64,000 bases of DNA from Arenimonas donghaensis DSM 18148 = HO3-R19 (lineage in GTDB: Bacteria > Pseudomonadota > Gammaproteobacteria > Xanthomonadales > Xanthomonadaceae), in assembly GCF_000743535.1 (NCBI RefSeq), contig NZ_AVCJ01000001.1, forward strand, positions 124,001-188,000, written 5' to 3'. The position numbers were made by a program, and so were the translations under genes. The notes under the pieces were generated by a model that saw nothing but the letters and a program-made list of their open reading frames with translations, ran no database searches and was not told where the DNA came from. Shown piece by piece: positions 1 through 64,000 of the stretch (positions are counted from its first letter, which is position 1; each line of letters begins with the position of its first letter).

Positions 1-1918
1 TTCGATCAACCTGCTGCGCGAATGGCCCGAGCGCCTGAAGTCGATCACCGAAGAGGTGACCGAATACACCGTGCGCGGCAAGGTCATCCGGGTCGAGAAC
101 TACCGCGAGTCCCTGAGCCACCAGAAGATCCCGAAGATCGCCGGCCCGCAGTGGAAGAGCTGGGGCGAACTGCTGGTCTTCCTGGGCAAGGAAAACCTGC
201 CCGGCCATTACCCCTACACCGGCGGCGTGTATCCGTATCGCCGCACCGGCGAAGACCCCATCCGCATGTTCGCGGGCGAGGGCACGCCCGAGCGCACCAA
301 CCGCCGCTTCCATTACCTGAGCAAGGGCCAGCCGGCCGCGCGCCTTTCCACCGCTTTCGACTCGGTCACGCTGTACGGCGAAGACCCGGCCGAGCGCCCG
401 GACATCTACGGCAAGATCGGCAACTCCGGCGTCTCCATCGCCACCCTGGACGACATGAAGAAGCTGTACTCGGGCTTCGACCTGTGCGCGCCGACCACCA
501 GCGTGTCGATGACCATCAACGGCCCGGCGCCGATGATCCTGGCGATGTTCATGAACACCGCCATCGACCAGCAGGTCGAGAAGTACCTGCGCGAAGACCA
601 GAAGCGCTGGGACGACGCCCACGCCAAGATCGAGAAGTTCTTCGAAGGCAAGAAGCGCCCCGAATACAGCGGCGAAGTGCCCGAGGGCAACGAAGGCCTG
701 GGCCTGGGCCTGCTGGGCGTCACCGGCGACCAGCTGGTGGACGCGGAAACCTACGAGCGCATCAAGACCCAGACCCTGGCCACCGTGCGCGGCACCGTGC
801 AGGCCGACATCCTGAAGGAAGACCAGGCGCAGAACACCTGCATCTTCAGCACCGAATTCGCCCTGCGCATGATGGGCGACATCCAGCAGTACTTCGTGGA
901 CAACAAGGTCCGCAATTTCTACTCGGTGTCCATCAGCGGTTACCACATTGCCGAAGCCGGGGCGAACCCGATTTCGCAGCTGGCCTTCACGCTGAGCAAC
1001 GGTTTCACCATCGTCGAGTACTACCTGGCGCGCGGCATGCACATCGACGACTTCGCGCCCAACCTGAGCTTCTTCTTCAGCAACGGCATGGACCCGGAGT
1101 ACACCGTGATCGGCCGCGTCGCCCGCCGCATCTGGGCAAGGGCAATGCGCGAACGCTACGGCGCCAACGAGCGCAGCCAGATGCTGAAGTACCACATCCA
1201 GACTTCCGGCCGCAGCCTGCACGCCCAGGAAATCCAGTTCAACGACATCCGCACGACCCTGCAGGCCCTGTACGCGCTGTTCGACAACTGCAACAGCCTG
1301 CACACCAACGCCTACGACGAAGCCATCACCACGCCCACTGAAGAAAGCGTGCGCCGGGCCGTGGCCATCCAGATGATCATCAACAAGGAGCTGGGGCTGA
1401 ACTTCAACGAAAACCCCTGGCAGGGCAGCTTCGCCGTGGAGCAGCTGACCGACCTGGTGGAAGAGGCCGTCTACAAGGAGTTCGAAGCCCTAAGCGAGCG
1501 CGGCGGCGTACTGGGCGCCATGGACACCATGTACCAGCGCGGCAAGATCCAGGAAGAAAGCCTGTACTACGAGCACAAGAAACACGACGGCAGCCTGCCC
1601 CTGGTCGGCGTCAATACCTTCCTGCCCAAGGACCACGCCGGCGAGGTAATGACCGAGATCGAACTGATCCGCTCGACCCCGGAAGAGAAGGGCGCCCAGA
1701 TCGCCAATGTCCGGACCTTCCAGGCCGCGAGAAATTCTCTCAGTGCCCCCGCCACGGCGTCTTCCGGCGCGAAAAACCCCCTAAGCTACCTCCAGACCAC
1801 CGCCCGTGACCGAAAGAACATCTTCGCCGCGTTGATGGAAGCGGTGAAGACCCACAGCCTCGGACAGATCAGCCATGCGCTCTATGAGGTGGGTGGGGAG
1901 TATCGGCGGAATATGTAG
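1..1918 (+). CDS. icmF: Fused isobutyryl-CoA mutase IcmF, C-terminal part (5' end outside window)
   Basis: Adenosylcobalamin-dependent mutase that interconverts isobutyryl-CoA and n-butyryl-CoA. The reading frame is open from base 2, so the N-terminal B12-binding and MeaB-like GTPase domains lie upstream of the window; only the linker and substrate-binding barrel are seen. The two substrate-specificity positions can be read directly: Phe in RMFAGEG (codon 269-271), where methylmalonyl-CoA mutase has Tyr, and Gln in AQNT (codon 830-832), where that enzyme has Arg. This is the IcmF pattern. The catalytic-acid His is in SGYHIAEAG. The C-terminus ([18 protein letters not shown]) is typical of the family, although the roughly 20 residues before it are Ser/Ala-rich. 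A degraded second copy of part of the 3' end lies near 3429. Confidence 0.93.
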
Positions 1919-1948
1919 CTTAGCGTTCGACTGCAAGAAGAGGTTGAT

Positions 1949-3205
1949 GTGACTGAGAATCCAGCATTTCATCTCAATGTGGAAGTTGGACTCCAAGAGC
2001 CAATTACCTTCGACACCCCGGGGAAATTCTCGCATTGGATACAAAGTGAGGCATCCCACTGGAAGCCCTTTAGTGAGGGCGGCGGGTACCACGAATCAGA
2101 TGTGGTCGGGGATTTGGGGCAGCGAGGATCAGCGGAGCATGCGGCCGAGTGGTCAAACTATGCAGAGAGGGCAGAGCAGGCTGCATCAGCCTCTGATGCA
2201 GTCCGTGAGACCCTCATCTTCAGCCTCGCAACTGAGGTCTCTGAAAGGATACTTGCACACGAAATTATCTATTCCAGGAGCCAGCTGGGTTTTCGCATCA
2301 TCTCGCTATTCGAGGTCGATGAGGCCGCCGCTAGAGTGCTGGTTGCAATAAGTACTGGTAGAGATATCAGTCGCGTCATACATCCGAGTAATCTTCGGCG
2401 CTTGTGGCGATCGATACCTAGAACACTTCTGGCCGGTAGCGAAGAGTCTCTGCGCACACATGCCGCACAAGGGGTTCGAGATATCGAATTGAGCGTCGCT
2501 GGCGCTAGAGATAAAGAGGAGGGCCTGGGGCGCACGTTGCGTCAAGCTAAGGAGGCCACTGCTGCAATGGCAGAGGATGCCGAAGTTTTGCTTAGAGAGC
2601 GACTAGAAGTCCTGAAAAGCGAAGCCGATGAGTTCCTGGGCAGTGTTCAGGAGGAGTGGACGGATCTTCGCGCGACCTATGACACACAGTTGGCCTTGAG
2701 AGCACCAAGGAACTATTGGAACGATCGCCGAAGGTCTCATCGTGTTGGTGCATCTATTTGGGGCGCGCTAGCCGCAATATTTGCACTTTTTATTGCATTT
2801 AGACTCGTACCACACGCTTCAGAAATGCTTATCGCAAAGTCGGCCACAATCGTTATTTCGGGGGCCACAAAATTGGATCTTGGTGTCATCCCTTTTTTAC
2901 CCGAGCTATTTCAGATTGCTGTCGTCGGGTTCTTGTGCTTGTGGGCGCTCCGATTTTCGGTTCGGCAGGCCGCTGAACACCTCGGTCGACTTCAGGAAGC
3001 ATCCATCCGGGTAACCATGGTGGAAACGTTCCTGGCGCTCTCGAACCCTAACCAAGAGAATCGAGCACTGGTAGACGAAGCGGACAGAGCCGTAATCGTT
3101 CAAGCCCTATTTCGCCCGGGGCTGGGTGAGGGAATCGATGATGCACCGCCAGTCCACTGGATCGAGGATGTCTTTCGCCGACTTCGGAAGCCATCTGACA
3201 GGTAG
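1949..3205 (+). CDS. Two-TM coiled-coil protein, possibly DUF6161 family
   Basis: 418-residue protein of unknown function. The start is GTG, with an AAGAGG Shine-Dalgarno about 6 bases upstream. A long soluble N-terminal part (1-265) includes a charged, Glu/Arg-rich stretch at about 175-240 that looks coiled-coil. Two hydrophobic segments follow, at about 267-290 and 320-340, then a cytoplasmic-looking tail of about 75 residues. The motif NYWNDRRRSHR just before the first TM resembles what I recall of DUF6161 proteins, but I cannot confirm this. Base composition is clearly richer in A+T than icmF, and AGA, CTA and ATA codons are frequent, which suggests horizontal acquisition. It lies 30 bases after icmF and in front of an OLD nuclease gene, so a defence role is conceivable. 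Confidence 0.75.
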   Translation: MTENPAFHLNVEVGLQEPITFDTPGKFSHWIQSEASHWKPFSEGGGYHESDVVGDLGQRGSAEHAAEWSNYAERAEQAASASDAVRETLIFSLATEVSERILAHEIIYSRSQLGFRIISLFEVDEAAARVLVAISTGRDISRVIHPSNLRRLWRSIPRTLLAGSEESLRTHAAQGVRDIELSVAGARDKEEGLGRTLRQAKEATAAMAEDAEVLLRERLEVLKSEADEFLGSVQEEWTDLRATYDTQLALRAPRNYWNDRRRSHRVGASIWGALAAIFALFIAFRLVPHASEMLIAKSATIVISGATKLDLGVIPFLPELFQIAVVGFLCLWALRFSVRQAAEHLGRLQEASIRVTMVETFLALSNPNQENRALVDEADRAVIVQALFRPGLGEGIDDAPPVHWIEDVFRRLRKPSDR

Positions 3206-3590
3206 CCGTTTGTCGAGTTGCTGCTCTGTGACCGTCAAAATTCTCGCCAACCTGTGAACGCGGTAGGGCGCTGATCGGCGTGGAAGCGGGTAGGTGGGCG
3301 CCGTAATGGCCTACTCAGAATCCTTCCGATGGCCAAGAACGAGTCTCTGTTGCCTCTTTAGCTAACAGAAGGGGCAGGGAGGGATTAAGCCAGGCTCGAT
3401 CGAGGCCCCCAAGTGCTCGCTGAGAATTTTTCAGCGCACCGCGCTTGACCTTCAAAACATCCTCACCGCGTATCTGGAGGTAGTGGAGACGATTCCATCA
3501 TCTACCGCCATGGCTGCGGTCGGCCTAACCCACCGATCGGCTCGCTTACCGATCTGTCTCGAAATGAAATGCTGCTGAGGAAGGGAGTCG
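3206..3590. other. Non-coding stretch with icmF 3'-end remnant
   Basis: 385 bases between the membrane protein and the OLD-family gene without a convincing intact gene. The only recognisable content is a degraded copy of the icmF 3' end at about 3429-3496, listed separately. The promoter and ribosome-binding region of the downstream gene (GAGGAAGGGAG just before 3591) lies at its right end. Confidence 0.6.
3429..3496 (+). pseudogene. Degraded fragment of the icmF 3' end
   Basis: Read in frame from 3429, this stretch encodes FQRTALDLQNILTAYLEVV, followed by ET. It aligns without gaps to [19 protein letters not shown], followed by KT, from the intact icmF at 1790-1855. I count about 10 of 21 residues identical and roughly 70% identity over 66 bases. 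Similarity fades after that, and the frame does not continue with the conserved IcmF tail. The simplest reading is that this is a leftover icmF 3' end, displaced when foreign DNA was inserted behind a functional copy. Chance similarity or a fragment of another mutase gene is not excluded. Confidence 0.45.
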
Positions 3591-5591
3591 ATGCAACTTG
3601 AGCGTGCGCGAATCAAGAACTTTCGGTCACTACGGGACGTGGAAGTGAACTTTGGCTCTCATACAGCGTTTGTCGGCGGTAACGGAGCGGGAAAGTCATC
3701 AATTCTAAAGGCAATTGAGAGGTTCTATTCGACCTCAAAGACGTGCGATCCCGACGATTTCTTTGGTCGTGATCAGGCGCAGGCGATTGAGATTGAACTG
3801 ACGTTCCATCAGCTCAGCGAGCAAGAAGACGAAGCATTTGAGGGTCGAGTTCGCGAAGGAAAGCTGGTCGTTACTCGAATCTTCGATGGCGGTCCTTCAA
3901 GTGGGCGCTACCTCGGCGTGGTGCCACAGAATCCTGACTTCGTAGCGATTAGAGCGCAGTCAGCAGCTACCCCAAAGCGTGCTGCCTACAACACTCTTCG
4001 CGATGACCCGCAATACACCAACTTACCCATCGCGGGCAGTGCGGCAGCGGTAGATCAGGCGCTTCTTGAATGGGAAGCAAACCACCCAAATCAACTAGTG
4101 CTGTTGCACGACGACGGTCAATTTTTTGGATTCCAAAACAATAGCCGCGGAAAGCTTCAGCAGCATACAAGTTTTGTTTTTGTGCCGGCAGTGCGTGAGG
4201 CGTCAGCCGATGCGGCGGACGGCAAGACAAGCGTTATCGGGAGGCTTCTGGAACTAGTAGTGCGCAGTCAGATTCTCCAGCGAAAGGATGTCCAAGCGTT
4301 CAAGGCACAAATGACTCAAGCCTATCAGGCACTAGTTTCTGCCGAGAACATGCCTGAACTCGGATTGCTGGGTGAAACGCTAACTACCGACTTGCGCGAG
4401 CTATACCAGGACGCTGAAGTCACGCTGCGCTGGCGTGAGGTAGGCGAAATGCCGGTCCCGCTTCCAATGGCGGACGTGCTCCTCAAAGACGATGGATTTG
4501 GTGGTCCCGTGGATAGGCAAGGTCACGGACTGCAGCGCGCATTTATTTTCACTCTGCTACAGCATCTCGCGCGCACAGCAGTGCCAGACTCCGAAAATGC
4601 TCGCGCGGATGACGAAGCTGGTTCGGCTGCAGTCGTCGATGGCGAGGCGCAAGCACCGACCCTCATATTGGCGATCGAGGAGCCCGAGCTGTACCAGCAT
4701 CCGACCAAGCAGCGGCATTTCGCAGAAGTTTTGCGGGGCCTTAGTAGTGGCACGCTCCCAGGAGCTCACGGTAAGACGCAGATCATCTTCGGGTCGCATT
4801 CACCGATGTTTATTTCAATGGGGAAGGCCGACGAGGTTCGACTTGCGCGTCGCGCTCCATGTGCGGACAGTGAGTTCAAGCAATGCAGCCTGCAAGCCCT
4901 GGATCTCGATGTCGTAGCTAAGACACTAGAGCGTGGTTGGAGGAAGCCCGCCGGCACCTTCAGTGCGCAGACGCCGATGCCACGGCTTCATATTCTTGGC
5001 ATTGAATTGTCTGAAGGATTCTTCGCTAGTGGGGTCATTCTAGTTGAAGGGCGGAGCGATAAGGCTGCGCTAGAAGCAACGGCGAGGATGCTGGGTGTCA
5101 GTTTCGAGGCTGCGGGCATTGCCATTCTGTCGGCTGAAGGGAAATCCAATCTTGATCGCCCTTATGTCATATTCCGTGAGCTTGGGATTCCTACTTTTAT
5201 ATTGTGGGATTGTGATGGTCATCTGCCAGAAAACAAAAGGTCACCGGGCACTGATCTTGCGTTGATAAGGCTGGCCAGCCCAGGCGCTGAGTTTGATGCA
5301 GCTCCTAGCACTGATTTCGTTGGTGATTGCTACGCACATTTCAGAGAAACATTGGAGCTTAAGCTTGAGGATGAGTTAACTCCTGATGTCTACGCGGCCT
5401 GCCTTGCCGAAGCTTCTGAGCCTTTCGGCGTGTCGCCGGGGCCAGACACTCGGAAGATTCCTGAGATCGTGTATCAGACGCTCCTCAAAGCAAGGGATAG
5501 AGGCAAAGAGAGCCAAATGCTCCAAGATATTGTGCGAGCCGTTTGGCGCTTTCTTCGAGGAGAGGAAATCGCTGAGCCGCCAAAGAACTAG
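3591..5591 (+). CDS. OLD-family AAA ATPase / TOPRIM endonuclease
   Basis: 666-residue ATP-dependent nuclease of the OLD (overcoming lysogenization defect) family. The N-terminal ABC-type ATPase starts with ARIKNFRSL, and the Walker A motif GGNGAGKS is at residues 29-36. The Walker B/signature strand LILAIEEPELYQHP is at about 357-370, followed by the switch His in GSHSP. A C-terminal TOPRIM domain follows: VEGRSDKAAL (Glu near 486) and LWDCDGH (Asp540, Asp542). No UvrD-like helicase (GajB) follows, so it is not a Gabija pair; it looks like a solitary class 1-like OLD protein. Known relatives cut DNA and several act in phage defence. Codon use is A+T-richer than in the flanks, like the gene at 1949. 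The start is ATG after GGAAGGGAG. Confidence 0.88.
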   Translation: MQLERARIKNFRSLRDVEVNFGSHTAFVGGNGAGKSSILKAIERFYSTSKTCDPDDFFGRDQAQAIEIELTFHQLSEQEDEAFEGRVREGKLVVTRIFDGGPSSGRYLGVVPQNPDFVAIRAQSAATPKRAAYNTLRDDPQYTNLPIAGSAAAVDQALLEWEANHPNQLVLLHDDGQFFGFQNNSRGKLQQHTSFVFVPAVREASADAADGKTSVIGRLLELVVRSQILQRKDVQAFKAQMTQAYQALVSAENMPELGLLGETLTTDLRELYQDAEVTLRWREVGEMPVPLPMADVLLKDDGFGGPVDRQGHGLQRAFIFTLLQHLARTAVPDSENARADDEAGSAAVVDGEAQAPTLILAIEEPELYQHPTKQRHFAEVLRGLSSGTLPGAHGKTQIIFGSHSPMFISMGKADEVRLARRAPCADSEFKQCSLQALDLDVVAKTLERGWRKPAGTFSAQTPMPRLHILGIELSEGFFASGVILVEGRSDKAALEATARMLGVSFEAAGIAILSAEGKSNLDRPYVIFRELGIPTFILWDCDGHLPENKRSPGTDLALIRLASPGAEFDAAPSTDFVGDCYAHFRETLELKLEDELTPDVYAACLAEASEPFGVSPGPDTRKIPEIVYQTLLKARDRGKESQMLQDIVRAVWRFLRGEEIAEPPKN

Positions 5592-5631
5592 CTTGGTCAG
5601 TGTCGCCACATTTGTCGTTAGCTGATTCATT

Positions 5632-5865
5632 TCACCCGCTCCGATACGCCCGCACATTGTCCCCAGCAATCCGCATCTTCCGCGTTCCCTCTACCTCGCT
5701 CACCTTGTGATCCGGCCGCGTAATGGGCTCGGCGTCAACGGTCGTCTCGCGCTCGAAGGCATGCGACTTGTCGGTATTGCGGTAGTAGCGGTTGATGGCC
5801 CAGTACAGGCCGGCGGCGCCGGCGGGGTCGAGGGCGAGTTGCCAGAGTCCACTGGCGTCGCTCAT
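5632..5865 (-). CDS. Small hypothetical protein (77 aa)
   Basis: 77-residue soluble protein, not recognised. The composition looks protein-like: a Trp/Tyr-rich start (LYWAINRYYRN) and a charged, Arg-rich C-terminus ending RIAGDNVRAYRSG. The ATG overlaps the TGA of the small gene upstream on the same strand (TGATG at 5863-5867), which implies translational coupling. It runs convergently towards the OLD nuclease gene, 40 bases away. A mobile-element or phage origin is possible but nothing in the sequence proves it. Confidence 0.5.
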   Translation of the reverse strand: MSDASGLWQLALDPAGAAGLYWAINRYYRNTDKSHAFERETTVDAEPITRPDHKVSEVEGTRKMRIAGDNVRAYRSG

Positions 5866-6011
5866 CAGTTCATTCCTATCAGGGCGGCGATGACGGCCGG
5901 TTCAGTGAAGGTGCCGATGGTCAGTGCGGCCATCAGCAGCTTCCAGCGCTGGATCGGGATACTGCCCATGGATTCGCCAGTGCGGCCGTTCACTGCAATG
6001 TAGCGCAGCAT
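5865..6011 (-). CDS. Small membrane-associated hypothetical protein (48 aa), possibly truncated
   Basis: A 48-codon frame from an ATG at 6011, with a hydrophobic segment (LLMAALTIGTFTEPAVIAALIG) near the C-terminus. It ends in a TGA that shares one base with the ATG of the 77-residue gene downstream. Protein-like sequence continues in frame upstream of the ATG (the peptide GPHAAQPDANGH) as far as an in-frame stop at 6075-6077. The visible gene may therefore be the tail of a longer gene whose start is lost. No family recognised. Confidence 0.4.
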   Translation of the reverse strand: MLRYIAVNGRTGESMGSIPIQRWKLLMAALTIGTFTEPAVIAALIGMN

Positions 6012-6125
6012 GTGGCCGTTGGCGTCGGGCTGAGCGGCGTGTGGTCCATTGGCGGCCAGCCGCGATCTGGATAATCAGGCGACCCTGACCGACAATCTCG
6101 ACAGCCCCAGCTTCCCCGGAAGTCC

Positions 6126-7256
6126 ATGAATTCTCCTCAGTCTCCCGTTTTCTGGACGCCTGGCGCCTGGCTACGGAGTCTCTCTCATCTGATTCTGTGG
6201 GCCGGGGTGGTCATCGTGATGGGGCCGGTCATGCGCGAGGTGATGCCGGCCGTGCGTGGTCTGGAGTACCGGCTCCTCGCCGGGCTGAGTCTCTTTCTGG
6301 GTTTGGCTTTGCTTGCGTTGGTTCTCCATGAGCTGGGTCACTACCTGGCCGCACGGTGGCAAGGCTGCAGGGTGCTGAGTGTGCATCTGGGGCCGGTTGA
6401 CCTGCGGCCGCAGCGGGGTCGTTGGCAATTTCGGTGGGTTGGCAGCGCCTCCTGGCTCTCCGGTGCGGTGATGGCGCTTCCTCGCATGGACAAGCCCTTT
6501 CGTACGCAGATGCTCTGGTACGTCAGCGGCGGCTCCTTGGCGGGTTTGCTGGTAGGTGCCTTGGCCGCATGGGCGGGCTGGGCAGGCGGTGATGCCGATT
6601 GGGCGGGGGTCCTGACGGGCTTCGGCGTTATCAATGTGCTCATCGGGGCCGCCAACTTGCTCCCTCTGGGCCCCATGACCGACGGAACGCAGCTTGTCAG
6701 GCTACTCAAAGGTATGGATCTGGGTCAGCCCGGCATGGAGGCGATTGAACTGAACATGCGGGCAATGGAAGGACAAACCGCAGACGAAATGCCCGAGCAC
6801 CTGATGGAAGGACTGGAGCGTGAATCACCGCCGATGGCTCTCTGGTTTCGCACCTTCGCCGCATTGAACCGTCAGGACTGGGACGCCGTGCAAGCGCAGA
6901 GTGATTGTCTGGACGCCTGGGAGGCTTCCCTGGGTCGGTCGTCCCGTCCGGCTTGGGCTGTTTTCATAGGAGTTCTCCGCGGAGAGATGCGGTTCGTCCG
7001 GGGATTGCAGGGTGCCGGGTTTGTACCGGAAAAAGACGATGCTTTGCGCCGGGAGATTTGTCGGCTGCGTCCAGGTGTGGAAGACAGGCACCTGGCCTTG
7101 GTTCATGCGCTGGCAGGGGACACGGTCAAACGTGACAACGCGCTGGAGCGAGCGGAGCGGGAGTCCGAGTTCAACCCGGACCCTGCGTCACGAAAAACGG
7201 AACAACGGCTGCGGAACCTGGTTCGCAACCTTCCCATTGCCGAGAGGGCTGCCTGA
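6126..7256 (+). CDS. M50 (site-2-protease-like) membrane metalloprotease
   Basis: 376-residue polytopic membrane protein. A HELGH zinc motif sits inside a hydrophobic helix (His68, Glu69, His72). The second family motif, NLLPLGPMTDG, supplies the third ligand (Asp186). This pair of motifs is diagnostic for intramembrane S2P/SpoIVFB-like peptidases. Hydrophobic helices occupy roughly residues 17-37, 48-78, 110-125 and 130-190. The C-terminal 180 residues are soluble, helical and hydrophilic, with no recognised domain. No anti-sigma factor or PDZ domain is seen, so the substrate is unknown. The ATG follows a CCGGAAG sequence, and the gene stands alone. Confidence 0.85.
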   Translation: MNSPQSPVFWTPGAWLRSLSHLILWAGVVIVMGPVMREVMPAVRGLEYRLLAGLSLFLGLALLALVLHELGHYLAARWQGCRVLSVHLGPVDLRPQRGRWQFRWVGSASWLSGAVMALPRMDKPFRTQMLWYVSGGSLAGLLVGALAAWAGWAGGDADWAGVLTGFGVINVLIGAANLLPLGPMTDGTQLVRLLKGMDLGQPGMEAIELNMRAMEGQTADEMPEHLMEGLERESPPMALWFRTFAALNRQDWDAVQAQSDCLDAWEASLGRSSRPAWAVFIGVLRGEMRFVRGLQGAGFVPEKDDALRREICRLRPGVEDRHLALVHALAGDTVKRDNALERAERESEFNPDPASRKTEQRLRNLVRNLPIAERAA

Positions 7257-7425
7257 GGGCCTGGAATTTTTCATTGACCGTTCTGGTCATGGCCAAGGCG
7301 AACGCCGCCTAGCGACCGGCCGGTCAGGGTGGGGCCGTCGTGCCTCAAATTCCCGGTGAGCTGAAGGCCGGTTGCGGGTTTGTCCAGCGTTTCACTTAGG
7401 ATCGTGGCGGCTGGTGGAGCAGGCT

Positions 7426-8241
7426 ATGGGTGCCAGAGTGGTTTGCGTATGGCTGGTCGTCGGGCTGGTGTCGGCCTGTACCTCGCAGGCACCCGAGGCG
7501 CCCGCAGTCGCCGCTTCAACCCCGGTCGCTTTGGGGCCGCCAGGCGATCCGGTAGAAGGCCTGCGTGTCGCCACTCGCGTCGGTTGCAACGGCTGCCACG
7601 GCGCCGACGCCGCCGGCCGGGTGTTCTTGGAGGACCCGGCGCAGGGCCTCATCGTCGCGCCCAACCTCACCGAACGGCGCCACCTCTACACCGACGACGG
7701 CCTGGCGGCCCTGCTGCACGAAGGCCGCACGCACGATGGTCATGTTCCCTGGAGCATGCCCATCCAGATGTTCCAGCACCTCAGCCACCAGGAGGTGCGG
7801 GACATCACCGCCTGGCTGCGTTCCTTGCCCGACGTCGCCGGAAGCGCCCCGGAAGCGTCCGCCTGGTCGCCGGAGCTCACAGCCACCATTGCCGACGGCA
7901 GCCACGAGTGGCTGCCCGACATGAAGCCCAGCCCGGGCAACGTGCCGCCCGCCGCACCGCCGACCGAAGGCCTGGCGCTGGGCCGCCACTTGGCATTCAC
8001 GAGCTGCAGCGAGTGCCACGCCTGGGATCTGAACGGCTGGGGCGGCCCCACCGATGCGCCGAACCTGGTGGTCGCCAAGGCCTACACATTGGAGCAGTTC
8101 ACTCGGCTGATGCGGACCGGCGAGGTCGCCGCGGGCGGGCAATCGGCCAGCGGCATGATGAGCAAGGTGGCGGCGTCCCGTTATTCGGTTCTGACGGACG
8201 CGGAGATCGCAGCGCTCAAGGTCTACCTCGACAGTCGCTGA
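7426..8241 (+). CDS. Dihaem cytochrome c lipoprotein
   Basis: 271-residue exported electron carrier with two class I c-type haem sites: CNGCH (Cys54, Cys57, His58) and CSECH (Cys194, Cys197, His198). I chose the ATG at 7426, which follows GGTGGAGC and gives a short hydrophobic signal ending in a lipobox-like LVSAC at Cys18. Each half is a small cytochrome domain with a downstream Met-containing segment (WSMPIQMF, SGMMSK) that could supply the axial ligand. The family is the cytochrome c mono/dihaem variants that accept electrons from periplasmic dehydrogenases. No dehydrogenase gene is adjacent, so the donor is unknown. Confidence 0.87.
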   Translation: MGARVVCVWLVVGLVSACTSQAPEAPAVAASTPVALGPPGDPVEGLRVATRVGCNGCHGADAAGRVFLEDPAQGLIVAPNLTERRHLYTDDGLAALLHEGRTHDGHVPWSMPIQMFQHLSHQEVRDITAWLRSLPDVAGSAPEASAWSPELTATIADGSHEWLPDMKPSPGNVPPAAPPTEGLALGRHLAFTSCSECHAWDLNGWGGPTDAPNLVVAKAYTLEQFTRLMRTGEVAAGGQSASGMMSKVAASRYSVLTDAEIAALKVYLDSR

Positions 8242-8287
8242 TGACCCTGGTGATGCCGAACCGGTGGGCGGGTTCGGTTAGGGTCAT
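8241..8287. terminator. Nested inverted repeat between convergent genes
   Basis: Outer arms ATGACCCT (8241-8248) and AGGGTCAT (8280-8287) match perfectly. Inner arms CCGAACC (8256-8262) and GGTTCGG (8271-8277) also match perfectly around an 8-base loop. It starts in the last base of the cytochrome gene's stop codon and lies before the stop of the convergent regulator gene. A bidirectional transcription terminator is the natural reading, although there is no clear T-run on either side. Confidence 0.55.
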
Positions 8288-8329
8288 GCGGCAGTGGTGC
8301 AACCGTTCTTGATCGCCGACGGTCGCGTT

Positions 8330-9883
8330 TCAGTAGCCAAGCGAGGAAAGCGCTCCCGTCACGCGGGCGCGGGCTTTTTCGGACTGCATCGGAAACGCCC
8401 GGAAGAAGTCTTCGCTGCGCAGCGTCGGGTTGCGCGACGTTACGTTTTGCACCCAGGCCTGTGCCTTGGCAGGGTCGCCCGCCAGGCTGTTCGCCACCGC
8501 GGCAATCATGGCGATGAGCACGTGCGCCCCCGGCGAGCGCGCGGCGCGTTCCGCCCACGCGGCCGCTTCGGCATCTTCGCCTTGCACCATATGCGTGAAC
8601 GCCCGCGTACCCACCATCGCGTAGTGCATCGGGTCGAGCGGACTCAGGCGCATGGCCAGGTCCACATGCTCGCGGCTTTCCAGGCTGCGGTCGGCCAGGG
8701 ACTCGGCCCAGGCGCGGGCGTACAGGCCCTGCGCGTAGTGCGGGCTCAATGACGTCGCCCGCTCCAGCCAGCCCAGGCTGGTCTGCAGGTCGCCTTCGAG
8801 CCAGAAGGTGCGGCCCATGGCGAAGTTGACGAAGGGGTCGAGGGGGTCGAGCTCCACGCCACGTTCGGCGAAGCGGCGGGAGAGGGCGGTTTCGCCGGCG
8901 ATGTCTTCGCTGTGCCGGAGGAAGGCGCTCTGGAAATGCACGAACGACAGCCCGGCGTGGGCGCGGGCGAAGTCCGGGTCCTTGGCGATCGATTGCTGGA
9001 ACAGCGCCAGCGCCGCCGCATTGTCGGTGCGGTTGAAGCGGTACATGTGCTGCAGGCCCAGGTGGTAGGCCGCCCAGGCGTCTAGGTTTTCGGTGACCGA
9101 CAGCCGCGCCAGCGTGGCTTCGTGGGCGGGGATGCGGATCTCCAGCGCCGAAAGCGTTTGCGTGCGGATCTGCTCGCGCAGCGCGTGCACCTCGTCCACC
9201 GGCAGGGTGAAGTGCTCGGCCCAGACCACGCCGCCGGTGCGGGTGTCGGTCAGTTCCACCATCGCCGTGAGTCGCGGCCCCGCCTGTTCGACGGTGCCGG
9301 ACAGGTAATAGCGCACGCCCAGCAGGCGACCGATTTCGCCGGGGTCGGCTTCGGCGCCGCGCAGGCGGAACGAGGACTCGCGCGCGGTGACGAACAGCCA
9401 GTGCAGCCGGGCCAGGTCGGCGATCAGTTCGTGGGCCAGGGCGTCGGCCAGGGGCGCGTAGGGGCCCAGGACGCCCAGCACCCGGAAGGGCAGTACGGCG
9501 ATCGAAGGGCGGGCCGGTGTCGTGGGGTCCTTCGCTTCTTTCGGTGCGGCGATAGTAATCGCGGGCTCGGACCCCACCACCCGCGCCTCGGCCACGAACC
9601 GGAAGCCCCTACGCTGCAGCGTGCGGATGAGACGCTGGCTGCGGCCGTCGTCGCCCAGGGCCTGGCGCACGCTCTTGATGCGGCTGTCGATGGCCGACTC
9701 CGACACCACGCGGCCGTCCCACACCTTGTCGATGATCTCGTCGCGCGACACCACGCGCTCGGCGTTGGCCACCAGCAGCGCGAGCAGGGCGAACACCTGC
9801 GGTTCCAGCGGCCGGACGACGCCCTCGGCCCGTAGCTCGAGCTTGGCCAGGTCCAGTTCGAAACCGTCGAAGCGGTAAATCAT
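8330..9883 (-). CDS. CadC-like winged-helix regulator with TPR-rich C-terminus
   Basis: 517-residue transcriptional regulator. Residues 1-105 form an OmpR/PhoB-type winged helix (FDGFELDLAKLEL; RDEIIDKVWDGRVVSESAIDSRIKSVRQALGDD; RTLQRRGFRFVAEARV). No receiver domain is present. A central segment starting PSIAVLPFRVLG resembles the adenylate-cyclase-associated/TolB-N-like domain often found in these proteins. The last 270 residues carry several TPR-like helical repeats. No TM helix is obvious, unlike true CadC. The ATG at 9883 was chosen because the winged helix begins there. It is divergent from the tautomerase gene across 191 bases that presumably hold both promoters. Confidence 0.85.
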   Translation of the reverse strand: MIYRFDGFELDLAKLELRAEGVVRPLEPQVFALLALLVANAERVVSRDEIIDKVWDGRVVSESAIDSRIKSVRQALGDDGRSQRLIRTLQRRGFRFVAEARVVGSEPAITIAAPKEAKDPTTPARPSIAVLPFRVLGVLGPYAPLADALAHELIADLARLHWLFVTARESSFRLRGAEADPGEIGRLLGVRYYLSGTVEQAGPRLTAMVELTDTRTGGVVWAEHFTLPVDEVHALREQIRTQTLSALEIRIPAHEATLARLSVTENLDAWAAYHLGLQHMYRFNRTDNAAALALFQQSIAKDPDFARAHAGLSFVHFQSAFLRHSEDIAGETALSRRFAERGVELDPLDPFVNFAMGRTFWLEGDLQTSLGWLERATSLSPHYAQGLYARAWAESLADRSLESREHVDLAMRLSPLDPMHYAMVGTRAFTHMVQGEDAEAAAWAERAARSPGAHVLIAMIAAVANSLAGDPAKAQAWVQNVTSRNPTLRSEDFFRAFPMQSEKARARVTGALSSLGY

Positions 9884-10074
9884 CGCCTGAGTATAGGCCT
9901 GCGATGGTCGCCGCCGGCCGGGGTTCGTTGGCGCCCCGGCAAACCTCCAGAACTTCTCCAGGAAATCGCCAAGCCTGCGACCGGGGCGGGTGGTGAACTG
10001 GCCTCCGCGGCATCCACCCCCGGGTGTCGCCACTGGAACCCCATCGCAAGTTTTACCCTCACAAGGAGATCCCC

Positions 10075-10299
10075 ATGCCCCTGGTCACCATCGACGTCAT
10101 CAAGGACGTCTTCACCCCCCAGCAGAAGCAGGCCCTGATCAAGCAGGTCACCGAAGCGGTGGTTGCCGTCGAAGGCGAAAGCCTGCGAGGCGTCACCTGG
10201 GTACGCATCAAGGAGTTCGAAGGCGGCGACTGGGCCATTGGCGGAAACGCCCTGGCCGCGGCCGACGTGCACGCCCTGGCCAAGGCCAACGCCGCCTGA
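10075..10299 (+). CDS. 4-oxalocrotonate tautomerase family protein
   Basis: 74-residue member of the tautomerase superfamily. The sequence begins MPLVTI, so removal of Met exposes the catalytic Pro1. The rest follows the beta-alpha-beta subunit pattern ([20 protein letters not shown], then [10 protein letters not shown]). Such small subunits assemble into hexamers. A strong AAGGAG Shine-Dalgarno lies 8 bases upstream. The physiological substrate is unknown, since no catechol meta-cleavage genes are nearby. Confidence 0.88.
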
Positions 10300-10315
10300 G
10301 CCTTGGTGCGGCGGG

Positions 10316-11230
10316 TTATTCCAATAACGCTTCGAGCAAACCGGTGCCGGCCTGGTAAAGGTCCGCCGACCCTTCGGGGTCGGCGGGACCCTCCGGTCCC
10401 TGCCGCTGGCTGGCCCAGCGCAGGTGTTTGCCGTTGGCGGTGAAGGCCGGCGTGAAGTCCATGCCAGGCTGGTTGAACGGCGCCGACAGTCGGACCGCCG
10501 CCGACCAGTGCCCGCCCTCGCGCCGGACAGCGAACAGGTCCGGCTCGCGGCTGTCGCCCCGAATGCTCCAGAACAGGGCCAGCTGGCCGTCCGGCGAGAA
10601 GGTCAGGTCGCCCTGCACCAGCCCGTCGTTGAAGGGGGCTGGCATGGCCTCGGGGGCGTCCAGGCCCGTGTCGGTCACGCGTGCGCGGTAAAGCGCCATC
10701 TGCGCCGGGCCGCCGGGGCGCGTGCTGTTGAACACCAGCCAGCCTTGGTGCAGTTCAGGGCCCAGCTCCTCGCCGGGGCTGGACGCCATGGCGAGGTGCT
10801 CGGGTTCGCCAATCCGGCCATCGGTCACGGGTGCGCGCCACAGGTCCAGGTCCTCGCGGCCCGGCTCACGGGCGGCGGCGGGGCGGCTGGACACGAAATA
10901 CAGCCAGCGCCCGTCGGGCGTCAGCCAAGGATCGGAATCGCGCCAGCGCGGGTCGGAAAACGGCGCCGGCTGCGGGTCGCTCCACTGGCCATCTTCTTGC
11001 CGTGCCACCCAGACCCGGGAATCACTGAAGTCGCCACGGCTGGAGCGTCCGAACACCAGCAGCTGCTCGCCCGCATCCGTGGACAGGTTGTAGTCGTTCG
11101 CCAGCGTGGACAACCAGCCTGCGCCCAATCGGACCACGGCGGGGTCATCGGGGAACACGCGGTTGGCGCCGGCCGCACTCGCGGTGGCCAGGGAGGCAGC
11201 GAACAACAGGATCAGGCGGGCGCGGGCCAT
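10316..11230 (-). CDS. Exported PD40 beta-propeller protein
   Basis: 304-residue secreted protein. Residues 1-22 look like a Sec signal (MARARLILLFAASLATASAAGA). Repeated motifs such as WLTPDGRWLYFVSSRP, LTFSPDGQLALFWS and FTPAFTANGKHLRWAS match WD40-like (PD40) blades of TolB-type propellers. There is no catalytic domain, so a binding or sensing role is more likely than an enzymatic one. It is convergent with the tautomerase gene and divergent from the MBL/rhodanese gene. Confidence 0.8.
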   Translation of the reverse strand: MARARLILLFAASLATASAAGANRVFPDDPAVVRLGAGWLSTLANDYNLSTDAGEQLLVFGRSSRGDFSDSRVWVARQEDGQWSDPQPAPFSDPRWRDSDPWLTPDGRWLYFVSSRPAAAREPGREDLDLWRAPVTDGRIGEPEHLAMASSPGEELGPELHQGWLVFNSTRPGGPAQMALYRARVTDTGLDAPEAMPAPFNDGLVQGDLTFSPDGQLALFWSIRGDSREPDLFAVRREGGHWSAAVRLSAPFNQPGMDFTPAFTANGKHLRWASQRQGPEGPADPEGSADLYQAGTGLLEALLE

Positions 11231-11422
11231 GGAAGCAGGGCGGCTGTGGAAAGGCGCGCAGTCTCGGGCATCGCAGCGGCCGGGACGCCTGCCGGAGGTC
11301 AGGGTGCCGACAGGGGCGACCCGACGGATTCAGGTTTTGGTGATGCGGGGCTGGGTACAGTGATTTGAACCCCGACGCATCGGTTCGCGCCGATCCCGCT
11401 GTTTCCTGGCAAGGAGGACGAG

Positions 11423-12775
11423 ATGCTGCTCGAGAAAATCAAGACGCCTGGCCTGTCCCATCTTTCCTATCTGGTCGCTTCTGGCGGCAAGGCGGCGGTC
11501 ATCGACCCGCGCCGCGATTGCGAGTGCTACCTCGACATGGCACGTGCCAACGGAGTCGAGATCACGCACATCTTTGAAACCCACCGCAACGAAGACCTGG
11601 TATCGGGCGCGCCCATCCTCAAGGCGCTGACCGGGGCCCGCGTCCTGCACGGCCCCAACGCCGGCGGCAAGGTCACCTACGCCGAAATCGCCACCGAAGG
11701 CGATGAATTCGACATCGGTCAGCTGAAGATCCGCGTGCTCGAAACGCCCGGGCACACCGACGACCACCTCGCCTTCGTTCTCCACGACACCGCTTATCCC
11801 GAAGGCCCGGTCGGCGTGTTCACCGGCGATGCGCTGTTCGTCGGCGACGTCGGCCGCACCGATTTTTATCCCGACCGCAAACGCGAAGTGGCGGGTCTGC
11901 TGTACGACTCCCTGCAGAAGATCCTGGCACTGGGCGACCAGGTGATTCTTTACCCGGCCCATGGCGCCGGCTCGGTGTGCGGTTCCGGCATGGCCGAGCG
12001 CGAGTTTTCCACCCTGGGCCACGAACGCGCCAACAACCCGCGCCTGCAGTTCAAGAGCCGCGAGGCCTTCATCGACTTCAAGGTCGGCGAGAACCATTAC
12101 CAGCCGCCTTACTTCCGGCTGATGGAGCGGCTCAACCTCGAAGGCGGCGAGCCGGCGCCGCGGGTGCTGCGGCCGCGGCGGCTGACGCTCAAGGAACTCG
12201 ACGACGTGGCGGCGGACCATCTGGTTGACGTCCGCGAACCGCTGGCTTATGCGGCCGGCCACCTGCGTGGCGCCATGAACCTGCCCGTCGACATGATTCC
12301 GGCCTTCGCGGGCTGGTTCATCGGTGAAGGCGAACGCGTGGCCCTGGTGGCTTCCAGCGAAGACCAGCTCAAGGCCGCCATGACCCATCTCGTGCGCATC
12401 GGCCTGGACGACGTCGCCGGCGGCTATGTCGGCGTGGTGCCCGCCGCCGCGCAGGGCCACGACATGCGCTCGGTCCCGATGATCGGAACCGACGAGGTCA
12501 GGCAGCGCCTGGATGCGGGCGACGCGGGCTGGACCATGCTGGACGTGCGCGACGCCGACGAGCGATCGGAAAGCGCCATCGACGGCTCGATGCATATCTA
12601 CGTCGGCGAACTGCACACGCGCTACCGCGAGCTCGACCCGGCGCGGCACTACACCCTGATGTGCGCCAGCGGCATGCGGGCCACGGTGGCCGCAGGTTGG
12701 CTCGCCAGCCGGGGCTTCGACACGCTGGACGTCTACCTGGGCTCGATGGGCGCCTGGAAGGCCGGCCGGGGCTGA
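11423..12775 (+). CDS. MBL-fold persulfide-dioxygenase-like protein with two rhodanese domains
   Basis: 450-residue protein: MBL fold (1-250), then two rhodanese domains (about 255-345 and 355-450). The usual HxHxDH motif reads THRNEDL. The three residues that bind the single iron in ETHE1-type persulfide dioxygenases nevertheless appear kept: His54, His111 (GHTDDH) and Asp136 (TGDALF). The first rhodanese domain lacks an active-site Cys; the second has one in CASGMR (Cys414). This layout matches enzymes that handle glutathione persulfide or thiosulfate in sulfide detoxification. The ATG is preceded by AAGGAGG. No sulfide:quinone reductase or regulator gene is adjacent. Confidence 0.85.
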   Translation: MLLEKIKTPGLSHLSYLVASGGKAAVIDPRRDCECYLDMARANGVEITHIFETHRNEDLVSGAPILKALTGARVLHGPNAGGKVTYAEIATEGDEFDIGQLKIRVLETPGHTDDHLAFVLHDTAYPEGPVGVFTGDALFVGDVGRTDFYPDRKREVAGLLYDSLQKILALGDQVILYPAHGAGSVCGSGMAEREFSTLGHERANNPRLQFKSREAFIDFKVGENHYQPPYFRLMERLNLEGGEPAPRVLRPRRLTLKELDDVAADHLVDVREPLAYAAGHLRGAMNLPVDMIPAFAGWFIGEGERVALVASSEDQLKAAMTHLVRIGLDDVAGGYVGVVPAAAQGHDMRSVPMIGTDEVRQRLDAGDAGWTMLDVRDADERSESAIDGSMHIYVGELHTRYRELDPARHYTLMCASGMRATVAAGWLASRGFDTLDVYLGSMGAWKAGRG

Positions 12776-12831
12776 GGGCGCGAAAGCCCTCCCGACGCGC
12801 AAGGCCTACCCGGCCGACAGAGCTTGGCTGA

Positions 12832-13317
12832 CTAGCCAGTCCCCCGTCGCGCCGCCTCGATGGCGGCCACGTCGATCTTGCGCATCGTCTGCATCGCCGC
12901 GAACGCCCGCTTGGCCGCCGCGCGGTCCTTGCTGGTGTAGGCCTCGGTCAGCACGCGCGGGGTGATCTGCCAGCTCAGCCCCCACTTGTCCTTGCACCAG
13001 CCGCAGGCGCTTTCCTGGCCGCCGTTGTTGACGATGGCGTTCCAGTAGCGGTCGGTTTCCTCCTGGTCGTCGGTGGCAACCTGGAAGGAAAAGGCTTCGC
13101 TGTGCTTGAAGGCCGGGCCGCCGTTGAGGCCCAGGCAGGGAACGCCGAGCACGGTAAACTCGACGGTGATCACCGCGCCCTCCTCGCCGGACTCGTAGTC
13201 GCCGGGGGCATGGTGCACGGCCTTGACTTCGCTGTCGGGGAAAGTGGCCGCGTAGAAGGTGGCGGCTTCCAGTGCGTCGCCGTCGTACCACAGGCAGATG
13301 GTGTTCTTCGGGATCAT
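12832..13317 (-). CDS. VOC (PhnB/glyoxalase-like) family protein
   Basis: 161-residue protein of the vicinal-oxygen-chelate fold, PhnB-like type. Recognisable parts are ICLWYDGDALEAATFYAATFPDS, GVPCLGLNGGP and the C-terminal WCKDKWGLSWQITP. These proteins are often misannotated as 3-demethylubiquinone methyltransferases; the substrate is unknown. The ATG at 13317 follows CAGGAG. It is divergent from the MEST-like hydrolase gene, with 62 bases between the starts. Confidence 0.87.
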   Translation of the reverse strand: MIPKNTICLWYDGDALEAATFYAATFPDSEVKAVHHAPGDYESGEEGAVITVEFTVLGVPCLGLNGGPAFKHSEAFSFQVATDDQEETDRYWNAIVNNGGQESACGWCKDKWGLSWQITPRVLTEAYTSKDRAAAKRAFAAMQTMRKIDVAAIEAARRGTG

Positions 13318-13379
13318 CGGTACGCTCCTGGATTTGCCGGAGGGGCCATAATGCCGCCCTCGATAACCGGTTTTCCAGA

Positions 13380-14318
13380 ATGCGCACGCCCACTCCCACC
13401 GTCTTCCGCCCCCTGGCCCACCAGGCCGCCACCGCCTGGATGCAGGGGCTGGCGTCCGGGAGCCGGGTGACGGGTTTCGAGGACGCCGCCAAGTTCGTTC
13501 TGCCGTTCCAGGGCCATCGCCTGAAAGCACGACGTGGGGGCAAGGGACCGGCGCTGTGGCTGGTGCACGGGTTTCCCACGTCCAGCCGAGATTGGCGCAG
13601 CCTGTGGCCGGCGCTGGCCGAGACGTATGAGCTGTTCGCACTGGACATGCTGGGTTTCGGGCGCTCGCCCAAGCCGCGGCGCTTCAAATATTCCATCGTC
13701 TCTTCAGCCGACCAGTGGGAGGCGCTGGCTGCCGCCACGGGCGTGCGCGAGGTCGCGGTGCTGGCGCACGACTACGGCAATACCGTGGTGCAGGAGCTGC
13801 TGGCACGCCAGCGCGAGGGCCGGCTGGGCTTTCGGATCACCTCGGTGGTTTTCCTCAACGGCGGGCTGTTCCCGGAAGCGACCCGGCCGCTGCTTGTCCA
13901 GCGCCTGCTGGCCAGCCCGCTGGGGTGGCTGCTGGTGCGCTTCACCGGCGAACGCCGGTTCACGGCCAGCCTGCAGCGCATCTGCGCACGGCCCTGGCCC
14001 AAGGGCGAGCTGGCCGAGGCCTGGGAACGGCTCAGCCAGGACGGGGGCAGGGCGGTGATGCCCAGGCTGCTGCGCTACATCGCCGAGCGACGCCGGCACC
14101 GCACACGCTGGGTCGGCGCGCTGCAACAGGCGGACGTGCCGCTGGCGCTGATCAATGGCCTGGAAGATCCGATCTCCGGCCGCAGCATCGTCGCCCGCTG
14201 GCGGGAACTGCTGCCGGACTCACCGGTGTTCGAACTGCCGGGCGTGGGCCACTATCCGCAGGTGGAGGCGCCGGACGATGTAGTGGCGGCGTTCCGCGAG
14301 TTCACCCGGCGCCTGTAG
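13380..14318 (+). CDS. MEST-like alpha/beta hydrolase with Asp nucleophile
   Basis: 312-residue alpha/beta hydrolase. The nucleophile elbow reads AHDYGN (Asp131), as in haloalkane dehalogenases and epoxide hydrolases, not the usual GxSxG. The oxyanion segment is VHGFPTSS and the catalytic His is in GVGHYPQ (His291). Several stretches closely resemble what I recall of the animal MEST/PEG1 protein: HDYGNTVVQELL, FLNGGLFPEATRPLL, RRRHRTRWVGAL and GHYPQVEAP. The reaction is unknown even for MEST. The start at 13380 lacks a clear ribosome-binding site, and GTG or later ATG codons are possible. Confidence 0.85.
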   Translation: MRTPTPTVFRPLAHQAATAWMQGLASGSRVTGFEDAAKFVLPFQGHRLKARRGGKGPALWLVHGFPTSSRDWRSLWPALAETYELFALDMLGFGRSPKPRRFKYSIVSSADQWEALAAATGVREVAVLAHDYGNTVVQELLARQREGRLGFRITSVVFLNGGLFPEATRPLLVQRLLASPLGWLLVRFTGERRFTASLQRICARPWPKGELAEAWERLSQDGGRAVMPRLLRYIAERRRHRTRWVGALQQADVPLALINGLEDPISGRSIVARWRELLPDSPVFELPGVGHYPQVEAPDDVVAAFREFTRRL

Positions 14319-14333
14319 CCGCAAAGGGGGTGG

Positions 14334-14765
14334 CTACCTCCTGCAATCCACGTCGAACCGCCCCTCGGCCTGCTTTTCGATGCCTCGCATCGTGCCGGTG
14401 AAGTAGCCCGCGCCCTGTACCCGTTGGCGCTCGATCTGGAAGTTCATGCTGGCGTAGGCGGTCCAGTCGACCGTGCCGTCAGGCTTCTTGACGCTGGCGC
14501 CGGTCGGCTCCTGATTGCCGTTGTAGTCGATGACGATCTCGACCGCTTCGTCATCGGCGGCGTGGCCGGCGATGGCCACCACCGGGCCGGGGAGGACGCT
14601 GCACTGGACGTCCGCAATCACTTCCCAGGTACGGCCGTCGATGGTGATGGTGCCGGCCTTGTGGGGGCCGGTAGCCTCAGTCGGCGCCGGTTCCGGGGCT
14701 TGCTTGCATCCACCGGCAAACGTGGCGATCAACAGTGCTCCAAAAAATGCGTTCGTTCGATTCAT
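14334..14765 (-). CDS. Small hypothetical lipoprotein
   Basis: 143-residue protein with a Sec/lipoprotein signal, FFGALLIATFAGGC, giving a lipidated Cys20. The mature part is a small, probably beta-rich domain (GTITIDGRTWEVIADVQCSV; INFQIERQ-like MNFQIERQRVQG; GYFTGTMRGIEKQAEG) with two more Cys, at about 56 and the end of the protein, that could pair. No family recognised. It is convergent with the MEST-like gene. Confidence 0.7.
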   Translation of the reverse strand: MNRTNAFFGALLIATFAGGCKQAPEPAPTEATGPHKAGTITIDGRTWEVIADVQCSVLPGPVVAIAGHAADDEAVEIVIDYNGNQEPTGASVKKPDGTVDWTAYASMNFQIERQRVQGAGYFTGTMRGIEKQAEGRFDVDCRR

Positions 14766-14907
14766 GGCGTCCTCCGTTCAGGGCGACAGCCTACCGCGAC
14801 CAAGCTGCCGCCAACCTGTACGACCGGCGGAGCCACCCAGCTCTTGGAGAAATGCAGGCCGCCGGTGCACGATGGCGCAACCGGCTGCATGCCGAGCGGA
14901 GTCGCCC

Positions 14908-15285
14908 ATGAATACCGTCCGTGCGCCAAAAGCAATCGCCGCCTCCCTGGTCGACCTGTGGTCGCCCCACGTCATCGCCGAAATCGACGACAGCTACGTC
15001 AAGGTCGCGAAAGTGCAGGGCGAGCTGGGCTGGCATGCCCATGCCGACGAGGACGAGTTGTTCTTCATCCTGCACGGCCGGCTGCGCATCGAGATGGAGG
15101 CCGGCAACGTGGAGTTGGGCGAGGGTGAGCTGTACGTGGTCCCCAAGGGGGTGCGCCACAACCCGGTGGCCGAGCAGGAATGCCACATCATGCTGGTCGA
15201 GAGAAAGTCGACCTTGCACACAGGCGACCAAGTCACTGACAAGACCCGCAGCGTGGCCGAGCAGCTGCAAGGTTTGGGGTCGTAG
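14908..15285 (+). CDS. Cupin-domain protein
   Basis: 125-residue single-domain cupin. The metal-binding motif 1 is GWHAHADEDELFFILHGRLRIEM (written in two parts: GWHAHADEDE, LFFILHGRL). Motif 2 is VPKGVRHNPVAEQECH. His, His, Glu and the last His form the expected metal site. Such proteins are often mannose-6-phosphate-isomerase-like, but no function can be assigned. It ends 3 bases before the GTG of the antiporter gene, so the two are probably co-transcribed. Confidence 0.87.
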   Translation: MNTVRAPKAIAASLVDLWSPHVIAEIDDSYVKVAKVQGELGWHAHADEDELFFILHGRLRIEMEAGNVELGEGELYVVPKGVRHNPVAEQECHIMLVERKSTLHTGDQVTDKTRSVAEQLQGLGS

Positions 15286-15288
15286 AGC

Positions 15289-16521
15289 GTGGACGCATAC
15301 GAACTGGCGCTGTTGCTTGTCGGCCTCGCCCTTCTCGGCGCCGCCTGGGTGCCGTACCTGACCAAGCGCAATCCGCTGACCTTCCCGATCCTGCTGGTGG
15401 CGGTGGGCGCGCTGGTTTACCTGCTGCCACTGCCGATGCCGGTAGTGGACCCGGTGCGCTTTCCGTTGGTGGCCGAGCACCTAACCGAGCTCACCGTCAT
15501 CGTCGCCCTGGTCAGCGTCGGCCTGCGCATCGACACCCGCTTTGGCTGGCGGCGCTGGGCGCTGACCTGGCGGCTGCTGGGCATCACGATGCCACTGACC
15601 ATCCTGGCCGGCCTGTGGCTGGGCCAGGCCTGGATGGGCTATGGCGTGGCCACGGCGATGCTGCTGGGCGCAGTGCTGGCGCCGACCGACCCGGTGCTGG
15701 CCGGCGACGTGCAAGTGCACGGGCCCGGCAAGGGCGGCGAAGACCCGGTGCGCTTCGGGCTGACCTCGGAAGCCGGGCTCAACGACGGCCTTGCCTTTCC
15801 CTTCGTCTGGCTGGCGGTGGCGCTGGCGCAGGCCACGGCGGGTGAGCCGTTGGACTGGACCCGCTGGCTGCTGCTGGACGTGCTGTGGCGCGTGATCGGC
15901 GGCGTGGCCATCGGCTGGCTGGTCGGCTACGCGCTGATGCACCTGATCTTCCGTATTGAAGACCAGCCGCGCCTTTCCGGCAGCGGCGAAGGCCTGATCG
16001 CGCTGGCGATCACCCTGATCGTCTACGGCGTGGCCGAGCTGTGCCATGCCTACGGTTTCCTGGCGGTATTCGTGGCGGCGCTGGTGGTGCGGCAGAAGGA
16101 ACGTGACCACGACTACCACGACGTGCTCGACTCCTTCGCCCAGCAGTGCGAGAAGCTGCTGATGGCGGTGATGCTGCTCTTGTTAGGCGGCGCGCTCGCC
16201 AGCGGCATCCTGTCGGAGCTGACCGGGCGCGGCATCGTGTTCGCACTGGTGTTCGTGTTGCTGGTGCGGCCGGTGGCCGGCTGGCTGGGCCTGATTGGCG
16301 CCGATCTGTCGCGACGCGACCGCTGGGGCATCGCCTTCTTCGGCGTCCGCGGCATCGGCTCGCTTTACTACCTGGCCTTCGCGGTGAACCACGCCGACTT
16401 CTACGACGCCCGTGAGCTATGGGCGGTGGTCACCCTGGTGGTCGTGTTCTCGATCCTGCTGCACGGCCTGACGGCCAGTGGGGTGATGGGGTGGTTGGAC
16501 CGGCGGCGCAAGCGCGCTTAG
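15289..16521 (+). CDS. Cation:proton antiporter (CPA1/NhaP type)
   Basis: 410-residue inner-membrane transporter with about 12 hydrophobic helices. The family motifs are LGAVLAPTDPVLAGDVQV (the exchanger core with the ion-binding Asp) and LTSEAGLNDGLAFPF. These proteins exchange Na+ or K+ for protons. There is no large C-terminal cytoplasmic regulatory domain: the protein ends about 15 residues after the last helix. The start is GTG, close behind the cupin gene. Confidence 0.9.
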   Translation: MDAYELALLLVGLALLGAAWVPYLTKRNPLTFPILLVAVGALVYLLPLPMPVVDPVRFPLVAEHLTELTVIVALVSVGLRIDTRFGWRRWALTWRLLGITMPLTILAGLWLGQAWMGYGVATAMLLGAVLAPTDPVLAGDVQVHGPGKGGEDPVRFGLTSEAGLNDGLAFPFVWLAVALAQATAGEPLDWTRWLLLDVLWRVIGGVAIGWLVGYALMHLIFRIEDQPRLSGSGEGLIALAITLIVYGVAELCHAYGFLAVFVAALVVRQKERDHDYHDVLDSFAQQCEKLLMAVMLLLLGGALASGILSELTGRGIVFALVFVLLVRPVAGWLGLIGADLSRRDRWGIAFFGVRGIGSLYYLAFAVNHADFYDARELWAVVTLVVVFSILLHGLTASGVMGWLDRRRKRA

Positions 16522-16536
16522 TTCGAGGAACCGGTA

Positions 16537-16959
16537 ATGAAGACTGAAAGCGGCGATGTCCAATGGTTGAAGCGCAACATCAAGTGGGTACTGCTCCTGG
16601 GCTTCCTGGGCACGGTGATGATGGTTTCAGCCGCCGTCGCATCGATTGCGTATATGGTCATGTCCGCCTTCAGGGCTTCGGATCCGTACGTCTACGCGCT
16701 GTCCGAGGCAAGAGGGAATGAAGTCGTCGTCGCCGCGCTCGGGGATCCGATTGACGAAGGCTGGCTGGCGACAGGCAGCATTACTTCATCGAGCACATCG
16801 GGAACGGCTTCGCTGGCCATTCCCATCGCCGGGCCCAAGGGCGGGGCCACGATCTACGTGGAGGCACGCAAGTCTGCCGGGGCCTGGAAATATCGCGATC
16901 TCGTCGTTGAACTTAAGCCAAGCGGAGAACGGATCGACCTGCTCGCAGCCGACGAGTGA
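16537..16959 (+). CDS. Coa1-like (cytochrome oxidase assembly factor 1 family) membrane protein
   Basis: 140-residue protein with one N-terminal TM segment (about 14-42: WVLLLGFLGTVMMVSAAVASIAYMV, split as WVLLLGFLGTVMMVS and AAVASIAYMV) and a periplasmic domain. The layout ALGDPIDEGWLATGSI, then GTASLAIPIAGPKGGATIYVEA and WKYRDLVVEL, is the Coa1/DUF1783 signature. Members help assemble cytochrome oxidase in mitochondria; bacterial ones are uncharacterised. It follows the antiporter by 15 bases. Confidence 0.8.
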   Translation: MKTESGDVQWLKRNIKWVLLLGFLGTVMMVSAAVASIAYMVMSAFRASDPYVYALSEARGNEVVVAALGDPIDEGWLATGSITSSSTSGTASLAIPIAGPKGGATIYVEARKSAGAWKYRDLVVELKPSGERIDLLAADE

Positions 16960-17205
16960 CTGTCCCGCAGGCGTGCCCGGCCCGTTTCCCGTGACCACGC
17001 GTTCGCATCGCATGAGGCGCCGGAACAGGTGTTCGCCGCGTACCGAATAACAACTCAGTAAGGAAGCGGGGCGTACTGTGGTCCGGCAGCAGATGCAGGC
17101 TGGTGACCCCCACCCAGTAGCGTGATGCTGCATCCGGCTCCGGCCCCACGCGTTCCGCCGCACCCTATGGGGTCGCGGGCGGCGTGCCTTACCCAGGCCA
17201 AAGCC

Positions 17206-18369
17206 ATGTCCCTTACGCCCCAATCCCTTGGCATCGTCGGCAGTTCCCGCAAGCCCGACGAGCGCCGCTTTCCCGTGCATCCCGACCACCTGCCGCGCCT
17301 GCCTGAAGCCGTGCGCCGGCTGATGGTGTTCGAGACCGGTTACGGCGAGGCCTTTGATATGTCCGATGCCCAGTTGGCGTCCCAATCGGGCGGCGTGGCA
17401 CCGCGCGCGGCGCTGCTGGCGGAGGCCGGCACGGTGGTGATCGCCAAACCGACGGTGGCCGACCTGCAGGAAATGCGGGTGGGCGGCCAGCTGTGGGGCT
17501 ACGTGCACTGCGCCCAGCAGCGCGCCATCACCCAGGCGGCCATCGACCGCAAGCAAACGCTGATCGCCTTCGAAGACATGTTCGTCTGGGGGCCGGATGG
17601 CCGCGTCGGCCGCCACACCTTCTACAAGAACAACGAAATGGCCGGCTACTGCGCCGTGCTGCACGCGCTGGCGCTCAAGGGCATCGATGGCCACTACGGC
17701 AACCAGCGCAAGGTGCTGATCTTCAGCTTCGGCGCGGTCAGCCGTGGCGCGATCTACGCGCTCAAGGCGCACGGCTTCCGCGACATCACCATCTGCATCC
17801 AGCGGCCCGACCATGAAGTGCGCGAGGAAGTGCTCGACTGCCACTACGTGCGCCTGGAAACCGGCCTGGCCGGCGAAGCCCGCATGATGGTGGTCGAACA
17901 CGACGGCAGCCGCCGGCCCCTGGGCGAGCTGATCGGCGAAGCCGGCATCCTGATCAACGGCACCTTCCAGAACCCCGCCGCCCCGATCGACTTCGTCACC
18001 GAAGACGAAGCCGCCTGCCTGCGTCCGGGCAGCCTGGTCATCGACGTCAGCTGCGACGAGGGCATGGGCTTCTACTTCGCCAAGCCCACCAGCTTCGCCG
18101 ACCCGATGTTCAAGGTCGGCACGGTGGACTACTACGCCGTCGACCACACCCCCAGCTACCTGTGGGAAAGCGCCACGCGCTCGATTTCCGCGGCGCTGGT
18201 GGTCTACATGGAATCCATGGCCCGCGGCCGCGAGGGCTGGGAACACGACGCCACCTTGCAGCGTGCCCTGAACATCGATCGTGGCGTGGTGCAAAAGCCG
18301 GGCATCCTGGCTTTCCAGGGCCGCATGGCGACCTATCCACACGGCCCCGTGGCCCAGGCGGCGGCCTAG
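17206..18369 (+). CDS. Alanine dehydrogenase/PNT-fold dehydrogenase, N5-(carboxyethyl)ornithine synthase-like
   Basis: 387-residue NAD(P)-dependent oxidoreductase of the AlaDH/transhydrogenase fold. The N-terminal half has the Lys/His substrate region (SSRKPDERRFPVHPDHL). The Rossmann part is VLIFSFGAVSRGAIYALKAHGF. A second conserved block reads LINGTFQNPAAPIDFV, followed by VIDVSCDEGMGF. It resembles N5-(carboxyethyl)ornithine synthases and lysine-pathway relatives more than true alanine dehydrogenases, but the substrate cannot be fixed from sequence. The ATG at 17206 sits where homology begins; an in-frame extension of 28 codons upstream looks non-coding. The 246 bases before it hold nothing recognisable. 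Confidence 0.78.
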   Translation: MSLTPQSLGIVGSSRKPDERRFPVHPDHLPRLPEAVRRLMVFETGYGEAFDMSDAQLASQSGGVAPRAALLAEAGTVVIAKPTVADLQEMRVGGQLWGYVHCAQQRAITQAAIDRKQTLIAFEDMFVWGPDGRVGRHTFYKNNEMAGYCAVLHALALKGIDGHYGNQRKVLIFSFGAVSRGAIYALKAHGFRDITICIQRPDHEVREEVLDCHYVRLETGLAGEARMMVVEHDGSRRPLGELIGEAGILINGTFQNPAAPIDFVTEDEAACLRPGSLVIDVSCDEGMGFYFAKPTSFADPMFKVGTVDYYAVDHTPSYLWESATRSISAALVVYMESMARGREGWEHDATLQRALNIDRGVVQKPGILAFQGRMATYPHGPVAQAAA

Positions 18370-18402
18370 CTCACCAGGCCCTGCCGATTGGCTCCGTTCC
18401 GG

Positions 18403-19230
18403 TCACGCCATCGCCATTTCGCCCAGCCCCTGCGCGGCTCGCGCCAGAACCGCTGCATCCAGTGCCTGCATGTCGGCCGGGAGTCGCTCGTTGGCTGCCA
18501 GTGCGGCCTTGGGCAATCGGCCGGCGGTGCGCGTGCCGATGGGCAGGTGTGCGGTCATCAGCAGCGAAGGCGCGAGCTTTTCGATGGCGCCGAAGCGACG
18601 TTCACGCAGCGCGGGGTCCAGGTCGGCCTGCCACGGCGCGTCGAGGGCGCCCCAGGCCACCATGCCGTTGCGCAGCGTGGTTTCGTCGACGTCGTCGAGG
18701 TTCGGCGTGACGTCGGGCAGCACGGCGCCGAAGCTGTCAACGGTGTACATGGCGCCGGCGTCGTCGATGAAGCCCAGGGTCTCCGGGGCATCGTAGATGG
18801 GCGGGCGCACGGCGCGCAGGCGGCGGTTGCCCAGGGTCAGTTCGTCACCCGGCATCACCACCTGGGTGCGGGAGACGTCCATGCCCGAGAGGCCCAGTTT
18901 GGCCTGGCCCAGCACGCCCACCAGCACCCGGGCGCACGGCGCCAGCTCCAGGATGCGCTGCAGGTTGCCGGTGTGGTCGGGGTCGGTGTGGCTGAGCCAG
19001 ATCCAGTGGATGTCGGCGGGGTCGACCACGCTGCCCAGGGCGTCGATAAAGGCGTCGCCGAACATGCCCATGCCGGTGTCCACCAGCATCGGCTCCCGCC
19101 CGGCGTGCAGGTAGGCGTTGTTGGCCAGCATGCCCAGGCCGGGAATGGGCGCCCAGCTGGGCAGGGCCCACCAGCCGGCGCTTAGCGCCTGGGGCGGGGT
19201 CATGAGGGGGGCGAGGGTGACGGAAGTCAT
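18403..19230 (-). CDS. MBL-fold metallo-hydrolase
   Basis: 275-residue metallo-beta-lactamase-fold protein. The metal motif is SHTDPDHTGN (the HxxxDH type seen in flavodiiron-like and ODP subfamilies), preceded by the strand MLVDTGMGMFGD. Further ligands are likely Asp in YTVDSFGAVLPD and His in LMTAHLP. The similarity to the oxygen-binding diiron domain of flavodiiron proteins is notable, but there is no flavodoxin domain. It is divergent from a TetR gene whose promoter and palindrome lie between them, so it is the probable regulatory target. Confidence 0.85.
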   Translation of the reverse strand: MTSVTLAPLMTPPQALSAGWWALPSWAPIPGLGMLANNAYLHAGREPMLVDTGMGMFGDAFIDALGSVVDPADIHWIWLSHTDPDHTGNLQRILELAPCARVLVGVLGQAKLGLSGMDVSRTQVVMPGDELTLGNRRLRAVRPPIYDAPETLGFIDDAGAMYTVDSFGAVLPDVTPNLDDVDETTLRNGMVAWGALDAPWQADLDPALRERRFGAIEKLAPSLLMTAHLPIGTRTAGRLPKAALAANERLPADMQALDAAVLARAAQGLGEMAMA

Positions 19231-19242
19231 ATTCAATGAACA
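19231..19242. promoter_or_regulatory. Possible operator half-site near the MBL gene start
   Basis: ATTCAATGAACA lies directly upstream of the MBL gene's ATG. It matches ATTCGGTGAACA at 19295-19306 in 10 of 12 positions. It may be a second, weaker binding site for the neighbouring TetR regulator. Confidence 0.35.
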
Positions 19243-19284
19243 GGTGTGTTTAGGGAAGGGCAGCCTATTGGCGACCGCCCGGTC

Positions 19285-19322
19285 TTGTCAATACATTCGG
19301 TGAACAAATATGATTACCGAAT
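19285..19322 (+). promoter_or_regulatory. tetR promoter with overlapping palindromic operator
   Basis: TTGTCA (19285-19290) and TATGAT (19309-19314), separated by 18 bases, form a near-consensus sigma70 promoter pointing to the TetR gene. A perfect 7-base inverted repeat, ATTCGGT (19295-19301) and ACCGAAT (19316-19322), spans the spacer and the -10 box, as expected for an autorepressor site. The transcript would start at or within a base or two of the ATG at 19321. On the other strand, TTGACA (19291-19286) could be the -35 of the divergent MBL gene, with a weaker -10 (AATAGG). Confidence 0.65.
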
Positions 19323-19911
19323 GACACAAAAACGCAGATACAAGATGGGGCGCCGCGCCCAGGCGCAGGAGGAAACCCGCCAGCGCATCGTCGAGGCCAC
19401 CATGGCCCTGCACGAGGAGGTGGGCCTGCGGGCCACCAGCATCTGCGCCATCGCCGAGCGCGCCGGCGTCCAGCGGCTTACCGTCTACCGGCACTTCCCG
19501 GACGATGCCGCGGTTTTCTCCGCCTGTACCGGGGAATGGAGCCGGCGCAATCCAGCGCCCGGGCCGGAGCTATGGCAGGGAATCGACGATCCGGCAAAGC
19601 GCGTTTCCGCGGCCCTGGCCGCGTACTACCGCTACTACGCCGGCACCCATCGCATGTGGTCGGTTGCGCATCGCGAGGGTCACGAAGTGGCCGTGGTTCG
19701 GCAGGTCCTGGTCGAATACGACCAGTCGCTGGCCGCGCTGGCCCGCTCGCTGGCGCCTGGCCGACGGGGTAGCAAGGCATACAAGCGTTCGGTAGCGACG
19801 ATCCACCACGCGCTGTCGTTCCCTGCCTGGGAGCTGATGCAGCGCCAGGGCCTGGATGACGGCGAAAAGGTGGCGCTGGTCGCCGGCTGGCTGGTCGGCG
19901 CTACGGGCTGA
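19321..19911 (+). CDS. TetR-family transcriptional regulator
   Basis: 196-residue regulator. The N-terminal TetR helix-turn-helix is clear: EETRQRIVEATMALHEEVGL, TSICAIAERAGVQRLTVYRHFPD. The C-terminal ligand domain is all-helical and unclassified. I used the ATG at 19321; the promoter then predicts a leaderless mRNA. The in-frame ATG at 19345 (MGRRAQAQEETRQ) is the alternative, and neither has a good Shine-Dalgarno. It probably represses itself and the divergent MBL hydrolase through the palindrome at 19295-19322. Confidence 0.87.
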   Translation: MTQKRRYKMGRRAQAQEETRQRIVEATMALHEEVGLRATSICAIAERAGVQRLTVYRHFPDDAAVFSACTGEWSRRNPAPGPELWQGIDDPAKRVSAALAAYYRYYAGTHRMWSVAHREGHEVAVVRQVLVEYDQSLAALARSLAPGRRGSKAYKRSVATIHHALSFPAWELMQRQGLDDGEKVALVAGWLVGATG

Positions 19912-20014
19912 TCCGGAAGAATGCCCCGATGGGGGATACCCTCATCTTAAATTTGCGTGAAGCGTGAAAAACGCGGGGTGTTACCCTGAGCCTTCAGTCG
20001 CCGAAGGAGCCAGG

Positions 20015-21439
20015 ATGCCGCAGCAACCGCCGCCGTTCGACGAAATGGGTTGGCCCGACGCCATCCGGCCGCCTTATTCGCTGATCGATGCCTGGCTCAA
20101 GTCCGCCACGGCCGATCAATTGGCGCTCAAGCGGCGCGAAGCGGAAGTGCTGTTCCGGCGCATCGGCATCACCTTCGCGGTGTACACCGAGGGCGGGGAC
20201 GCCGAACGCCTGATTCCTTTCGACCTGATCCCGCGCGTCATGGCCCAGGCCGAATGGCAGCGGCTTCGCAAGGGCCTGGAACAGCGCGCCAAGGCGCTCA
20301 ACGCCTTCCTGCACGATGTCTACCACGACCGCGACATCATCCGCGCCGGGAAGATTCCCGAGAAGCTGATCCTGCACAACGCCGAGTTCCGCCCGGAAAT
20401 GAACGGGCTGGACCTGCCGGGCCACATCTATTCGCATATCTCGGGCATCGACATGGTGCGCACCGGGCCCGACGACTACTACGTGCTCGAAGACAACTGC
20501 CGCACGCCCTCGGGTGTGTCGTACATGGTCGAAAACCGGGAAGTGATGCAGCGGCTGTTCCCCGACCTGTTCCGGCGGGCGAGGGTGGCGCCGGTGGCGC
20601 ATTACGCCGACGAGCTGCTCGAAACCCTGCGCTCGGTGGCACCGCCGAACTGCCACGGCGAACCGACCGTGGCCTTGCTGACGCCGGGCATCCACAACAG
20701 TGCCTACTACGAACACGCCTTCCTGGCCGACGAAATGGGCATCGACCTGGTCGAGGGCGCCGACCTGATCGTGCGCAACGACATTTGTTACATGCGCACG
20801 ACGGCGGGCCTGGAGCGCGTGGACGTCATCTACCGGCGCATCGACGATGCCTACCTGGATCCGCTGGTGTTCCGCCCCGAATCGATGCTTGGCTGCGCCG
20901 GCCTGCACTTCGCCGAGCGCGCCGGCAACCTCACCATCACCAATGCCATCGGCGGTGGCATCGCCGACGACAAGGCGGTGTACATCCACGTGCCCGAGAT
21001 GGTGCGCTTCTACCTGGGCGAAGAGCCGCTGCTGAGCAACGTGCCCACCTACGACTGCAGCAAGCCCGACGAGCTCAAGTACGTGCTCGAGCACCTGGAC
21101 GAACTGGTCGTGAAGGCGGTCCATGGCTCCGGCGGCTACGGCATGCTGGTGGGGCCGCACGCGAGCAAGGCGCAGCTGCAGGAGTTCCGCGACCTGCTCA
21201 AGACCAAGCCTGAAACCTATATCGCCCAGCCGACGCTGGCGCTGTCCACGGTGCCCACCTTCGTCGAGTCCGGCGTCGCGCCGCGCCATGTCGACCTGCG
21301 GCCGTTCGTGCTGTCGGGCAGCGACAAGATGCGCGTGGTGCCGGGCGGGCTGACCCGCGTGGCATTGAAGGAAGGCTCCCTGGTGGTCAATTCGTCGCAA
21401 GGCGGTGGCACCAAGGACACCTGGGTGTTGGAGGAGTGA
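20015..21439 (+). CDS. Circularly permuted ATP-grasp type 2 protein (Anbu operon)
   Basis: 474-residue protein of the circularly permuted ATP-grasp type (DUF404/DUF407). Typical elements are GITFAVYTEGGDAERLIPFD, HIYSHISGIDMVRTGPDDYYVLEDNCRTPSGVSYMVENR (cited in parts) and VVKAVHGSGGYGMLVGP, a glycine-rich ATP-binding loop. Relatives are thought to ligate amino acids or peptides, but no product is established. The ATG at 20015 is preceded by AAGGAGCCAGG. Its stop overlaps the start of the alpha-E gene, so it heads the operon. Upstream is a small GCGT-ACGC hairpin at 19962-19974. Confidence 0.9.
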   Translation: MPQQPPPFDEMGWPDAIRPPYSLIDAWLKSATADQLALKRREAEVLFRRIGITFAVYTEGGDAERLIPFDLIPRVMAQAEWQRLRKGLEQRAKALNAFLHDVYHDRDIIRAGKIPEKLILHNAEFRPEMNGLDLPGHIYSHISGIDMVRTGPDDYYVLEDNCRTPSGVSYMVENREVMQRLFPDLFRRARVAPVAHYADELLETLRSVAPPNCHGEPTVALLTPGIHNSAYYEHAFLADEMGIDLVEGADLIVRNDICYMRTTAGLERVDVIYRRIDDAYLDPLVFRPESMLGCAGLHFAERAGNLTITNAIGGGIADDKAVYIHVPEMVRFYLGEEPLLSNVPTYDCSKPDELKYVLEHLDELVVKAVHGSGGYGMLVGPHASKAQLQEFRDLLKTKPETYIAQPTLALSTVPTFVESGVAPRHVDLRPFVLSGSDKMRVVPGGLTRVALKEGSLVVNSSQGGGTKDTWVLEE

Positions 21440-22380
21440 TGCTCGCACGTACCGCCGGCGACCTGTTCTGGCTGGCCCGCTACATGGAGCGGGCCGACTA
21501 CGTGGCGCGCCTGCTGCAGGTGGCCGGCCACATGAACGCCGTGCGCGTGGACGACGACCGCAGCAGCGAATGGGAATCGGCCATCGTCGCGGCCGGCTGC
21601 CTGGAGAGCTTCAACGAGGCCGGCGACACGCCGGACGAGGAAAGCGTCATCCGCTTCCTGGCCTTCGACCGCAGCAATCCCTCGTCCATCGTCAACTGCA
21701 TCGATACCGCCCGCCGCAACGCGCGCTCGGTGCGCACCTCGCTGACCACGGAGATGTGGGAGGCCGTGAACGTGGCTTCGCAGGAACTGGGCAGCTTCAC
21801 CGAGGGCCCGCTCGACGCCGACCGCCTGGCCGAGTTCCTTGAGTGGGTGAAGGCGCGGGTGGGCCTGTTCCACGGCGTCTGTTCGAACGGCATGCTGCGC
21901 CGGGACAGCTTCTGCTTCATCCGCACCGGCCAGTTCCTCGAACGGGCCGACAACACCGCCCGCCTGCTGGACGTGAAGTACCACGTGCGCCTGCCCGACG
22001 TCAGCGACGTCGGCGGCGTGGTGGACTACTACCAGTGGCTGGCCATCCTGCGCGTGGTCGGCGCCCGCCGCGCCTACCGGGTGCTGTTCAAGGGCCGGGT
22101 GCAGCCGGCGCACGTGGCCGAACTGCTGATCAAGCGCACGGTGTTCCCGCGCTCGCTGGCTTTTTGTTACGAACAGATCACCCAGCACCTGGACGCCATC
22201 CAGGCCCAAGACCCGGACCTGGCCGCCGACGCCCGGCGCCAGGCCCATGCCATGTACGCCCAGCTGCGATTCGCCCGCATCGAGAAGGTGATCGAAGACG
22301 GCCTGCATGAGTACCTCACCGACGTCGTCGACCGCACCCGCGACCTCGGCTCGGAAATCGCCAAGGGACATTTGTTCTGA
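21439..22380 (+). CDS. Alpha-E domain protein (Anbu operon)
   Basis: 313-residue, mainly helical protein of the alpha-E (DUF403) family. It starts with the hallmark LARTAGDLFWLARYMERADYVARLL. It also contains FIRTGQFLERADNTARLLDVKYH and the late motif YTCYEQI-like AFCYEQITQHLDAI. These proteins always accompany permuted ATP-grasp and transglutaminase-like proteins, in a predicted but uncharacterised peptide-modification system. The ATG (21439) shares a base with the upstream TGA and follows GGAGGAG. Confidence 0.92.
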   Translation: MLARTAGDLFWLARYMERADYVARLLQVAGHMNAVRVDDDRSSEWESAIVAAGCLESFNEAGDTPDEESVIRFLAFDRSNPSSIVNCIDTARRNARSVRTSLTTEMWEAVNVASQELGSFTEGPLDADRLAEFLEWVKARVGLFHGVCSNGMLRRDSFCFIRTGQFLERADNTARLLDVKYHVRLPDVSDVGGVVDYYQWLAILRVVGARRAYRVLFKGRVQPAHVAELLIKRTVFPRSLAFCYEQITQHLDAIQAQDPDLAADARRQAHAMYAQLRFARIEKVIEDGLHEYLTDVVDRTRDLGSEIAKGHLF

Positions 22381-22382
22381 CC

Positions 22383-23198
22383 ATGTTGCTGACCCTCTTC
22401 CACGATTCCCATTACCGCTACGCCGATCCCGCCTGGGGGGTCGCGCAGGCCTTGCGGCTGTGGCCCGCGCCCAGCGGCAGCCAGACGGTCAAGTCCTGGC
22501 GCGTGGACGTCAACGGCAAGCCGCTGCGCTCGACCTCGGTGGACGGTCTCGGCAATCCGGTGGCCAGCCACGCCATCGATGGCCCGGTCACCGAACTGCA
22601 GGTCACCGTGCGGGGCCAGGTGCAGACCCACGACCGCAGCGGCGTGCACGGCGACGACGCCGGCGGCCTGCCGCCGATGTTCTTCCTGCACCCGACCCCG
22701 CTGACGGCGCCATCGCCGGGCATCTGCAGCCTGGCCGACGCCGTGGGCGGGCAGGGCAGCACGCTCGAGCGCCTGCACCGCCTGGTGCAGGCCGTGCGCG
22801 ACAAGGTCGACTACGTGCCCGACACCACCCACGTCGGCACCGTCGCCGCCGAGGCCTTCGAGGCCGGGCAGGGCGTCTGCCAGGACCACGCCCACGTGCT
22901 GATCACCGCGGCCCGCCACCTGGGCGTGCCGGCGCGCTACATCAGCGGCTACCTGTGCCCGATGGAACAGGAATCGGCGGCGGCCAGCCATGCCTGGGCA
23001 GAGCTGTTCATCGAGGGGCTGGGCTGGGTGGGCTTCGACCCGGCCAACCGCGTCTCGCCCGACGAGCACTATGTCCGGGTGGCCTGCGGCCGCGACTACC
23101 ACGACGCCGCCCCCATGCGCGGCGTGCATCGGGGCGGTGGCGAGGAAACCCTGGACGTGGACGTCCGCATCACCCAGGGCACGCAGGGTGCACAATAG
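22383..23198 (+). CDS. Transglutaminase-like cysteine peptidase/amidase (Anbu operon)
   Basis: 271-residue transglutaminase-fold protein with a complete catalytic triad: Cys166 in GVCQDHAH, His203 in SHAWAEL and Asp219 in GFDPANR. The N-terminal domain (FHDSHYRYADPAWGVAQALRLWP) is the bacterial transglutaminase-like N-terminal beta domain. Such proteins are predicted to hydrolyse or exchange amide bonds. It begins 3 bases after the alpha-E gene and is part of the conserved four-gene set with Anbu. Confidence 0.93.
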   Translation: MLLTLFHDSHYRYADPAWGVAQALRLWPAPSGSQTVKSWRVDVNGKPLRSTSVDGLGNPVASHAIDGPVTELQVTVRGQVQTHDRSGVHGDDAGGLPPMFFLHPTPLTAPSPGICSLADAVGGQGSTLERLHRLVQAVRDKVDYVPDTTHVGTVAAEAFEAGQGVCQDHAHVLITAARHLGVPARYISGYLCPMEQESAAASHAWAELFIEGLGWVGFDPANRVSPDEHYVRVACGRDYHDAAPMRGVHRGGGEETLDVDVRITQGTQGAQ

Positions 23199-23225
23199 GC
23201 GTTACCCGCTTCAAAGGAGTCTCGC

Positions 23226-23969
23226 GTGACCTATTGTGTTGGCTTGCTGCTCGACAAGGGCCTGGTAATGCTGGGCGACACCCGCACCAATGCCGGGTTC
23301 GACAATATTTCCTGCTTCTCGAAGCTGCAGAAATTCCACGTGCCGGGCGAGCGCCTGATGGCGACGCTCACGGCCGGCAACCTGGCGATCTCCCAGGCGG
23401 TGCTCAATCTCGTCCAGGACGGCTTGCCCGATCCGGAGACCGGCAACGTCGAAACCATCTATACCGTGCCCACGATGTTCCGGGCTGCCGCCCTGCTCAG
23501 CGAGGCGGTGCGCAAGGTGCACCGCACCCACGGCGAGGCGATGAAGCAGCAGGACGTGTCCTTCGACGTATCCATCATGCTTGGCGGGCAGATCGCCGGG
23601 CGCACCCTGCGCCTGTTCCACATCTACGCCGCCGGCAACTTCATCGAAGCCACCGCCGATACGCCGTACCTGCAGATCGGCGAGCACAAGTACGGCAAAC
23701 CCATGCTCGACCGCGCCGTCACCCGCGACACCAGCCTGATCGAAGGCGTGAAGCTGGCGCTGATCTCGATGGATTCCACGCTGCGTTCGAACCTCAGCGT
23801 CGGCATGCCGCTGGACCTGCTGGTCTACCAGAACGACAGCATCGACGGCGTCGTCGAGCAGCGCATCAATGAAGGCGACAAGTACTTCGAGATGATGCGC
23901 ACCGAGTGGTCCAAGGGTCTTACAGAAGCGCATACGCGCATCCCGCCGCCGGATTGGCTTTCGCCCTAG
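23226..23969 (+). CDS. anbu: Anbu, ancestral beta-subunit proteasome-like peptidase
   Basis: 247-residue Ntn hydrolase of the proteasome/HslV superfamily. The sequence starts MTYCVGLLL, so Met removal exposes the catalytic Thr1. The next conserved blocks are VMLGDTRTNAGFDNIS (Asp17-type residue) and FHVPGERLMATLTAGNLA (containing the site of the usual Lys33 region, KFH). Its location behind ATP-grasp, alpha-E and transglutaminase genes is the classic Anbu context. Anbu particles are self-assembled rings without a known ATPase partner, and the substrate is unknown. The ATG lies about 10 bases after AAAGGAG. Confidence 0.92.
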   Translation: MTYCVGLLLDKGLVMLGDTRTNAGFDNISCFSKLQKFHVPGERLMATLTAGNLAISQAVLNLVQDGLPDPETGNVETIYTVPTMFRAAALLSEAVRKVHRTHGEAMKQQDVSFDVSIMLGGQIAGRTLRLFHIYAAGNFIEATADTPYLQIGEHKYGKPMLDRAVTRDTSLIEGVKLALISMDSTLRSNLSVGMPLDLLVYQNDSIDGVVEQRINEGDKYFEMMRTEWSKGLTEAHTRIPPPDWLSP

Positions 23970-23980
23970 GAGGCAGCACC

Positions 23981-24742
23981 ATGGAGAAACTGGCCGACAC
24001 CTTCTGGAACATCCGGGGTGTGTTCCGCGTCGTGGGCGTGCTCAACATCGGCACGCACATGTCCGTGGTCAAGCGTGACAACGGCAAGTTCGTGGTCATC
24101 GACGGCTGCGAGCTCGACGACGCCCAGCGCGAAGCGTTGCTGGCCCTCACCGGCAATGGCGAGAAGGTCGAGGCGGTGATGCACGTGCATCCCTTCCATA
24201 CCCTGCACGTGGAAGCCACGCACCAGCTGTTCCCGAAGGCGACCCTGTACGGCACGGCGCGCCACCGCCAGAAGGCGCCGTCGCTGCCCTGGTCGGGCAC
24301 GCCGGTCGAAGACTGGGGTGACGACCATCCGCTGGCCGACACCTTCAACCTGTCCGTGCCCGAAGGCGTGCACTTCGTGTCGGCGGACGAGCGCGTGCAC
24401 GTGGCTTCGGTGCTCGTGCGCCACCGGCAAAGCGGCATCGTGCACGTGGACGACACCTTCAACGTGATGGCTGCCTCCGGCACCCTGGGCAAGATCCTTC
24501 CGCAGTCTTCGCTGCGCATGCACCCGATGCTGTCGCGTGCCCTGAAGCAGGAGCCCGGGGCCGCCGACGCCTACGCTGGCTGGGCGCGCTGGCTGGCCTC
24601 GGCCTGGTCGAAGACATCGATAGTCTGCGCCGCCCACTCGGCGGTACGCGAACTGCCGCCTGGCGGCTTCAAGAAGGAAGTCGAAGACGCGCTGCAGAAG
24701 GTGTCCGGCGTGCTCGACGGCCACCGCCGGCGCTACGGTTAG
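23981..24742 (+). CDS. MBL-like hydrolase-fold protein downstream of Anbu
   Basis: 253-residue protein. The N-terminal part resembles a metallo-beta-lactamase fold: LNIGTHMSVVKRDNGKFVVIDGCELDD, then the His-rich MHVHPFHTLHVEATHQLFP, then HVDDTF, which could complete a metal site. It fits DUF4336-like or other divergent MBL proteins, but I cannot name the family firmly. It starts 12 bases after anbu, behind a perfect AGGAGG, so it is very likely a fifth gene of the operon. The gene at 24749 is convergent and marks the operon's end. Confidence 0.72.
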   Translation: MEKLADTFWNIRGVFRVVGVLNIGTHMSVVKRDNGKFVVIDGCELDDAQREALLALTGNGEKVEAVMHVHPFHTLHVEATHQLFPKATLYGTARHRQKAPSLPWSGTPVEDWGDDHPLADTFNLSVPEGVHFVSADERVHVASVLVRHRQSGIVHVDDTFNVMAASGTLGKILPQSSLRMHPMLSRALKQEPGAADAYAGWARWLASAWSKTSIVCAAHSAVRELPPGGFKKEVEDALQKVSGVLDGHRRRYG

Positions 24743-24748
24743 CCGGCA

Positions 24749-25348
24749 TTAGCCCTGGCGCTGGTCCAGTTCGTGGTGGATAAGCACCACGCACTGGGAG
24801 GCAAACAGCATCGTCTTGCCCAGCGTTATCCGGGTCGCGCCCAGGCGGTCCAGGGTATGGAAGGTGTTCTTGGGCATCGGGATGTGGTCGGTCAGCAGGA
24901 AGCAGGGATTGGCGGGGAAGGCCTGGTCGCGGATCGGCTTGCCTTTCCTGTCCATCACGAACAGCGGCTGGGTTTGCGCGAGCTGCTGCACCAGCCGCTC
25001 GAAGCTGATGGTCTGCACGGTGACGCCGCTTTCCACCGGCCGGGTTTCTTCCTTGCCCATGCCCCGCGAGGCATCCAGGGCCTTGGCGACCTTGCCCAGC
25101 AGCGCCTGTTCGTTGAAGCCGTCGAATTCATGCATGGCGCTGGCTTCGAAGCGGATGCTGCGAGAAAAGTCCGCCGTGCTTTCCAGCACCAGGTAAACCA
25201 CCACGTCGGGCCGGTGCGACTGGGCCACGAAGATGGCGTTCATCAGCGTGTGCGCCAGGATCTCGGCGTGGGCGTCGCCGCCGACCGAAGCCAGCAGCTT
25301 GGCGCTGTCGGTGGGGGCCGCCCGGGCCCGGAGTACGAAAGTCCGCAT
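24749..25348 (-). CDS. trmY: TrmY-like tRNA pseudouridine-N1 methyltransferase
   Basis: 199-residue SPOUT-superfamily protein (DUF358/COG1901). In archaea, TrmY makes N1-methylpseudouridine at tRNA position 54. Family features are FVLRARAAPTDSAKLLAS, DVVVYLVLES, and the C-terminal knot with FLLTDHIPMPKNTFHTLDRLG and ITLGKTMLFASQCVVLIHHELD. Bacterial homologues are known in some gammaproteobacteria, but their target is unclear because most bacteria carry m5U54. The ATG at 25348 (MRTFVLRARA) is where homology begins. It stands alone. Confidence 0.85.
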   Translation of the reverse strand: MRTFVLRARAAPTDSAKLLASVGGDAHAEILAHTLMNAIFVAQSHRPDVVVYLVLESTADFSRSIRFEASAMHEFDGFNEQALLGKVAKALDASRGMGKEETRPVESGVTVQTISFERLVQQLAQTQPLFVMDRKGKPIRDQAFPANPCFLLTDHIPMPKNTFHTLDRLGATRITLGKTMLFASQCVVLIHHELDQRQG

Positions 25349-25391
25349 GGGGCTATTGTCTGCTATCCGGGGGCGCCGGCGCACGAAGACG

Positions 25392-25748
25392 CTATTTGAT
25401 GTCGATCACCGGCCGGAAGCCGCCGAAGATCATCCGCGCCCCATCCAGCGGCATCGGGTTGGTCTTGGGGTCCATGCGCGGGTCCTGCATCATCTTTTCC
25501 ATGCCGGCATCGCGGGTCGCCTTGTCGGGCCACTCGATCCAGGAAAACACCACGGTTTCGTCGTCCTTGCACTGCACGGCGCGCATGAAATCGGTCTGCT
25601 TGCCGGCGGGCACGTCGTCGCCCCAGCACTCGACCACGCGGGTGGCGCCGAATTCCATGAAAAGGGTGTCGAACGTGTTGGCGAAATCAATGAACGCCTG
25701 CTTGTTGGCATTGGGTACCGCGAGTACGAAGCCGTCGACGTAGCTCAT
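25392..25748 (-). CDS. DUF1428 family protein
   Basis: 118-residue small alpha/beta protein of the DUF1428 (YbaA) family, with a dimeric ferredoxin-like fold. Typical parts are YVDGFVLAVPNANKQAF, VVECWGDDVPAGKQTDF and MPLDGARMIFGGFRP. The function is unknown. The ATG at 25748 follows AAGGAGAAACCC. Confidence 0.92.
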   Translation of the reverse strand: MSYVDGFVLAVPNANKQAFIDFANTFDTLFMEFGATRVVECWGDDVPAGKQTDFMRAVQCKDDETVVFSWIEWPDKATRDAGMEKMMQDPRMDPKTNPMPLDGARMIFGGFRPVIDIK

Positions 25749-25879
25749 GGGTTTCTCCTTGCTCACTCGCACGCCGTTGCGTGCCGTCGGGCAAGCCTAC
25801 TGCCGCACACGGCCCGCCGGTAGTCCCGTCACGCACCGACCACGGCCAGTCCAGCCCGCACCGAGCCCCCGCGCGACCA

Positions 25880-27790
25880 TCAATCGGGACTGACGATCGT
25901 CTCCTCGCCGGAAGCCACCGTGGCCGGCAGTTCGCGCGTGCCGATGCGAAGGGTGTACTGCCCGGGTGCCAGCTGGAGGGCCTGGCCGCCGACGACGCCC
26001 GAGGCTACGGCCTCGTTGCCGCGCAGCACGGTATACACGGCCGGCTGGGTGGCCTGGGAGATGCCGCTGGCCAGGCCGGCGGCGTCGGTGGCGGCGAAGT
26101 AGGCGCCGTTGCCCAGCCGGGCCCACTCGCGGAACTGCTGTTCGAGCGCGAACTCGTCGATGGCGAAGCCGACGATGTTGAGCGACACCTGGAAGCCCGC
26201 AGCCTTGAGTTTCGCGATGGCCGCGGCCGGATCGCCGCCGCAGGTTTCCTCGCCGTCGGTGACCAGCACCACGACGGCACGGCCTTCGACGCCGGCCAGG
26301 TCGTCGGCGACGGCCTCCAGCGATGCCCCGATGGGGGTCTTGGCCAGGTTTTTTGCCTCGATGCCGCGAACCGCCGCCGCCAGCGCGGCGCGGTCGAGCG
26401 GCGCCAGCGGCGACAGCAGTTCGGTGTCGCAGGCATCGGGCTTGCGATGGCCGAAGACGCGCAGGGCAACCCGGGTGCCGTCGGCGAGCTGGTCCTGCAC
26501 CAGGCTCGCCAGCGCCTTGCGGGCGATGTCGATGCGGCGCTCGTTGCCCAGGCGCTGGAGCATGCTGCCGGACGCATCGAGGATCAGCTCCACGGCATCC
26601 GCCCCCTGGGCGCCCCCGCCGGCACCCGCACCGGCGGCACCTGCGGACGGGGACGACACGACACGCAGGGTGCCCGGCTTGGCGGCCGGCGTGACCCGCA
26701 GTGGCTGGCTCGCCAGCGTCTGGTCGGTGCGGCCGGTGAGGTAATGCAGCTCGTAGTCGCCGGGCGTGCGCGGGGCGCGCAGGTCCAGCGGATTGCCGCG
26801 CCGGGTGTAGGTGTACTCGAGGTACTTCTCCGGTTTGCCCGGCTCGGTCACGGCCACGTAGTCGAGCTCGTTGCCGGGCCCTGTCCACGTGACCTCGAAG
26901 GTGCTGCCGGCCTCGACGTTGGCGGGTGCCTGGACGCTGGCCTGGGCGGCTTGCACGGAGATGGGCTTGCGCGCCAGTACGCGGGTGCTGTCGGCGCTGA
27001 CCAGGCGCACCTCGAAGTCGCCCGGGGTTTCCGGCGCCACCAGGGTGACCGAAGGTGCGCTGGTGTAGGCGAAGTGATCATAGGCACCCGTGGCGGCATC
27101 CGGCGCGACCACGGTCAGGAAGTTTCGGGCGTTGTCGGGGCCGGTCCAGCCGGCCTCGAAGGAGGCACCCATGGCCACGGTGGCGGGCGCGGTCACGCTG
27201 GCTTCGCTGTCGCCCACGCGCAGCGGGCGGCGCGCGAGCACCTTGTTCTTGTGGCCGGTCATGAAGCGCAGTTCGTAGTCACCCGGCGTGGTGGGCGTCG
27301 TCAGCGTCACCGTTCCCTTGCCGTCGCCTTCGGCATAGGCGTAACCGTCGTAATTGCCGTCGGCGGCGTCGGCCGGCACCAGGGTGATGTACTCGCGGTT
27401 CTGGCTGGGGCCCGTCCAGTCAATGCTGAAGGCGGTGCCGATGGGCTGTTCGTCGGGTGCCTTCAGGGACGCGCCGGGCTGCACGATTCTGATCGGCCGC
27501 CGGGCCAGGGTCGGGTAGGGCGACTGGGCGTCGAGCAGGCGCACTTCGTAGTCGCCGGCGCTGTCGGGCGTACGGATCTGCAGGCGCGGCTGGCTGGTGT
27601 ATTCGTAGCTGTCGTAGCTGCCTTCGGCGGCGTCGGGCGCGACGATGGAGACGAACGCCCTGGCATCGACCTCGCCCACGACTTCGACCATCACCTTGCT
27701 GTCGAGGTTGGCTTGATCGGGGGCCTTGAGTTCGGTGGCCTGGGTGGCGGCGCTGGTCAGCAACAGCAGTGGCAGCAGCAGTGAACGCAT
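25880..27790 (-). CDS. Exported protein with four Ig-like repeats and a von Willebrand A domain
   Basis: 636-residue protein with a Sec signal (MRSLLLPLLLLTSAATQA). Four tandem repeats of about 90 residues occupy roughly 20-378. Each has an ITxV.P..A..G.YD.Y.YT block and then an L..P.TPGDYE.R element followed by LARRP. In repeats 2-4 this is preceded by WTGP. A Gly/Ala linker leads to a von Willebrand A domain (about 411-600) with an intact metal-ion-dependent adhesion site (LDASGSM) and LVTDGEETCGG. The protein probably binds a ligand in the periplasm or at the surface. The start at 27790 gives the signal peptide. Confidence 0.85.
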   Translation of the reverse strand: MRSLLLPLLLLTSAATQATELKAPDQANLDSKVMVEVVGEVDARAFVSIVAPDAAEGSYDSYEYTSQPRLQIRTPDSAGDYEVRLLDAQSPYPTLARRPIRIVQPGASLKAPDEQPIGTAFSIDWTGPSQNREYITLVPADAADGNYDGYAYAEGDGKGTVTLTTPTTPGDYELRFMTGHKNKVLARRPLRVGDSEASVTAPATVAMGASFEAGWTGPDNARNFLTVVAPDAATGAYDHFAYTSAPSVTLVAPETPGDFEVRLVSADSTRVLARKPISVQAAQASVQAPANVEAGSTFEVTWTGPGNELDYVAVTEPGKPEKYLEYTYTRRGNPLDLRAPRTPGDYELHYLTGRTDQTLASQPLRVTPAAKPGTLRVVSSPSAGAAGAGAGGGAQGADAVELILDASGSMLQRLGNERRIDIARKALASLVQDQLADGTRVALRVFGHRKPDACDTELLSPLAPLDRAALAAAVRGIEAKNLAKTPIGASLEAVADDLAGVEGRAVVVLVTDGEETCGGDPAAAIAKLKAAGFQVSLNIVGFAIDEFALEQQFREWARLGNGAYFAATDAAGLASGISQATQPAVYTVLRGNEAVASGVVGGQALQLAPGQYTLRIGTRELPATVASGEETIVSPD

Positions 27791-27912
27791 GGGGGTGCCT
27801 GGGTGGAGGGGATGTCCGCGGATAATACGTAGCCGAGGCAGCGGACAGGCCAGGCAAGCAGTCACGCGCTAGACTGGCGGCGGCCAGGGCCACAGCCGAT
27901 GTGCGCGCACGC

Positions 27913-30183
27913 ATGAGCAAACCGAAGGTTCCCGGAATCGAAACATTCAGCGGCCCGGCCGGCGGTTGGCCGGCGTTGGGCGCGGTGGCGCGGGTCCTGA
28001 AGGACCAGATGGCCGTCGGTCGCGAAGCGGCTGCCTTGCGCAAGGTGAACCAGCCGGCGGGCTTTGATTGCCCCGGCTGCGCGTGGCCGGACCCCGCGCA
28101 TACCTCGTCCTTCGAATTCTGCGAGAACGGTGCCAAGGCGGTGGCCTGGGAGGCGACCGGCAAGCGGGCGACGCCGGCGCTGTTTGCGGACCACACCGTG
28201 TCGCAACTTTGGGAGTGGACCGATCACGCGCTCGAGGACGCCGGCCGGCTGACCGAGCCGATGGCCTACGACGCCGGCAGCGACCGCTACCTGGCCATCG
28301 GCTGGGACGAAGCCTTCCGTCGCATCGGTGAGGCGCTTCGGGCATTGCCCAGCCCGGACATGGCCGAGTTCTACACCTCCGGGCGCACGTCCAACGAAGC
28401 CGCCTTCCTGTACCAGCTGATGGTGCGTGAGTTCGGGACCAATAACTTCCCCGACTGTTCGAACCTTTGCCACGAGGCCACTTCGGTGGCGCTGCCGCAG
28501 TCGATCGGCGTCGGCAAGGGCACGGTGACGCTGGACGACTTCGCGTTGTGCGATGCGCTCTTCAGCTTTGGCCACAACCCGGGCACCAACCACCCGCGCA
28601 TGCTGTCGACGCTGCGCGAGCTGTCGCTGCGCGGCGTGCCGATCATCGCGGTCAACCCGCTGCGCGAGCGCGGGCTGGAACGTTTCGCCTCGCCCCAGCA
28701 CCCGTCGGACATGCTGGGCGGGCAGGGCACGCCGATCGCGCAGACCTACCACCAGGTAAGGATCGGCGGCGACGTCGCCTTCCTCAAGGGCATGATGAAG
28801 TGGCTGCTGGCGAACAATGCGCTCGACCACGCCTTCATCGCCGAGCACACGACCGGCATCGAGGCCCTGTGCGCCGACCTGGACGCCACGCCGTGGTCGG
28901 CCATCGAGGCCGAATCGGGCCTGCCCCGCGCCGACATCGAAGCCGCCGCCCAGGTTTATGCCCGGGCCGAACGGGTCATCGTCTGCTACGGCATGGGCAT
29001 GACCCAGCACCGTTTCGGCACCCGCAACGTGCACCAGATGGCCAACCTGCTGCTGCTGCGCGGCAATATCGGCAAACCCGGGGCGGGCATCGCGCCGATC
29101 CGCGGCCATTCCAACGTGCAGGGCGACCGCACCGTCGGCATCACCGAAAAGCCGACGCAGGCCCTCGCCGACGCCATCAAGCGCCGCTATGGCTTCGAAT
29201 TCCCGGTCACCCACGGCCATGACGCGGTGGCGGCGGTGCAGGCGATCCGCGATGGCCGGTCCAAGGCCCTGGTGTGCCTGGGCGGCAACCTGGCGGTGGC
29301 GCTGTCGGACCCGCAGGCCACCTTCGCCGCGATGCGCAAGCTCGACCTGGCCGTGCACGTCGCGACCAAGCTCAATCGTTCGCACCTGATCACCGCGAAA
29401 CAATCCTTCCTGCTGCCGTGCCTGGGCCGCACCGAAGTGGACCTCAAGGCCGGCGGGCCGCAGTTCGTCACGGTCGAAGATTCGATGTCGATGGTGCACG
29501 CCTCCCAGGGCGGCCTGAAACCGGCTTCGCCCCGGCTCAAGTCCGAGCCGGCGATCGTGGCCGGCATCGCCCGGGCGCTGCTGCCCGACAGCCAGGTCGA
29601 CTGGGACCACCTGGTGGCCGACTACGACCGCATCCGCGACGGCATCGAGGCAGTGTTCCCGATCTTCAAGGACTTCAACCAGCGCGTGCGCCAGCCGGGC
29701 GGTTTCCGGCTTTACGTGGGGGCGTCGGTGCGGGATTGGGGCGGTCCCGGTGCCAGGGCCCGCTTCATCGTCTCGCCCGGTTTGAACGAGGACCTGCGCG
29801 TGCAGGGCGACGGCGTATTGACCCTGACCACGGTGCGGTCCCACGACCAGTACAACACCACCATCTACGGTTACAGCGACCGCTACCGGGGCGTCGAAGG
29901 CCGCCGCGACGTGGTTTTCGTGAACGCCGACGACCTGCGCGAGCGTGGCCTGGCGCCGGGGGACCGCATCGACATCGTGTCCTGCCTGCCGCCAAACGAA
30001 GCGGGGGGCGTGCGTGAAGTGCGCGGGTTCACCGCCGTCGCCTACGAACTGCCGCGTGGCTCCGCGGCGATGTACTTCCCGGAAGGCAATGCGCTGGTGT
30101 CGCTGGACTGCCACGATGCGGCGTCCGGGACGCCAGGCTACAAGTCCATCCCGGTGCGCATCCGCGCCGCCGTCGATGGCTGA
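27913..30183 (+). CDS. FdhF/YdeP-type molybdopterin oxidoreductase
   Basis: 756-residue molybdopterin enzyme of the FdhF/YdeP family, formate-dehydrogenase-alpha-like. An N-terminal CPGCAWPDP element stands where classical enzymes carry a 4Fe-4S site. The Mo-bis-MGD body has EFYTSGRTSNEAAFLYQL, FPDCSNLCHEATSVAL, FGHNPGTNHPRML and IRGHSNVQGDRTVGI. The C-terminal domain ends with DQYNTTIYGYSDRYRG and EGNALVSLD. No beta or gamma subunit genes are present, so the electron partner is unknown. I start at the ATG 27913 (MSKPKVPGIE) rather than the GTG 12 bases upstream. The stop overlaps fdhD by 8 bases. Confidence 0.9.
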   Translation: MSKPKVPGIETFSGPAGGWPALGAVARVLKDQMAVGREAAALRKVNQPAGFDCPGCAWPDPAHTSSFEFCENGAKAVAWEATGKRATPALFADHTVSQLWEWTDHALEDAGRLTEPMAYDAGSDRYLAIGWDEAFRRIGEALRALPSPDMAEFYTSGRTSNEAAFLYQLMVREFGTNNFPDCSNLCHEATSVALPQSIGVGKGTVTLDDFALCDALFSFGHNPGTNHPRMLSTLRELSLRGVPIIAVNPLRERGLERFASPQHPSDMLGGQGTPIAQTYHQVRIGGDVAFLKGMMKWLLANNALDHAFIAEHTTGIEALCADLDATPWSAIEAESGLPRADIEAAAQVYARAERVIVCYGMGMTQHRFGTRNVHQMANLLLLRGNIGKPGAGIAPIRGHSNVQGDRTVGITEKPTQALADAIKRRYGFEFPVTHGHDAVAAVQAIRDGRSKALVCLGGNLAVALSDPQATFAAMRKLDLAVHVATKLNRSHLITAKQSFLLPCLGRTEVDLKAGGPQFVTVEDSMSMVHASQGGLKPASPRLKSEPAIVAGIARALLPDSQVDWDHLVADYDRIRDGIEAVFPIFKDFNQRVRQPGGFRLYVGASVRDWGGPGARARFIVSPGLNEDLRVQGDGVLTLTTVRSHDQYNTTIYGYSDRYRGVEGRRDVVFVNADDLRERGLAPGDRIDIVSCLPPNEAGGVREVRGFTAVAYELPRGSAAMYFPEGNALVSLDCHDAASGTPGYKSIPVRIRAAVDG

Positions 30184-30982
30184 CTCGCCGGCGCGCCGCG
30201 AAGGCCTGGCCCAACGCCCGGTGCTGGACGTGCAGGGCGGGCAGGTGCAGGGCCGCCAGGACCAGCTGGCCGAAGAAGTGCCGGTGGCCCTGTCCTACGA
30301 CGACGCAGCCTTTGCCGTGATGATGGCCTCGCCCGGCGACCTGGAGGATTTCGCCATCGGGTTTTCGCTCACCGAGCGCGGGCTGGCGCTGGACGAGGTG
30401 GTCGCGCTGGACATCCGTCCCGAACTCGAGGGCTGGCGAATCAACCTGCGCACGCGCCATCCTGCCGCCGTGCAGGCGCGCACGCTGCCGGGGCGCAGCG
30501 GCTGCGGCCTGTGCGGCAGCCGGGAACTGGAAGACGTATTGCGACGGCCAGGTCCGGTGGGGCAGGGTGGCCTGGTCTCCGCGCGTGCGCTCGAAAATGC
30601 CCTGGAAAACCTGCAGGCCGGCCAGCCGCTCAACACCGCGACCGGCGCCCTGCACGCCGCGGCCTGGTGCGATCCCGACGGCAGGCTGCTGCTGGTGCGC
30701 GAGGACATCGGCCGCCACAACGCCCTGGACAAGCTGGTGGGCGCGATGCAGCGCCAGGGCCTGTCCCCGCAGGCGGGATTCGCGCTGATCACCAGCCGAG
30801 CCAGCTACGAAATCGCGATGAAGGCCGCGGCGGCGGGCATGACGTTCATCGCCGCGGTGTCGGCACCGACGGCGTTGGCGGTGGACCTGGCCCACGCCTG
30901 CGGCTTGACCCTGGTGGGCTTTGCGAGACCCGGGCGCCAGGTCGTCTACAGCCATCCGCAGCGATACCAGGGAAGCCGCTGA
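30176..30982 (+). CDS. fdhD: FdhD, formate dehydrogenase accessory sulfurtransferase
   Basis: 268-residue sulfurtransferase that passes sulfur from IscS to the molybdenum cofactor of formate dehydrogenases. The essential loop SGCGLCGS carries Cys110 and Cys113. The family motifs EDIGRHNALDKLVGA and ITSRASYEIAMKAAAAGM are present. Its ATG lies inside the end of the FdhF/YdeP-like gene, showing tight coupling; that enzyme is the evident client. Known role: E. coli FdhD sulfurates the cofactor of FDH-H. Confidence 0.95.
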   Translation: MADSPARREGLAQRPVLDVQGGQVQGRQDQLAEEVPVALSYDDAAFAVMMASPGDLEDFAIGFSLTERGLALDEVVALDIRPELEGWRINLRTRHPAAVQARTLPGRSGCGLCGSRELEDVLRRPGPVGQGGLVSARALENALENLQAGQPLNTATGALHAAAWCDPDGRLLLVREDIGRHNALDKLVGAMQRQGLSPQAGFALITSRASYEIAMKAAAAGMTFIAAVSAPTALAVDLAHACGLTLVGFARPGRQVVYSHPQRYQGSR

Positions 30983-31050
30983 GGGCTTGGGGCCATTGGC
31001 AGGGCCTTGGCCACGCGGGTGATAAAGTGGCGGCCGATTCCTGATCCAGG

Positions 31051-31986
31051 GTGATTCATTACGTGACTACTCCCCATTTTTATCCCATCGGCACCCCCGG
31101 CCAGCCCTGGGGCGACGATGAGCGCGCCGCCTGGCGCGCCGCCCAGAAGCCCAGCCGCAGCTACGAGGCCGACGTGCTTGCCCGCATCGAGGCGCTGCGC
31201 GCCAGCACCGACGTCGTCGCCTATGCCGTGATCGACCACCAGCCCGACGGCACTTATCCGATGTACGCCGTGCGCAGCAAGGCCTGGGACGACGCGCTGC
31301 CGACGGCCCTGGTCACCGGCGGCGTGCACGGCTACGAAACCAGCGGCGTGCACGGCGCGCTGCAGTTTCTCGAACAGCACCTGGCCGACTACGACGGCCG
31401 CATGAACGTCCTGGTCGTGCCCTGCGTCAGCGCCTGGGCCTACGAGCGCGTGCAACGCTGGAACCCGCTGGCCATCGATCCCAACCGCAGCTTTGTCGCC
31501 GACAGCCCCTGCGCCGAGTCGGAGGCGCTGATGCGGTTGGTGCAGCCGTTCGGCGACAAGTTCCTGGTGCACATCGACCTGCACGAAACCACCGACACCG
31601 ATGACTCCGAGTTCCGGCCCGCCAAGGCGGCCCGCGACGGCAAGACCACCTCGCCCGAGGAGATTCCCGACGGTTTTTACCTGGTGGGCGACACCGAAGA
31701 CCCGCAGCCCCGGTTCCAGGCCGCCATCATCGCCGCCGTCGAGAAGGTCACGCACATCGCGCCGGCGGACGCGAAGGGCGAAATCATCGGTTCCGAGGTG
31801 GTGGCGCCGGGCGTCATCAACTACGCCTGTCGCGACCTGCACCTGTGCGCCGGGGTCACCCGCGCCAAGTACCGCAGCACGACCGAGGTCTACCCCGACA
31901 GTCCGCGCGCCACGCCCAAACAATGCAACGACGCCCAGGTGGCGGCGGTCCGCGCCGCCCTGGACTACGCGCTGGCGCACGGCTGA
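31051..31986 (+). CDS. M14-family zinc carboxypeptidase-like protein
   Basis: 311-residue peptidase of the M14 (carboxypeptidase/succinylglutamate desuccinylase) superfamily. The zinc site reads GGVHGYE (His93, Glu96) and later VHIDLHET (His174 or His178). Other conserved blocks are RWNPLAIDPNRSF and LHLCAGVTRAKYRSTTEVYPD. The substrate is unknown; the lack of a signal peptide suggests a cytoplasmic enzyme. The start is GTG at 31051 or 31063; the CCAGGG just upstream fits the second slightly better. No neighbour hints at a pathway. Confidence 0.8.
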   Translation: MIHYVTTPHFYPIGTPGQPWGDDERAAWRAAQKPSRSYEADVLARIEALRASTDVVAYAVIDHQPDGTYPMYAVRSKAWDDALPTALVTGGVHGYETSGVHGALQFLEQHLADYDGRMNVLVVPCVSAWAYERVQRWNPLAIDPNRSFVADSPCAESEALMRLVQPFGDKFLVHIDLHETTDTDDSEFRPAKAARDGKTTSPEEIPDGFYLVGDTEDPQPRFQAAIIAAVEKVTHIAPADAKGEIIGSEVVAPGVINYACRDLHLCAGVTRAKYRSTTEVYPDSPRATPKQCNDAQVAAVRAALDYALAHG

Positions 31987-32002
31987 ACAGGAGGGCTCGC
32001 CG

Positions 32003-32197
32003 ATGAACTGGAGCGCGGGGCTGCTGCACATTCTCCCGGCCATGGTGCTGGTGCTGGTCTTCGTGCCGATGGCCTGGCTCCGGTGGCGATCCGGCCGGCG
32101 ACCGAATCGCTGGGGCTACCTGGCCTGGACGATGATGGCGGCCATGGTCACGTATTCCCTGGTTTTGGGCGTGCTGGCGATGCTGCGGAGCCCCTGA
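32003..32197 (+). CDS. Small two-TM membrane protein (64 aa)
   Basis: 64-residue protein with two hydrophobic segments (LLHILPAMVLVLVFVPMAWL and YLAWTMMAAMVTYSLVLGVL), separated by a short positively charged loop (RWRSGRRPNRW). This gives an N-out/C-out hairpin by the positive-inside rule. A strong AGGAGGG lies 8 bases before the ATG. It sits between the M14 gene and the DUF1615 gene with tight spacing (16 and 4 bases), so all three may form one transcript. No family recognised. Confidence 0.6.
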   Translation: MNWSAGLLHILPAMVLVLVFVPMAWLRWRSGRRPNRWGYLAWTMMAAMVTYSLVLGVLAMLRSP

Positions 32198-32201
32198 CGA
32201 C

Positions 32202-33290
32202 GTGTCGGGGCCCTCCCTGGTACGGGTGATCGCCCTGGGCTTGCTTGCCGGGTTGCTCGGCGCCTGCGCCACGGCGCCGCGCGGTCCGTCGGTGGACCAG
32301 ATGCGGGCCGACGTGGCCAGGCGCATCCCGGGCAACGTCAGCGATCGCCAGGGCTGGGCCACCGACATCGCCGTCGCGATGCACGCACAGGGCATCGTCG
32401 CCAACCCGGAGAACATCTGCTCGGTATTGGCGGTCCTTGAACAGGAATCGGGCTACGTCGCCGACCCGGTGGTGCCGAACCTGGCCCGGGTGTCGCGCGG
32501 CGAGCTCGAACGCCGCGCCCGGGCCAAGCGCATCCCGCTGTTCGCCTTGAACACGGCGCTCAAGCTGCCTTCCAGCGACGGTCGCAGTTATGCCGAGCGC
32601 CTGGCCGTGGTGCGCACCGAGCGCGAGCTCAGCGAGGTTTACGAGGACCTGGTCGGGCGGGTCCCCCTGGGCAAGCGCCTGTTCGAAAACTGGAACCCGG
32701 TGCAGACCGGCGGGCCGATGCAGGTGTCGATCCCGTTCGCCGAGAAAAACGACCGCGGTTATCCCTACGAAGTGCAGGGCAGCATCCGCAACGAAGTCTT
32801 CACCCGGCGGGGCGGCATGTACTTCGGCATCGCCCACCTGCTGGGCTATCAAACGCCCTACGTGCGCAAGGTGCACCGGTTTGCGGACTACAACGCCGGC
32901 TGGTACGCCAGCCGCAATGCCGCCTTCCAGGCTGCCGTGGCCGTGGCCACCGGCCGCGACCTGGCGCTGGACGGCGACTTGCTCGATCCCGGTGCGCCAC
33001 TCGACCGGCCGGGCGAGACCGAGCGCGCGGTGCGCGAGCTGGCGCCACGGCTGGGGCTGGACGAACGCGGCATTCGCCGGGCGCTGGCGCAGGGCGATGA
33101 GCTGGCCTTCAACGACAGCGTATTGTTCAAACAGGTTTTTGCCCTTGCCGAAGCACGCGCGGGCAAAGCCTTGCCGCGCGAACGGATCCCGGGCATCCGG
33201 CTGGAAAGCCCGAAGATCACCCGTGAACTGACCACGGCCTGGTTTGCGAACCGCGTCTACGATCGCTATCGCCGCTGCCTCGCACGCTGA
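32202..33290 (+). CDS. DUF1615 lipoprotein
   Basis: 362-residue outer-membrane-type lipoprotein of the DUF1615 family (signal ALGLLAGLLGAC, lipidated Cys near 22). Characteristic blocks are ENICSVLAVLEQESGYVADPVVPNL, NWNPVQTGGPMQVSI and YPYEVQGSIRNEVFTRRGGMYFGIAHLLGY. The EQES segment and the overall layout recall lytic-transglycosylase folds, which suggests a cell-wall role, but the activity is not established. The start is GTG; GTG codons slightly downstream are alternatives. Confidence 0.85.
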   Translation: MSGPSLVRVIALGLLAGLLGACATAPRGPSVDQMRADVARRIPGNVSDRQGWATDIAVAMHAQGIVANPENICSVLAVLEQESGYVADPVVPNLARVSRGELERRARAKRIPLFALNTALKLPSSDGRSYAERLAVVRTERELSEVYEDLVGRVPLGKRLFENWNPVQTGGPMQVSIPFAEKNDRGYPYEVQGSIRNEVFTRRGGMYFGIAHLLGYQTPYVRKVHRFADYNAGWYASRNAAFQAAVAVATGRDLALDGDLLDPGAPLDRPGETERAVRELAPRLGLDERGIRRALAQGDELAFNDSVLFKQVFALAEARAGKALPRERIPGIRLESPKITRELTTAWFANRVYDRYRRCLAR

Positions 33291-33382
33291 ATCCAGCCTT
33301 TCCGGCGACCGCGCCGAATTCACTTCGCGGCAATACGCGCAGCGCAATACTCGGGCTCCCCCCAAGAACAAGGAGCCTGCCC

Positions 33383-33910
33383 ATGAGCAAGCCCAAGCGC
33401 ATCGCGATCCTCGCCACCAACGGCTACGAACAGTCCGAATTGATGGACCCGCGCGAAAAACTCAAGAACGCGGGGTTCACCGTCGACGTGGTCTCGCCGG
33501 AGTCCGGCAGCATCCGCGGCTGGAAGGGCAAGGACTGGGGCGATCCGGTCGAGGTTGACGTGGCTTTGTCGAAGGCGAAGGCCGACGATTACGACGCGCT
33601 GGTATTGCCCGGCGGCGTCATCAATCCCGACCAGCTGCGCATCGACAAGGAGGCACTGGCCTTCGTCCGCAGCTTCGATGCCATGAAGAAACCCATCGCC
33701 GCCATCTGCCACGCCCCCTGGCTGCTGGCCGAGACCGGCATCGCCAAGGGCCGCGATGTCACCTCCTGGCCCTCGCTGCGCACCGACCTCGAAAACGCCG
33801 GCGGCCGCTGGCAGGACAAAGAGGTCGTGGTCGACGGCAACCTGATCACCAGCCGCAAGCCCGACGACATCCCGGCCTTCACCCAGGCCGTGGTTGACGC
33901 CCTGGGCTGA
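33383..33910 (+). CDS. DJ-1/PfpI family protein (type 1 glutamine amidotransferase-like)
   Basis: 175-residue protein of the DJ-1/PfpI/YhbO type. The nucleophile elbow is AAICHAPWLL with Cys109 and the adjacent His110. The early acidic residue is in NGYEQSELMDP. This matches stress-response YhbO/PfpI proteins reported to act as deglycases or chaperones; the exact activity is debated. It carries a good AAGGAG ribosome-binding site. Confidence 0.92.
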   Translation: MSKPKRIAILATNGYEQSELMDPREKLKNAGFTVDVVSPESGSIRGWKGKDWGDPVEVDVALSKAKADDYDALVLPGGVINPDQLRIDKEALAFVRSFDAMKKPIAAICHAPWLLAETGIAKGRDVTSWPSLRTDLENAGGRWQDKEVVVDGNLITSRKPDDIPAFTQAVVDALG

Positions 33911-34047
33911 CGGCATCGCCGACAGGGCCAGGGACGGCCCCGTCCGGCTTGAAAGCGCGGTTCCGGGCCTGCATGTGGGAATCCACGCATCCTTTTTCCC
34001 CCTGGCACACTCTTGGGGGTAGTCCCCACGAAATCCGGAGGTTCCCG

Positions 34048-34695
34048 ATGATCCGCCACGCCCTTGCCGTACTCATGCTGACCGCGTCCAGCGGCTGGGC
34101 CGCCGCCGCCGAACTGGCGGCCTCGGCCAGCGAAGTCCGCCCCATCCTGCTGGGCTCGAAGCTGCCCGACGTGCCGCTGCGCACCCACGACGGCAAGGCG
34201 ACGACCCTGGCCGCCCAGGTCGGGGGCCAACCGGCCATCCTGGTCTTTTATCGCGGCGGATGGTGCCCGTACTGCAACCTGCAGCTGAGCGAGCTGCGGC
34301 TGATCGAGGATGAAGCCAAGGCCCTGGGTTACCAGATGATCGCCATCAGCCCCGACCGGCCGGAGGAACTCTCCAAGTCGCTGGACGCGGCCGACCTGAG
34401 CTACACGCTGCTCTCGGACAGCCAGGCCGACGCACTGCGCGCTTTTGGCATCGGCTTCCGCGTCGACGACGCCACCGCCGCCAAGTACAAGGAATACGGC
34501 ATCGACCTGGAAGCGGCCTCCGGCGCCAGCCACCGGGCCCTGCCGGTGCCCTCGGTCTACATCGTGGACGGCGAGGGCACCCTGCAGTTCGGCTACAGCC
34601 ATCCCGACTACACCGTGCGCATCCCGGGCGACGTGATCCTGGCCGCCGCCAAGGCGATCGCCGAACGACGCGACCACCTCAAGCCCAAGCGCTGA
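34048..34695 (+). CDS. Exported peroxiredoxin-like (AhpC/TSA fold) protein
   Basis: 215-residue thioredoxin-fold protein. It has a Sec signal (MIRHALAVLMLTASSGWAAA) and the motif YRGGWCPYCNLQL with Cys73 and Cys76. This CPYC arrangement is that of the peroxiredoxin-like PRX-like2 group rather than 2-Cys peroxiredoxins with distant resolving Cys. It probably reduces peroxides or disulfides in the periplasm. GGAGG precedes the ATG. Confidence 0.88.
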   Translation: MIRHALAVLMLTASSGWAAAAELAASASEVRPILLGSKLPDVPLRTHDGKATTLAAQVGGQPAILVFYRGGWCPYCNLQLSELRLIEDEAKALGYQMIAISPDRPEELSKSLDAADLSYTLLSDSQADALRAFGIGFRVDDATAAKYKEYGIDLEAASGASHRALPVPSVYIVDGEGTLQFGYSHPDYTVRIPGDVILAAAKAIAERRDHLKPKR

Positions 34696-34788
34696 GCACC
34701 CGCCGGGGGCGGCCCTGTCCGGTGCCGTCCCCGGGCCCCGTTGGTTTCGCGAAGGCACGCCGTCGGAATCGGGCCTGGGAGCTAGGGC

Positions 34789-36066
34789 ATGGGACGACTG
34801 GGTGTGCTTGCCGCCGGACTGGTGGCGCTGCTGGCGGCGTGCAGCAGCACGCGCTTTGAACCACCGCAGGTGCAGGGGCCCGTCGGCCTGGTGCAGGCCG
34901 ACTCGGGGCGACAGCTATGGGTGCTGCAAAAGCAGGAAGAAGTGCGCGAGGTCCGGTCCGGCAGGGGCGGGCGACGCAACAGCGTATCCTCGCTGCGCAA
35001 GGACACCTTCTTCCACTTCGACGTGCAGGCGTTCGATCCGGTGAACGTGCAGCCGCTCTGGAAGCAGCGCATCGTGACCTACCAGGATGACGAGGTCGCG
35101 CCAGGGCAGGTACAGCCCTCGCGGATCGTCGGTTCGTCCGTGTCCGGCCGCCTGCTGGGCCAGGACGGCAGCCTGGTCTGGCTGCTGGTCGGCAGCGATC
35201 CCTATGCCCTGGACGCGGAAACGGGCGCCATCGTGCATGACCCCGAAGGCCTCCAGCGCCTGCGGCCCGAACTGGCGGGCCTGCTGCCCTCCGAAAGCCG
35301 GCTCTGGGGCTTCGACCAGGGACCGGTGATCACGCTGGCCGATGCCCGGGTCGTGCGCCTGTCCGGCCGCGACCTGCAGGTCCGCGACCACCTGCCGCGC
35401 GAGCCGTCGTCCCCGGCCTTGCCAGCCAAGGCCAACGGCATGCCGGACGTGGCGCCCCTGCGGCCGATGACCCCGGTGGTGCGGCACAAGGTGCAGTCGG
35501 AGGCGGCGTGGCTGGCGCTGTACACCGACGACGAAGCCGCGGACGCCGTCGATGATTCGTTCGGCGACCACGCCCGGTTTCCCTATTCGATCGACGACGA
35601 CGGCTCCCTGGCGCGTCGTACGTTCCGGCGTATCCGCCTGGCGCCGACCCAGCGCTTCGAGGAAACCTTCCTGCGGATCGTCGAACAAGCGCCCGTGCCC
35701 GATTCCCCGGTGCTGCTGCGCGGGCGCTTCGTCCGCGACCCGGTGACGGACGCCCCGGTGCAACTGGACAACGAGGACCTCCTGGTCTGGCACCGCAGCC
35801 GCATCGACGACGCGGGTCGCCTGCTGCTCACCCGCTTTGGCCCCGACCTGGTTGCGCGCTGGCAGACCGAATTGCCGCTGACCGACGGCGGTGCCGACCT
35901 GCCCGTGCATGCCTGGCTGCTGGACGGGCACCTGGTGGTGCACGGCGTTGCGCAGCGCTTCGATGACGAGGTCCGAAGCCGCGAACCGCACCTGGTGAGC
36001 GTGTCCCTGCAGGACGGCACGCTGTCCGCCTGGAATCTCAGTACGGAAGTCGCCGCCGACCCCTGA
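34789..36066 (+). CDS. Hypothetical lipoprotein, possibly PA2928 family
   Basis: 425-residue predicted lipoprotein (signal ending LLAAC, Cys18). The sequence has a propeller-like rhythm of short beta strands (DSGRQLWVLQKQEE; FDVQAFDPVNVQPLWKQRIVTY; SLVWLLVGSDPYALDAETG; LLDGHLVVHGVAQRFDD) without a catalytic motif. It reminds me of the PA2928 family, but I am not certain. It is convergent with the membrane protein at 36088. Confidence 0.7.
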   Translation: MGRLGVLAAGLVALLAACSSTRFEPPQVQGPVGLVQADSGRQLWVLQKQEEVREVRSGRGGRRNSVSSLRKDTFFHFDVQAFDPVNVQPLWKQRIVTYQDDEVAPGQVQPSRIVGSSVSGRLLGQDGSLVWLLVGSDPYALDAETGAIVHDPEGLQRLRPELAGLLPSESRLWGFDQGPVITLADARVVRLSGRDLQVRDHLPREPSSPALPAKANGMPDVAPLRPMTPVVRHKVQSEAAWLALYTDDEAADAVDDSFGDHARFPYSIDDDGSLARRTFRRIRLAPTQRFEETFLRIVEQAPVPDSPVLLRGRFVRDPVTDAPVQLDNEDLLVWHRSRIDDAGRLLLTRFGPDLVARWQTELPLTDGGADLPVHAWLLDGHLVVHGVAQRFDDEVRSREPHLVSVSLQDGTLSAWNLSTEVAADP

Positions 36067-36087
36067 GCGACGGCCCGAAGGCGGGCA

Positions 36088-36738
36088 TCAGGGCCGCGAG
36101 GCCGGCCCCGGAGGGAGATCGCCAGTGCGCAGGCGCCAGTCAAACACCTTGACCAGCGCCAGCACGCCAAAATAGAAGGCACCAAACGCCACCACCGACT
36201 GTGGATGGCTCAGCCAGTGGCCGCCGTCGCCGGGCAGGTCGGCGGCGGCGACCGCGGTGCGCGTCAGCCCGAGTCGCGGCAGCGGAAGGAAGGTCGTGAG
36301 GAAGACGCCGGCCAGGTAGGCCATGACCCCGATCGCCCAGTCCGACTGCAGGCGGTGGCGTTTGTCGGCGTCGGGCAGCGGCTGCAGCACCAGCGACAGC
36401 TTGCCGGCCAGCAACCAGCCCAGCGCCAGGAAGGGCCACCAGGCCTGGAACTGCCAGGACCAGGCGGCGATGAACACCAGGTACATCGCGCCGAATCCCA
36501 GGATCGGCTTCCAGCGCTGGCCGGGTTCGCCTTGCCGCGCCATCACCATGCCGCCCAGCATCCCGGCCGCATGCACCAGGATGAATTCGACCAGCATCAT
36601 CAGCAGGCCGGTGCGCAGCGCCTGCGGCCACAGCAGCTGGGGCGCCACCCACAGCACGACGAAAAACCCCGCCGTCAGCGCGTCGGGCAGGGCGCCGAAG
36701 CAGCGCGCCAGCCAGTGGGCCTCATGCCTTGCCGTCAT
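36088..36738 (-). CDS. Polytopic inner-membrane protein of unknown function
   Basis: 216-residue membrane protein with about six hydrophobic helices: LTAGFFVVLWVAPQLLW, LLMMLVEFILVHAAGMLGG, PILGFGAMYLVFIAAW, WWPFLALGWLLAGKLSL, WAIGVMAYLAGVFLTTFL and VVAFGAFYFGVLALVKVF. There are no recognised motifs and no soluble domain. The ATG at 36738 is the only reasonable start. It stands alone, divergent from the Tat-exported epimerase-like gene. Confidence 0.72.
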   Translation of the reverse strand: MTARHEAHWLARCFGALPDALTAGFFVVLWVAPQLLWPQALRTGLLMMLVEFILVHAAGMLGGMVMARQGEPGQRWKPILGFGAMYLVFIAAWSWQFQAWWPFLALGWLLAGKLSLVLQPLPDADKRHRLQSDWAIGVMAYLAGVFLTTFLPLPRLGLTRTAVAAADLPGDGGHWLSHPQSVVAFGAFYFGVLALVKVFDWRLRTGDLPPGPASRP

Positions 36739-36879
36739 CGTCCTCGTCTTCGTCTCAGGGGCGGGGTCGGCGGCAGTCTACGTGCGGACACCCCGGACCC
36801 CAACTTTCGCCATGTGCGCAGGCACACCGGGCCTGCCATCGTGCGGGCTCGTGTCGAACCACCCATCCCAAGGACAGCC

Positions 36880-38022
36880 ATGACCACCCGTCGCGACCTG
36901 CTCAAGCTGGGGGCCCTTGCGGCCGCCGGTGCCGCCCTGCCTTCCTTCGCGGCCGCCCAGGCGGCCATGGCCAACATCCCCAAGGCCGACAAGCCGCTGA
37001 ACATCCTGATCCTGGGCGGCACCGGTTTCACCGGTCCCTTCCAGGTGGCCTATGCGCTGGCGCGTGGCCACAAGGTCACCACCTTCAACCGCGGCAAGCG
37101 CCCGTCGCTGGAGTGGGCCGACCAGGTCGAGCAACTCTCGGGCGACCGCATCACCGGTGACCTCAAGTCGCTGGAAGGCCGCAAGTGGGACGTCTGCATC
37201 GACAACCCCACCAGCCTGCCGTACTGGGTCCGCGACGCGGGCAAGGTGCTGGCCGGCAACGTCGGGCATTACCTGTTCATTTCCACCATCTCGGTCTACG
37301 CCGATGGCAGCCAGCACGGTATCGACGAGGACTCCGCGCTGGCCCAGTACGCCGGCCAGGATGCGATGGCGGAAACCTGGGAAACCATGCGCGCCAACAT
37401 GGAGCTCTACGGCCAGCTCAAGGCCCTGAGCGAAGCCGAGGCGCACAAGCAGTTCGGCAAGAACGTCACCATCGTGCGCCCGGGCTACATCGTCGGCCCG
37501 CGCGACGAAACCGACCGCTTCACCTACTGGCCCAAGCGCATCGCCGAAGGTGGCGAGGTGTTGGTGCCGGGCGACGGCGAGGACCCGATCCAGATCATCG
37601 ACGGTCGCGACCTGGGCGAGTGGATGATCCGCCTGGCAGAGAACGGCACCACCGGCGTGTTCAACGCCTGCGGTCCGGACTACACGCTCACCATGGATGC
37701 GGCCATGCACGGCTGCCATGCGGTCACCGGCGGCCCGATTTCCTACACCCACGTGCCGATGGAGTTCCTGGAGAAGAACGAAGCCAGCCTGCCGATCTGG
37801 GTGCCGCGCGCCGGCTCGCCGTACTCGGGCTATGGCACGGTCAGCAATGCCCGCGCCATCGCCGCTGGCCTGACATTCAGGCCCCTGGCGACCACCGTCG
37901 CCGACTTGCTGGCCTGGTACCGCGGGCTGCCGGCGGAACGCCAGGCCGAGGTCCGCGCCGGCATCACCCGCGAGCGCGAGGCCGAGCTACTCAAGGCCTG
38001 GCACGCGCAACATCCCGCCTAG
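36880..38022 (+). CDS. Tat-exported NAD-dependent epimerase/dehydratase-like protein
   Basis: 380-residue protein. The twin-arginine signal TTRRDLLKLG (Arg4-Arg5) is followed by a hydrophobic stretch ending around residue 30. The mature part is an extended short-chain dehydrogenase: the Rossmann loop LILGGTGFTG (46-52) and the strand FISTISVYAD. Its catalytic positions differ from the classical YxxxK; the best candidate is YGQLKALSEAEA. Export of a nucleotide-cofactor enzyme by Tat, already folded with NAD(P), is consistent. Some actinobacterial and proteobacterial isoflavone-reductase-like proteins share this layout. The substrate is unknown. Confidence 0.83.
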   Translation: MTTRRDLLKLGALAAAGAALPSFAAAQAAMANIPKADKPLNILILGGTGFTGPFQVAYALARGHKVTTFNRGKRPSLEWADQVEQLSGDRITGDLKSLEGRKWDVCIDNPTSLPYWVRDAGKVLAGNVGHYLFISTISVYADGSQHGIDEDSALAQYAGQDAMAETWETMRANMELYGQLKALSEAEAHKQFGKNVTIVRPGYIVGPRDETDRFTYWPKRIAEGGEVLVPGDGEDPIQIIDGRDLGEWMIRLAENGTTGVFNACGPDYTLTMDAAMHGCHAVTGGPISYTHVPMEFLEKNEASLPIWVPRAGSPYSGYGTVSNARAIAAGLTFRPLATTVADLLAWYRGLPAERQAEVRAGITREREAELLKAWHAQHPA

Positions 38023-38618
38023 GGGTTCGTCCGGGTGTAGGTGATCTGCATCATCTTCATTTCCTTGCCGTCCGGACCGGGGCCATACATTTCGAAGATC
38101 TCGGTGTTGGCGTCGGTCCAGCGGGTGGTCATGCGTGCCGTCACCTTGTCCCGGGTGACCGGGTCGTTCCAGCTGCCGGTGAAGGTGCAGTTGCCCTGGT
38201 CGTCGCAGTCGCCTTGGCTGACCATCAGGCCCGTGGACATGCTGTCGTTCCAGGTGCTCCAGTACTTGCCGCTGACGTTGTCGTAACCATGCAGGCCCAT
38301 GCCGGTGAAAGCCTGGCCCATCATCGTGGATTCGACTTCCTCGATGAGGACGCGGCCTCCCAGGTCCATGCGCCGGCGGGCCTTGCCGGATTCAACGGTC
38401 GGCGGGGCGTCGGGCGCCTGCCAGGAGGTCACGCTCAGGGTGTAGTCACCGGCGGACCTGGCCATGGCCGCGTGCTGCGGGCCAGGCGTGCCGGCTTGCT
38501 GGTAGGCCTCCATCATCGCTTTTTCTTCGGCGCTCATGGCCGGTGCTTCCTGGGCGGCACTGGGCAGGGCAGCCGCCAGGGCCAGGACGAGGGATGAAAC
38601 GAGAGGGAACGTGCGCAT
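38019..38618 (-). CDS. Exported DUF1579 family protein
   Basis: 199-residue exported protein. The Sec signal is MRTFPLVSSLVLALAAALPSAAQ. The DUF1579 body has GDYTLSVTSW, RRMDLGGRVLIEEVES, GLHGYDNVSGKYWSTW and GSWNDPVTRDKVTAR, a lipocalin-like beta barrel. The function is unknown. Its stop overlaps that of the epimerase-like gene by 4 bases (convergent). The ATG at 38618 follows GGGAGATCACC. Confidence 0.87.
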   Translation of the reverse strand: MRTFPLVSSLVLALAAALPSAAQEAPAMSAEEKAMMEAYQQAGTPGPQHAAMARSAGDYTLSVTSWQAPDAPPTVESGKARRRMDLGGRVLIEEVESTMMGQAFTGMGLHGYDNVSGKYWSTWNDSMSTGLMVSQGDCDDQGNCTFTGSWNDPVTRDKVTARMTTRWTDANTEIFEMYGPGPDGKEMKMMQITYTRTNP

Positions 38619-38730
38619 GGTGATCTCCCGATAGAAAACACGGACAGATTTCCGCAGCGCCGAGTGTACGCCGCCTCCGCCTGTCCGGTATGGCAGAGTA
38701 GGGGCCTCCTCGCCGACGCCCGGGACTGCC

Positions 38731-39810
38731 ATGAAGCCGACTTCCCTGACCTTCCTGCTAGCACTGGCGCTGCTGGTCCCGCCGCTCGCCCAGGCCCAGG
38801 CTGCGCGGGAGCTCCCCACGCTGTCCGGGGACGACGCAGCCGCGGCGGCGGCGGATTACCAGCGTTATTGCGCCCTGTGCCACGGCCCCGACAGGGCCGG
38901 CCATGCCAATGACCACGCACCGTCGCTGAAGTCGCAGTCCCTGCTGAGCACGGGTTTTCCCTGGCTGCTGCGCGAGGCGGTCGCCTACGGTCGCCCGGGC
39001 ACGCCGATGGGCGGATACCTGGACGAAATCGGCGGTCCGATGAGCCAGGCCGAAGTGCGGCGCCTGGTGCTGTGGCTGTACGAGCAGGGCGGCAGCCCGG
39101 AACTCCACCGCGTCGGCATCGATCGCATCGCCGGCGACGCCGCCGCCGGTGCCAGGGTTTACGAAGAAAACTGCGCCAGCTGCCACGGCGACGAAGGCCA
39201 GGGCGTCACCGGCACCGCCCTGGGCAACCCGACCATGCTGGCGACCACGCCCGACCCGTTCCTGCGCCACGCCATCGAACACGGCCGTGACGGCACGCCG
39301 ATGGCGGGATTCGCCGATACGCTTTCCTCCGCCCAGATGGACGACGTCACCGCGTTCCTGCGCAGCCGGGCGACCGGCTGGAAAGCCGAGCCGCGGCCCT
39401 TGGTGCCGCCACCGGCCCTGGCCGACGCGGTGCTGAACCCGGGCGGGGAAGCCCCGGAATTCGAGTTCAAGGACGGCCACTACATCACCGCCGCCGACCT
39501 CGACCGCATCCTCAAGGAAAAGCGCCGGCTGGTGCTGCTCGACACCCGCGTCGCGTCGATGTGGCAGCTGGCGCACATCAAGGGCGCGGTGCCGATTCCG
39601 TATTACAGCGATCCCGAAAAGGTCGTCGCAGCCCTGCCCACCGACGGCACCTGGATCATCAGCTACTGCGAATGCCCGCGTGCCGCCGCCGATTCGGTGA
39701 ACCGCTTCCTGCGCGAGAAGGGCTTCACGAACACCGCGGTGCTGTGGGAGGGCATCGGCGGCTGGGTGGCGCTGGGTTACCCGACGGCGGTCGGTCGCGC
39801 CGACGACTGA
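38731..39810 (+). CDS. Dihaem cytochrome c fused to a rhodanese domain
   Basis: 359-residue exported protein with three parts. The Sec signal is MKPTSLTFLLALALLVPPLAQA. It has two cytochrome c domains with CALCH (Cys47, Cys50, His51) and CASCH (Cys148, Cys151, His152), each followed by a Met-containing GTPMGGY or GTPMAGF loop that fits an axial ligand. A C-terminal rhodanese domain (about 250-355) includes LLDTRVASMWQLAHIKGAVPIPY and the active-site loop SYCECPR, with Cys313 and Cys315. The fusion suggests electron transfer linked to periplasmic sulfane-sulfur chemistry. Two Cys in the rhodanese loop instead of one is unusual. Confidence 0.88.
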   Translation: MKPTSLTFLLALALLVPPLAQAQAARELPTLSGDDAAAAAADYQRYCALCHGPDRAGHANDHAPSLKSQSLLSTGFPWLLREAVAYGRPGTPMGGYLDEIGGPMSQAEVRRLVLWLYEQGGSPELHRVGIDRIAGDAAAGARVYEENCASCHGDEGQGVTGTALGNPTMLATTPDPFLRHAIEHGRDGTPMAGFADTLSSAQMDDVTAFLRSRATGWKAEPRPLVPPPALADAVLNPGGEAPEFEFKDGHYITAADLDRILKEKRRLVLLDTRVASMWQLAHIKGAVPIPYYSDPEKVVAALPTDGTWIISYCECPRAAADSVNRFLREKGFTNTAVLWEGIGGWVALGYPTAVGRADD

Positions 39811-39825
39811 CCCGGCGCCCCCGGG

Positions 39826-42800
39826 TCAGGCCGTGCAAACGCGGTTGCGGCCGCTGGCCTTGGCTTCGTAGAGCGCCTGGTCGGCGATGTGCAGCAGGTC
39901 TTCCGGGCTCTGGCCGTCCGCGGGGATGGCGCTGACGACACCGGCGCTGATGGTCAGGGTCTGGCTGTCGTTGCCCAGGGCGCGCGGCGGCAGGGCCTCG
40001 ACCAGCAGGCGCATGCGTTCGGCCACGCGCCGGACCGTGGCCAGGTCGGCGTCGATCATCAGGCAGGCGAACTCCTCGCCACCGAAACGCGCCACCAGGT
40101 CCTGTTCGCGCATGGCACTGCCCATCGCGCTGGCGATCGCGCGCAGGGCGGCATCGCCGGCGAGGTGGCCGAAGCGGTCGTTGTACTGCTTGAAATGGTC
40201 GACGTCGGCCACGATCAGGCCCAGCGGTTTGTCCTGTTCGAAGGCCCGCAGCATCGCGTCCTTCATCGCCTCCACCAGGCGGCGGCGGTTGGCGATGCCG
40301 GTCAGCGGGTCGAGGTAGGACAGTTCCGTGAGCCGTTCGTTGGCCGTATTGAGATCGGCGGTGCGCTCGTCGACTTCGCGGCTCAGCTGCCGCTGGCGCT
40401 TGCGCAGTCCCCGGTTGTAGAGCGACACCACGGTCACGGCCAGGATCACCAGCAGGGCGAAGACCAGTGCCTGCAGCCAGGTCTGCTGCCACCAGCGCGG
40501 TGGCACCACGATGCCCAGTTCCAGCGGGGCGGCGTCGATGCCGGCATAGTCGCGGGCCTGCACCCGCAGGCGGTATTCCCCGGGCGGCAGCTGGCTGAAG
40601 GTGCGGTCGCGCTGGCTGGTCCAGGGGCCGGGCTCCGTTTCGAGTCCGATCATCTGGCTGCGGTAAAGCGACTCGCGTTCGCGCATGCCGGTCAGCAGGC
40701 TGTATTCGATGCGCAACTCGCGCTGGCCGGCGGGCAGTCGCACATCGTCCGCGTCCGGCAGCGGCCAGTCCTTGCCGGCGACGCGCAGGGACGTCAGGTG
40801 CAGCGGCTTGGGCCGTGGATCATGACCCGGCAGGCTGAGGTTGGGGTCGTACATCGACAGGCCACCCAGGGTGCCCACCCAGTAGCGGTCGTGGCGATCG
40901 ATGAACTGCGAGTTGGTGTTGCATTCGTCGTGCACCAGGCCATCGCGGCGGCGGAACACGCGCTCGTCCCAGCCACCGTCGGCACGCGGCGTCAGCTGCT
41001 GGACGCCATTGTTGGTGCACACGTAGATCCGGCCCTGGCTGTCGCGCAGGGTGCTGTAGATGGTCGGGTCGGGCGGGGCGGGCAGGGCGTCGTCGGGCAG
41101 GCGACGCGGGTGCAGGGGGTCCTGCACGTCCAGGCGGATGACGCCATGGTGGGTGCTGCTGCCCCAAAGCACGTCGCGGCCACCCTGTTCGAACACGGCC
41201 AACGAGCGAAAGCCGTCGCGCGGCAGCTGCAGGTCACCATTGAGCCGTTCCCAGCGCTCGCCATCGAAGCGGGCAATGCCATGCGAGTCGGCGGCCCACA
41301 GCCAGTCGCGACCCTGCGCATCGGTGTGCGGAAGCAGCCAGTGCACCACGGCGTGGGTTTGATCGCCCAGGAACCGGTAGCCGGTCCATTCGCCGTCGCG
41401 CAGACGGTAGACGCCGGCGTGGCTGGTCGCCACCCACCATTCCATCCGTCCGTCGTGCTCGCGTGCGGTGATGTGGCTGGCGCCGTTTTCAGGTTGCACC
41501 GGCCAGGGCACGCGCAGTCGCCGGAACTCCAGCGCGGGGCTGATTTCTATCAGCGGCGCGCCATGCTGGGACAGCAGCAGGTGCTGGCGGCCGTCGTCCC
41601 CGGGGATCTGCCATAACCCGCGTACCGAGCGTGCCGCCAACATGCCCGGGCCTTCCTGGAAGTACCGCCATGCACCGTCCTCGAGCAGGGCCAGGCCATC
41701 GCGGGACGACCCCACCCACAGGCGCTGCTTGCCGGTCTCTCCGGTTTCGACCAGGACACCGAAGCTGCCGTTGTCGGCAACGCCGTGCAGGGACACGGTA
41801 TGCCAGGGGCTCGCGGCCAGGGTGGCGCGCGCCATGCCGCCTTCGGTGGCCAGCCACAGCGCATCGACGCCGTCCGCACCCCGGAACAGCTTGATGCCGC
41901 GAATGGCGTCGGAGGGCAGTCCGTGGCGCCGGTTGAAGACGTCCATGCGTTCGCCCCGGAAACGCAGCAGGCCGGCGCGGGAGGCGACCCAGACCTGGGC
42001 TTCGCCGTGGGCGTCGTGGGTCGCGATCGCCGAGTACAGGGCCTCCGTGGGCAGTTCGCCGGTTTCGGCGCGCCACAGTCGCAGCTGGTCGCCGCGCAGG
42101 CGGGCGATGCCGCCGCCATAGCTCACCACCCACAGGGATTCGACGCCGCGGTCGACGACACGCTCCAGGTCGGTGAGCGCCAGGTTGGCCAGGGCAGGGT
42201 GGTCATACTGGCGCCAGGGCTCATCGTTGGAACGCCGGTACCAGAGGCCGCGGTCGGCGGTGGCCAGCCACTCGCGCGACTCGCCGCCGATGCTGCTCGT
42301 GCGTTCGTAGGCGATCGCCCGGCCCAGGCGGTCGGTGGAATTGCCGGGGTCCTCGACCCAGGCGTCACCGTCGAGCCGGGCCAGGCCATTGTTGTGGGCG
42401 ACCCACAATTCCAGCGTGTGGCCTTCGCCGACGGTCGAGAAGCGCTGGTGGAAGCGCGCCTCGCCGGCTCGTTGCCAGTGCTTGCCGTCGAAGCGGGCCA
42501 GGCCCTCGCGTTCGAAGATCGCCCACAGCCGGCCCTGGCGATCCGTGGCCATGTCGCGCACCAGGCTGCGACCGGGGGCATCGGCCAGTTCCTGCCAGCG
42601 ATAGCCATCGAAGCGCGAAAGACTCGATGCCGAGCCCGCCCACACGAAGCCGTCCGATCCCTGGCCGACGGTGCTCCAGATTTCATCGCTCAGGCCATCG
42701 CGCGGCGTGAACGTGGTGAAGGTGGGTGGGCTGGCCGCAGGGACGTCCAGCGGTTCGCGGGCACCGGTCGGGCCGGCCAGGCAGGTCGTCAGCACCAGCC

Positions 42801-42888
42801 AGGCGCAGGCGAGGCTTCGCCACGATCGGACGCAGGGTGCCTTCGGCGATGCGGTGCGGCGACAGGCGGCGCTCAAGGGCGGGGACAT
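39826..42888 (-). CDS. Diguanylate cyclase with periplasmic two-component-type propellers
   Basis: 1020-residue membrane signalling protein. After an N-terminal signal/anchor (WRSLACAWLVLTTCLAG) comes a large periplasmic part of about 650 residues. It consists of Reg_prop-type blades (FTPRDGLSDEIWSTVGQGSDGFVWAG; DRQGRLWAIFEREGLARFDG) and a Y_Y_Y domain (GEYRLRVQARDYAG). Next is one TM helix (WLQALVFALLVILAVTVVSLY), then a GGDEF domain with an intact GGEEF (936-940) that makes cyclic-di-GMP. I chose the ATG at 42888; the ATG at 42951 is an alternative. This layout is common in Lysobacterales. The ligand is unknown. Confidence 0.88.
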   Translation of the reverse strand: MSPPLSAACRRTASPKAPCVRSWRSLACAWLVLTTCLAGPTGAREPLDVPAASPPTFTTFTPRDGLSDEIWSTVGQGSDGFVWAGSASSLSRFDGYRWQELADAPGRSLVRDMATDRQGRLWAIFEREGLARFDGKHWQRAGEARFHQRFSTVGEGHTLELWVAHNNGLARLDGDAWVEDPGNSTDRLGRAIAYERTSSIGGESREWLATADRGLWYRRSNDEPWRQYDHPALANLALTDLERVVDRGVESLWVVSYGGGIARLRGDQLRLWRAETGELPTEALYSAIATHDAHGEAQVWVASRAGLLRFRGERMDVFNRRHGLPSDAIRGIKLFRGADGVDALWLATEGGMARATLAASPWHTVSLHGVADNGSFGVLVETGETGKQRLWVGSSRDGLALLEDGAWRYFQEGPGMLAARSVRGLWQIPGDDGRQHLLLSQHGAPLIEISPALEFRRLRVPWPVQPENGASHITAREHDGRMEWWVATSHAGVYRLRDGEWTGYRFLGDQTHAVVHWLLPHTDAQGRDWLWAADSHGIARFDGERWERLNGDLQLPRDGFRSLAVFEQGGRDVLWGSSTHHGVIRLDVQDPLHPRRLPDDALPAPPDPTIYSTLRDSQGRIYVCTNNGVQQLTPRADGGWDERVFRRRDGLVHDECNTNSQFIDRHDRYWVGTLGGLSMYDPNLSLPGHDPRPKPLHLTSLRVAGKDWPLPDADDVRLPAGQRELRIEYSLLTGMRERESLYRSQMIGLETEPGPWTSQRDRTFSQLPPGEYRLRVQARDYAGIDAAPLELGIVVPPRWWQQTWLQALVFALLVILAVTVVSLYNRGLRKRQRQLSREVDERTADLNTANERLTELSYLDPLTGIANRRRLVEAMKDAMLRAFEQDKPLGLIVADVDHFKQYNDRFGHLAGDAALRAIASAMGSAMREQDLVARFGGEEFACLMIDADLATVRRVAERMRLLVEALPPRALGNDSQTLTISAGVVSAIPADGQSPEDLLHIADQALYEAKASGRNRVCTA

Positions 42889-43035
42889 TGGGCTGAAAGT
42901 TAGTATCCGATAGTAGTTAATCCTCAGCTGTAGTGCAGGTTTTTTCGTCATTGTGACGCGAGAGTTAGTGATACTTACGTCTTGGGGAGGCTTGATCCGG
43001 GTCAGGGCAGGGAATCCGCCTGGCGCCGATAGTGG

Positions 43036-43067
43036 CTCCCGGCGGCAAGCTCGCCGCAGCCAGGGAG
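43036..43067 (+). promoter_or_regulatory. Hairpin that may sequester a ribosome-binding site
   Basis: CTCCC (43036-43040) can pair with GGGAG (43063-43067), the Shine-Dalgarno of the gene at 43074. The inner stem is CGGCG (43040-43044) with CGCCG (43052-43056). The structure would bury the ribosome-binding site, allowing translational control. It is only a short stem, so the call is tentative. Confidence 0.3.
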
Positions 43068-43073
43068 TAGTCA

Positions 43074-43313
43074 ATGGAATTCAGGGTAGCGATGCCGACG
43101 GCCACGGTGGATATGGACCAGGTGCGACGGCTGCTCTGCGATGCCGATCCGGCGGCGCTGGTCGACGTCGATCCGCTGCAGACGGGTCTGCGCATTTCGG
43201 TGCAGTTGACCACCGGCGAATTGGCGGGTGTGCTCGAGCAGGCCGGTTGCGTACTTGGCCCGCTCGCCATCCAGCCACAGCCGTCGGTGTGCTGCGGCGG
43301 CTGCGGCGGCTGA
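43074..43313 (+). CDS. Small protein with Cys/Gly-rich tail (79 aa)
   Basis: 79-residue protein, family not recognised. The body looks like a small alpha/beta domain (DMDQVRRLLCDADPAALVDVD, then LRISVQLTTGELAGVLEQAG). The C-terminal tail CCGGCGG, preceded by SV, offers three closely spaced Cys that could bind a metal. The ATG is preceded by GGGAGTAGTCA. It is 75 bases upstream of the TraR/DksA-like gene. Confidence 0.55.
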   Translation: MEFRVAMPTATVDMDQVRRLLCDADPAALVDVDPLQTGLRISVQLTTGELAGVLEQAGCVLGPLAIQPQPSVCCGGCGG

Positions 43314-43388
43314 ACTGGCCCGTCAGGAACGGTGACCGTGGCGCGCCTATAATGGCTGTCTTGAATTGAGACGCCTCAGGAGACCGCC

Positions 43389-43652
43389 ATGGCGACGGGT
43401 TGGGCCGGCGACGGCGCCGTCCAGGACCAGATCGACGCGACCGTGAAGGACGCGATCAAGCGCGCCCGCAGCAAGCTGCCCAAGGGACCGAGCCTGGAAC
43501 ATTGCGAAGAGTGCGACGCGCCCATTCCGGAGGCACGGCGCCGGGCGCTGCCCGGCGTCCGGCTGTGCGTGCCCTGCCAGGAGGCCGCCGACAAGGTGTC
43601 TGCCGGCAGTGGCTACAACCGCCGCGGCAGCAAGGACAGCCAGTTGCGCTGA
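43389..43652 (+). CDS. DksA/TraR-family C4 zinc-finger protein (YbiI-like)
   Basis: 87-residue protein with one four-cysteine zinc finger: Cys39 and Cys42 in HCEECD, Cys60 and Cys63 in LCVPCQ, in the DksA/TraR spacing. It lacks the long coiled-coil N-terminus of DksA, so it fits YbiI and TraR-like short forms, which can bind RNA polymerase. The ATG follows CAGGAGACCGCC. The next gene starts 5 bases after its stop. Confidence 0.9.
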   Translation: MATGWAGDGAVQDQIDATVKDAIKRARSKLPKGPSLEHCEECDAPIPEARRRALPGVRLCVPCQEAADKVSAGSGYNRRGSKDSQLR

Positions 43653-43657
43653 CGCCC

Positions 43658-44299
43658 ATGCCCACGACCACGATCATCGTCGACGACTTCTTCGATAGTG
43701 CCGCGCAACTGCGCGAAGCGGCCCTGCGCATGGACTACCCGGACGTGCAGGGCAAATTCCCCGGTCGCAATTCCCAGCAACGTTTGCAGCTTGAAGGCCT
43801 CGACCAAGAAGTCTCGCGGCTGGTCGGCGAGCCGCTGGTGTCCATGCCCCCGCCGCAGGCGCATGGCAAGTTCCGCATCGCCACCGCCGGTGACGTGGGC
43901 AGCGCCAAGGTCCACGTGGATACCGCGCACTGGTCGGGCATCCTGTACCTGAGCCGGCCCGAGGATTGCCGCGGCGGCACCGAGTTCTTCCGCCATCGCG
44001 CGACCAACAGCGACCGCGGACCGATCAGCGACGAGGAGGCGCGGGCCCAGGGGTATGCCAGCGCCAGGCAGATGATCTCGGACATCCTCGAGCGCGACAC
44101 CATGAATGACGCCGCCTGGGAACTGACCATGCGCGTGCCCATGCGCTTCAACCGCCTGGTGCTGCTGCGCCCCTGGCTCTGGCATACCGCCGGCGAAGCC
44201 TTCGGCGATTCGCTCGAGAACGGCCGGCTGATCTATCTGATGTTCTTTGCGTCGGCGCGCCAGTTGCCGTCCTACAACGCCGGGTCCGCGCCCGCCTGA
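43658..44299 (+). CDS. DUF6445-like 2-oxoglutarate/Fe(II) dioxygenase-fold protein
   Basis: 213-residue protein. VHVDTAHWSGILYLS (a His-x-Asp pair) and LVLLRPWLWHTAGEAF (a distal His) suggest the facial triad of a non-haem iron enzyme with the jelly-roll fold. GGTEFFRHRAT lies between them. The DUF6445 name is my best recollection. The substrate is unknown; some relatives sit in tryptophan-halogenase/TonB clusters, but none is nearby. It overlaps no gene but follows the zinc-finger gene by 5 bases, implying co-transcription. Confidence 0.72.
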   Translation: MPTTTIIVDDFFDSAAQLREAALRMDYPDVQGKFPGRNSQQRLQLEGLDQEVSRLVGEPLVSMPPPQAHGKFRIATAGDVGSAKVHVDTAHWSGILYLSRPEDCRGGTEFFRHRATNSDRGPISDEEARAQGYASARQMISDILERDTMNDAAWELTMRVPMRFNRLVLLRPWLWHTAGEAFGDSLENGRLIYLMFFASARQLPSYNAGSAPA

Positions 44300-44317
44300 A
44301 CCATTACCCGGATGGGG

Positions 44318-46876
44318 TTAATCGCCGGTTTTCGCGCGCGCGGCGCGCAGCTTGGCGGCCCAGTCCTCGCGCAGTGCCGTGGGCATCTTCATCACCGTGT
44401 CCACGGTGCCCGTCGACATTTCCGAACGCATCGGTTCGGGCATGTCGCGGAACATCCAGTCGGCCAGTGAAGCGACTTCCTCCCGCGTCACCTGAGCGCC
44501 TTCGGGGCAGGCGGCGTAGATCTCCGCCATCGAGGCCCGGCAGGTGGGACTGACGTTTCCCTGGCGGACGATTTCGCAGTCCAGCGTGCATACGACGTCG
44601 GCGTCGCGGTTGTCCCGGGCCGACGACCGGCCACGCTGGTTGGCCGCGCGCCGCGCCATGCCTGCGCCAACCTCTGCCGGGTCCCGGCCCATGGCGGCCA
44701 GGGTTTGCACCAGGTTGCTCGCGACGTAGTCCAGCGGGTCGGCCAGGGCAATGCGCTCGTCGGTCGGACTGCGCCAGACGAGGAAGTCGCCGCTCAGTTC
44801 GCCGTTGGCGTTGTTGGCCGGCGCGGTAAACCTCGCCGTGAAGCGACCCCGCACGAACGCCGCATTGGCCAGTGAAACGGTGATGTCCACGTCGTCGGTG
44901 CGGGCGTCCACGTGCTGGTCGGCCGGCTTGCCCAGTCCCGGGTCGTCCCACATCGCGATGACACGACCGCCGGCCACGGGGCCGGTGTGACCATCGGGAA
45001 TGGCGGGAAGCTCCAGTTCGACATCCGGCTTCAATGCCGGATTTCCTCCCCGGCGCGAGGCATCGCCGGAGGCCTTGAGGCAGATCGCCATGAGCCGCGA
45101 CGCCCCGTCATGCCCGGCGTTTTCATCGAGTCCGAACGCCAGCTGGCCGGCCGATTTCGCGGTGGCATTCATGCAGTCGTCCTTGCCGGCCATCGATGCC
45201 GGTACCACCGCCATGCTCAGCGTCCGGCCCTCACGCACCGCCTTGACCTGCCCGGGAATCACGTGCGGTCGCGGGGCGACACGCACGCTGGATGCCGGCT
45301 TGTTCGACTCGGCGGGCTTGACCAACTGGCCGGACACTTCGCTGGTACCCACGCCCAGGTGGATGTCATAGGTGCGCCGGCTGGCGCGAAGAGGGTCTGG
45401 CGGGACGTTGGTGAACGTGATGACGGTTTCGCCGTCCGTGTTCGCCGCCTGCCCTGGATCCAGCGACAGCCCGCTCCACGCCAGGCTGGGCCGCCCCGTG
45501 GCGGGGTCCAGGAAAGGGTCGGTCTTGCCCAGGTTGGTCCCGTGGATGCCCAGGTGCAGGTCAGTCAGTGCGGCCTCGCCGCCGCCATCCGCCGACGAGG
45601 CGACCACGGCAAAGGCCGGCCAGCCGCTGTCGCCTACCGACGGGCCGGTCCACTTCACGCGGATGCAGGTGGCGGCCATTTCCCGCACCGCCACTTTCAC
45701 CGTGGCGGTGGGATTGGCCTGGTCGAATTCATGCAGCGGGCAACCATCGACGAAGGCATGGCCCAGCCAGCGGGCATGTGCGAATTCGCCCTTGCGGCTG
45801 CGCATCACGGCGTCGGGGTATGCCACCCACCAGGGGATGAAGGCAGGCAGGGCATCGTAGAGACCGCGGGTCCATGCCGGGTGCTGGTCCCTGAGGCTGC
45901 GGTCGGTCCAGGCCAGGCTCTCCTCGCGAACGCCCGACGTGCCGGCCCGCGCCGTGCGGACCATCAGGGCGTGCCGGACGGGCTTCCATTCCTGGCCCCG
46001 GGGCATGCTGTGTTGCCAGACGTAGGCCCAGAACGAATTGCTCATGTAAGAGGCCATTTCCCGGCGGCTGTCGGCGGAGGTGCCGGCCGGGAAGATCGGC
46101 ATGCGTGGCGGCGCCGTGCGCAGGTCCAGCGGGTAGTCGTAGGGACGCAGCCCCAGGACCTTGCCGAAACGCGGGCTGCCGCTGGCGAAGCGGCGTCGTG
46201 GGTCGAAGGGCGGATTGCCCATGAACGACAGGCCCTCGATAGCCCACAGGCCGATCGCGTCCGGCAAGGCTTCGGTGACCCATTTTTCTTCGTGCAAATG
46301 ACTGTTGTCGTGCACGTTCCAGTTGGCATAGCTGGCCTGGATGCCATGGAATATTTCGTGGGCCACCGACACGGCCACCTTCTCGGGGAAAAGCGCCAGG
46401 TCGGACCCGAACCCATCGGCTTCCCCGACGATCATCACCCGGTCCCAGTCATCCTCGTTCAGCCGCATCGCTTCGGCGACGCCGAACTGGCCGAAACCCG
46501 GGCCGTACTGGGCCGCGGCACTACCAAGATCGCGCACGTAATAAATCGGGTAGACGCCGTCCCGGCGGGTGATGCGGGGGGCGCGCAAGCCCACCGACGC
46601 GTAACGTGCGGCGATGTGGGACGCGCTTGTTTCCAGCGCGGCCAGGCGCTTCGGGTCCGGGTCTAGTGGCGGCAGCAGCCAGGGCAGCAGGCCCAGTCGC
46701 ATCTCCATCGCGGCGCCGGCCCTGGTCGGCGCAGCCAGGCCTTCGGCATGGGCCTGGAAAGGCGGTGGCTGGCGACGCCAGAGTTCTTCGCTGGTGGGTT
46801 CCTGCGCGGTGGCGTGGGCCGACAGTGCAAGCCCGACGGCGAGCCAGGGCAATGCCGCCCGCCGCCGGCCACTCAC
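44318..46876 (-). CDS. Exported gluzincin-like zinc metallopeptidase, large
   Basis: 852-residue exported protein (signal ALPWLAVGLALSAHATAQ). It carries HEIFH (His173, Glu174, His177) in AVSVAHEIFHGIQASY, and a Glu 25 residues later (Glu202 in EKWVTEALPD), the gluzincin arrangement. The rest is a long beta-rich region without recognised domains, and its C-terminal 150 residues are Arg/Asp-rich. The start is GTG, which lies 10 bases after the stop of the M49-like gene, so the two form one transcript. The substrate is unknown. Confidence 0.72.
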   Translation of the reverse strand: MSGRRRAALPWLAVGLALSAHATAQEPTSEELWRRQPPPFQAHAEGLAAPTRAGAAMEMRLGLLPWLLPPLDPDPKRLAALETSASHIAARYASVGLRAPRITRRDGVYPIYYVRDLGSAAAQYGPGFGQFGVAEAMRLNEDDWDRVMIVGEADGFGSDLALFPEKVAVSVAHEIFHGIQASYANWNVHDNSHLHEEKWVTEALPDAIGLWAIEGLSFMGNPPFDPRRRFASGSPRFGKVLGLRPYDYPLDLRTAPPRMPIFPAGTSADSRREMASYMSNSFWAYVWQHSMPRGQEWKPVRHALMVRTARAGTSGVREESLAWTDRSLRDQHPAWTRGLYDALPAFIPWWVAYPDAVMRSRKGEFAHARWLGHAFVDGCPLHEFDQANPTATVKVAVREMAATCIRVKWTGPSVGDSGWPAFAVVASSADGGGEAALTDLHLGIHGTNLGKTDPFLDPATGRPSLAWSGLSLDPGQAANTDGETVITFTNVPPDPLRASRRTYDIHLGVGTSEVSGQLVKPAESNKPASSVRVAPRPHVIPGQVKAVREGRTLSMAVVPASMAGKDDCMNATAKSAGQLAFGLDENAGHDGASRLMAICLKASGDASRRGGNPALKPDVELELPAIPDGHTGPVAGGRVIAMWDDPGLGKPADQHVDARTDDVDITVSLANAAFVRGRFTARFTAPANNANGELSGDFLVWRSPTDERIALADPLDYVASNLVQTLAAMGRDPAEVGAGMARRAANQRGRSSARDNRDADVVCTLDCEIVRQGNVSPTCRASMAEIYAACPEGAQVTREEVASLADWMFRDMPEPMRSEMSTGTVDTVMKMPTALREDWAAKLRAARAKTGD

Positions 46877-46886
46877 GAAGCCGACC

Positions 46887-48566
46887 TCACAAGCCCAGGA
46901 CCTTTTCGCCCTGCTTGAACACGATGTCCACCGGGATGCCGGCGGCTTCGACGCGGTTGAGGTCGGCCTGGAGGTCGGGGCCGATCACGCCCATCTCGTC
47001 GAGCAGCGCCTTGGCGCCTTCGTAGTCACCGTCGCCTTGCAGGGTGAGGATCTTCGCCGACAGCGAATCAACGGCCGCTTGCATCTTGTCGTAGTCGACG
47101 CGGTAGTGGCCCGTGTCCGGGTCGCGGCTGAAGGCGCCTTCGCGCTGCAGCCAGTTGAACGCGACCATGTTGGCCTTGCCATGGGCGCTGGACGCGCCAA
47201 AGCGCACCGAACGGAAGATGCCGGCCAGGAAGGTGACGTAGTTGTCCATGCGTTTGTCGGCGTCGAGCTCGCCCATGTCGCCCAGCGCGCCGATCATGTA
47301 CAGGCCCAGGATGTCGGCCTTGCCTTCTTCGTAGGCACTGGTCAGGTCGGTCAGCGCCTCGCGCACGGTGCCCTTGCCGTCGAGGGTGTTCTTGATGCCC
47401 AGGCCATGCGCGACTTCGTGGAACATCACGTTTTCGAAGAAGGCGTCGAACGTGATGTGCTGCTGCTGGTCCTCGGCGATCAGCTGGTCGGAAATCGGCA
47501 CGAGGATCTTGTCGAACTTGGCGCGCATGCTGTTCTTGAGCTGCAGCCGGCGCGAACCCATGGCGAGCTGGACTTCTTCGTCGTTGGGCAGGTTGATGGC
47601 GATGGTCTTGGCGCCGGAATTGGCGTCGCCACCATAGAAGATCGCGTCGTACGCATTGAGATCCGCATCGGTGCCAGGCCGCTCGGACTTGTAGCGATCC
47701 TCCACCGGCAGGCCGCGCTGCAGTGCGGGCAGGTGTGCGGCAAACCGCGACAGGCGCTCGCTCCATTCGATGTCGCGCACCAGCACGAAAGCCTCGAAGG
47801 CGGTCTTGGTGCCGAACAGGGCGTCCTGGTAGCTCTCGATCGGGCCAATCACGACGTCGATGGGGCTGGTCTTCATGTCCATCCAGGCCATGTCGCTGGC
47901 CTGGTACTCGCCCGACACCAGGGCGTCGGCGCGCATGCGCAGGTAGGTGCGGAAGCCTTCGTCGGTGGCTACTTCGGCGGCCTGGCGCAGCAGGTCGGCC
48001 GCCTCGCCCAGTTCCTTGGACCACTTGACGTGGTAGGGCACCACGATCAGCTTGCCGGCGTCGTCGCGGCGCAGCAGGGTGTAGAGCCCGTCCTTGCCGG
48101 GCAGGTCGGCGGCGGCGAATTCTTCCTTGCTCATGTCAGGCGGGTAGAAGCGCGCACCGGGCGGCCGCGGGCCGACGCCGTCGACGAAGGGGGCGTCACC
48201 GTCCAGGCGGTCCCAGGGGCCGTAGTTGATTTCGATGAAACGGCGGGTGGCGCGATCGCTGACCCCGGCGAACAGCAGGTCCTTGTCGCCGTAGACCTGT
48301 TCCCAGAACAGGTCGTCCATGATCTGGCCGGCCTGCAGCAGCAACCGGATGGCTTCCCGGTCGCCTTCGGCCAGGTGCGAGAGGTCGGCCTTGAGCTCGA
48401 CTTCGGCATAGGCGTCCACCTTGGCCTTGATGTCGGCCTGCGCCGCCGTGTCATCGGCGCTCGGGTCGCCACCGGTTGCCGAAGGAGACTCTCCGCCGGG
48501 TTGGCAGGCCAGCAGGCCCAGGGAAAGGGTGATCGCGAGGGCGAGTCGGGGCAGGTGCGTGCGCAT
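46887..48566 (-). CDS. M49-like (dipeptidyl-peptidase III family) zinc peptidase, lipoprotein
   Basis: 559-residue lipoprotein (signal ending LGLLAC, Cys21). The zinc motif is FHEVAHGLG (His383, Glu384, His387). The second motif EEGKAD (Glu413, Glu414) gives the third ligand. True DPP III has HELLGH, one residue longer; here the motif is HExxH, as in the bacterial Zn-dependent hydrolase branch of the family. It is likely to cleave peptides at the outer-membrane or inner-membrane face. It is co-directional with the 852-residue peptidase gene. Confidence 0.85.
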   Translation of the reverse strand: MRTHLPRLALAITLSLGLLACQPGGESPSATGGDPSADDTAAQADIKAKVDAYAEVELKADLSHLAEGDREAIRLLLQAGQIMDDLFWEQVYGDKDLLFAGVSDRATRRFIEINYGPWDRLDGDAPFVDGVGPRPPGARFYPPDMSKEEFAAADLPGKDGLYTLLRRDDAGKLIVVPYHVKWSKELGEAADLLRQAAEVATDEGFRTYLRMRADALVSGEYQASDMAWMDMKTSPIDVVIGPIESYQDALFGTKTAFEAFVLVRDIEWSERLSRFAAHLPALQRGLPVEDRYKSERPGTDADLNAYDAIFYGGDANSGAKTIAINLPNDEEVQLAMGSRRLQLKNSMRAKFDKILVPISDQLIAEDQQQHITFDAFFENVMFHEVAHGLGIKNTLDGKGTVREALTDLTSAYEEGKADILGLYMIGALGDMGELDADKRMDNYVTFLAGIFRSVRFGASSAHGKANMVAFNWLQREGAFSRDPDTGHYRVDYDKMQAAVDSLSAKILTLQGDGDYEGAKALLDEMGVIGPDLQADLNRVEAAGIPVDIVFKQGEKVLGL

Positions 48567-48631
48567 GGCGGGCTCCGGAGCGGTCGGGTAGGCCCATCCT
48601 AAGACAATCGGCGGGGCCTGGGCGGGCCGGC

Positions 48632-49687
48632 CTAGGTAGCAGGGGTGGCGGCCAGGGGCTCGGTCCGCTCGATCCGGTTGCGGCCGCCGTGCTTGGCGCG
48701 ATACAGCGCATGGTCGGCCACCTCCAGCCAGGCACGCAGGTCGCCGCCGTGCGGCGGTGGCGCCAGGCCCAGGCTGATCGAGATCGACAGCTCCGGCACT
48801 TCCGGGAACTCAAGCGCCTGCACGGCGGCACGAAGGCGTTCGGCGTGTTCGAGCGCCTCGGTGACGGGAAGCGGCAGCGCGACCACGAACTCGTCGCCGC
48901 CCAGCCGACCGTGGATGCCGGACGCGGGCAGCGTCTCGCCCATGCGCCTGGCCAGCGCACGCAGGACGTCGTCGCCGACGCCATGGCCGTGGCGGTCGTT
49001 GATGGTTTTGAAGTGGTCGATATCGAGCAGCAGCAGGCAGGCGGGCGCGGCTTCGCGCTGGTGCTGGTCGAGCAGCTTCCGGGCCTGGTCTTCCCAGTGC
49101 GAGCGGCTGTCGACGCCAGTGAGGCTGTCGCGGCGGGTCATCAGCGCAAGCTGCCGGTTCTGGTCCTGCACCCGCCGCACCAGCCGGTACAGGTTGGCGC
49201 TGACGGCCAGGGTATGGATGGTCATGATCGGCAGGCAGGCCAGGATCACGCCGGTTCGACTGGCCAGGTCCACTTCGAATCCGGTGAGCAGGCCAACCGC
49301 GAGCACGGCCAGGACCATGCCGGGCAAGGCCCGGAGCCACAGTCCCGGCACGCCCGAATTGACCTTGTCGGCGGTGGCCACCGTCAACAGCACGGCCGAG
49401 GGCAGCAGGTTGAAATGCATCAGCGGCAGGAAGCTGCCGGCGATCGCGGAATCGATGAGGAAATTTCTCGCCTCGGCGCCATAGGGGTCCTGGCTGCGCC
49501 GGGCCCAGGCGTAGGCGAGGTGGGGCCACGCCAGGCACGACAGCCCCAGCCAGGTCCAGGCCAACCAGCCCGCCTGCACGTCGTGCAGGACCACGCCGAC
49601 GGGCAGCGCGGTGAGACCCATGCCCAAAATGCGGAACGGGTAGGTGAGCCTGGGCAGGTAGCGTGGTCGAAAAGCCATGGGCCGCAT
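48632..49687 (-). CDS. Diguanylate cyclase with MASE2-like membrane domain
   Basis: 351-residue protein. The N-terminal membrane region (about 1-175) has five or six helices in the MASE2 style (LPRLTYPFRILGMGLTALPVGVVL). The C-terminal GGDEF domain has RLGGDEF (263-267) intact, preceded by LLLLDIDHFKTINDRHGHGVGDDVL. An I-site-like RxxD is not obvious. It synthesises cyclic-di-GMP. The start is at 49687; MAFRPRY at 49678 is an alternative. Neither has a strong ribosome-binding site. Confidence 0.9.
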   Translation of the reverse strand: MRPMAFRPRYLPRLTYPFRILGMGLTALPVGVVLHDVQAGWLAWTWLGLSCLAWPHLAYAWARRSQDPYGAEARNFLIDSAIAGSFLPLMHFNLLPSAVLLTVATADKVNSGVPGLWLRALPGMVLAVLAVGLLTGFEVDLASRTGVILACLPIMTIHTLAVSANLYRLVRRVQDQNRQLALMTRRDSLTGVDSRSHWEDQARKLLDQHQREAAPACLLLLDIDHFKTINDRHGHGVGDDVLRALARRMGETLPASGIHGRLGGDEFVVALPLPVTEALEHAERLRAAVQALEFPEVPELSISISLGLAPPPHGGDLRAWLEVADHALYRAKHGGRNRIERTEPLAATPAT

Positions 49688-49747
49688 ATCACCACATATC
49701 GACCCCTCCGGCAGCGCCGGGCGGCGCCTGGCCGCCCGGCGCGCGGG

Positions 49748-50506
49748 TCAGCGCGGGATCTTTCGGTGCATGTAGCGATGCCCGTTGTTGGGCTTGAACT
49801 TCGAACCGTGCGGGCCGGGCAATTCCCGCTGGATCGGGATGTGCGCCTTCTGCGAGCGGGCCTGCTGCGGGCCCTTGCTGCTTTCGTTGCTCGCCGCCGC
49901 GGCCGCCGGCAGGGCCGGCATGGGCGCCGGGCTCGGAACCGCGGCCGCCGGCTTGCGTGCGGACGTGGCGGCCGGGGCGGCGCGGGGCGCGGGCACTTTC
50001 GCCGCGACCGGCTTGCGGCTGGCCGACTTGCTGGCCGGGGCCTTGGTGGCCGCCGGTTTTTTGGCCGCGGACTTCCTGGCGGCCGACGGCTTCGCGGCAG
50101 CCTTTTTCGCAGTGGACTTGCGGGCAGCGGTTTTTTTCGCCGCCGGCTTGCTGGTCGTGGCTTTCTTCGCACCGGATTTGCGGGCAACGGTCTTCTTTGC
50201 CGCGGACTTCTTCGCCACCGGCTTTTTCGCCGTGGTCTTCTTCGCTGCGGACTTTTTCGCTGCCGGCTTCCTGGTCGACGACTTTTTCACGGAGGCCTTC
50301 TTCGCTGCGGCCTTCTTTTTCGTCGCCGGCTTGCTGGCGGTGGACTTCCTGGTCGCTGCAGTCTTCTTCGCTGCGGTCTTCTTTTTGGCGGCAGGCTTCT
50401 TGTCGGCGGATTTGCTGGAAGCCACCTTCTTGGCCGGCTTCTTCTTCGCCGGGGCCTTCTTGGCCACCGGTTTGCGGGCAGGGGACTTGCGGGCGGTACT
50501 GGCCAT
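49748..50506 (-). CDS. Lys/Ala/Pro-rich histone-H1-like (AlgP-like) protein
   Basis: 252-residue protein of extremely low complexity. Residues 1-160 repeat AAKK, KPAAKK and related units, as in eukaryotic histone H1 tails and Pseudomonas AlgP. The C-terminal 60 residues have a different, globular-looking composition (RSQKAHIPIQRELPGPHG, ending NNGHRYMHRKIPR). It probably binds DNA or RNA without sequence specificity. The ATG at 50506 follows GGAGG; a second ATG at 50518 overlaps that same Shine-Dalgarno and is less likely. The repeats make the gene prone to length change. Confidence 0.85.
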   Translation of the reverse strand: MASTARKSPARKPVAKKAPAKKKPAKKVASSKSADKKPAAKKKTAAKKTAATRKSTASKPATKKKAAAKKASVKKSSTRKPAAKKSAAKKTTAKKPVAKKSAAKKTVARKSGAKKATTSKPAAKKTAARKSTAKKAAAKPSAARKSAAKKPAATKAPASKSASRKPVAAKVPAPRAAPAATSARKPAAAVPSPAPMPALPAAAAASNESSKGPQQARSQKAHIPIQRELPGPHGSKFKPNNGHRYMHRKIPR

Positions 50507-50635
50507 TGCAACCTCCATGGTTTCGGGGGCGAAGCGAACGGGTCCAGTCTAGACCAAAGCAGGCAAAAGGCGGCCGGGTTGCCTGCTGGTCCGCGTGCCC
50601 TATGATCAAGCTCCCCCCGAATGGATTTCGCGCCC

Positions 50636-51334
50636 ATGAAAGGCCCGCTTTTCGCGCTCTTCCTGGCCTCGGCCGCCTTCGCCAGCCTGCCGGTCCAGGC
50701 GAACGTTTATAAATGCACCATCAACGGCGAAACCCGCTACCAGGATGATCCTTGCCCCGGCGACCGGGACGCCGCCCCACACCTTGAGTTCCCGTCCGAA
50801 CCCCAGTCGCAGCCGCCGCCCCCACCGCCCCCACCGCCGCCGCCGCCAGCATCGGTGCCGGCATCGCCGGCCGAGCCGGAGCAGGATCCGGACCAGGCGT
50901 CGGATACGCGCAACAAACGCAACGCAAGCGACGCGACCGGGTCGACCGACACATCCGGCGGCAACGGACAGGAGCGGCCGGATGGCAATCCGGAGGTCGC
51001 CCGGACCCGACGGGCGCGCACGCCGGCCCCGCCGCCGCCGGACGACGACCGTCCGCTTGATCGTCCGGCCCAGTTGGGCGTGGACATCGCTGCCGCCGAG
51101 GCAGAGCTTCGGGACCTCGTGGATGAGCGCCGGGATACCCTGGCAGCGATCGACGTCCGCATCGCCGCCGGGGGCGACCCGGGGGCGCTAAACGCCGAAC
51201 GCGAGCGGCGCGACGCCGTCTTCCGCGCGCGTCGACTGGAAACCGCCAGCCGCCTGGGTCGCCTGAAGGCGGAGCTGGCCGACCTGTGCCCGAACGGCAC
51301 GTTCCAGGACGTGCACAGGCTGGCATGTCGCTGA
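50636..51334 (+). CDS. Exported DUF4124 protein with polyproline run
   Basis: 232-residue exported protein (signal LFALFLASAAFASLPVQA). The N-terminal DUF4124 motif is NVYKCTINGETRYQDDPC. Twelve consecutive Pro codons follow (residues 60-71); such a run normally needs EF-P for translation. A disordered acidic stretch leads to a coiled-coil-like C-terminus (ERERRDAVFRARRLETASRL) and a final Cys pair region (DLCPN, LACR). Its 3' end overlaps the start of the binding-protein gene by 10 bases. Confidence 0.85.
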   Translation: MKGPLFALFLASAAFASLPVQANVYKCTINGETRYQDDPCPGDRDAAPHLEFPSEPQSQPPPPPPPPPPPPASVPASPAEPEQDPDQASDTRNKRNASDATGSTDTSGGNGQERPDGNPEVARTRRARTPAPPPPDDDRPLDRPAQLGVDIAAAEAELRDLVDERRDTLAAIDVRIAAGGDPGALNAERERRDAVFRARRLETASRLGRLKAELADLCPNGTFQDVHRLACR

Positions 51335-52185
51335 CAGGCCAGCTCCGGCGGCTGGCCGGCCCGGCGCTGCTGCTGGTGGCGTCGGCGACGCTGGCCCAGC
51401 CGACCCTGCCGGTGCGGGTTGGCGGGGATCCCCACTACCCGCCGCATCATTACCTGGACGTCGACGGGCAAGCGCAGGGTTTCGACATGGCCGTGCTGCG
51501 GTCGATCGGCGAAACCCAATCGCTGGCGCTGGTCTTCGAGTTCGGTGAATGGGGGCAGGTGCTCGACCGGCTCGAGCGCGGCGAGCTCGATGTGGTGCCG
51601 ATGTTCATTTCGGAGGACCGGCAGGAACGTTTCCTTTTCAGCCGGCCTTTCATGCGACGAAGCCACTTGCTGTTCAGCCGCAACGGCGAGTGGATCGAAG
51701 ATCCGGCGCAACTGGCGGGCCGCCGGGTCGCGGTGCAATTCGGCGGGATGGCCTGGGAATGGCTGATCAATGAGCGCGTCGACGCCATGTTGCACCCGGT
51801 CAATGAAGAATCCCTGGTGCTGGTCGAAGTCAGGCGCGGCGACGCCGACTTCGCCCTGCTGCCGGCCGACATCGGCCGCTATGCCATCGCCACCCAGGGG
51901 CTCGAAGGCCTTGCGGTGGCCAGTCCGCCCTGGCTCGAACGGGACTATGCCTTCGGCGTGAATCCGGCCCGGCCCGAGCTCGTGGCCAGGCTCGACGCGG
52001 GGCTGGCAAGGCTGGAGCAGGAAGGGGGTCTCGAGGCACAGCGGCAGCGCTGGCTCGATCCCTCGCCATCGGGGCGCCAGCGCGGCGGCCTGGGCTGGTG
52101 GCTGCTGCCGGCAGTGCCGGTGTTGCTGGCCGGACTGGTGTACCTGGTGGCCGGACGCAGGGCGCAGCTGCGTAAACCCAGGTAA
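51325..52185 (+). CDS. Periplasmic substrate-binding-type protein with C-terminal TM
   Basis: 286-residue protein with a signal (LAGPALLLVASATLAQP). The amino-acid-binding SBP_bac_3 domain has VRVGGDPHYPPHHYLDVDGQAQGFDMAV, GELDVVPMFISEDRQERFLFSRPF and ADFALLPADIGRYAI. A TM helix near the C-terminus (WWLLPAVPVLLAGLVYLVAG) ends in a basic tail. It looks like the sensor half of an HK or GGDEF protein without its output domain. The ATG at 51325 lies within the preceding gene, suggesting coupling. Confidence 0.82.
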   Translation: MSLTGQLRRLAGPALLLVASATLAQPTLPVRVGGDPHYPPHHYLDVDGQAQGFDMAVLRSIGETQSLALVFEFGEWGQVLDRLERGELDVVPMFISEDRQERFLFSRPFMRRSHLLFSRNGEWIEDPAQLAGRRVAVQFGGMAWEWLINERVDAMLHPVNEESLVLVEVRRGDADFALLPADIGRYAIATQGLEGLAVASPPWLERDYAFGVNPARPELVARLDAGLARLEQEGGLEAQRQRWLDPSPSGRQRGGLGWWLLPAVPVLLAGLVYLVAGRRAQLRKPR

Positions 52186-52218
52186 TGCCCCTCGAGGCGT
52201 GCCGCCGGGTCGTGGTCG

Positions 52219-52797
52219 ATGTCTTTTCGCTACCAATGGGTGCTGGGCGTGGCCATGGCCTTCTCGGGCTGCGTGGGCGCCGTCGGCAAGGACGGAACCG
52301 GCGTGTCGGCCGCGAACGCCCCGACGCTGCCCCCGGCGCCATCCGGCGAGGCGACGATGGGGGGCAACCGGGTCCGCTTCGAAGTGGATGGCCAGGAGTA
52401 CGCCTTCCGGACCCCGGAAGTCAGGCACAGCCGCGCCCGGGTCGCCGAACACGTGGTGGCCCAGAGTTTCGAATTGGCCAACGCCGACAACAGCCTCTAC
52501 GCCCGCCTGGTCCTGAACGTAACCGACGACAGGATCAACCTGTCCGGCGAGTATGCGGCCGTCGCCCTGGACGACCAGGCGCAGCGGGAGAGGCCCGGCG
52601 TCGGGGAGGTGGTGCTGGCAGAGGAAACCGATGCCACCCGCGGACGTCGCATGCTGCCCAGCGGCAGCGGGGTGATCGTCGTCGAGCACGTGCACGGTCG
52701 CCTGAAGGTCCGGTTCAGCACGGGTGGCGATGGCCTGTTCAGGAAAGCGGACGCCAGCCCGGTGACGGGCACGCTTGATTTCCATTGGCGGCCCTGA
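52219..52797 (+). CDS. Hypothetical lipoprotein
   Basis: 192-residue predicted lipoprotein (signal WVLGVAMAFSGC, Cys18). The mature protein looks like a single beta domain (NRVRFEVDGQEYAFRTPEVRH; LYARLVLNVTDDRINLSGEY; SGVIVVEHVHGRLKVRF). Not recognised. It follows the binding protein by 33 bases. Confidence 0.65.
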   Translation: MSFRYQWVLGVAMAFSGCVGAVGKDGTGVSAANAPTLPPAPSGEATMGGNRVRFEVDGQEYAFRTPEVRHSRARVAEHVVAQSFELANADNSLYARLVLNVTDDRINLSGEYAAVALDDQAQRERPGVGEVVLAEETDATRGRRMLPSGSGVIVVEHVHGRLKVRFSTGGDGLFRKADASPVTGTLDFHWRP

Positions 52798-52885
52798 GCG
52801 GCATACGGAACTGTGATGCTGCTCTTGGGCGCCCCGGGCGGGCATGCGGTAACGTGATCGGAAAACGTCAGGTCAGGGGCAGCCA

Positions 52886-54037
52886 ATGAGTGGCGAAGGC
52901 ACGGGCAAGGCCCGCATCCTGGTGGTGGATGATTCCAAGCTCATGCGCAAGGCCGCGCACAAGATGCTTGGCGACGAGTTCGAGGTGATCACCGCCGAGG
53001 ACGGCCAGGACGCCTGGGGACAGGTGGGGCAGGACGCCGGCATCCAGGTGGTCTTCACCGATCTCAACATGCCCAATCTGGATGGCTACGGGCTGCTTCG
53101 GGCCATCCGTGACGCGCAGGACCCCGGCATCCAGGGGCTGCCGGTGATCGTGGTCACCGGTGCCGAAAACGACGAGTCGGCGCGCATGAAGGCGCTCGAA
53201 CTGGGCGCGACCGATTTCATCACCAAGCCCTTCACCACCTCCGACCTGGTCGCCCGCGCCCGTGCGCACTCGACCTACCAGCGCGTGACGCGGCAGCTGC
53301 AGTCGCAGGTGACGATGGACGCCCTGACCGGCCTGGCCAACCGCCCCGGGTTCATGGACCGTTTGCGCCAGGACATGGCCTACGCCCGCCGGCACCAGCA
53401 GGCGCTGTGCCTGGTACGGCTGGACGTGGAGGATTTCCAGCGTTTCTTCCTGCACAACGGCCGCGATGTCGCCGAAGGCCTGGTGCTCCAGATCGCGCGT
53501 TTGCTGCGGGCGCGGCTGCGCAAGGAGGACACCGCAGCGCGGATCGGGCTGGGCAGCTTCGCCCTGAGCCTGCCCGGTGGCCAGGAGGCGGGCATCGCGG
53601 GCATGGTCGAACGGCTGCAGGCCGAGGTCATGGCCAACCCGCCGCTGCACGAAGGCGAGCCGGTGGCGGTCGCCTTGCATGCCGCGGTGCTGAGCCCGCT
53701 TACCGACGACGGCCTGGGTCCCGACGAGGCCATGGATGCTTGCCAGGCGCGCCTGGATGTCGCGCGCGAGTCTGGCCTGGCCGTGCTGCCGCCGAGTCCG
53801 GCGGCCGTTGCGCCGCCCGCCGTCGCAGAAGCCATGCCACCGGTCGCTGCACCGCCGCCCCCGGCCCAGGCCCAGCAGGCGCCCGCGGGGATCGACGAAA
53901 TCCTTGACCGGATCCAGGCCGGCCAGGCGCAGGAGGTGCTGCCCCAGCTGCCGGCGATCATCGGCCGGCTGCTGCCATTGCTTCGCCTGCTGGGCCCGAA
54001 CCAGCGCAAGCAGCTGATCGAATTCCTGCAGAAATAG
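52886..54037 (+). CDS. Response regulator with degenerate GGDEF domain
   Basis: 383-residue protein. The receiver domain (10-130) is intact: VDDSKLMRKAAHKML, the phospho-Asp59 in VVFTDLNMPN, and KPF. A GGDEF-like domain (about 145-290) starts DALTGLANRPGFMDRL, but its signature reads GLGSF (221-225) instead of GGDEF, so it should be inactive as a cyclase. A Pro-rich linker leads to a short helical tail (LLPLLRLLGPNQRKQLIEFL). It could bind GTP or c-di-GMP, or act by protein contact. No histidine kinase gene is nearby. Confidence 0.87.
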   Translation: MSGEGTGKARILVVDDSKLMRKAAHKMLGDEFEVITAEDGQDAWGQVGQDAGIQVVFTDLNMPNLDGYGLLRAIRDAQDPGIQGLPVIVVTGAENDESARMKALELGATDFITKPFTTSDLVARARAHSTYQRVTRQLQSQVTMDALTGLANRPGFMDRLRQDMAYARRHQQALCLVRLDVEDFQRFFLHNGRDVAEGLVLQIARLLRARLRKEDTAARIGLGSFALSLPGGQEAGIAGMVERLQAEVMANPPLHEGEPVAVALHAAVLSPLTDDGLGPDEAMDACQARLDVARESGLAVLPPSPAAVAPPAVAEAMPPVAAPPPPAQAQQAPAGIDEILDRIQAGQAQEVLPQLPAIIGRLLPLLRLLGPNQRKQLIEFLQK

Positions 54038-54128
54038 CCATCGCTGGCACCGGTGGCCGCCGGGATTGACGGCACGTACGCGAACTTGATTATGCTCGGG
54101 GCATCACGCCGACGCGAAGGACCTTTCC

Positions 54129-55463
54129 ATGCACCACCGCTGCCTGTCCTTCGCGCTGCTGCTGGCCGCGAGCTTGCCCGCCCTGGCCAACCGGGCTTCG
54201 CCGGCGATGCCGGTCCTGCTGCCGGCACCCGAACGCGTGGGGGTCGAGAACCAGATCCTCGAGCACCGGCTGCAGACCCTGCTGCCCCGCCTGATGGCCG
54301 AAGCCGGGTTGGACATGTGGCTGGTGCTGTCGCGCGAATACGCCGAGGACCCGGTCTATTTCACCCTGGTGCCGCAGCCGAGCTTCGCGGCGCGCCGGAC
54401 GACGCTGCTGGTCTTTCATCGTCGCGCCGATGGCTCGGTCGAGCGCCTGGCGGTCAATCGCTATCCGCTTGGCCCACCGTACGAGTCGGCCTGGTCGGGC
54501 GGCGACCTGGACGAACAATGGCAGGCCCTGGGCGCCCTCATCGCGGAACGTGATCCTGCCCGCATCGGCATCAATACCTCCCGGCAGTGGGCCATCGCCG
54601 ACGGCCTCAGCCACGGCCTGCACCAGCGGTTGCTGCAGGCGCTTCCCGACGGTTATGCCGGGCGACTGGTGTCGGCCGAAGACCTGGTGGTGCGCTGGAC
54701 CGAGACGCGCACCGCGCCGGAGCTCGCACACCACGCCAAGGCCATGGCGGCGGCCCGTGCGGTGATCGCCGAAGCGTTCTCCAACCGCGTCATCGAGCCC
54801 GGCAAGACCCACACCGACGACGTGGCCTGGTACATCCGCCGCCGGCTCGAGGGCCTGGGCATGCCGGTGTGGTTCCATCCCGACGTGAACCGCCAGCGCG
54901 CCGGCGACGACTGCGGCCGGGACAGCGTGTTCTGCGGCGCCGAGGGTGTCATCGAGCGTGGGGACGTCCTGCATACCGACATCGGCGGCTGCTACCTGAA
55001 GCTGTGCACCGACACCCAGGAAATGGGCTACGTGCTGCGGGAGGGAGAAACCGAGGTTCCTGAAGGCCTGAGGCGGGCGCTGGCCGCCGGCAATCGCTGG
55101 CAGGACCTGCTGGCCGCCGAATTCGCCACGGGCCGCAGTGGCGACCAAATCCTGCATGCCACGCATGCCGCGGTGGAAAAGGCAGGGCTGGCGGCCAGTA
55201 CCTACACCCACCCGCTGGGCTTCTTCGGCCACGCCGCCGGCCCGACCATCGGCATGTGGGATGCACAGGAGGGCGGCACGCCAGGTAGTGAATGGCCGCT
55301 TCATCCGTCGACGGCCTACGCCATCGAAGGCAACGTGCGCTCACCCGTGCCCGAATGGGGGGACACCTGGGTGCAAGTGAAGCTGGAGCAGGGCGGCTTC
55401 TTCGACGGCGAGACGCTCGACTACCCGGCGGGACGGCAGACCCAATGGCACGTGGTGCGATGA
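54129..55463 (+). CDS. Exported M24-family metallopeptidase (Xaa-Pro peptidase-like)
   Basis: 444-residue peptidase of the pita-bread fold, with a Sec signal (CLSFALLLAASLPALA). The creatinase-like N-terminal domain is followed by the catalytic domain with the metal ligands in order: Asp in LHTDIGG (and an Asp in FHPDVN), His in HPLGFFGH, Glu in YAIEGNV and Glu in VKLEQGGF. Members cleave X-Pro bonds. The ATG is preceded by GAAGGACC. Its stop overlaps the next gene's ATG. Confidence 0.88.
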   Translation: MHHRCLSFALLLAASLPALANRASPAMPVLLPAPERVGVENQILEHRLQTLLPRLMAEAGLDMWLVLSREYAEDPVYFTLVPQPSFAARRTTLLVFHRRADGSVERLAVNRYPLGPPYESAWSGGDLDEQWQALGALIAERDPARIGINTSRQWAIADGLSHGLHQRLLQALPDGYAGRLVSAEDLVVRWTETRTAPELAHHAKAMAAARAVIAEAFSNRVIEPGKTHTDDVAWYIRRRLEGLGMPVWFHPDVNRQRAGDDCGRDSVFCGAEGVIERGDVLHTDIGGCYLKLCTDTQEMGYVLREGETEVPEGLRRALAAGNRWQDLLAAEFATGRSGDQILHATHAAVEKAGLAASTYTHPLGFFGHAAGPTIGMWDAQEGGTPGSEWPLHPSTAYAIEGNVRSPVPEWGDTWVQVKLEQGGFFDGETLDYPAGRQTQWHVVR

Positions 55464-57439
55464 CTGTGCCGCTGCATCCAAGGGTCGGACGGCGTGCCGT
55501 CTGCGCCTTGCTCATGCTGGGCCTTTTGGCCGGCTGCGCGTCGGTCGAGCGGGTCCAGTTGGGCAGGGCCGCCGATGCAACCGCATCGCCGGCCCTGCGC
55601 AAACTTTCTTCACCACAGGACCTGGACCGCCTGGTGTCCAATGGGCAGCGCCTCGCTGCACTGTTGGAAGAGCAGCGGTGGCGGCGCACCTGCCGCCTTC
55701 CGAAGGCGGAGCGACCAGCGTGGGTACGCTGCCGGGGCACGCGTCCGGCCGAGGCGGATTCGGACGTGCTCGAGACCATCGAGGTCACCGGTTCGCGCAT
55801 CGATCCCCGCGACCTGATCACCAATAACCAGGAGGGCGGCGTCGACGAGGGCGACATCGTCAAGAAGTCCGGCGACTTCCTGCTGGTGCTGCGCGGCGGC
55901 AGCTTGCATTCAGTGCGCATCGCGCGCCAGGGCAGGGCGGTGCTGGAACACGCCGGCAGCCTGCGTCTGGCCGAGGATGGGGACGATCGCATCTGGTTCG
56001 ACGAGATCCTCACGTTCGGCCCGCGCGTGCTTTTGCTGGGATTCAACTACGGCGAAGACGAACCCGTGGCGGAGCTGCAGCTGTTCCATCTCGATGCCAA
56101 TGGCGGACTGGTGCGCGACGCCCGATTCTGGCTGCGCAGCAACGACTACTTCGACGGCGACAACTACGGGGCCCGGCTGCAGGGCGACAACTTGCTGATG
56201 AGCCTGCAGCTGCCGCTGCAGCTGCAGGGGGAGATGGCTTGGCCAGAGTGGTCGCGCCGCGACGTGCCGGCACCCGGTTGGACGCCGCTGCTGGAGGCAG
56301 CGGACCTTTATTACCCCATGCTGCCCGGCCGATTGCCGCGCATACACGTGCTGCTGCAGTGCCCGCTCGCGGGTCTGGACGACGAACGGCTGGCATGCCG
56401 CAGCACGGGTTTCGTCGCGGAAGGCCGTTCGGAACTCTACGCAACCCGCACCCACGCCTACTTGGCGCTCGGCGGGCTGGCGCCGCAGGCCTGGCGCAGC
56501 AAGCTCGTGCTCCCGGACGACGGCGACTGGCCCGTGGAGGCCTGGCCGCTTCGCCGCACCTCGATCGTTCGCGTGCCCTTCGGTGCCGGTGATCCGACGG
56601 TTGCGACCGTTCACGGCGATATCGACCAGTCCTTCCAGTTCCGCGAAGACGCTGAGGGTGCGCTATGGGTGCTTCCACTGTCTGGAGAGCACGATGACGA
56701 CGAGCGAACAACGCGCTACGGGCTGTACCGGCTCGCCCCGGAGGACTTCTCCGGCTTCGCCGGCGAGCCGTCTCCCGCGCGGGCCTTCGCCGAGGTGCCG
56801 GGTGGCGTCGGTACGATCCGATTCGACCGCGAGGTCGTCTGGTTCGGTGAGTCGAGCTGGTGGGGCCAAAAGAAGCCCAGTCCCGGCCGGCTCTGGGCCC
56901 TGGGCCTGGGCGATGGCGTACTGACGCCGGTGCCGGTCACCCATTCGGTGCAATTCATGCAGCCGGCCGGAGACCGCATGCTGGCCATCGGCCTGGTGCC
57001 CGGTGGTGGCATGGCGGCCAGCGTGCTGGCGGGTGCCGGCCAGCCGCGACGGCTGCATACGCTGGACTGGCCGGGGTATTTCAGTTCGGAAAGCCGCAGC
57101 CACGCGGTGAACGTCGGTCGCCTGCCGGGCGGTCCGCTGCTGCTGGGCCTGCCGGCCTGGCCCGAATCGAGCCGGAGCCGCGACGACGATACCTGGCCCG
57201 AAGAACAGGCCTCGGACCTGCTTTATGCACGCATCGACGGCGACCGCCTTTCCGCGGCCGGCGTGCTCAGCATGCAGGATGCTGGCGGCCAGGATTGCGA
57301 GGACTGCTGGGACTGGTACGGCAACGCCCGTACGTTTTTCGTCGGCGGGCGGGTATTCGCCCTAAGCGGAAGCTTGCTGGTGGAAGGGGCATGGACCGGG
57401 GACCGCGTGCAGCGGCGCGCGCGCCTGCTGCTGCCTTGA
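55460..57439 (+). CDS. Beta-propeller lipoprotein (PF09826-like)
   Basis: 659-residue lipoprotein (signal LLMLGLLAGC, Cys26). The sequence contains the family hallmark TNNQEGGVDEGDIVKKSG, and then blade repeats over about 500 residues. This C-terminal beta-propeller domain was named from archaeal and bacterial secreted proteins; its role is unknown. A late CEDCWDW motif could form a disulfide. It is translationally coupled to the M24 peptidase (ATGA overlap). Confidence 0.87.
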   Translation: MTVPLHPRVGRRAVCALLMLGLLAGCASVERVQLGRAADATASPALRKLSSPQDLDRLVSNGQRLAALLEEQRWRRTCRLPKAERPAWVRCRGTRPAEADSDVLETIEVTGSRIDPRDLITNNQEGGVDEGDIVKKSGDFLLVLRGGSLHSVRIARQGRAVLEHAGSLRLAEDGDDRIWFDEILTFGPRVLLLGFNYGEDEPVAELQLFHLDANGGLVRDARFWLRSNDYFDGDNYGARLQGDNLLMSLQLPLQLQGEMAWPEWSRRDVPAPGWTPLLEAADLYYPMLPGRLPRIHVLLQCPLAGLDDERLACRSTGFVAEGRSELYATRTHAYLALGGLAPQAWRSKLVLPDDGDWPVEAWPLRRTSIVRVPFGAGDPTVATVHGDIDQSFQFREDAEGALWVLPLSGEHDDDERTTRYGLYRLAPEDFSGFAGEPSPARAFAEVPGGVGTIRFDREVVWFGESSWWGQKKPSPGRLWALGLGDGVLTPVPVTHSVQFMQPAGDRMLAIGLVPGGGMAASVLAGAGQPRRLHTLDWPGYFSSESRSHAVNVGRLPGGPLLLGLPAWPESSRSRDDDTWPEEQASDLLYARIDGDRLSAAGVLSMQDAGGQDCEDCWDWYGNARTFFVGGRVFALSGSLLVEGAWTGDRVQRRARLLLP

Positions 57440-57444
57440 ATGGG

Positions 57445-58398
57445 TCAGTGCGCGGCGGCTTTGCCGCGCAGCTTGCCCCAGGCGGTGGTCGCCAGCACGA
57501 CAACGATGCCCACCAGGATGCCGACCACGGCGTCGGCAAGGATGGAAACCACCGTGCCGGCGCCTCCCGAGGGAAGCAGGCCTCCGACGAGGTGGTGCAG
57601 GTAGGGGATGGAGTGCGTGAAAATGCCGCCGCCGACCAGGAACATCGCGGCGGTGCCGGCGACCGACAGGAACTTCATCAGCCAGGGCGCGCTGTAGAGG
57701 ATGCCGCGGCCGAATGCGCGCAGGCTCCTGGCCGCCGAGCCGGCCCCCTGGCGGCGGCTCAGGTGCAGCCCGGCGTCGTCGAGCTTGACGATGCCGGCGA
57801 CGAGGCCGTAAACGCCGACCGTCATCAGGGCCGCGATGGCGACCAGGACGCCCAGCTGCACGGTGAACTCCCGTCCGGCCACCGTTCCCAGCGTCAGCAC
57901 GATGATCTCCGCGGACAGGATGAAGTCGGTGCGGATGGCGCCCTTAATCTTCTGCTTCTCGTAGGCGACGAGGTCGCGCTTTTCGTCCGAGGCCGCTTCC
58001 AGGAGTTGCGCCACTTCGGCTTCCTGCTCTTCCGGCGAATGCAGGAACTTGTGCGCGAGTTTTTCGACGCCTTCGTAACACAGGAAGGCGCCGCCGATGA
58101 GCATCAGGCTGGTGATGATCGGCACGTCGATGCCGCGTTCGCGCAGCCAGGCCTCCAGGGCCGCGATCGCCAGCGCGCCGGGGACCAGGATCAGCTTGTT
58201 GCGGGCCGACCCCTTGGCGACCGCCCACACCACCGGCAGTTCCCGGTCGGGTTTGACGCCGCTGACCTGCTGGGCGTTGAGCGCCAGGTCGTCACCGAGC
58301 ACGCCGGCCGTTTTCTTGGTCGCCACCTTGGTCATCACCGACACGTCGTCGAGCAGGGTGGCGATGTCGTCGAGCAGGGCAAGCAGGCTGGAGGCCAT
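57445..58398 (-). CDS. DUF808 inner-membrane protein
   Basis: 317-residue membrane protein of the DUF808 (YedI) family. Family elements are SSLLALLDDIATLLDDVSVMTKVATKKTAGVLGDDLALN and AVAKGSARNKLILVPGALAI (cited in parts). About seven hydrophobic helices follow, and it ends WGKLRGKAAAH. The function is unknown. The ATG at 58398 is chosen because the conserved N-terminus starts there. It is convergent with the propeller gene, with 5 bases between the stops. Confidence 0.92.
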   Translation of the reverse strand: MASSLLALLDDIATLLDDVSVMTKVATKKTAGVLGDDLALNAQQVSGVKPDRELPVVWAVAKGSARNKLILVPGALAIAALEAWLRERGIDVPIITSLMLIGGAFLCYEGVEKLAHKFLHSPEEQEAEVAQLLEAASDEKRDLVAYEKQKIKGAIRTDFILSAEIIVLTLGTVAGREFTVQLGVLVAIAALMTVGVYGLVAGIVKLDDAGLHLSRRQGAGSAARSLRAFGRGILYSAPWLMKFLSVAGTAAMFLVGGGIFTHSIPYLHHLVGGLLPSGGAGTVVSILADAVVGILVGIVVVLATTAWGKLRGKAAAH

Positions 58399-58539
58399 GG
58401 GCAGGTCCGGTGCGATTGAACGACGATTCTGGCATCCCCGCGCCGCCGAAGGGGAGCCCTGGGCCGCCGGGCGGCGGAACCCGGACGGTCCGGCGCGCTT
58501 AAACTCGCCGGACCGGCACGATGCAAGGAGTCCCCGAAG

Positions 58540-59127
58540 ATGCAGATTCGCGCACTGATGCTGCTGTGGGTGGTGGCGCTGGCTGGCTGCCAGCCCTCCG
58601 GGCAGGCGGGTGGCGAGAGCGACCCGGCCCGGAAAGCCGCCGAGGCCGCAGAGGCCGCCGAACGTGCGCAACTCGAGACACTGGCCTCGCAGATCGCCGC
58701 CGACCGCGATGCCGTCGCCGGGTTCGAGGTTCTGCATGCTGGCTACGGCCATGGACCGGACCCTCGCAGCGGCCAGTCCGTGCCCACGATCAAGGTCGCC
58801 CTGGCCAACGGCAGCCCGGTGACGGTGACGCGGGTGTCGCTGCACGTGCGGCTCGCCAACGAAGGTGGCGGTGCACCCTGGCTCGACCAGGTATTCGACG
58901 TGCCGCTGTCGGCGCCACTGGCGCCGGGGGCCGGCGACGCGGTGACGATGACCCCGACCGGTGACAGCGACTGGGCCCTGAAGGCGCCACCCGAAGGCGT
59001 GCCGGTGCGGGTTCGCGTCCAGGCGCTGGCGCTGCGCACGCCCGAAGGCCGGGAACTGCTGACCGAACATGCCATGGACGATCTGCAGCGCGAGCGATTG
59101 GACGCACTGCGCGCGGCTTCGCGCTGA
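58540..59127 (+). CDS. Hypothetical lipoprotein with helical linker
   Basis: 195-residue predicted lipoprotein (signal LWVVALAGC, Cys17). An Ala/Glu-rich helical linker (about 30-58) is followed by a probable beta sandwich (TIKVALANGSPVTVTRVSLHVRLAN; PLAPGAGDAVTMTPTGDSDW; VRVRVQALALRTPEGREL). The pattern resembles FxLYD- or DUF3426-like domains. It starts behind AAGGAG. Confidence 0.65.
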   Translation: MQIRALMLLWVVALAGCQPSGQAGGESDPARKAAEAAEAAERAQLETLASQIAADRDAVAGFEVLHAGYGHGPDPRSGQSVPTIKVALANGSPVTVTRVSLHVRLANEGGGAPWLDQVFDVPLSAPLAPGAGDAVTMTPTGDSDWALKAPPEGVPVRVRVQALALRTPEGRELLTEHAMDDLQRERLDALRAASR

Positions 59128-59187
59128 CCGGGCTTGCCAGCGGCGCCGCGGGGCGGCTAAATGACTGAATCCCGCTGGAGATTCACG

Positions 59188-59745
59188 ATGCGCCTGCCGT
59201 CGTTCGCCCTCGTCGCCTGTTTGCTGCCGCTCGCCGCCTCGGCCGAGGTGGTCGACAGCGGCCCTTCGGGTTTCACGCTCGAGAACAGCGCCGTCGTGGA
59301 CGCCGATCCCGACCAGGCCTGGAAGGCCCTGGTCGGGGACGTGGGGCGCTGGTGGCCCGCCGACCACACCTGGTGGGGCGACGCCGGCAAGCTGAGCATC
59401 GAAGCCCGGGCCGGCGGCTGTTTCTGCGAACGCGACGGCGACCGGCAGGCGCGCCACCTCGAGGTGGTTTTCGTGGACCCCGGCCGCACCCTGCGCCTGG
59501 CCGGCGGCCTGGGTCCCTTGCAAGGCATGGGGCTGCACGGAGCGCTGGAGTTCCGCCTGGCGCCGGTCGAGGGCGGCGGCACCCGCATCACGCTGTGGTA
59601 CCGCGTCGGCGGCTACAGCCCGGACGACCTGTCGGGCTTCGCCGCGGTGGTTGATCGCGTGCAGGCGCAGCAGCTCGACGGGCTGGTGCAGTTCCTCGCC
59701 GCGCACGAAACCGGGTCCGCCGCCGCATCCGGGCAGGGGAACTGA
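59188..59745 (+). CDS. Exported SRPBCC (polyketide-cyclase-like) protein
   Basis: 185-residue protein. The signal is MRLPSFALVACLLPLAASA. The START/Bet v1-like fold has ENSAVVDADPDQAWKALV, VGRWWPADHTWWGD, GGCFCERDGDRQARHLEVV and ITLWYRVGGYSPDDL. These proteins bind small hydrophobic molecules; the ligand is unknown. I chose the ATG at 59188, with TGGAG 8 bases upstream, over the in-frame ATG at 59161. It ends 1 base before the next ATG. Confidence 0.85.
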   Translation: MRLPSFALVACLLPLAASAEVVDSGPSGFTLENSAVVDADPDQAWKALVGDVGRWWPADHTWWGDAGKLSIEARAGGCFCERDGDRQARHLEVVFVDPGRTLRLAGGLGPLQGMGLHGALEFRLAPVEGGGTRITLWYRVGGYSPDDLSGFAAVVDRVQAQQLDGLVQFLAAHETGSAAASGQGN

Positions 59746-59746
59746 C

Positions 59747-60115
59747 ATGCCGCTGCTCCTGCTCAACCTTCGCAACGTACCGGACGATGAGGCCGACGAG
59801 GTGCGAGCCCTGCTCGACGAAAACCAGATCGACTATTACGAAACCCGCCCCAGCCTGTGGGGGGTGTCGGGCGGGGGGCTGTGGCTGCCCGATGACCGCC
59901 AGGAAGACCAGGCCCGCGCCCGCCTGGCCGCCTACCAGGCGGCACGCGGCGAGCGTGCCCGGCGCGAGCGCGAACAGGCGTTGTCCGAAGGGCGTGCGCC
60001 CAGTCCCTGGGCGGCCTTCCGGGAGAATCCGCTACGGGCCCTGGCGACCCTGCTCGGCATCGTGCTGATGCTGGGCCTGGCGACGCTGCCTTTCCTGTTC
60101 TTCACCCGTGGCTGA
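59747..60115 (+). CDS. DUF6164-like small membrane protein
   Basis: 122-residue protein. The N-terminus (LLLNLRNVPDDEADEVRALLDENQIDYYETRPS, split here for reading as LLLNLRNVPDDE and ALLDENQIDYYETRPS) resembles a DUF2007-like signal-transduction domain. It ends in one TM helix (LATLLGIVLMLGLATLPFLFF). I think it belongs to DUF6164, which is not certain. It overlaps the acyltransferase start by 8 bases. Confidence 0.75.
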   Translation: MPLLLLNLRNVPDDEADEVRALLDENQIDYYETRPSLWGVSGGGLWLPDDRQEDQARARLAAYQAARGERARREREQALSEGRAPSPWAAFRENPLRALATLLGIVLMLGLATLPFLFFTRG

Positions 60116-61046
60116 GCCGACCGGACCGGCGAAGCCGGCGCGCCGTACCCCGCTGCACTACCTGCCGGCGGCGTTGCGGGTGCCCCTGGCGGCCCTGGGT
60201 TTCGTGCTCAACACCCTGGTGCACGGACCGGTGTTGATTGCCGCAGCGCTGGTGAAACTGCTGCCGATCGCGGGCTTGCAGCGCTGGCTCGAGCGCCGGC
60301 TGCCGGCCATCGCCGAAAGCTGGATCGCGGTGAACAGCGCCATGATGGACGGCTTCACCCATACCCGTTTCGTCATCGAGGGACTCGAACGCCTGCGCCC
60401 GGACGGACACTACCTGGTGCTGGCCAACCATCGCAGCTGGGTGGACATCCCGGTGCTGCAGAAGATCTTCAACCGACGTATCCCGCTGCTGCGGTTTTTC
60501 CTCAAGCGCCAGTTGATCTGGGTGCCGGTGTTGGGACTTTGCTGGTGGGCGCTGGATTTTCCGTTCATGCAGCGGGCAACCAAGAGCCAACTGGCGAAAC
60601 GGCCCGAACTGGCCGGCCGCGACCTCGCCGCCACGCGCCGCGCCTGCGAGAAATTCAGCCACATCCCGTCCTCGATCATGAATTTCGTCGAAGGCACGCG
60701 CTTCACGCCCGCCAAACACGCGTCGCAGGGCGGTAACTACCGCAACCTGCTGCGGCCTCGCGCGGGCGGGGCGGCCTTCGTGCTGGGTGCGATGGGCGAC
60801 TCGCTGGATGCCGTGCTTGATGTCACCGTGCACTACGACCGGTCCCAGCCCAGCCTGGCCGACCTGTTCGCGGACCGGATCGGTACCGTTCGCGTTCGCG
60901 TGGTCGAACGCCCGATCCCCGACGGTTTCGCGGGCGCCAACTACGAAGGCGACCGCGACTTCCGCCGGCGCTTCCAGGCCTGGCTCAACCAGATCTGGCT
61001 GGAGAAGGACGCCTGCCTCGACGCGTGGAACCAGGAGTCGGCCTGA
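60108..61046 (+). CDS. PlsC-type acyltransferase (YihG-like)
   Basis: 312-residue membrane acyltransferase of the LPLAT superfamily. The catalytic HX4D motif is ANHRSWVD, and block III is NFVEGTRFTPAKH. N-terminal hydrophobic helices at about 25-65 anchor it. It resembles YihG/LPA acyltransferases that acylate lysophospholipids. The start is GTG at 60108, inside the preceding gene. Its stop shares a base with the next ATG (TGATG). Confidence 0.88.
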   Translation: MAEPTGPAKPARRTPLHYLPAALRVPLAALGFVLNTLVHGPVLIAAALVKLLPIAGLQRWLERRLPAIAESWIAVNSAMMDGFTHTRFVIEGLERLRPDGHYLVLANHRSWVDIPVLQKIFNRRIPLLRFFLKRQLIWVPVLGLCWWALDFPFMQRATKSQLAKRPELAGRDLAATRRACEKFSHIPSSIMNFVEGTRFTPAKHASQGGNYRNLLRPRAGGAAFVLGAMGDSLDAVLDVTVHYDRSQPSLADLFADRIGTVRVRVVERPIPDGFAGANYEGDRDFRRRFQAWLNQIWLEKDACLDAWNQESA

Positions 61047-61627
61047 TGCCACTGATCCCGGCGTGCATGGAGGCCTGTCTGTTTGTCGTGGCTGCCGTGG
61101 CCACGCCCTCGGATCCCGGACTGCGCTACACCGAGCAGCGGGAAACCTATGCCGTGCAGGGCATCAACCGGCGGGAGCTGCGTACCGCACTGCGTCGTGC
61201 CCAGGCCGAGGCCGGGACCATGGGCGACGGCTCGGTGGCGCGCACATCCCAGGACCTGTCGATGCGCTACGAGCTCGAGCCGGTGGAAGGTGGCTGCCGG
61301 CTCAAGGACCTGGCGGTCAGCCTGGACGTCACCATCCATCTTCCCGAATGGGTGCCCGAAGGCGCGGTGCGCAAGGACCTCATGGACGACTGGAACCGCA
61401 TGCGTGATGCGCTCGAGCGCCATGAGGAAGGACATCGCGATATCGCGCTCGAAAGCGCCCGCTATTTGCTGGCCGGCCTTCGGGACCTGGGCCTGCAGGC
61501 GGACTGCCAGTCACTTCGGCGCGAGGCGCAGAAAGTCTTCTTCCGGGCCCAGCTCAGGTATTCGGTCCGCGATGGCGCCTACGAACACCGCACCCAGCAC
61601 GGGATCGCCCAGGGCGCCGTGCTCTGA
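61046..61627 (+). CDS. DUF922 family putative zinc protease
   Basis: 193-residue exported protein of the DUF922 family. The short N-terminal hydrophobic region is followed by LRYTEQRETYAVQGINRRELRTAL, CRLKDLAVSLDVTIHLPEW and the putative catalytic HEEGHRDIALESA (His126, Glu127, His130). The fold is like that of secreted Zn-dependent proteases. It is translationally coupled to the acyltransferase gene. Confidence 0.82.
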   Translation: MPLIPACMEACLFVVAAVATPSDPGLRYTEQRETYAVQGINRRELRTALRRAQAEAGTMGDGSVARTSQDLSMRYELEPVEGGCRLKDLAVSLDVTIHLPEWVPEGAVRKDLMDDWNRMRDALERHEEGHRDIALESARYLLAGLRDLGLQADCQSLRREAQKVFFRAQLRYSVRDGAYEHRTQHGIAQGAVL

Positions 61628-61634
61628 GCGTGGT

Positions 61635-62504
61635 TCAAAGGCTGTTGGCGGCGAAGGTGTCGCAGCGTTCCACCTCGCCCGATTCGAAGCCGATCCGGAA
61701 CCAGCGCACGCGCTGGGCAGCGCTGCCGTGGGTGAACGAATCGGGCACGACCTGGCCCTGGCCCTGCCGCTGCAGGGTGTCGTCGCCGATGGCGGTGGCG
61801 GTGTTCATCGCCTCCTCGAGATCGCCGGGCTCGAGCCAGGCGTGGCGTCGCTGCGCATGGTGGGCCCACAGGCCGGCATAACAGTCGGCCTGCAGCTCCT
61901 GGCGCACGAGGGGTCCCTGCGCGCCCTCGACATTGCCGCCACGGCGGCGGATGTCGTTGACCCGGGCCGAGGTGCCGGTCAGCGTTTGCACGTGGTGGCC
62001 GACTTCGTGGGCGATGACATAGGCTTCGGCGAAGTCGCCGCCGCCGCCGAGCCGGCGCTCCATCTGTTCGAAGAAGCTCAGGTCGATGTAGACCTTCTGG
62101 TCTGCCGGGCAGTAGAAGGGACCGACCGCGGCGCTGGCGCCGCCGCAGGCCGACTGCACCTGGCCGGTGAACAGCACGAGCTTTGCCGGCGTGTACTGGC
62201 TGCCGCTGGCCTGGAAGATCGCGCTCCAGACGTCCTCGGTTTCGCCCAGGATGCTGGCGACGAACTGCGAGGCTTCGTCATCGGCCGGCGGCGCGCCGGC
62301 CGGGCCGCCTGACTCGGCGGGCATCTGCTGCTGCACCTGGGCCACGAGGCCCAGCAACTCCATGGGGCTCTTGCCAAGCAGCAGGCCGATGACCACCACG
62401 GCGGCCACGCCACCCAGGCCCAGCTTGAGGCCACCGCCGCCGCCACCGCGCCGGCCACGAACGTCCTGGACATTGCTGCTGCGTCGGGCGCTGCGCCATT
62501 TCAT
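61635..62504 (-). CDS. YpfJ-type neutral zinc metallopeptidase
   Basis: 289-residue membrane-anchored protein of the putative neutral zinc metallopeptidase family (YpfJ). The parts are a basic/Gly-rich N-terminus, one TM helix (LGLGGVAAVVVIGLLLG), CPADQKVYIDLSFFEQM, the HEVGHH motif (His166, Glu167, His170) and QELQADCYAGLWAHHA with further ligand candidates. It overlaps the transglycosylase gene end by 4 bases, so the two share a transcript. Confidence 0.92.
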   Translation of the reverse strand: MKWRSARRSSNVQDVRGRRGGGGGGLKLGLGGVAAVVVIGLLLGKSPMELLGLVAQVQQQMPAESGGPAGAPPADDEASQFVASILGETEDVWSAIFQASGSQYTPAKLVLFTGQVQSACGGASAAVGPFYCPADQKVYIDLSFFEQMERRLGGGGDFAEAYVIAHEVGHHVQTLTGTSARVNDIRRRGGNVEGAQGPLVRQELQADCYAGLWAHHAQRRHAWLEPGDLEEAMNTATAIGDDTLQRQGQGQVVPDSFTHGSAAQRVRWFRIGFESGEVERCDTFAANSL

Positions 62505-63751
62505 GGGTTCGTCTCCCGGGGCTGGGTCTCGATTGTGGCTTCTTCCGGCGGAGTGGGCGAGGGGGCCGCCGCACGCAGTGCCTCGAGCAGGCGCTGGCCG
62601 GCGCGGCCGTCCACGGGCAGGCCCAGCCGTGCCTGTTCGCTGCGGATGGCTTCGCGAGAGAGCTTGCCGATCATGCCGTCGACCGGACCGATGTCGTGGC
62701 CCAATGCGAGCAGGTGCTCCTGCACCTCGCGCCGGCCGGCCCGGGACAGGCCGGGGTCGTCGGTGGGCCAGGCCGCTTGCAGCCCCTTCCCGCCGCGCAA
62801 TTGGTCGGCGAGCAGGGCGATCGCGAGCGCGTAACTCTCGGCGGCGTTGTAGGAATAGATCGCGTCGTAGTTGCGGAAGACCAGGAAGGCCGGCCCCTGC
62901 TTGCCCGCGGGCAGCAGCAGGGCGGCGGCACGGTCGTCGGCCGGGAGCTCGCCACCATCGGCGCGCACCACGCCGCGGGCGCGCCAGTCCGTAAGCGGAC
63001 GGCGTGCGGTGCGCCCGCTCAGCCCGGTGTCGAATCCGGCGGGCAGCCTGGCTTCGTGGCCCCAGGGCTGGCCGCTGCGCCAGCCGGCGCGCTTGAGGTA
63101 GTTGGCCGTGGAGGCGAGGGCGTCCGGGACCGAGCCGACCAGGTCGCGCCGACCGTCGCCGTCGCCGTCGACGGCGATGCGGGCATAGGTGGACGGCATG
63201 AACTGGGTGTGCCCGAAGGCACCGGCCCAGGAGCCGGTGAGGTCCTTGCCGGACAGGTCGCCGGCCTGGAACAGCTTGAGCAGGGCGAACAGTTCGCCCT
63301 GGAAAAACGCCTGGCGCCGGCCGGCGCAGGACAGCGTCGCCAGCGAGCGCAGCAGCGGCTTGCTGCCGAAGGTCCGGCCATAGTCGCTTTCGACGCCCCA
63401 GACGGCGACAACGGTGGCGGGGTCGACGCCGTACGCGGCTTCGATGTCCCGCAGGAGCGCGGCATGTTCTTCGAGCAGGGCCTGGCCGTCCTGTACGCGC
63501 TGCGCGTCGACCAGGCCAGCCAGGTAGTCCCAGATCGGGGTGCGGAACTCAGGCTGGTAGTCCAGTGCGTCCAGGACCGTGTCGTCGGACTGCAGGCCCT
63601 GGGTGTACCCGGCAAAAACGTCGGCGCGGATGCCGGCGGCTTTCGCCTGCGGCTGCAGGCGGGCCAGGCAGGCAGAGAGATCGTCGTTTGCCGACGTATG
63701 GCCAGCCGACAGCGCCAGCAGCAGTGGGAGGATCAGGGAAGGCGTTCGCAT
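62501..63751 (-). CDS. Lytic murein transglycosylase, MltB type, with peptidoglycan-binding domain
   Basis: 416-residue periplasmic cell-wall enzyme. The Sec signal is MRTPSLILPLLLALSAGHTSA. The MltB-like catalytic domain has VVAVWGVESDYG (catalytic Glu121), GAFGHTQFMPSTY and RNYDAIYSYNAAESYALAIALLAD. A C-terminal PG_binding_1 domain follows (LLALGHDIGPVDGMIGKLSREAI). It cleaves the MurNAc-GlcNAc bond to 1,6-anhydro products. The ATG at 63751 gives the signal peptide. Confidence 0.92.
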   Translation of the reverse strand: MRTPSLILPLLLALSAGHTSANDDLSACLARLQPQAKAAGIRADVFAGYTQGLQSDDTVLDALDYQPEFRTPIWDYLAGLVDAQRVQDGQALLEEHAALLRDIEAAYGVDPATVVAVWGVESDYGRTFGSKPLLRSLATLSCAGRRQAFFQGELFALLKLFQAGDLSGKDLTGSWAGAFGHTQFMPSTYARIAVDGDGDGRRDLVGSVPDALASTANYLKRAGWRSGQPWGHEARLPAGFDTGLSGRTARRPLTDWRARGVVRADGGELPADDRAAALLLPAGKQGPAFLVFRNYDAIYSYNAAESYALAIALLADQLRGGKGLQAAWPTDDPGLSRAGRREVQEHLLALGHDIGPVDGMIGKLSREAIRSEQARLGLPVDGRAGQRLLEALRAAAPSPTPPEEATIETQPRETNP

Positions 63752-63835
63752 GGACGCTACTTTGCCACCCCGGGACTGAATCGTGTCCACCGGGCCGCGT
63801 TATGCTCCCCGGGTCCCGACGACCGGAGCCTTGCC

Positions 63836-64000
63836 ATGGCGACACGATTCCCCCTCCGACTGACCGCCGCGCTGTCGCTGGTCCCCGCGCTGGCGCTGGC
63901 CGAACCGCCGCAAGCCGCGCCGGCTGCCTCCACCGACACGCCCGCGACCGAAGCGGCCGGCGACGGCCTGGCATTCGCCGCCTCGCTGGAGGCCTGCGTC
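63836..64000 (+). CDS. Exported protein, N-terminal fragment (runs off window)
   Basis: The first 55 codons of an exported protein: Sec signal (FPLRLTAALSLVPALALA), an Ala/Pro-rich linker, then LAFAASLEACV. The remainder is outside the window. The function cannot be judged. Confidence 0.6.
   Translation, partial: MATRFPLRLTAALSLVPALALAEPPQAAPAASTDTPATEAAGDGLAFAASLEACV

Follow-up and report, generated by a model that had tools for sequence, protein, structure and literature searches.

Two A+T-rich genes that follow icmF in Arenimonas donghaensis DSM 18148 are probably independent single-gene phage defences that entered, in succession, a defence hotspot located at the icmF 3′ end. This site looks like a place of repeated swapping of defence genes within the group. 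The hotspot is the result of more interest than either gene, both genes being of already known kinds.

Variable cargo behind icmF

The window analysed here, a stretch of 64,000 nt from contig NZ_AVCJ01000001.1, opens inside icmF (fused isobutyryl-CoA mutase), whose C-terminal part (56–1918, plus strand) forms the left border of the hotspot. Because the window start cuts the gene, its score against NF045497 (1058.7 bits) stays below the cut-off of 1500; the C-terminal end is intact, and the ORF in the genome has 1280 codons. A gene for a DUF6161 protein of 418 aa (1949–3205, plus strand, GTG start) begins 30 nt past the icmF stop, followed by a gene for an OLD nuclease of 666 aa (3591–5591, plus strand) and then by a right border block (5631–6032) that recurs in 6 of 20 further genomes from the genus, at distances of 314–8726 nt from the icmF stop. 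The coordinates and reading frames of both genes hold, and both genes are real. The original prediction of an A+T-rich pair amid GC-rich genes is also borne out, as each has 54% GC versus 63–71% in the other listed ORFs, within 16 kb. Scans of 1700–6200 for promoter-like sites (0, against 1.8 in shuffles) and terminator-like sites (2, against 3.8) were uninformative.

In seven genomes of the genus, icmF and this right flank are both present, and what lies between them is mostly different, filling gaps of 314, 1278, 2572, 3712 (the window), 5260, 7410 and 8726 nt. The first gene behind icmF is the same in G024 and G001. PADLOC models (E up to 1e-4) matched cargo in 8 of the 14 genomes scanned besides that of the window, counts that do not describe a random sample because cargo proteins were picked for their place downstream of icmF and their low GC; PADLOC found nothing in the cargo of the other six (G003, G913, G028, G1038, G826 and G1046). 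Pfam additionally identified NACHT, nSTAND-SIR2, a cytosine methylase with HATPase, and M78 with Beta protein. Within the genus, these scans covered the cargo of 11 of 20 relatives with Pfam (G018, G003, G002, G022, G004, G012, G008, G006, G025, G020 and G026) and of 7 with PADLOC (G018, G003, G002, G004, G012, G006 and G020), the remaining 9 (G023, G005, G021, G013, G009, G024, G001, G016 and G010) lying outside them. Only part of the content is visible in G018, G026 and G010, where the available sequence stops no more than about 1.1 kb past icmF, and in G001, where it stops within 1.7 kb. The low GC of the cargo is a clear signal in the genus (12/14, p 0.0015) and a weak one in other genomes of the order (10/15, p 0.053).

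Core-gene defence hotspots likewise show changing cargo at one fixed end of a core gene, and phage 21 and e14 at icd are examples of elements that restore the 3′ end of the host gene they enter. The icmF site resembles these in that some genomes carry the gene end in duplicate. Its cargo differs in often comprising one to three genes and in having no integrase domain at E 0.01 in any of 30 cargo proteins submitted to Pfam.

Extra copies of the icmF tail

The unit that certain relatives carry in additional copies is the last 45 codons of icmF plus the stop (1781–1918, plus strand). An icmF remnant had been noted between the two genes, and it is real: an nhmmer search with the tail model gave an E of 1.2e-6 at 3422–3491 (plus strand) over the 21 sequences searched, and 0.094 for the next unrelated match. 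The relic covers positions 3–72 of the 138-position model, the remainder being unrecognised. A model built without the window scores 25.4 bits there, and none of 1000 dinucleotide shuffles reached that value (best 6.8). A decayed icmF 3′ end between the DUF6161 and OLD genes suggests that the two arrived separately.

Tail matches were obtained in 213 genomes of the order, 15 of which have more than one copy; positions were checked in 8 of these 15, and in all 8 fetched genomes the second copy lies on the same strand, 0.3–8.2 kb behind icmF. The tail of a control gene, which matched far fewer genomes (72), gave no tail-only copy. In Rhodanobacter sp. OK091, icmF is followed by a partial tail, a second tail and then, at a distance of about 8.6 kb, a relative of the window's OLD (79% identical). 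Among the 21 genomes of the genus, 3 were found to have a second copy or relic (G016, G025 and that of the window), and cargo without a displaced tail is found in G006, G002, G004, G012, G020 and G022, and also in G852, G1046 and G826. It is tempting to speculate that the last ~45 icmF codons are the landing site of unrecognised, very small cassettes without an integrase of their own, that is, single defence genes with a spare tail that rebuild icmF and stack behind it in several families of the order. We hold this only tentatively and lean against it, since displaced tails go with only a minority of the cargo.

An intact, solitary OLD nuclease

The OLD protein matches PF13175 and PF20469 and combines an ABC-type ATPase with a C-terminal TOPRIM domain. 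The predicted integrity of its catalytic motifs was upheld by an alignment of 19 sequences (the window and 18 of 29 OLD loci, leaving out L026, L027, L076, L077, L079, L080, L086, L087, L091, L098 and L099), in which the key residues are invariant (coordinates all on the plus strand): G29, N31, G32, G34, K35 and S36 of Walker A (residues 29–36; 3675–3698), E363 and E364 of the Walker B region (358–364; 4662–4682), and E486, D490, D540 and D542 of the TOPRIM domain (477–542; 5019–5216; PF20469 at 2.8e-18).

Several lines of comparison suggest that this is probably a stand-alone defence gene of the class 1 type. The PADLOC Old model matches at 4.7e-51, and sequence and fold searches of the PDB both put the class 1 TsOLD of Thermus first (6p74; 20% identity when aligned by fold, with a TM-score of 0.48 by query length). 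Class 1 OLD proteins such as P2 Old and TsOLD are likewise single genes with an N-terminal ABC ATPase and a C-terminal TOPRIM bearing acidic residues, although TsOLD has 528 aa, fewer than the window's protein. Gabija GajA (class 2) shares the ATPase-TOPRIM build, and many PADLOC GajA models match, but its sequence and fold matches are weaker than those of TsOLD. Pfam scanning of four neighbouring proteins, among them an M50 peptidase on the downstream side and, upstream, the DUF6161 protein and icmF, found neither the UvrD-like GajB helicase of Gabija nor the reverse transcriptase that a retron (class 3) would have together with an ncRNA, as had been noted. AriA of PARIS matches the ATPase part (2.2e-35), whereas here ATPase and TOPRIM lie in one protein and no separate AriB was identified. 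Class 1 OLD genes have no fixed partner, and no neighbour of the OLD gene is constant across 30 loci (29 relatives and the window). According to PMC10568477, class 1 OLD genes do not occur close to other candidate defence genes; the window's OLD, by contrast, adjoins genes of defence type.

Relatives at 24 of the 27 loci found are 53–79% identical over nearly full length and stand in varied neighbourhoods; Wadjet JetCD-type genes, a DEAD helicase and HD-CE each adjoin a relative in a single case. Beside the window's OLD, a search for traces of the neighbouring genes seen in Paracoccus and Roseibium turned up nothing convincing (best E 0.013). Viral contigs held no OLD match, and phage records gave five: two of Burkholderia phage KS5 (32% over 84%), two of P2 (24.9% over 52%) and one unannotated record.

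A DUF6161 membrane protein

The upstream protein matches PF19658 (DUF6161) with 34.2 bits (cut-off 27; E 2.2e-8). It had been described as a coiled-coil protein with two transmembrane helices, in agreement with two hydrophobic segments at residues 266–284 (2744–2800, plus strand; Kyte-Doolittle 2.21 over 19 residues) and 313–331 (2885–2941, plus strand; 2.05 over 19 residues). Its own match to the PADLOC AbiZ model is weak (20.9 bits, E 4.8e-5), spanning residues 174–285, mostly coiled coil plus the first membrane segment, and only positions 191–288 of the 398-position profile. Because the model is matched by 11 of 12 aligned family members (E up to 0.01; best 1.3e-20), the gene is probably an AbiZ-like abortive-infection gene. 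The alignment comprised the window and 11 of 14 loci, omitting L113, L118 and L123 as fragments or divergent; L122 and L123 score below the Pfam cut-off, and the match in G409 is sub-threshold. Searches of solved structures returned weak matches only (best E 0.03, a keratin coiled coil), and a single-sequence model (pLDDT 45) was too poor for a fold search. Plasmids and phages gave no match by tblastn, and a single-protein query of viral and genome contigs gave pattern matches, none of them confirmed.

One system, two systems or neither

The original prediction joined the two genes into a single module with a membrane partner, in which the membrane protein would be the effector of an OLD sensor-nuclease. 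Their common strand, their spacing of 385 nt, their shared A+T richness and their membership in defence families would fit such a pair. In a co-occurrence check set beforehand, however, DUF6161 appeared in 0 of 29 OLD loci and OLD in 0 of 14 DUF6161 loci, some of these loci being cut by contig ends. We therefore reject the two-gene system, which now appears very improbable, because neither set of loci holds the other gene; the icmF-tail relic separating the genes also argues against it, as does DNA similarity to the closest OLD relatives that begins at the OLD ATG or within 9 nt of it. A more plausible, though still unlikely, alternative is that OLD is an orphan of some other partnership, perhaps with an nSTAND3-type gene, which adjoins it in 7 of the 30 loci and overlaps it by 4 nt in L027, L078, L079, L080 and L096, or with an SbcCD-like pair, present in 6–7 of the 30 loci (four with nearly the same neighbourhood), the Pfam naming of both being based on L026 and L027 only. 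Yet 17 of the 30 loci have neither neighbour, and copies without either retain the catalytic residues.

It is also conceivable, if rather improbable, that one or both genes are carried-along DNA repair, cell-cycle or membrane genes with no part in defence. For instance, a role in the cell cycle is reported for Cran1, an OLD ATPase from an archaeon (PMC12796447). Presence among the window's genome and 60 relatives is nevertheless patchy (DUF6161 in 2 of 61, OLD matches below 1e-50 in 3 of 61, the two together only in the window's own genome), relatives occur on plasmids and in another class, and neighbours and site-mates are of defence type. Family membership, this patchy and mobile distribution, and position support the prediction that both are candidate defence genes.

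Two successive, independent arrivals remain our preferred explanation. OLD most likely acts as class 1 OLD nucleases such as P2 Old do, its ABC ATPase sensing a phage-induced state and its TOPRIM site then cutting DNA, so that infection would abort. The DUF6161 protein is most likely AbiZ-like, a coiled-coil membrane protein that would perturb the membrane during infection and end the cell before phage mature; premature lysis is reported for Lactococcus AbiZ (PMC4987407). At the site itself, at least some incoming pieces may bring their own copy of the last ~45 icmF codons, which would complete icmF while the old tail is pushed downstream and decays. OLD would have arrived first and DUF6161 later.

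These findings remove a false two-gene system and put a checkable site in its place. They tie the unnamed DUF6161 family to AbiZ and add a family of intact, solitary OLD genes that travels between classes, which may be useful for the question, posed in PMC10568477, of whether broad defence can come from a class 1 OLD protein by itself. The icmF 3′ end can be read across the order for harvesting candidate defence genes.

The two genes do not travel as a pair

Both genes of the original prediction, which proposed that an OLD nuclease and a coiled-coil membrane protein form one new two-gene defence module, were confirmed by coordinates and domain matches. Behind icmF (56-1918, forward strand), the first gene (1949-3205) encodes a DUF6161 protein of 418 aa (PF19658, 34.2 bits), in which two hydrophobic segments accompany a long stretch predicted to be helical and coiled-coil-like. 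The second (3591-5591) encodes an OLD protein of 666 aa that combines an ABC-type ATPase with a TOPRIM domain. Each gene has a GC content of 54%, versus 63-71% for the remaining listed open frames as far as 16 kb downstream. The icmF remnant said to lie in the gap between them (3206-3590) is also real: positions 3422-3491 hold a degraded copy of the icmF 3' end, which scores 25.4 bits with a model from which the window was excluded, whereas the highest score among 1000 dinucleotide shuffles was 6.8. The pairing itself found no support. A tblastn search of all 29 OLD loci with DUF6161 gave a best match of only E 3.5, and when OLD was compared by blastp with the open frames at 14 DUF6161 loci (13 genomes), nothing reached E 0.01; several loci are truncated at contig ends, so a few partners may have escaped detection. 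In a set of 61 genomes, made up of the window's own and 60 relatives, DUF6161 occurs in two, OLD matches below 1e-50 in three, and both together in the window's genome only.

OLD as a probable single gene and its varied neighbours

The OLD set comprises 27 loci from the genome_contigs scan, queried with an alignment of three orthologues, plus two plasmid loci. Of these 27, 24 hold a relative 53-79% identical across nearly its full length, the others being one 43% relative, one partial (L099) and one archaeal at 29%; loci L077 and L026 represent one species. Most are from Alphaproteobacteria, with others from Rhodanobacter, Xanthomonas, Stenotrophomonas and Pseudoxanthomonas. Two of the 24 carry OLD as two open frames (L086, 7741-9744; L098, 6855-8874) and are probably broken copies. 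The 19 sequences aligned all keep Walker A, Walker B, the histidine H403 and the TOPRIM acids without variation. At the DNA level, similarity to the closest relatives sets in no more than 9 nt from the start codon, and thus little is shared beyond the gene.

Both the predicted structure (mean pLDDT 76, pTM 0.65) and the profile search had the Thermus scotoductus class 1 OLD as their top match, with GajA behind it and, by fold, the Eco8 effector likewise. Because of this double first rank and the varied neighbours, class 1 OLD is the best filing for the window's protein, with DNA cutting as a putative activity. According to PMC10568477, P2 Old and other class 1 OLD proteins are single genes by definition, and P2 Old was then the sole member with demonstrated phage protection; anti-phage phenotypes of YbjD are reported in PMC13261556.

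Counting the window, an nSTAND3-type gene adjoins OLD in 7 of 30 loci, an SbcCD-like pair in 6-7 and neither in 17, while single loci adjoin Wadjet-type genes, a helicase or HD-CE. The nSTAND3-type gene follows OLD (L027:14025-16343; same cluster in L078, L079, L080, L087, L094 and L096), encodes ~770 aa where no contig end cuts it, and overlaps OLD by 4 nt in L027, L078, L079, L080 and L096. This combination makes a stronger candidate than the window pair for a genuine system of OLD with a partner. The SbcCD-like exonuclease and ATPase genes (L026:14080-17831; also L075, L076, L077, L084 and L090) lie downstream on the same strand, or on the opposite strand in L090, and four of these neighbourhoods are near-identical. 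A small frame of 93-113 aa directly upstream of OLD (L084:9684-9965; also L085, L086, L092 and L098) is possibly a regulator; a WYL domain is weakly matched in the L084 copy (E 3.7e-4, under the Pfam cut-off) and not at all in the L092 copy.

DUF6161, a rare and probably AbiZ-like family

Matches to DUF6161 came from 5 of the 369 genomes searched in the class and 10 of the 329 in the phylum, both counts including the window's own. The PADLOC AbiZ model matches 11 of 12 aligned members (E up to 0.01; best 1.3e-20), the window's protein scoring just 20.9 bits across a portion of the profile. AbiZ causes infected Lactococcus to lyse prematurely (PMC4987407), and a full-text search of an open-access library returned no paper on DUF6161. 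In genome G029 (L110:34-2190), DUF6161 lies upstream of an apparent tRNA gene, behind which the tRNA 3' end is repeated, as read by eye; this again mobile-looking setting suggests a tRNA-targeting island.

A probable hotspot behind icmF

Of 27 genomes of the genus, 21 (counting the window's) had a match to the icmF C-terminus, and the regions behind it were fetched for the other 20, a few of them short. Content there differs among most genomes, the first gene being common to G024 and G001; in G006, icmF is separated by three genes (35-41% GC) from a gene that begins 3 nt past the icmF stop in G024 and G001. A right flank, starting at window 5631-5654, is common to the window and six genomes. 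In those six its distance from the icmF stop is 314, 1278, 2572, 5260, 7410 and 8726 nt (3712 nt in the window, to 5631), and it was not matched within the stretches fetched from the other 14. Compared with the stretch 6-10 kb away, the first 2 kb behind icmF have a lower GC content in 12 of 14 genus genomes (p 0.0015) and, among other genomes of the order, in 10 of 15 (p 0.053). We also observed that the linker directly before the conserved icmF tail (about 1700-1790; same place in 19 relatives) varies strongly in sequence and length between species in which icmF is otherwise mostly 89-97% identical.

Cargo, picked by position and low GC, was run through PADLOC for 14 genomes besides the window, and eight gave a match (E up to 1e-4): an AriA/Old/GajA-like ATPase cut by a contig end (G018), PDC-S33 and RelA/SpoT (G002), PDC-S15 with NsnA and FRG with GmrSD (G004), PD-Lambda-4_A at 5.9e-15 (G012), a methylase with DpdB (G006 and G048), PDC-M71A and B (G020) and a PDC-M55A/NsnB-like protein (G852). 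None was obtained at this threshold for G003, G913, G028, G1038, G826 or G1046. Pfam identified NACHT (G028), nSTAND5 with SIR2 (G1038), HATPase (G826), HATPase with a methyltransferase and a cytosine methylase (G918), AAA_21 (G022) and an M78 peptidase with Beta protein (G025), and no family in G003 or G026. The open-access library searched yielded no paper linking methylmalonyl-CoA mutase to a defence island or hotspot, and the mutase is unnamed in the main text of an S. maltophilia island study (PMC11680222).

Tail copies and proposed serial insertion

The icmF tail (last 45 codons and stop, 1781-1918) was matched in 213 of 299 genomes of the order (E 1e-4), with two or three matches in 15; in all eight of these that were fetched, the extra copies share the strand of icmF and lie 0.3-8.2 kb behind it. 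A control tail, taken from a core gene (19964-21439), matched 72 of 299 genomes; four had a second match, each inside another long open frame (855-915 codons) and none a tail-only copy. Within the genus, full second tails are present in G016 and G025 and the relic in the window, and neither was found in the stretches examined of the other 18 genomes, several with clear cargo. In Rhodanobacter sp. OK091 (G913, inferred to be the same strain), a partial tail and a full second tail stand between icmF and an OLD relative ~8.6 kb behind it.

The locus is most simply explained by serial insertions at the end of icmF, in which at least some incoming pieces would bring their own icmF tail and the old tail, displaced by the insertion, would then decay. 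Since Pfam detected no integrase domain in 30 cargo proteins, we propose that recombination may be homologous, between tails, or driven by an enzyme acting in trans. On this account, OLD would be the earlier arrival in the window and DUF6161 the later one.
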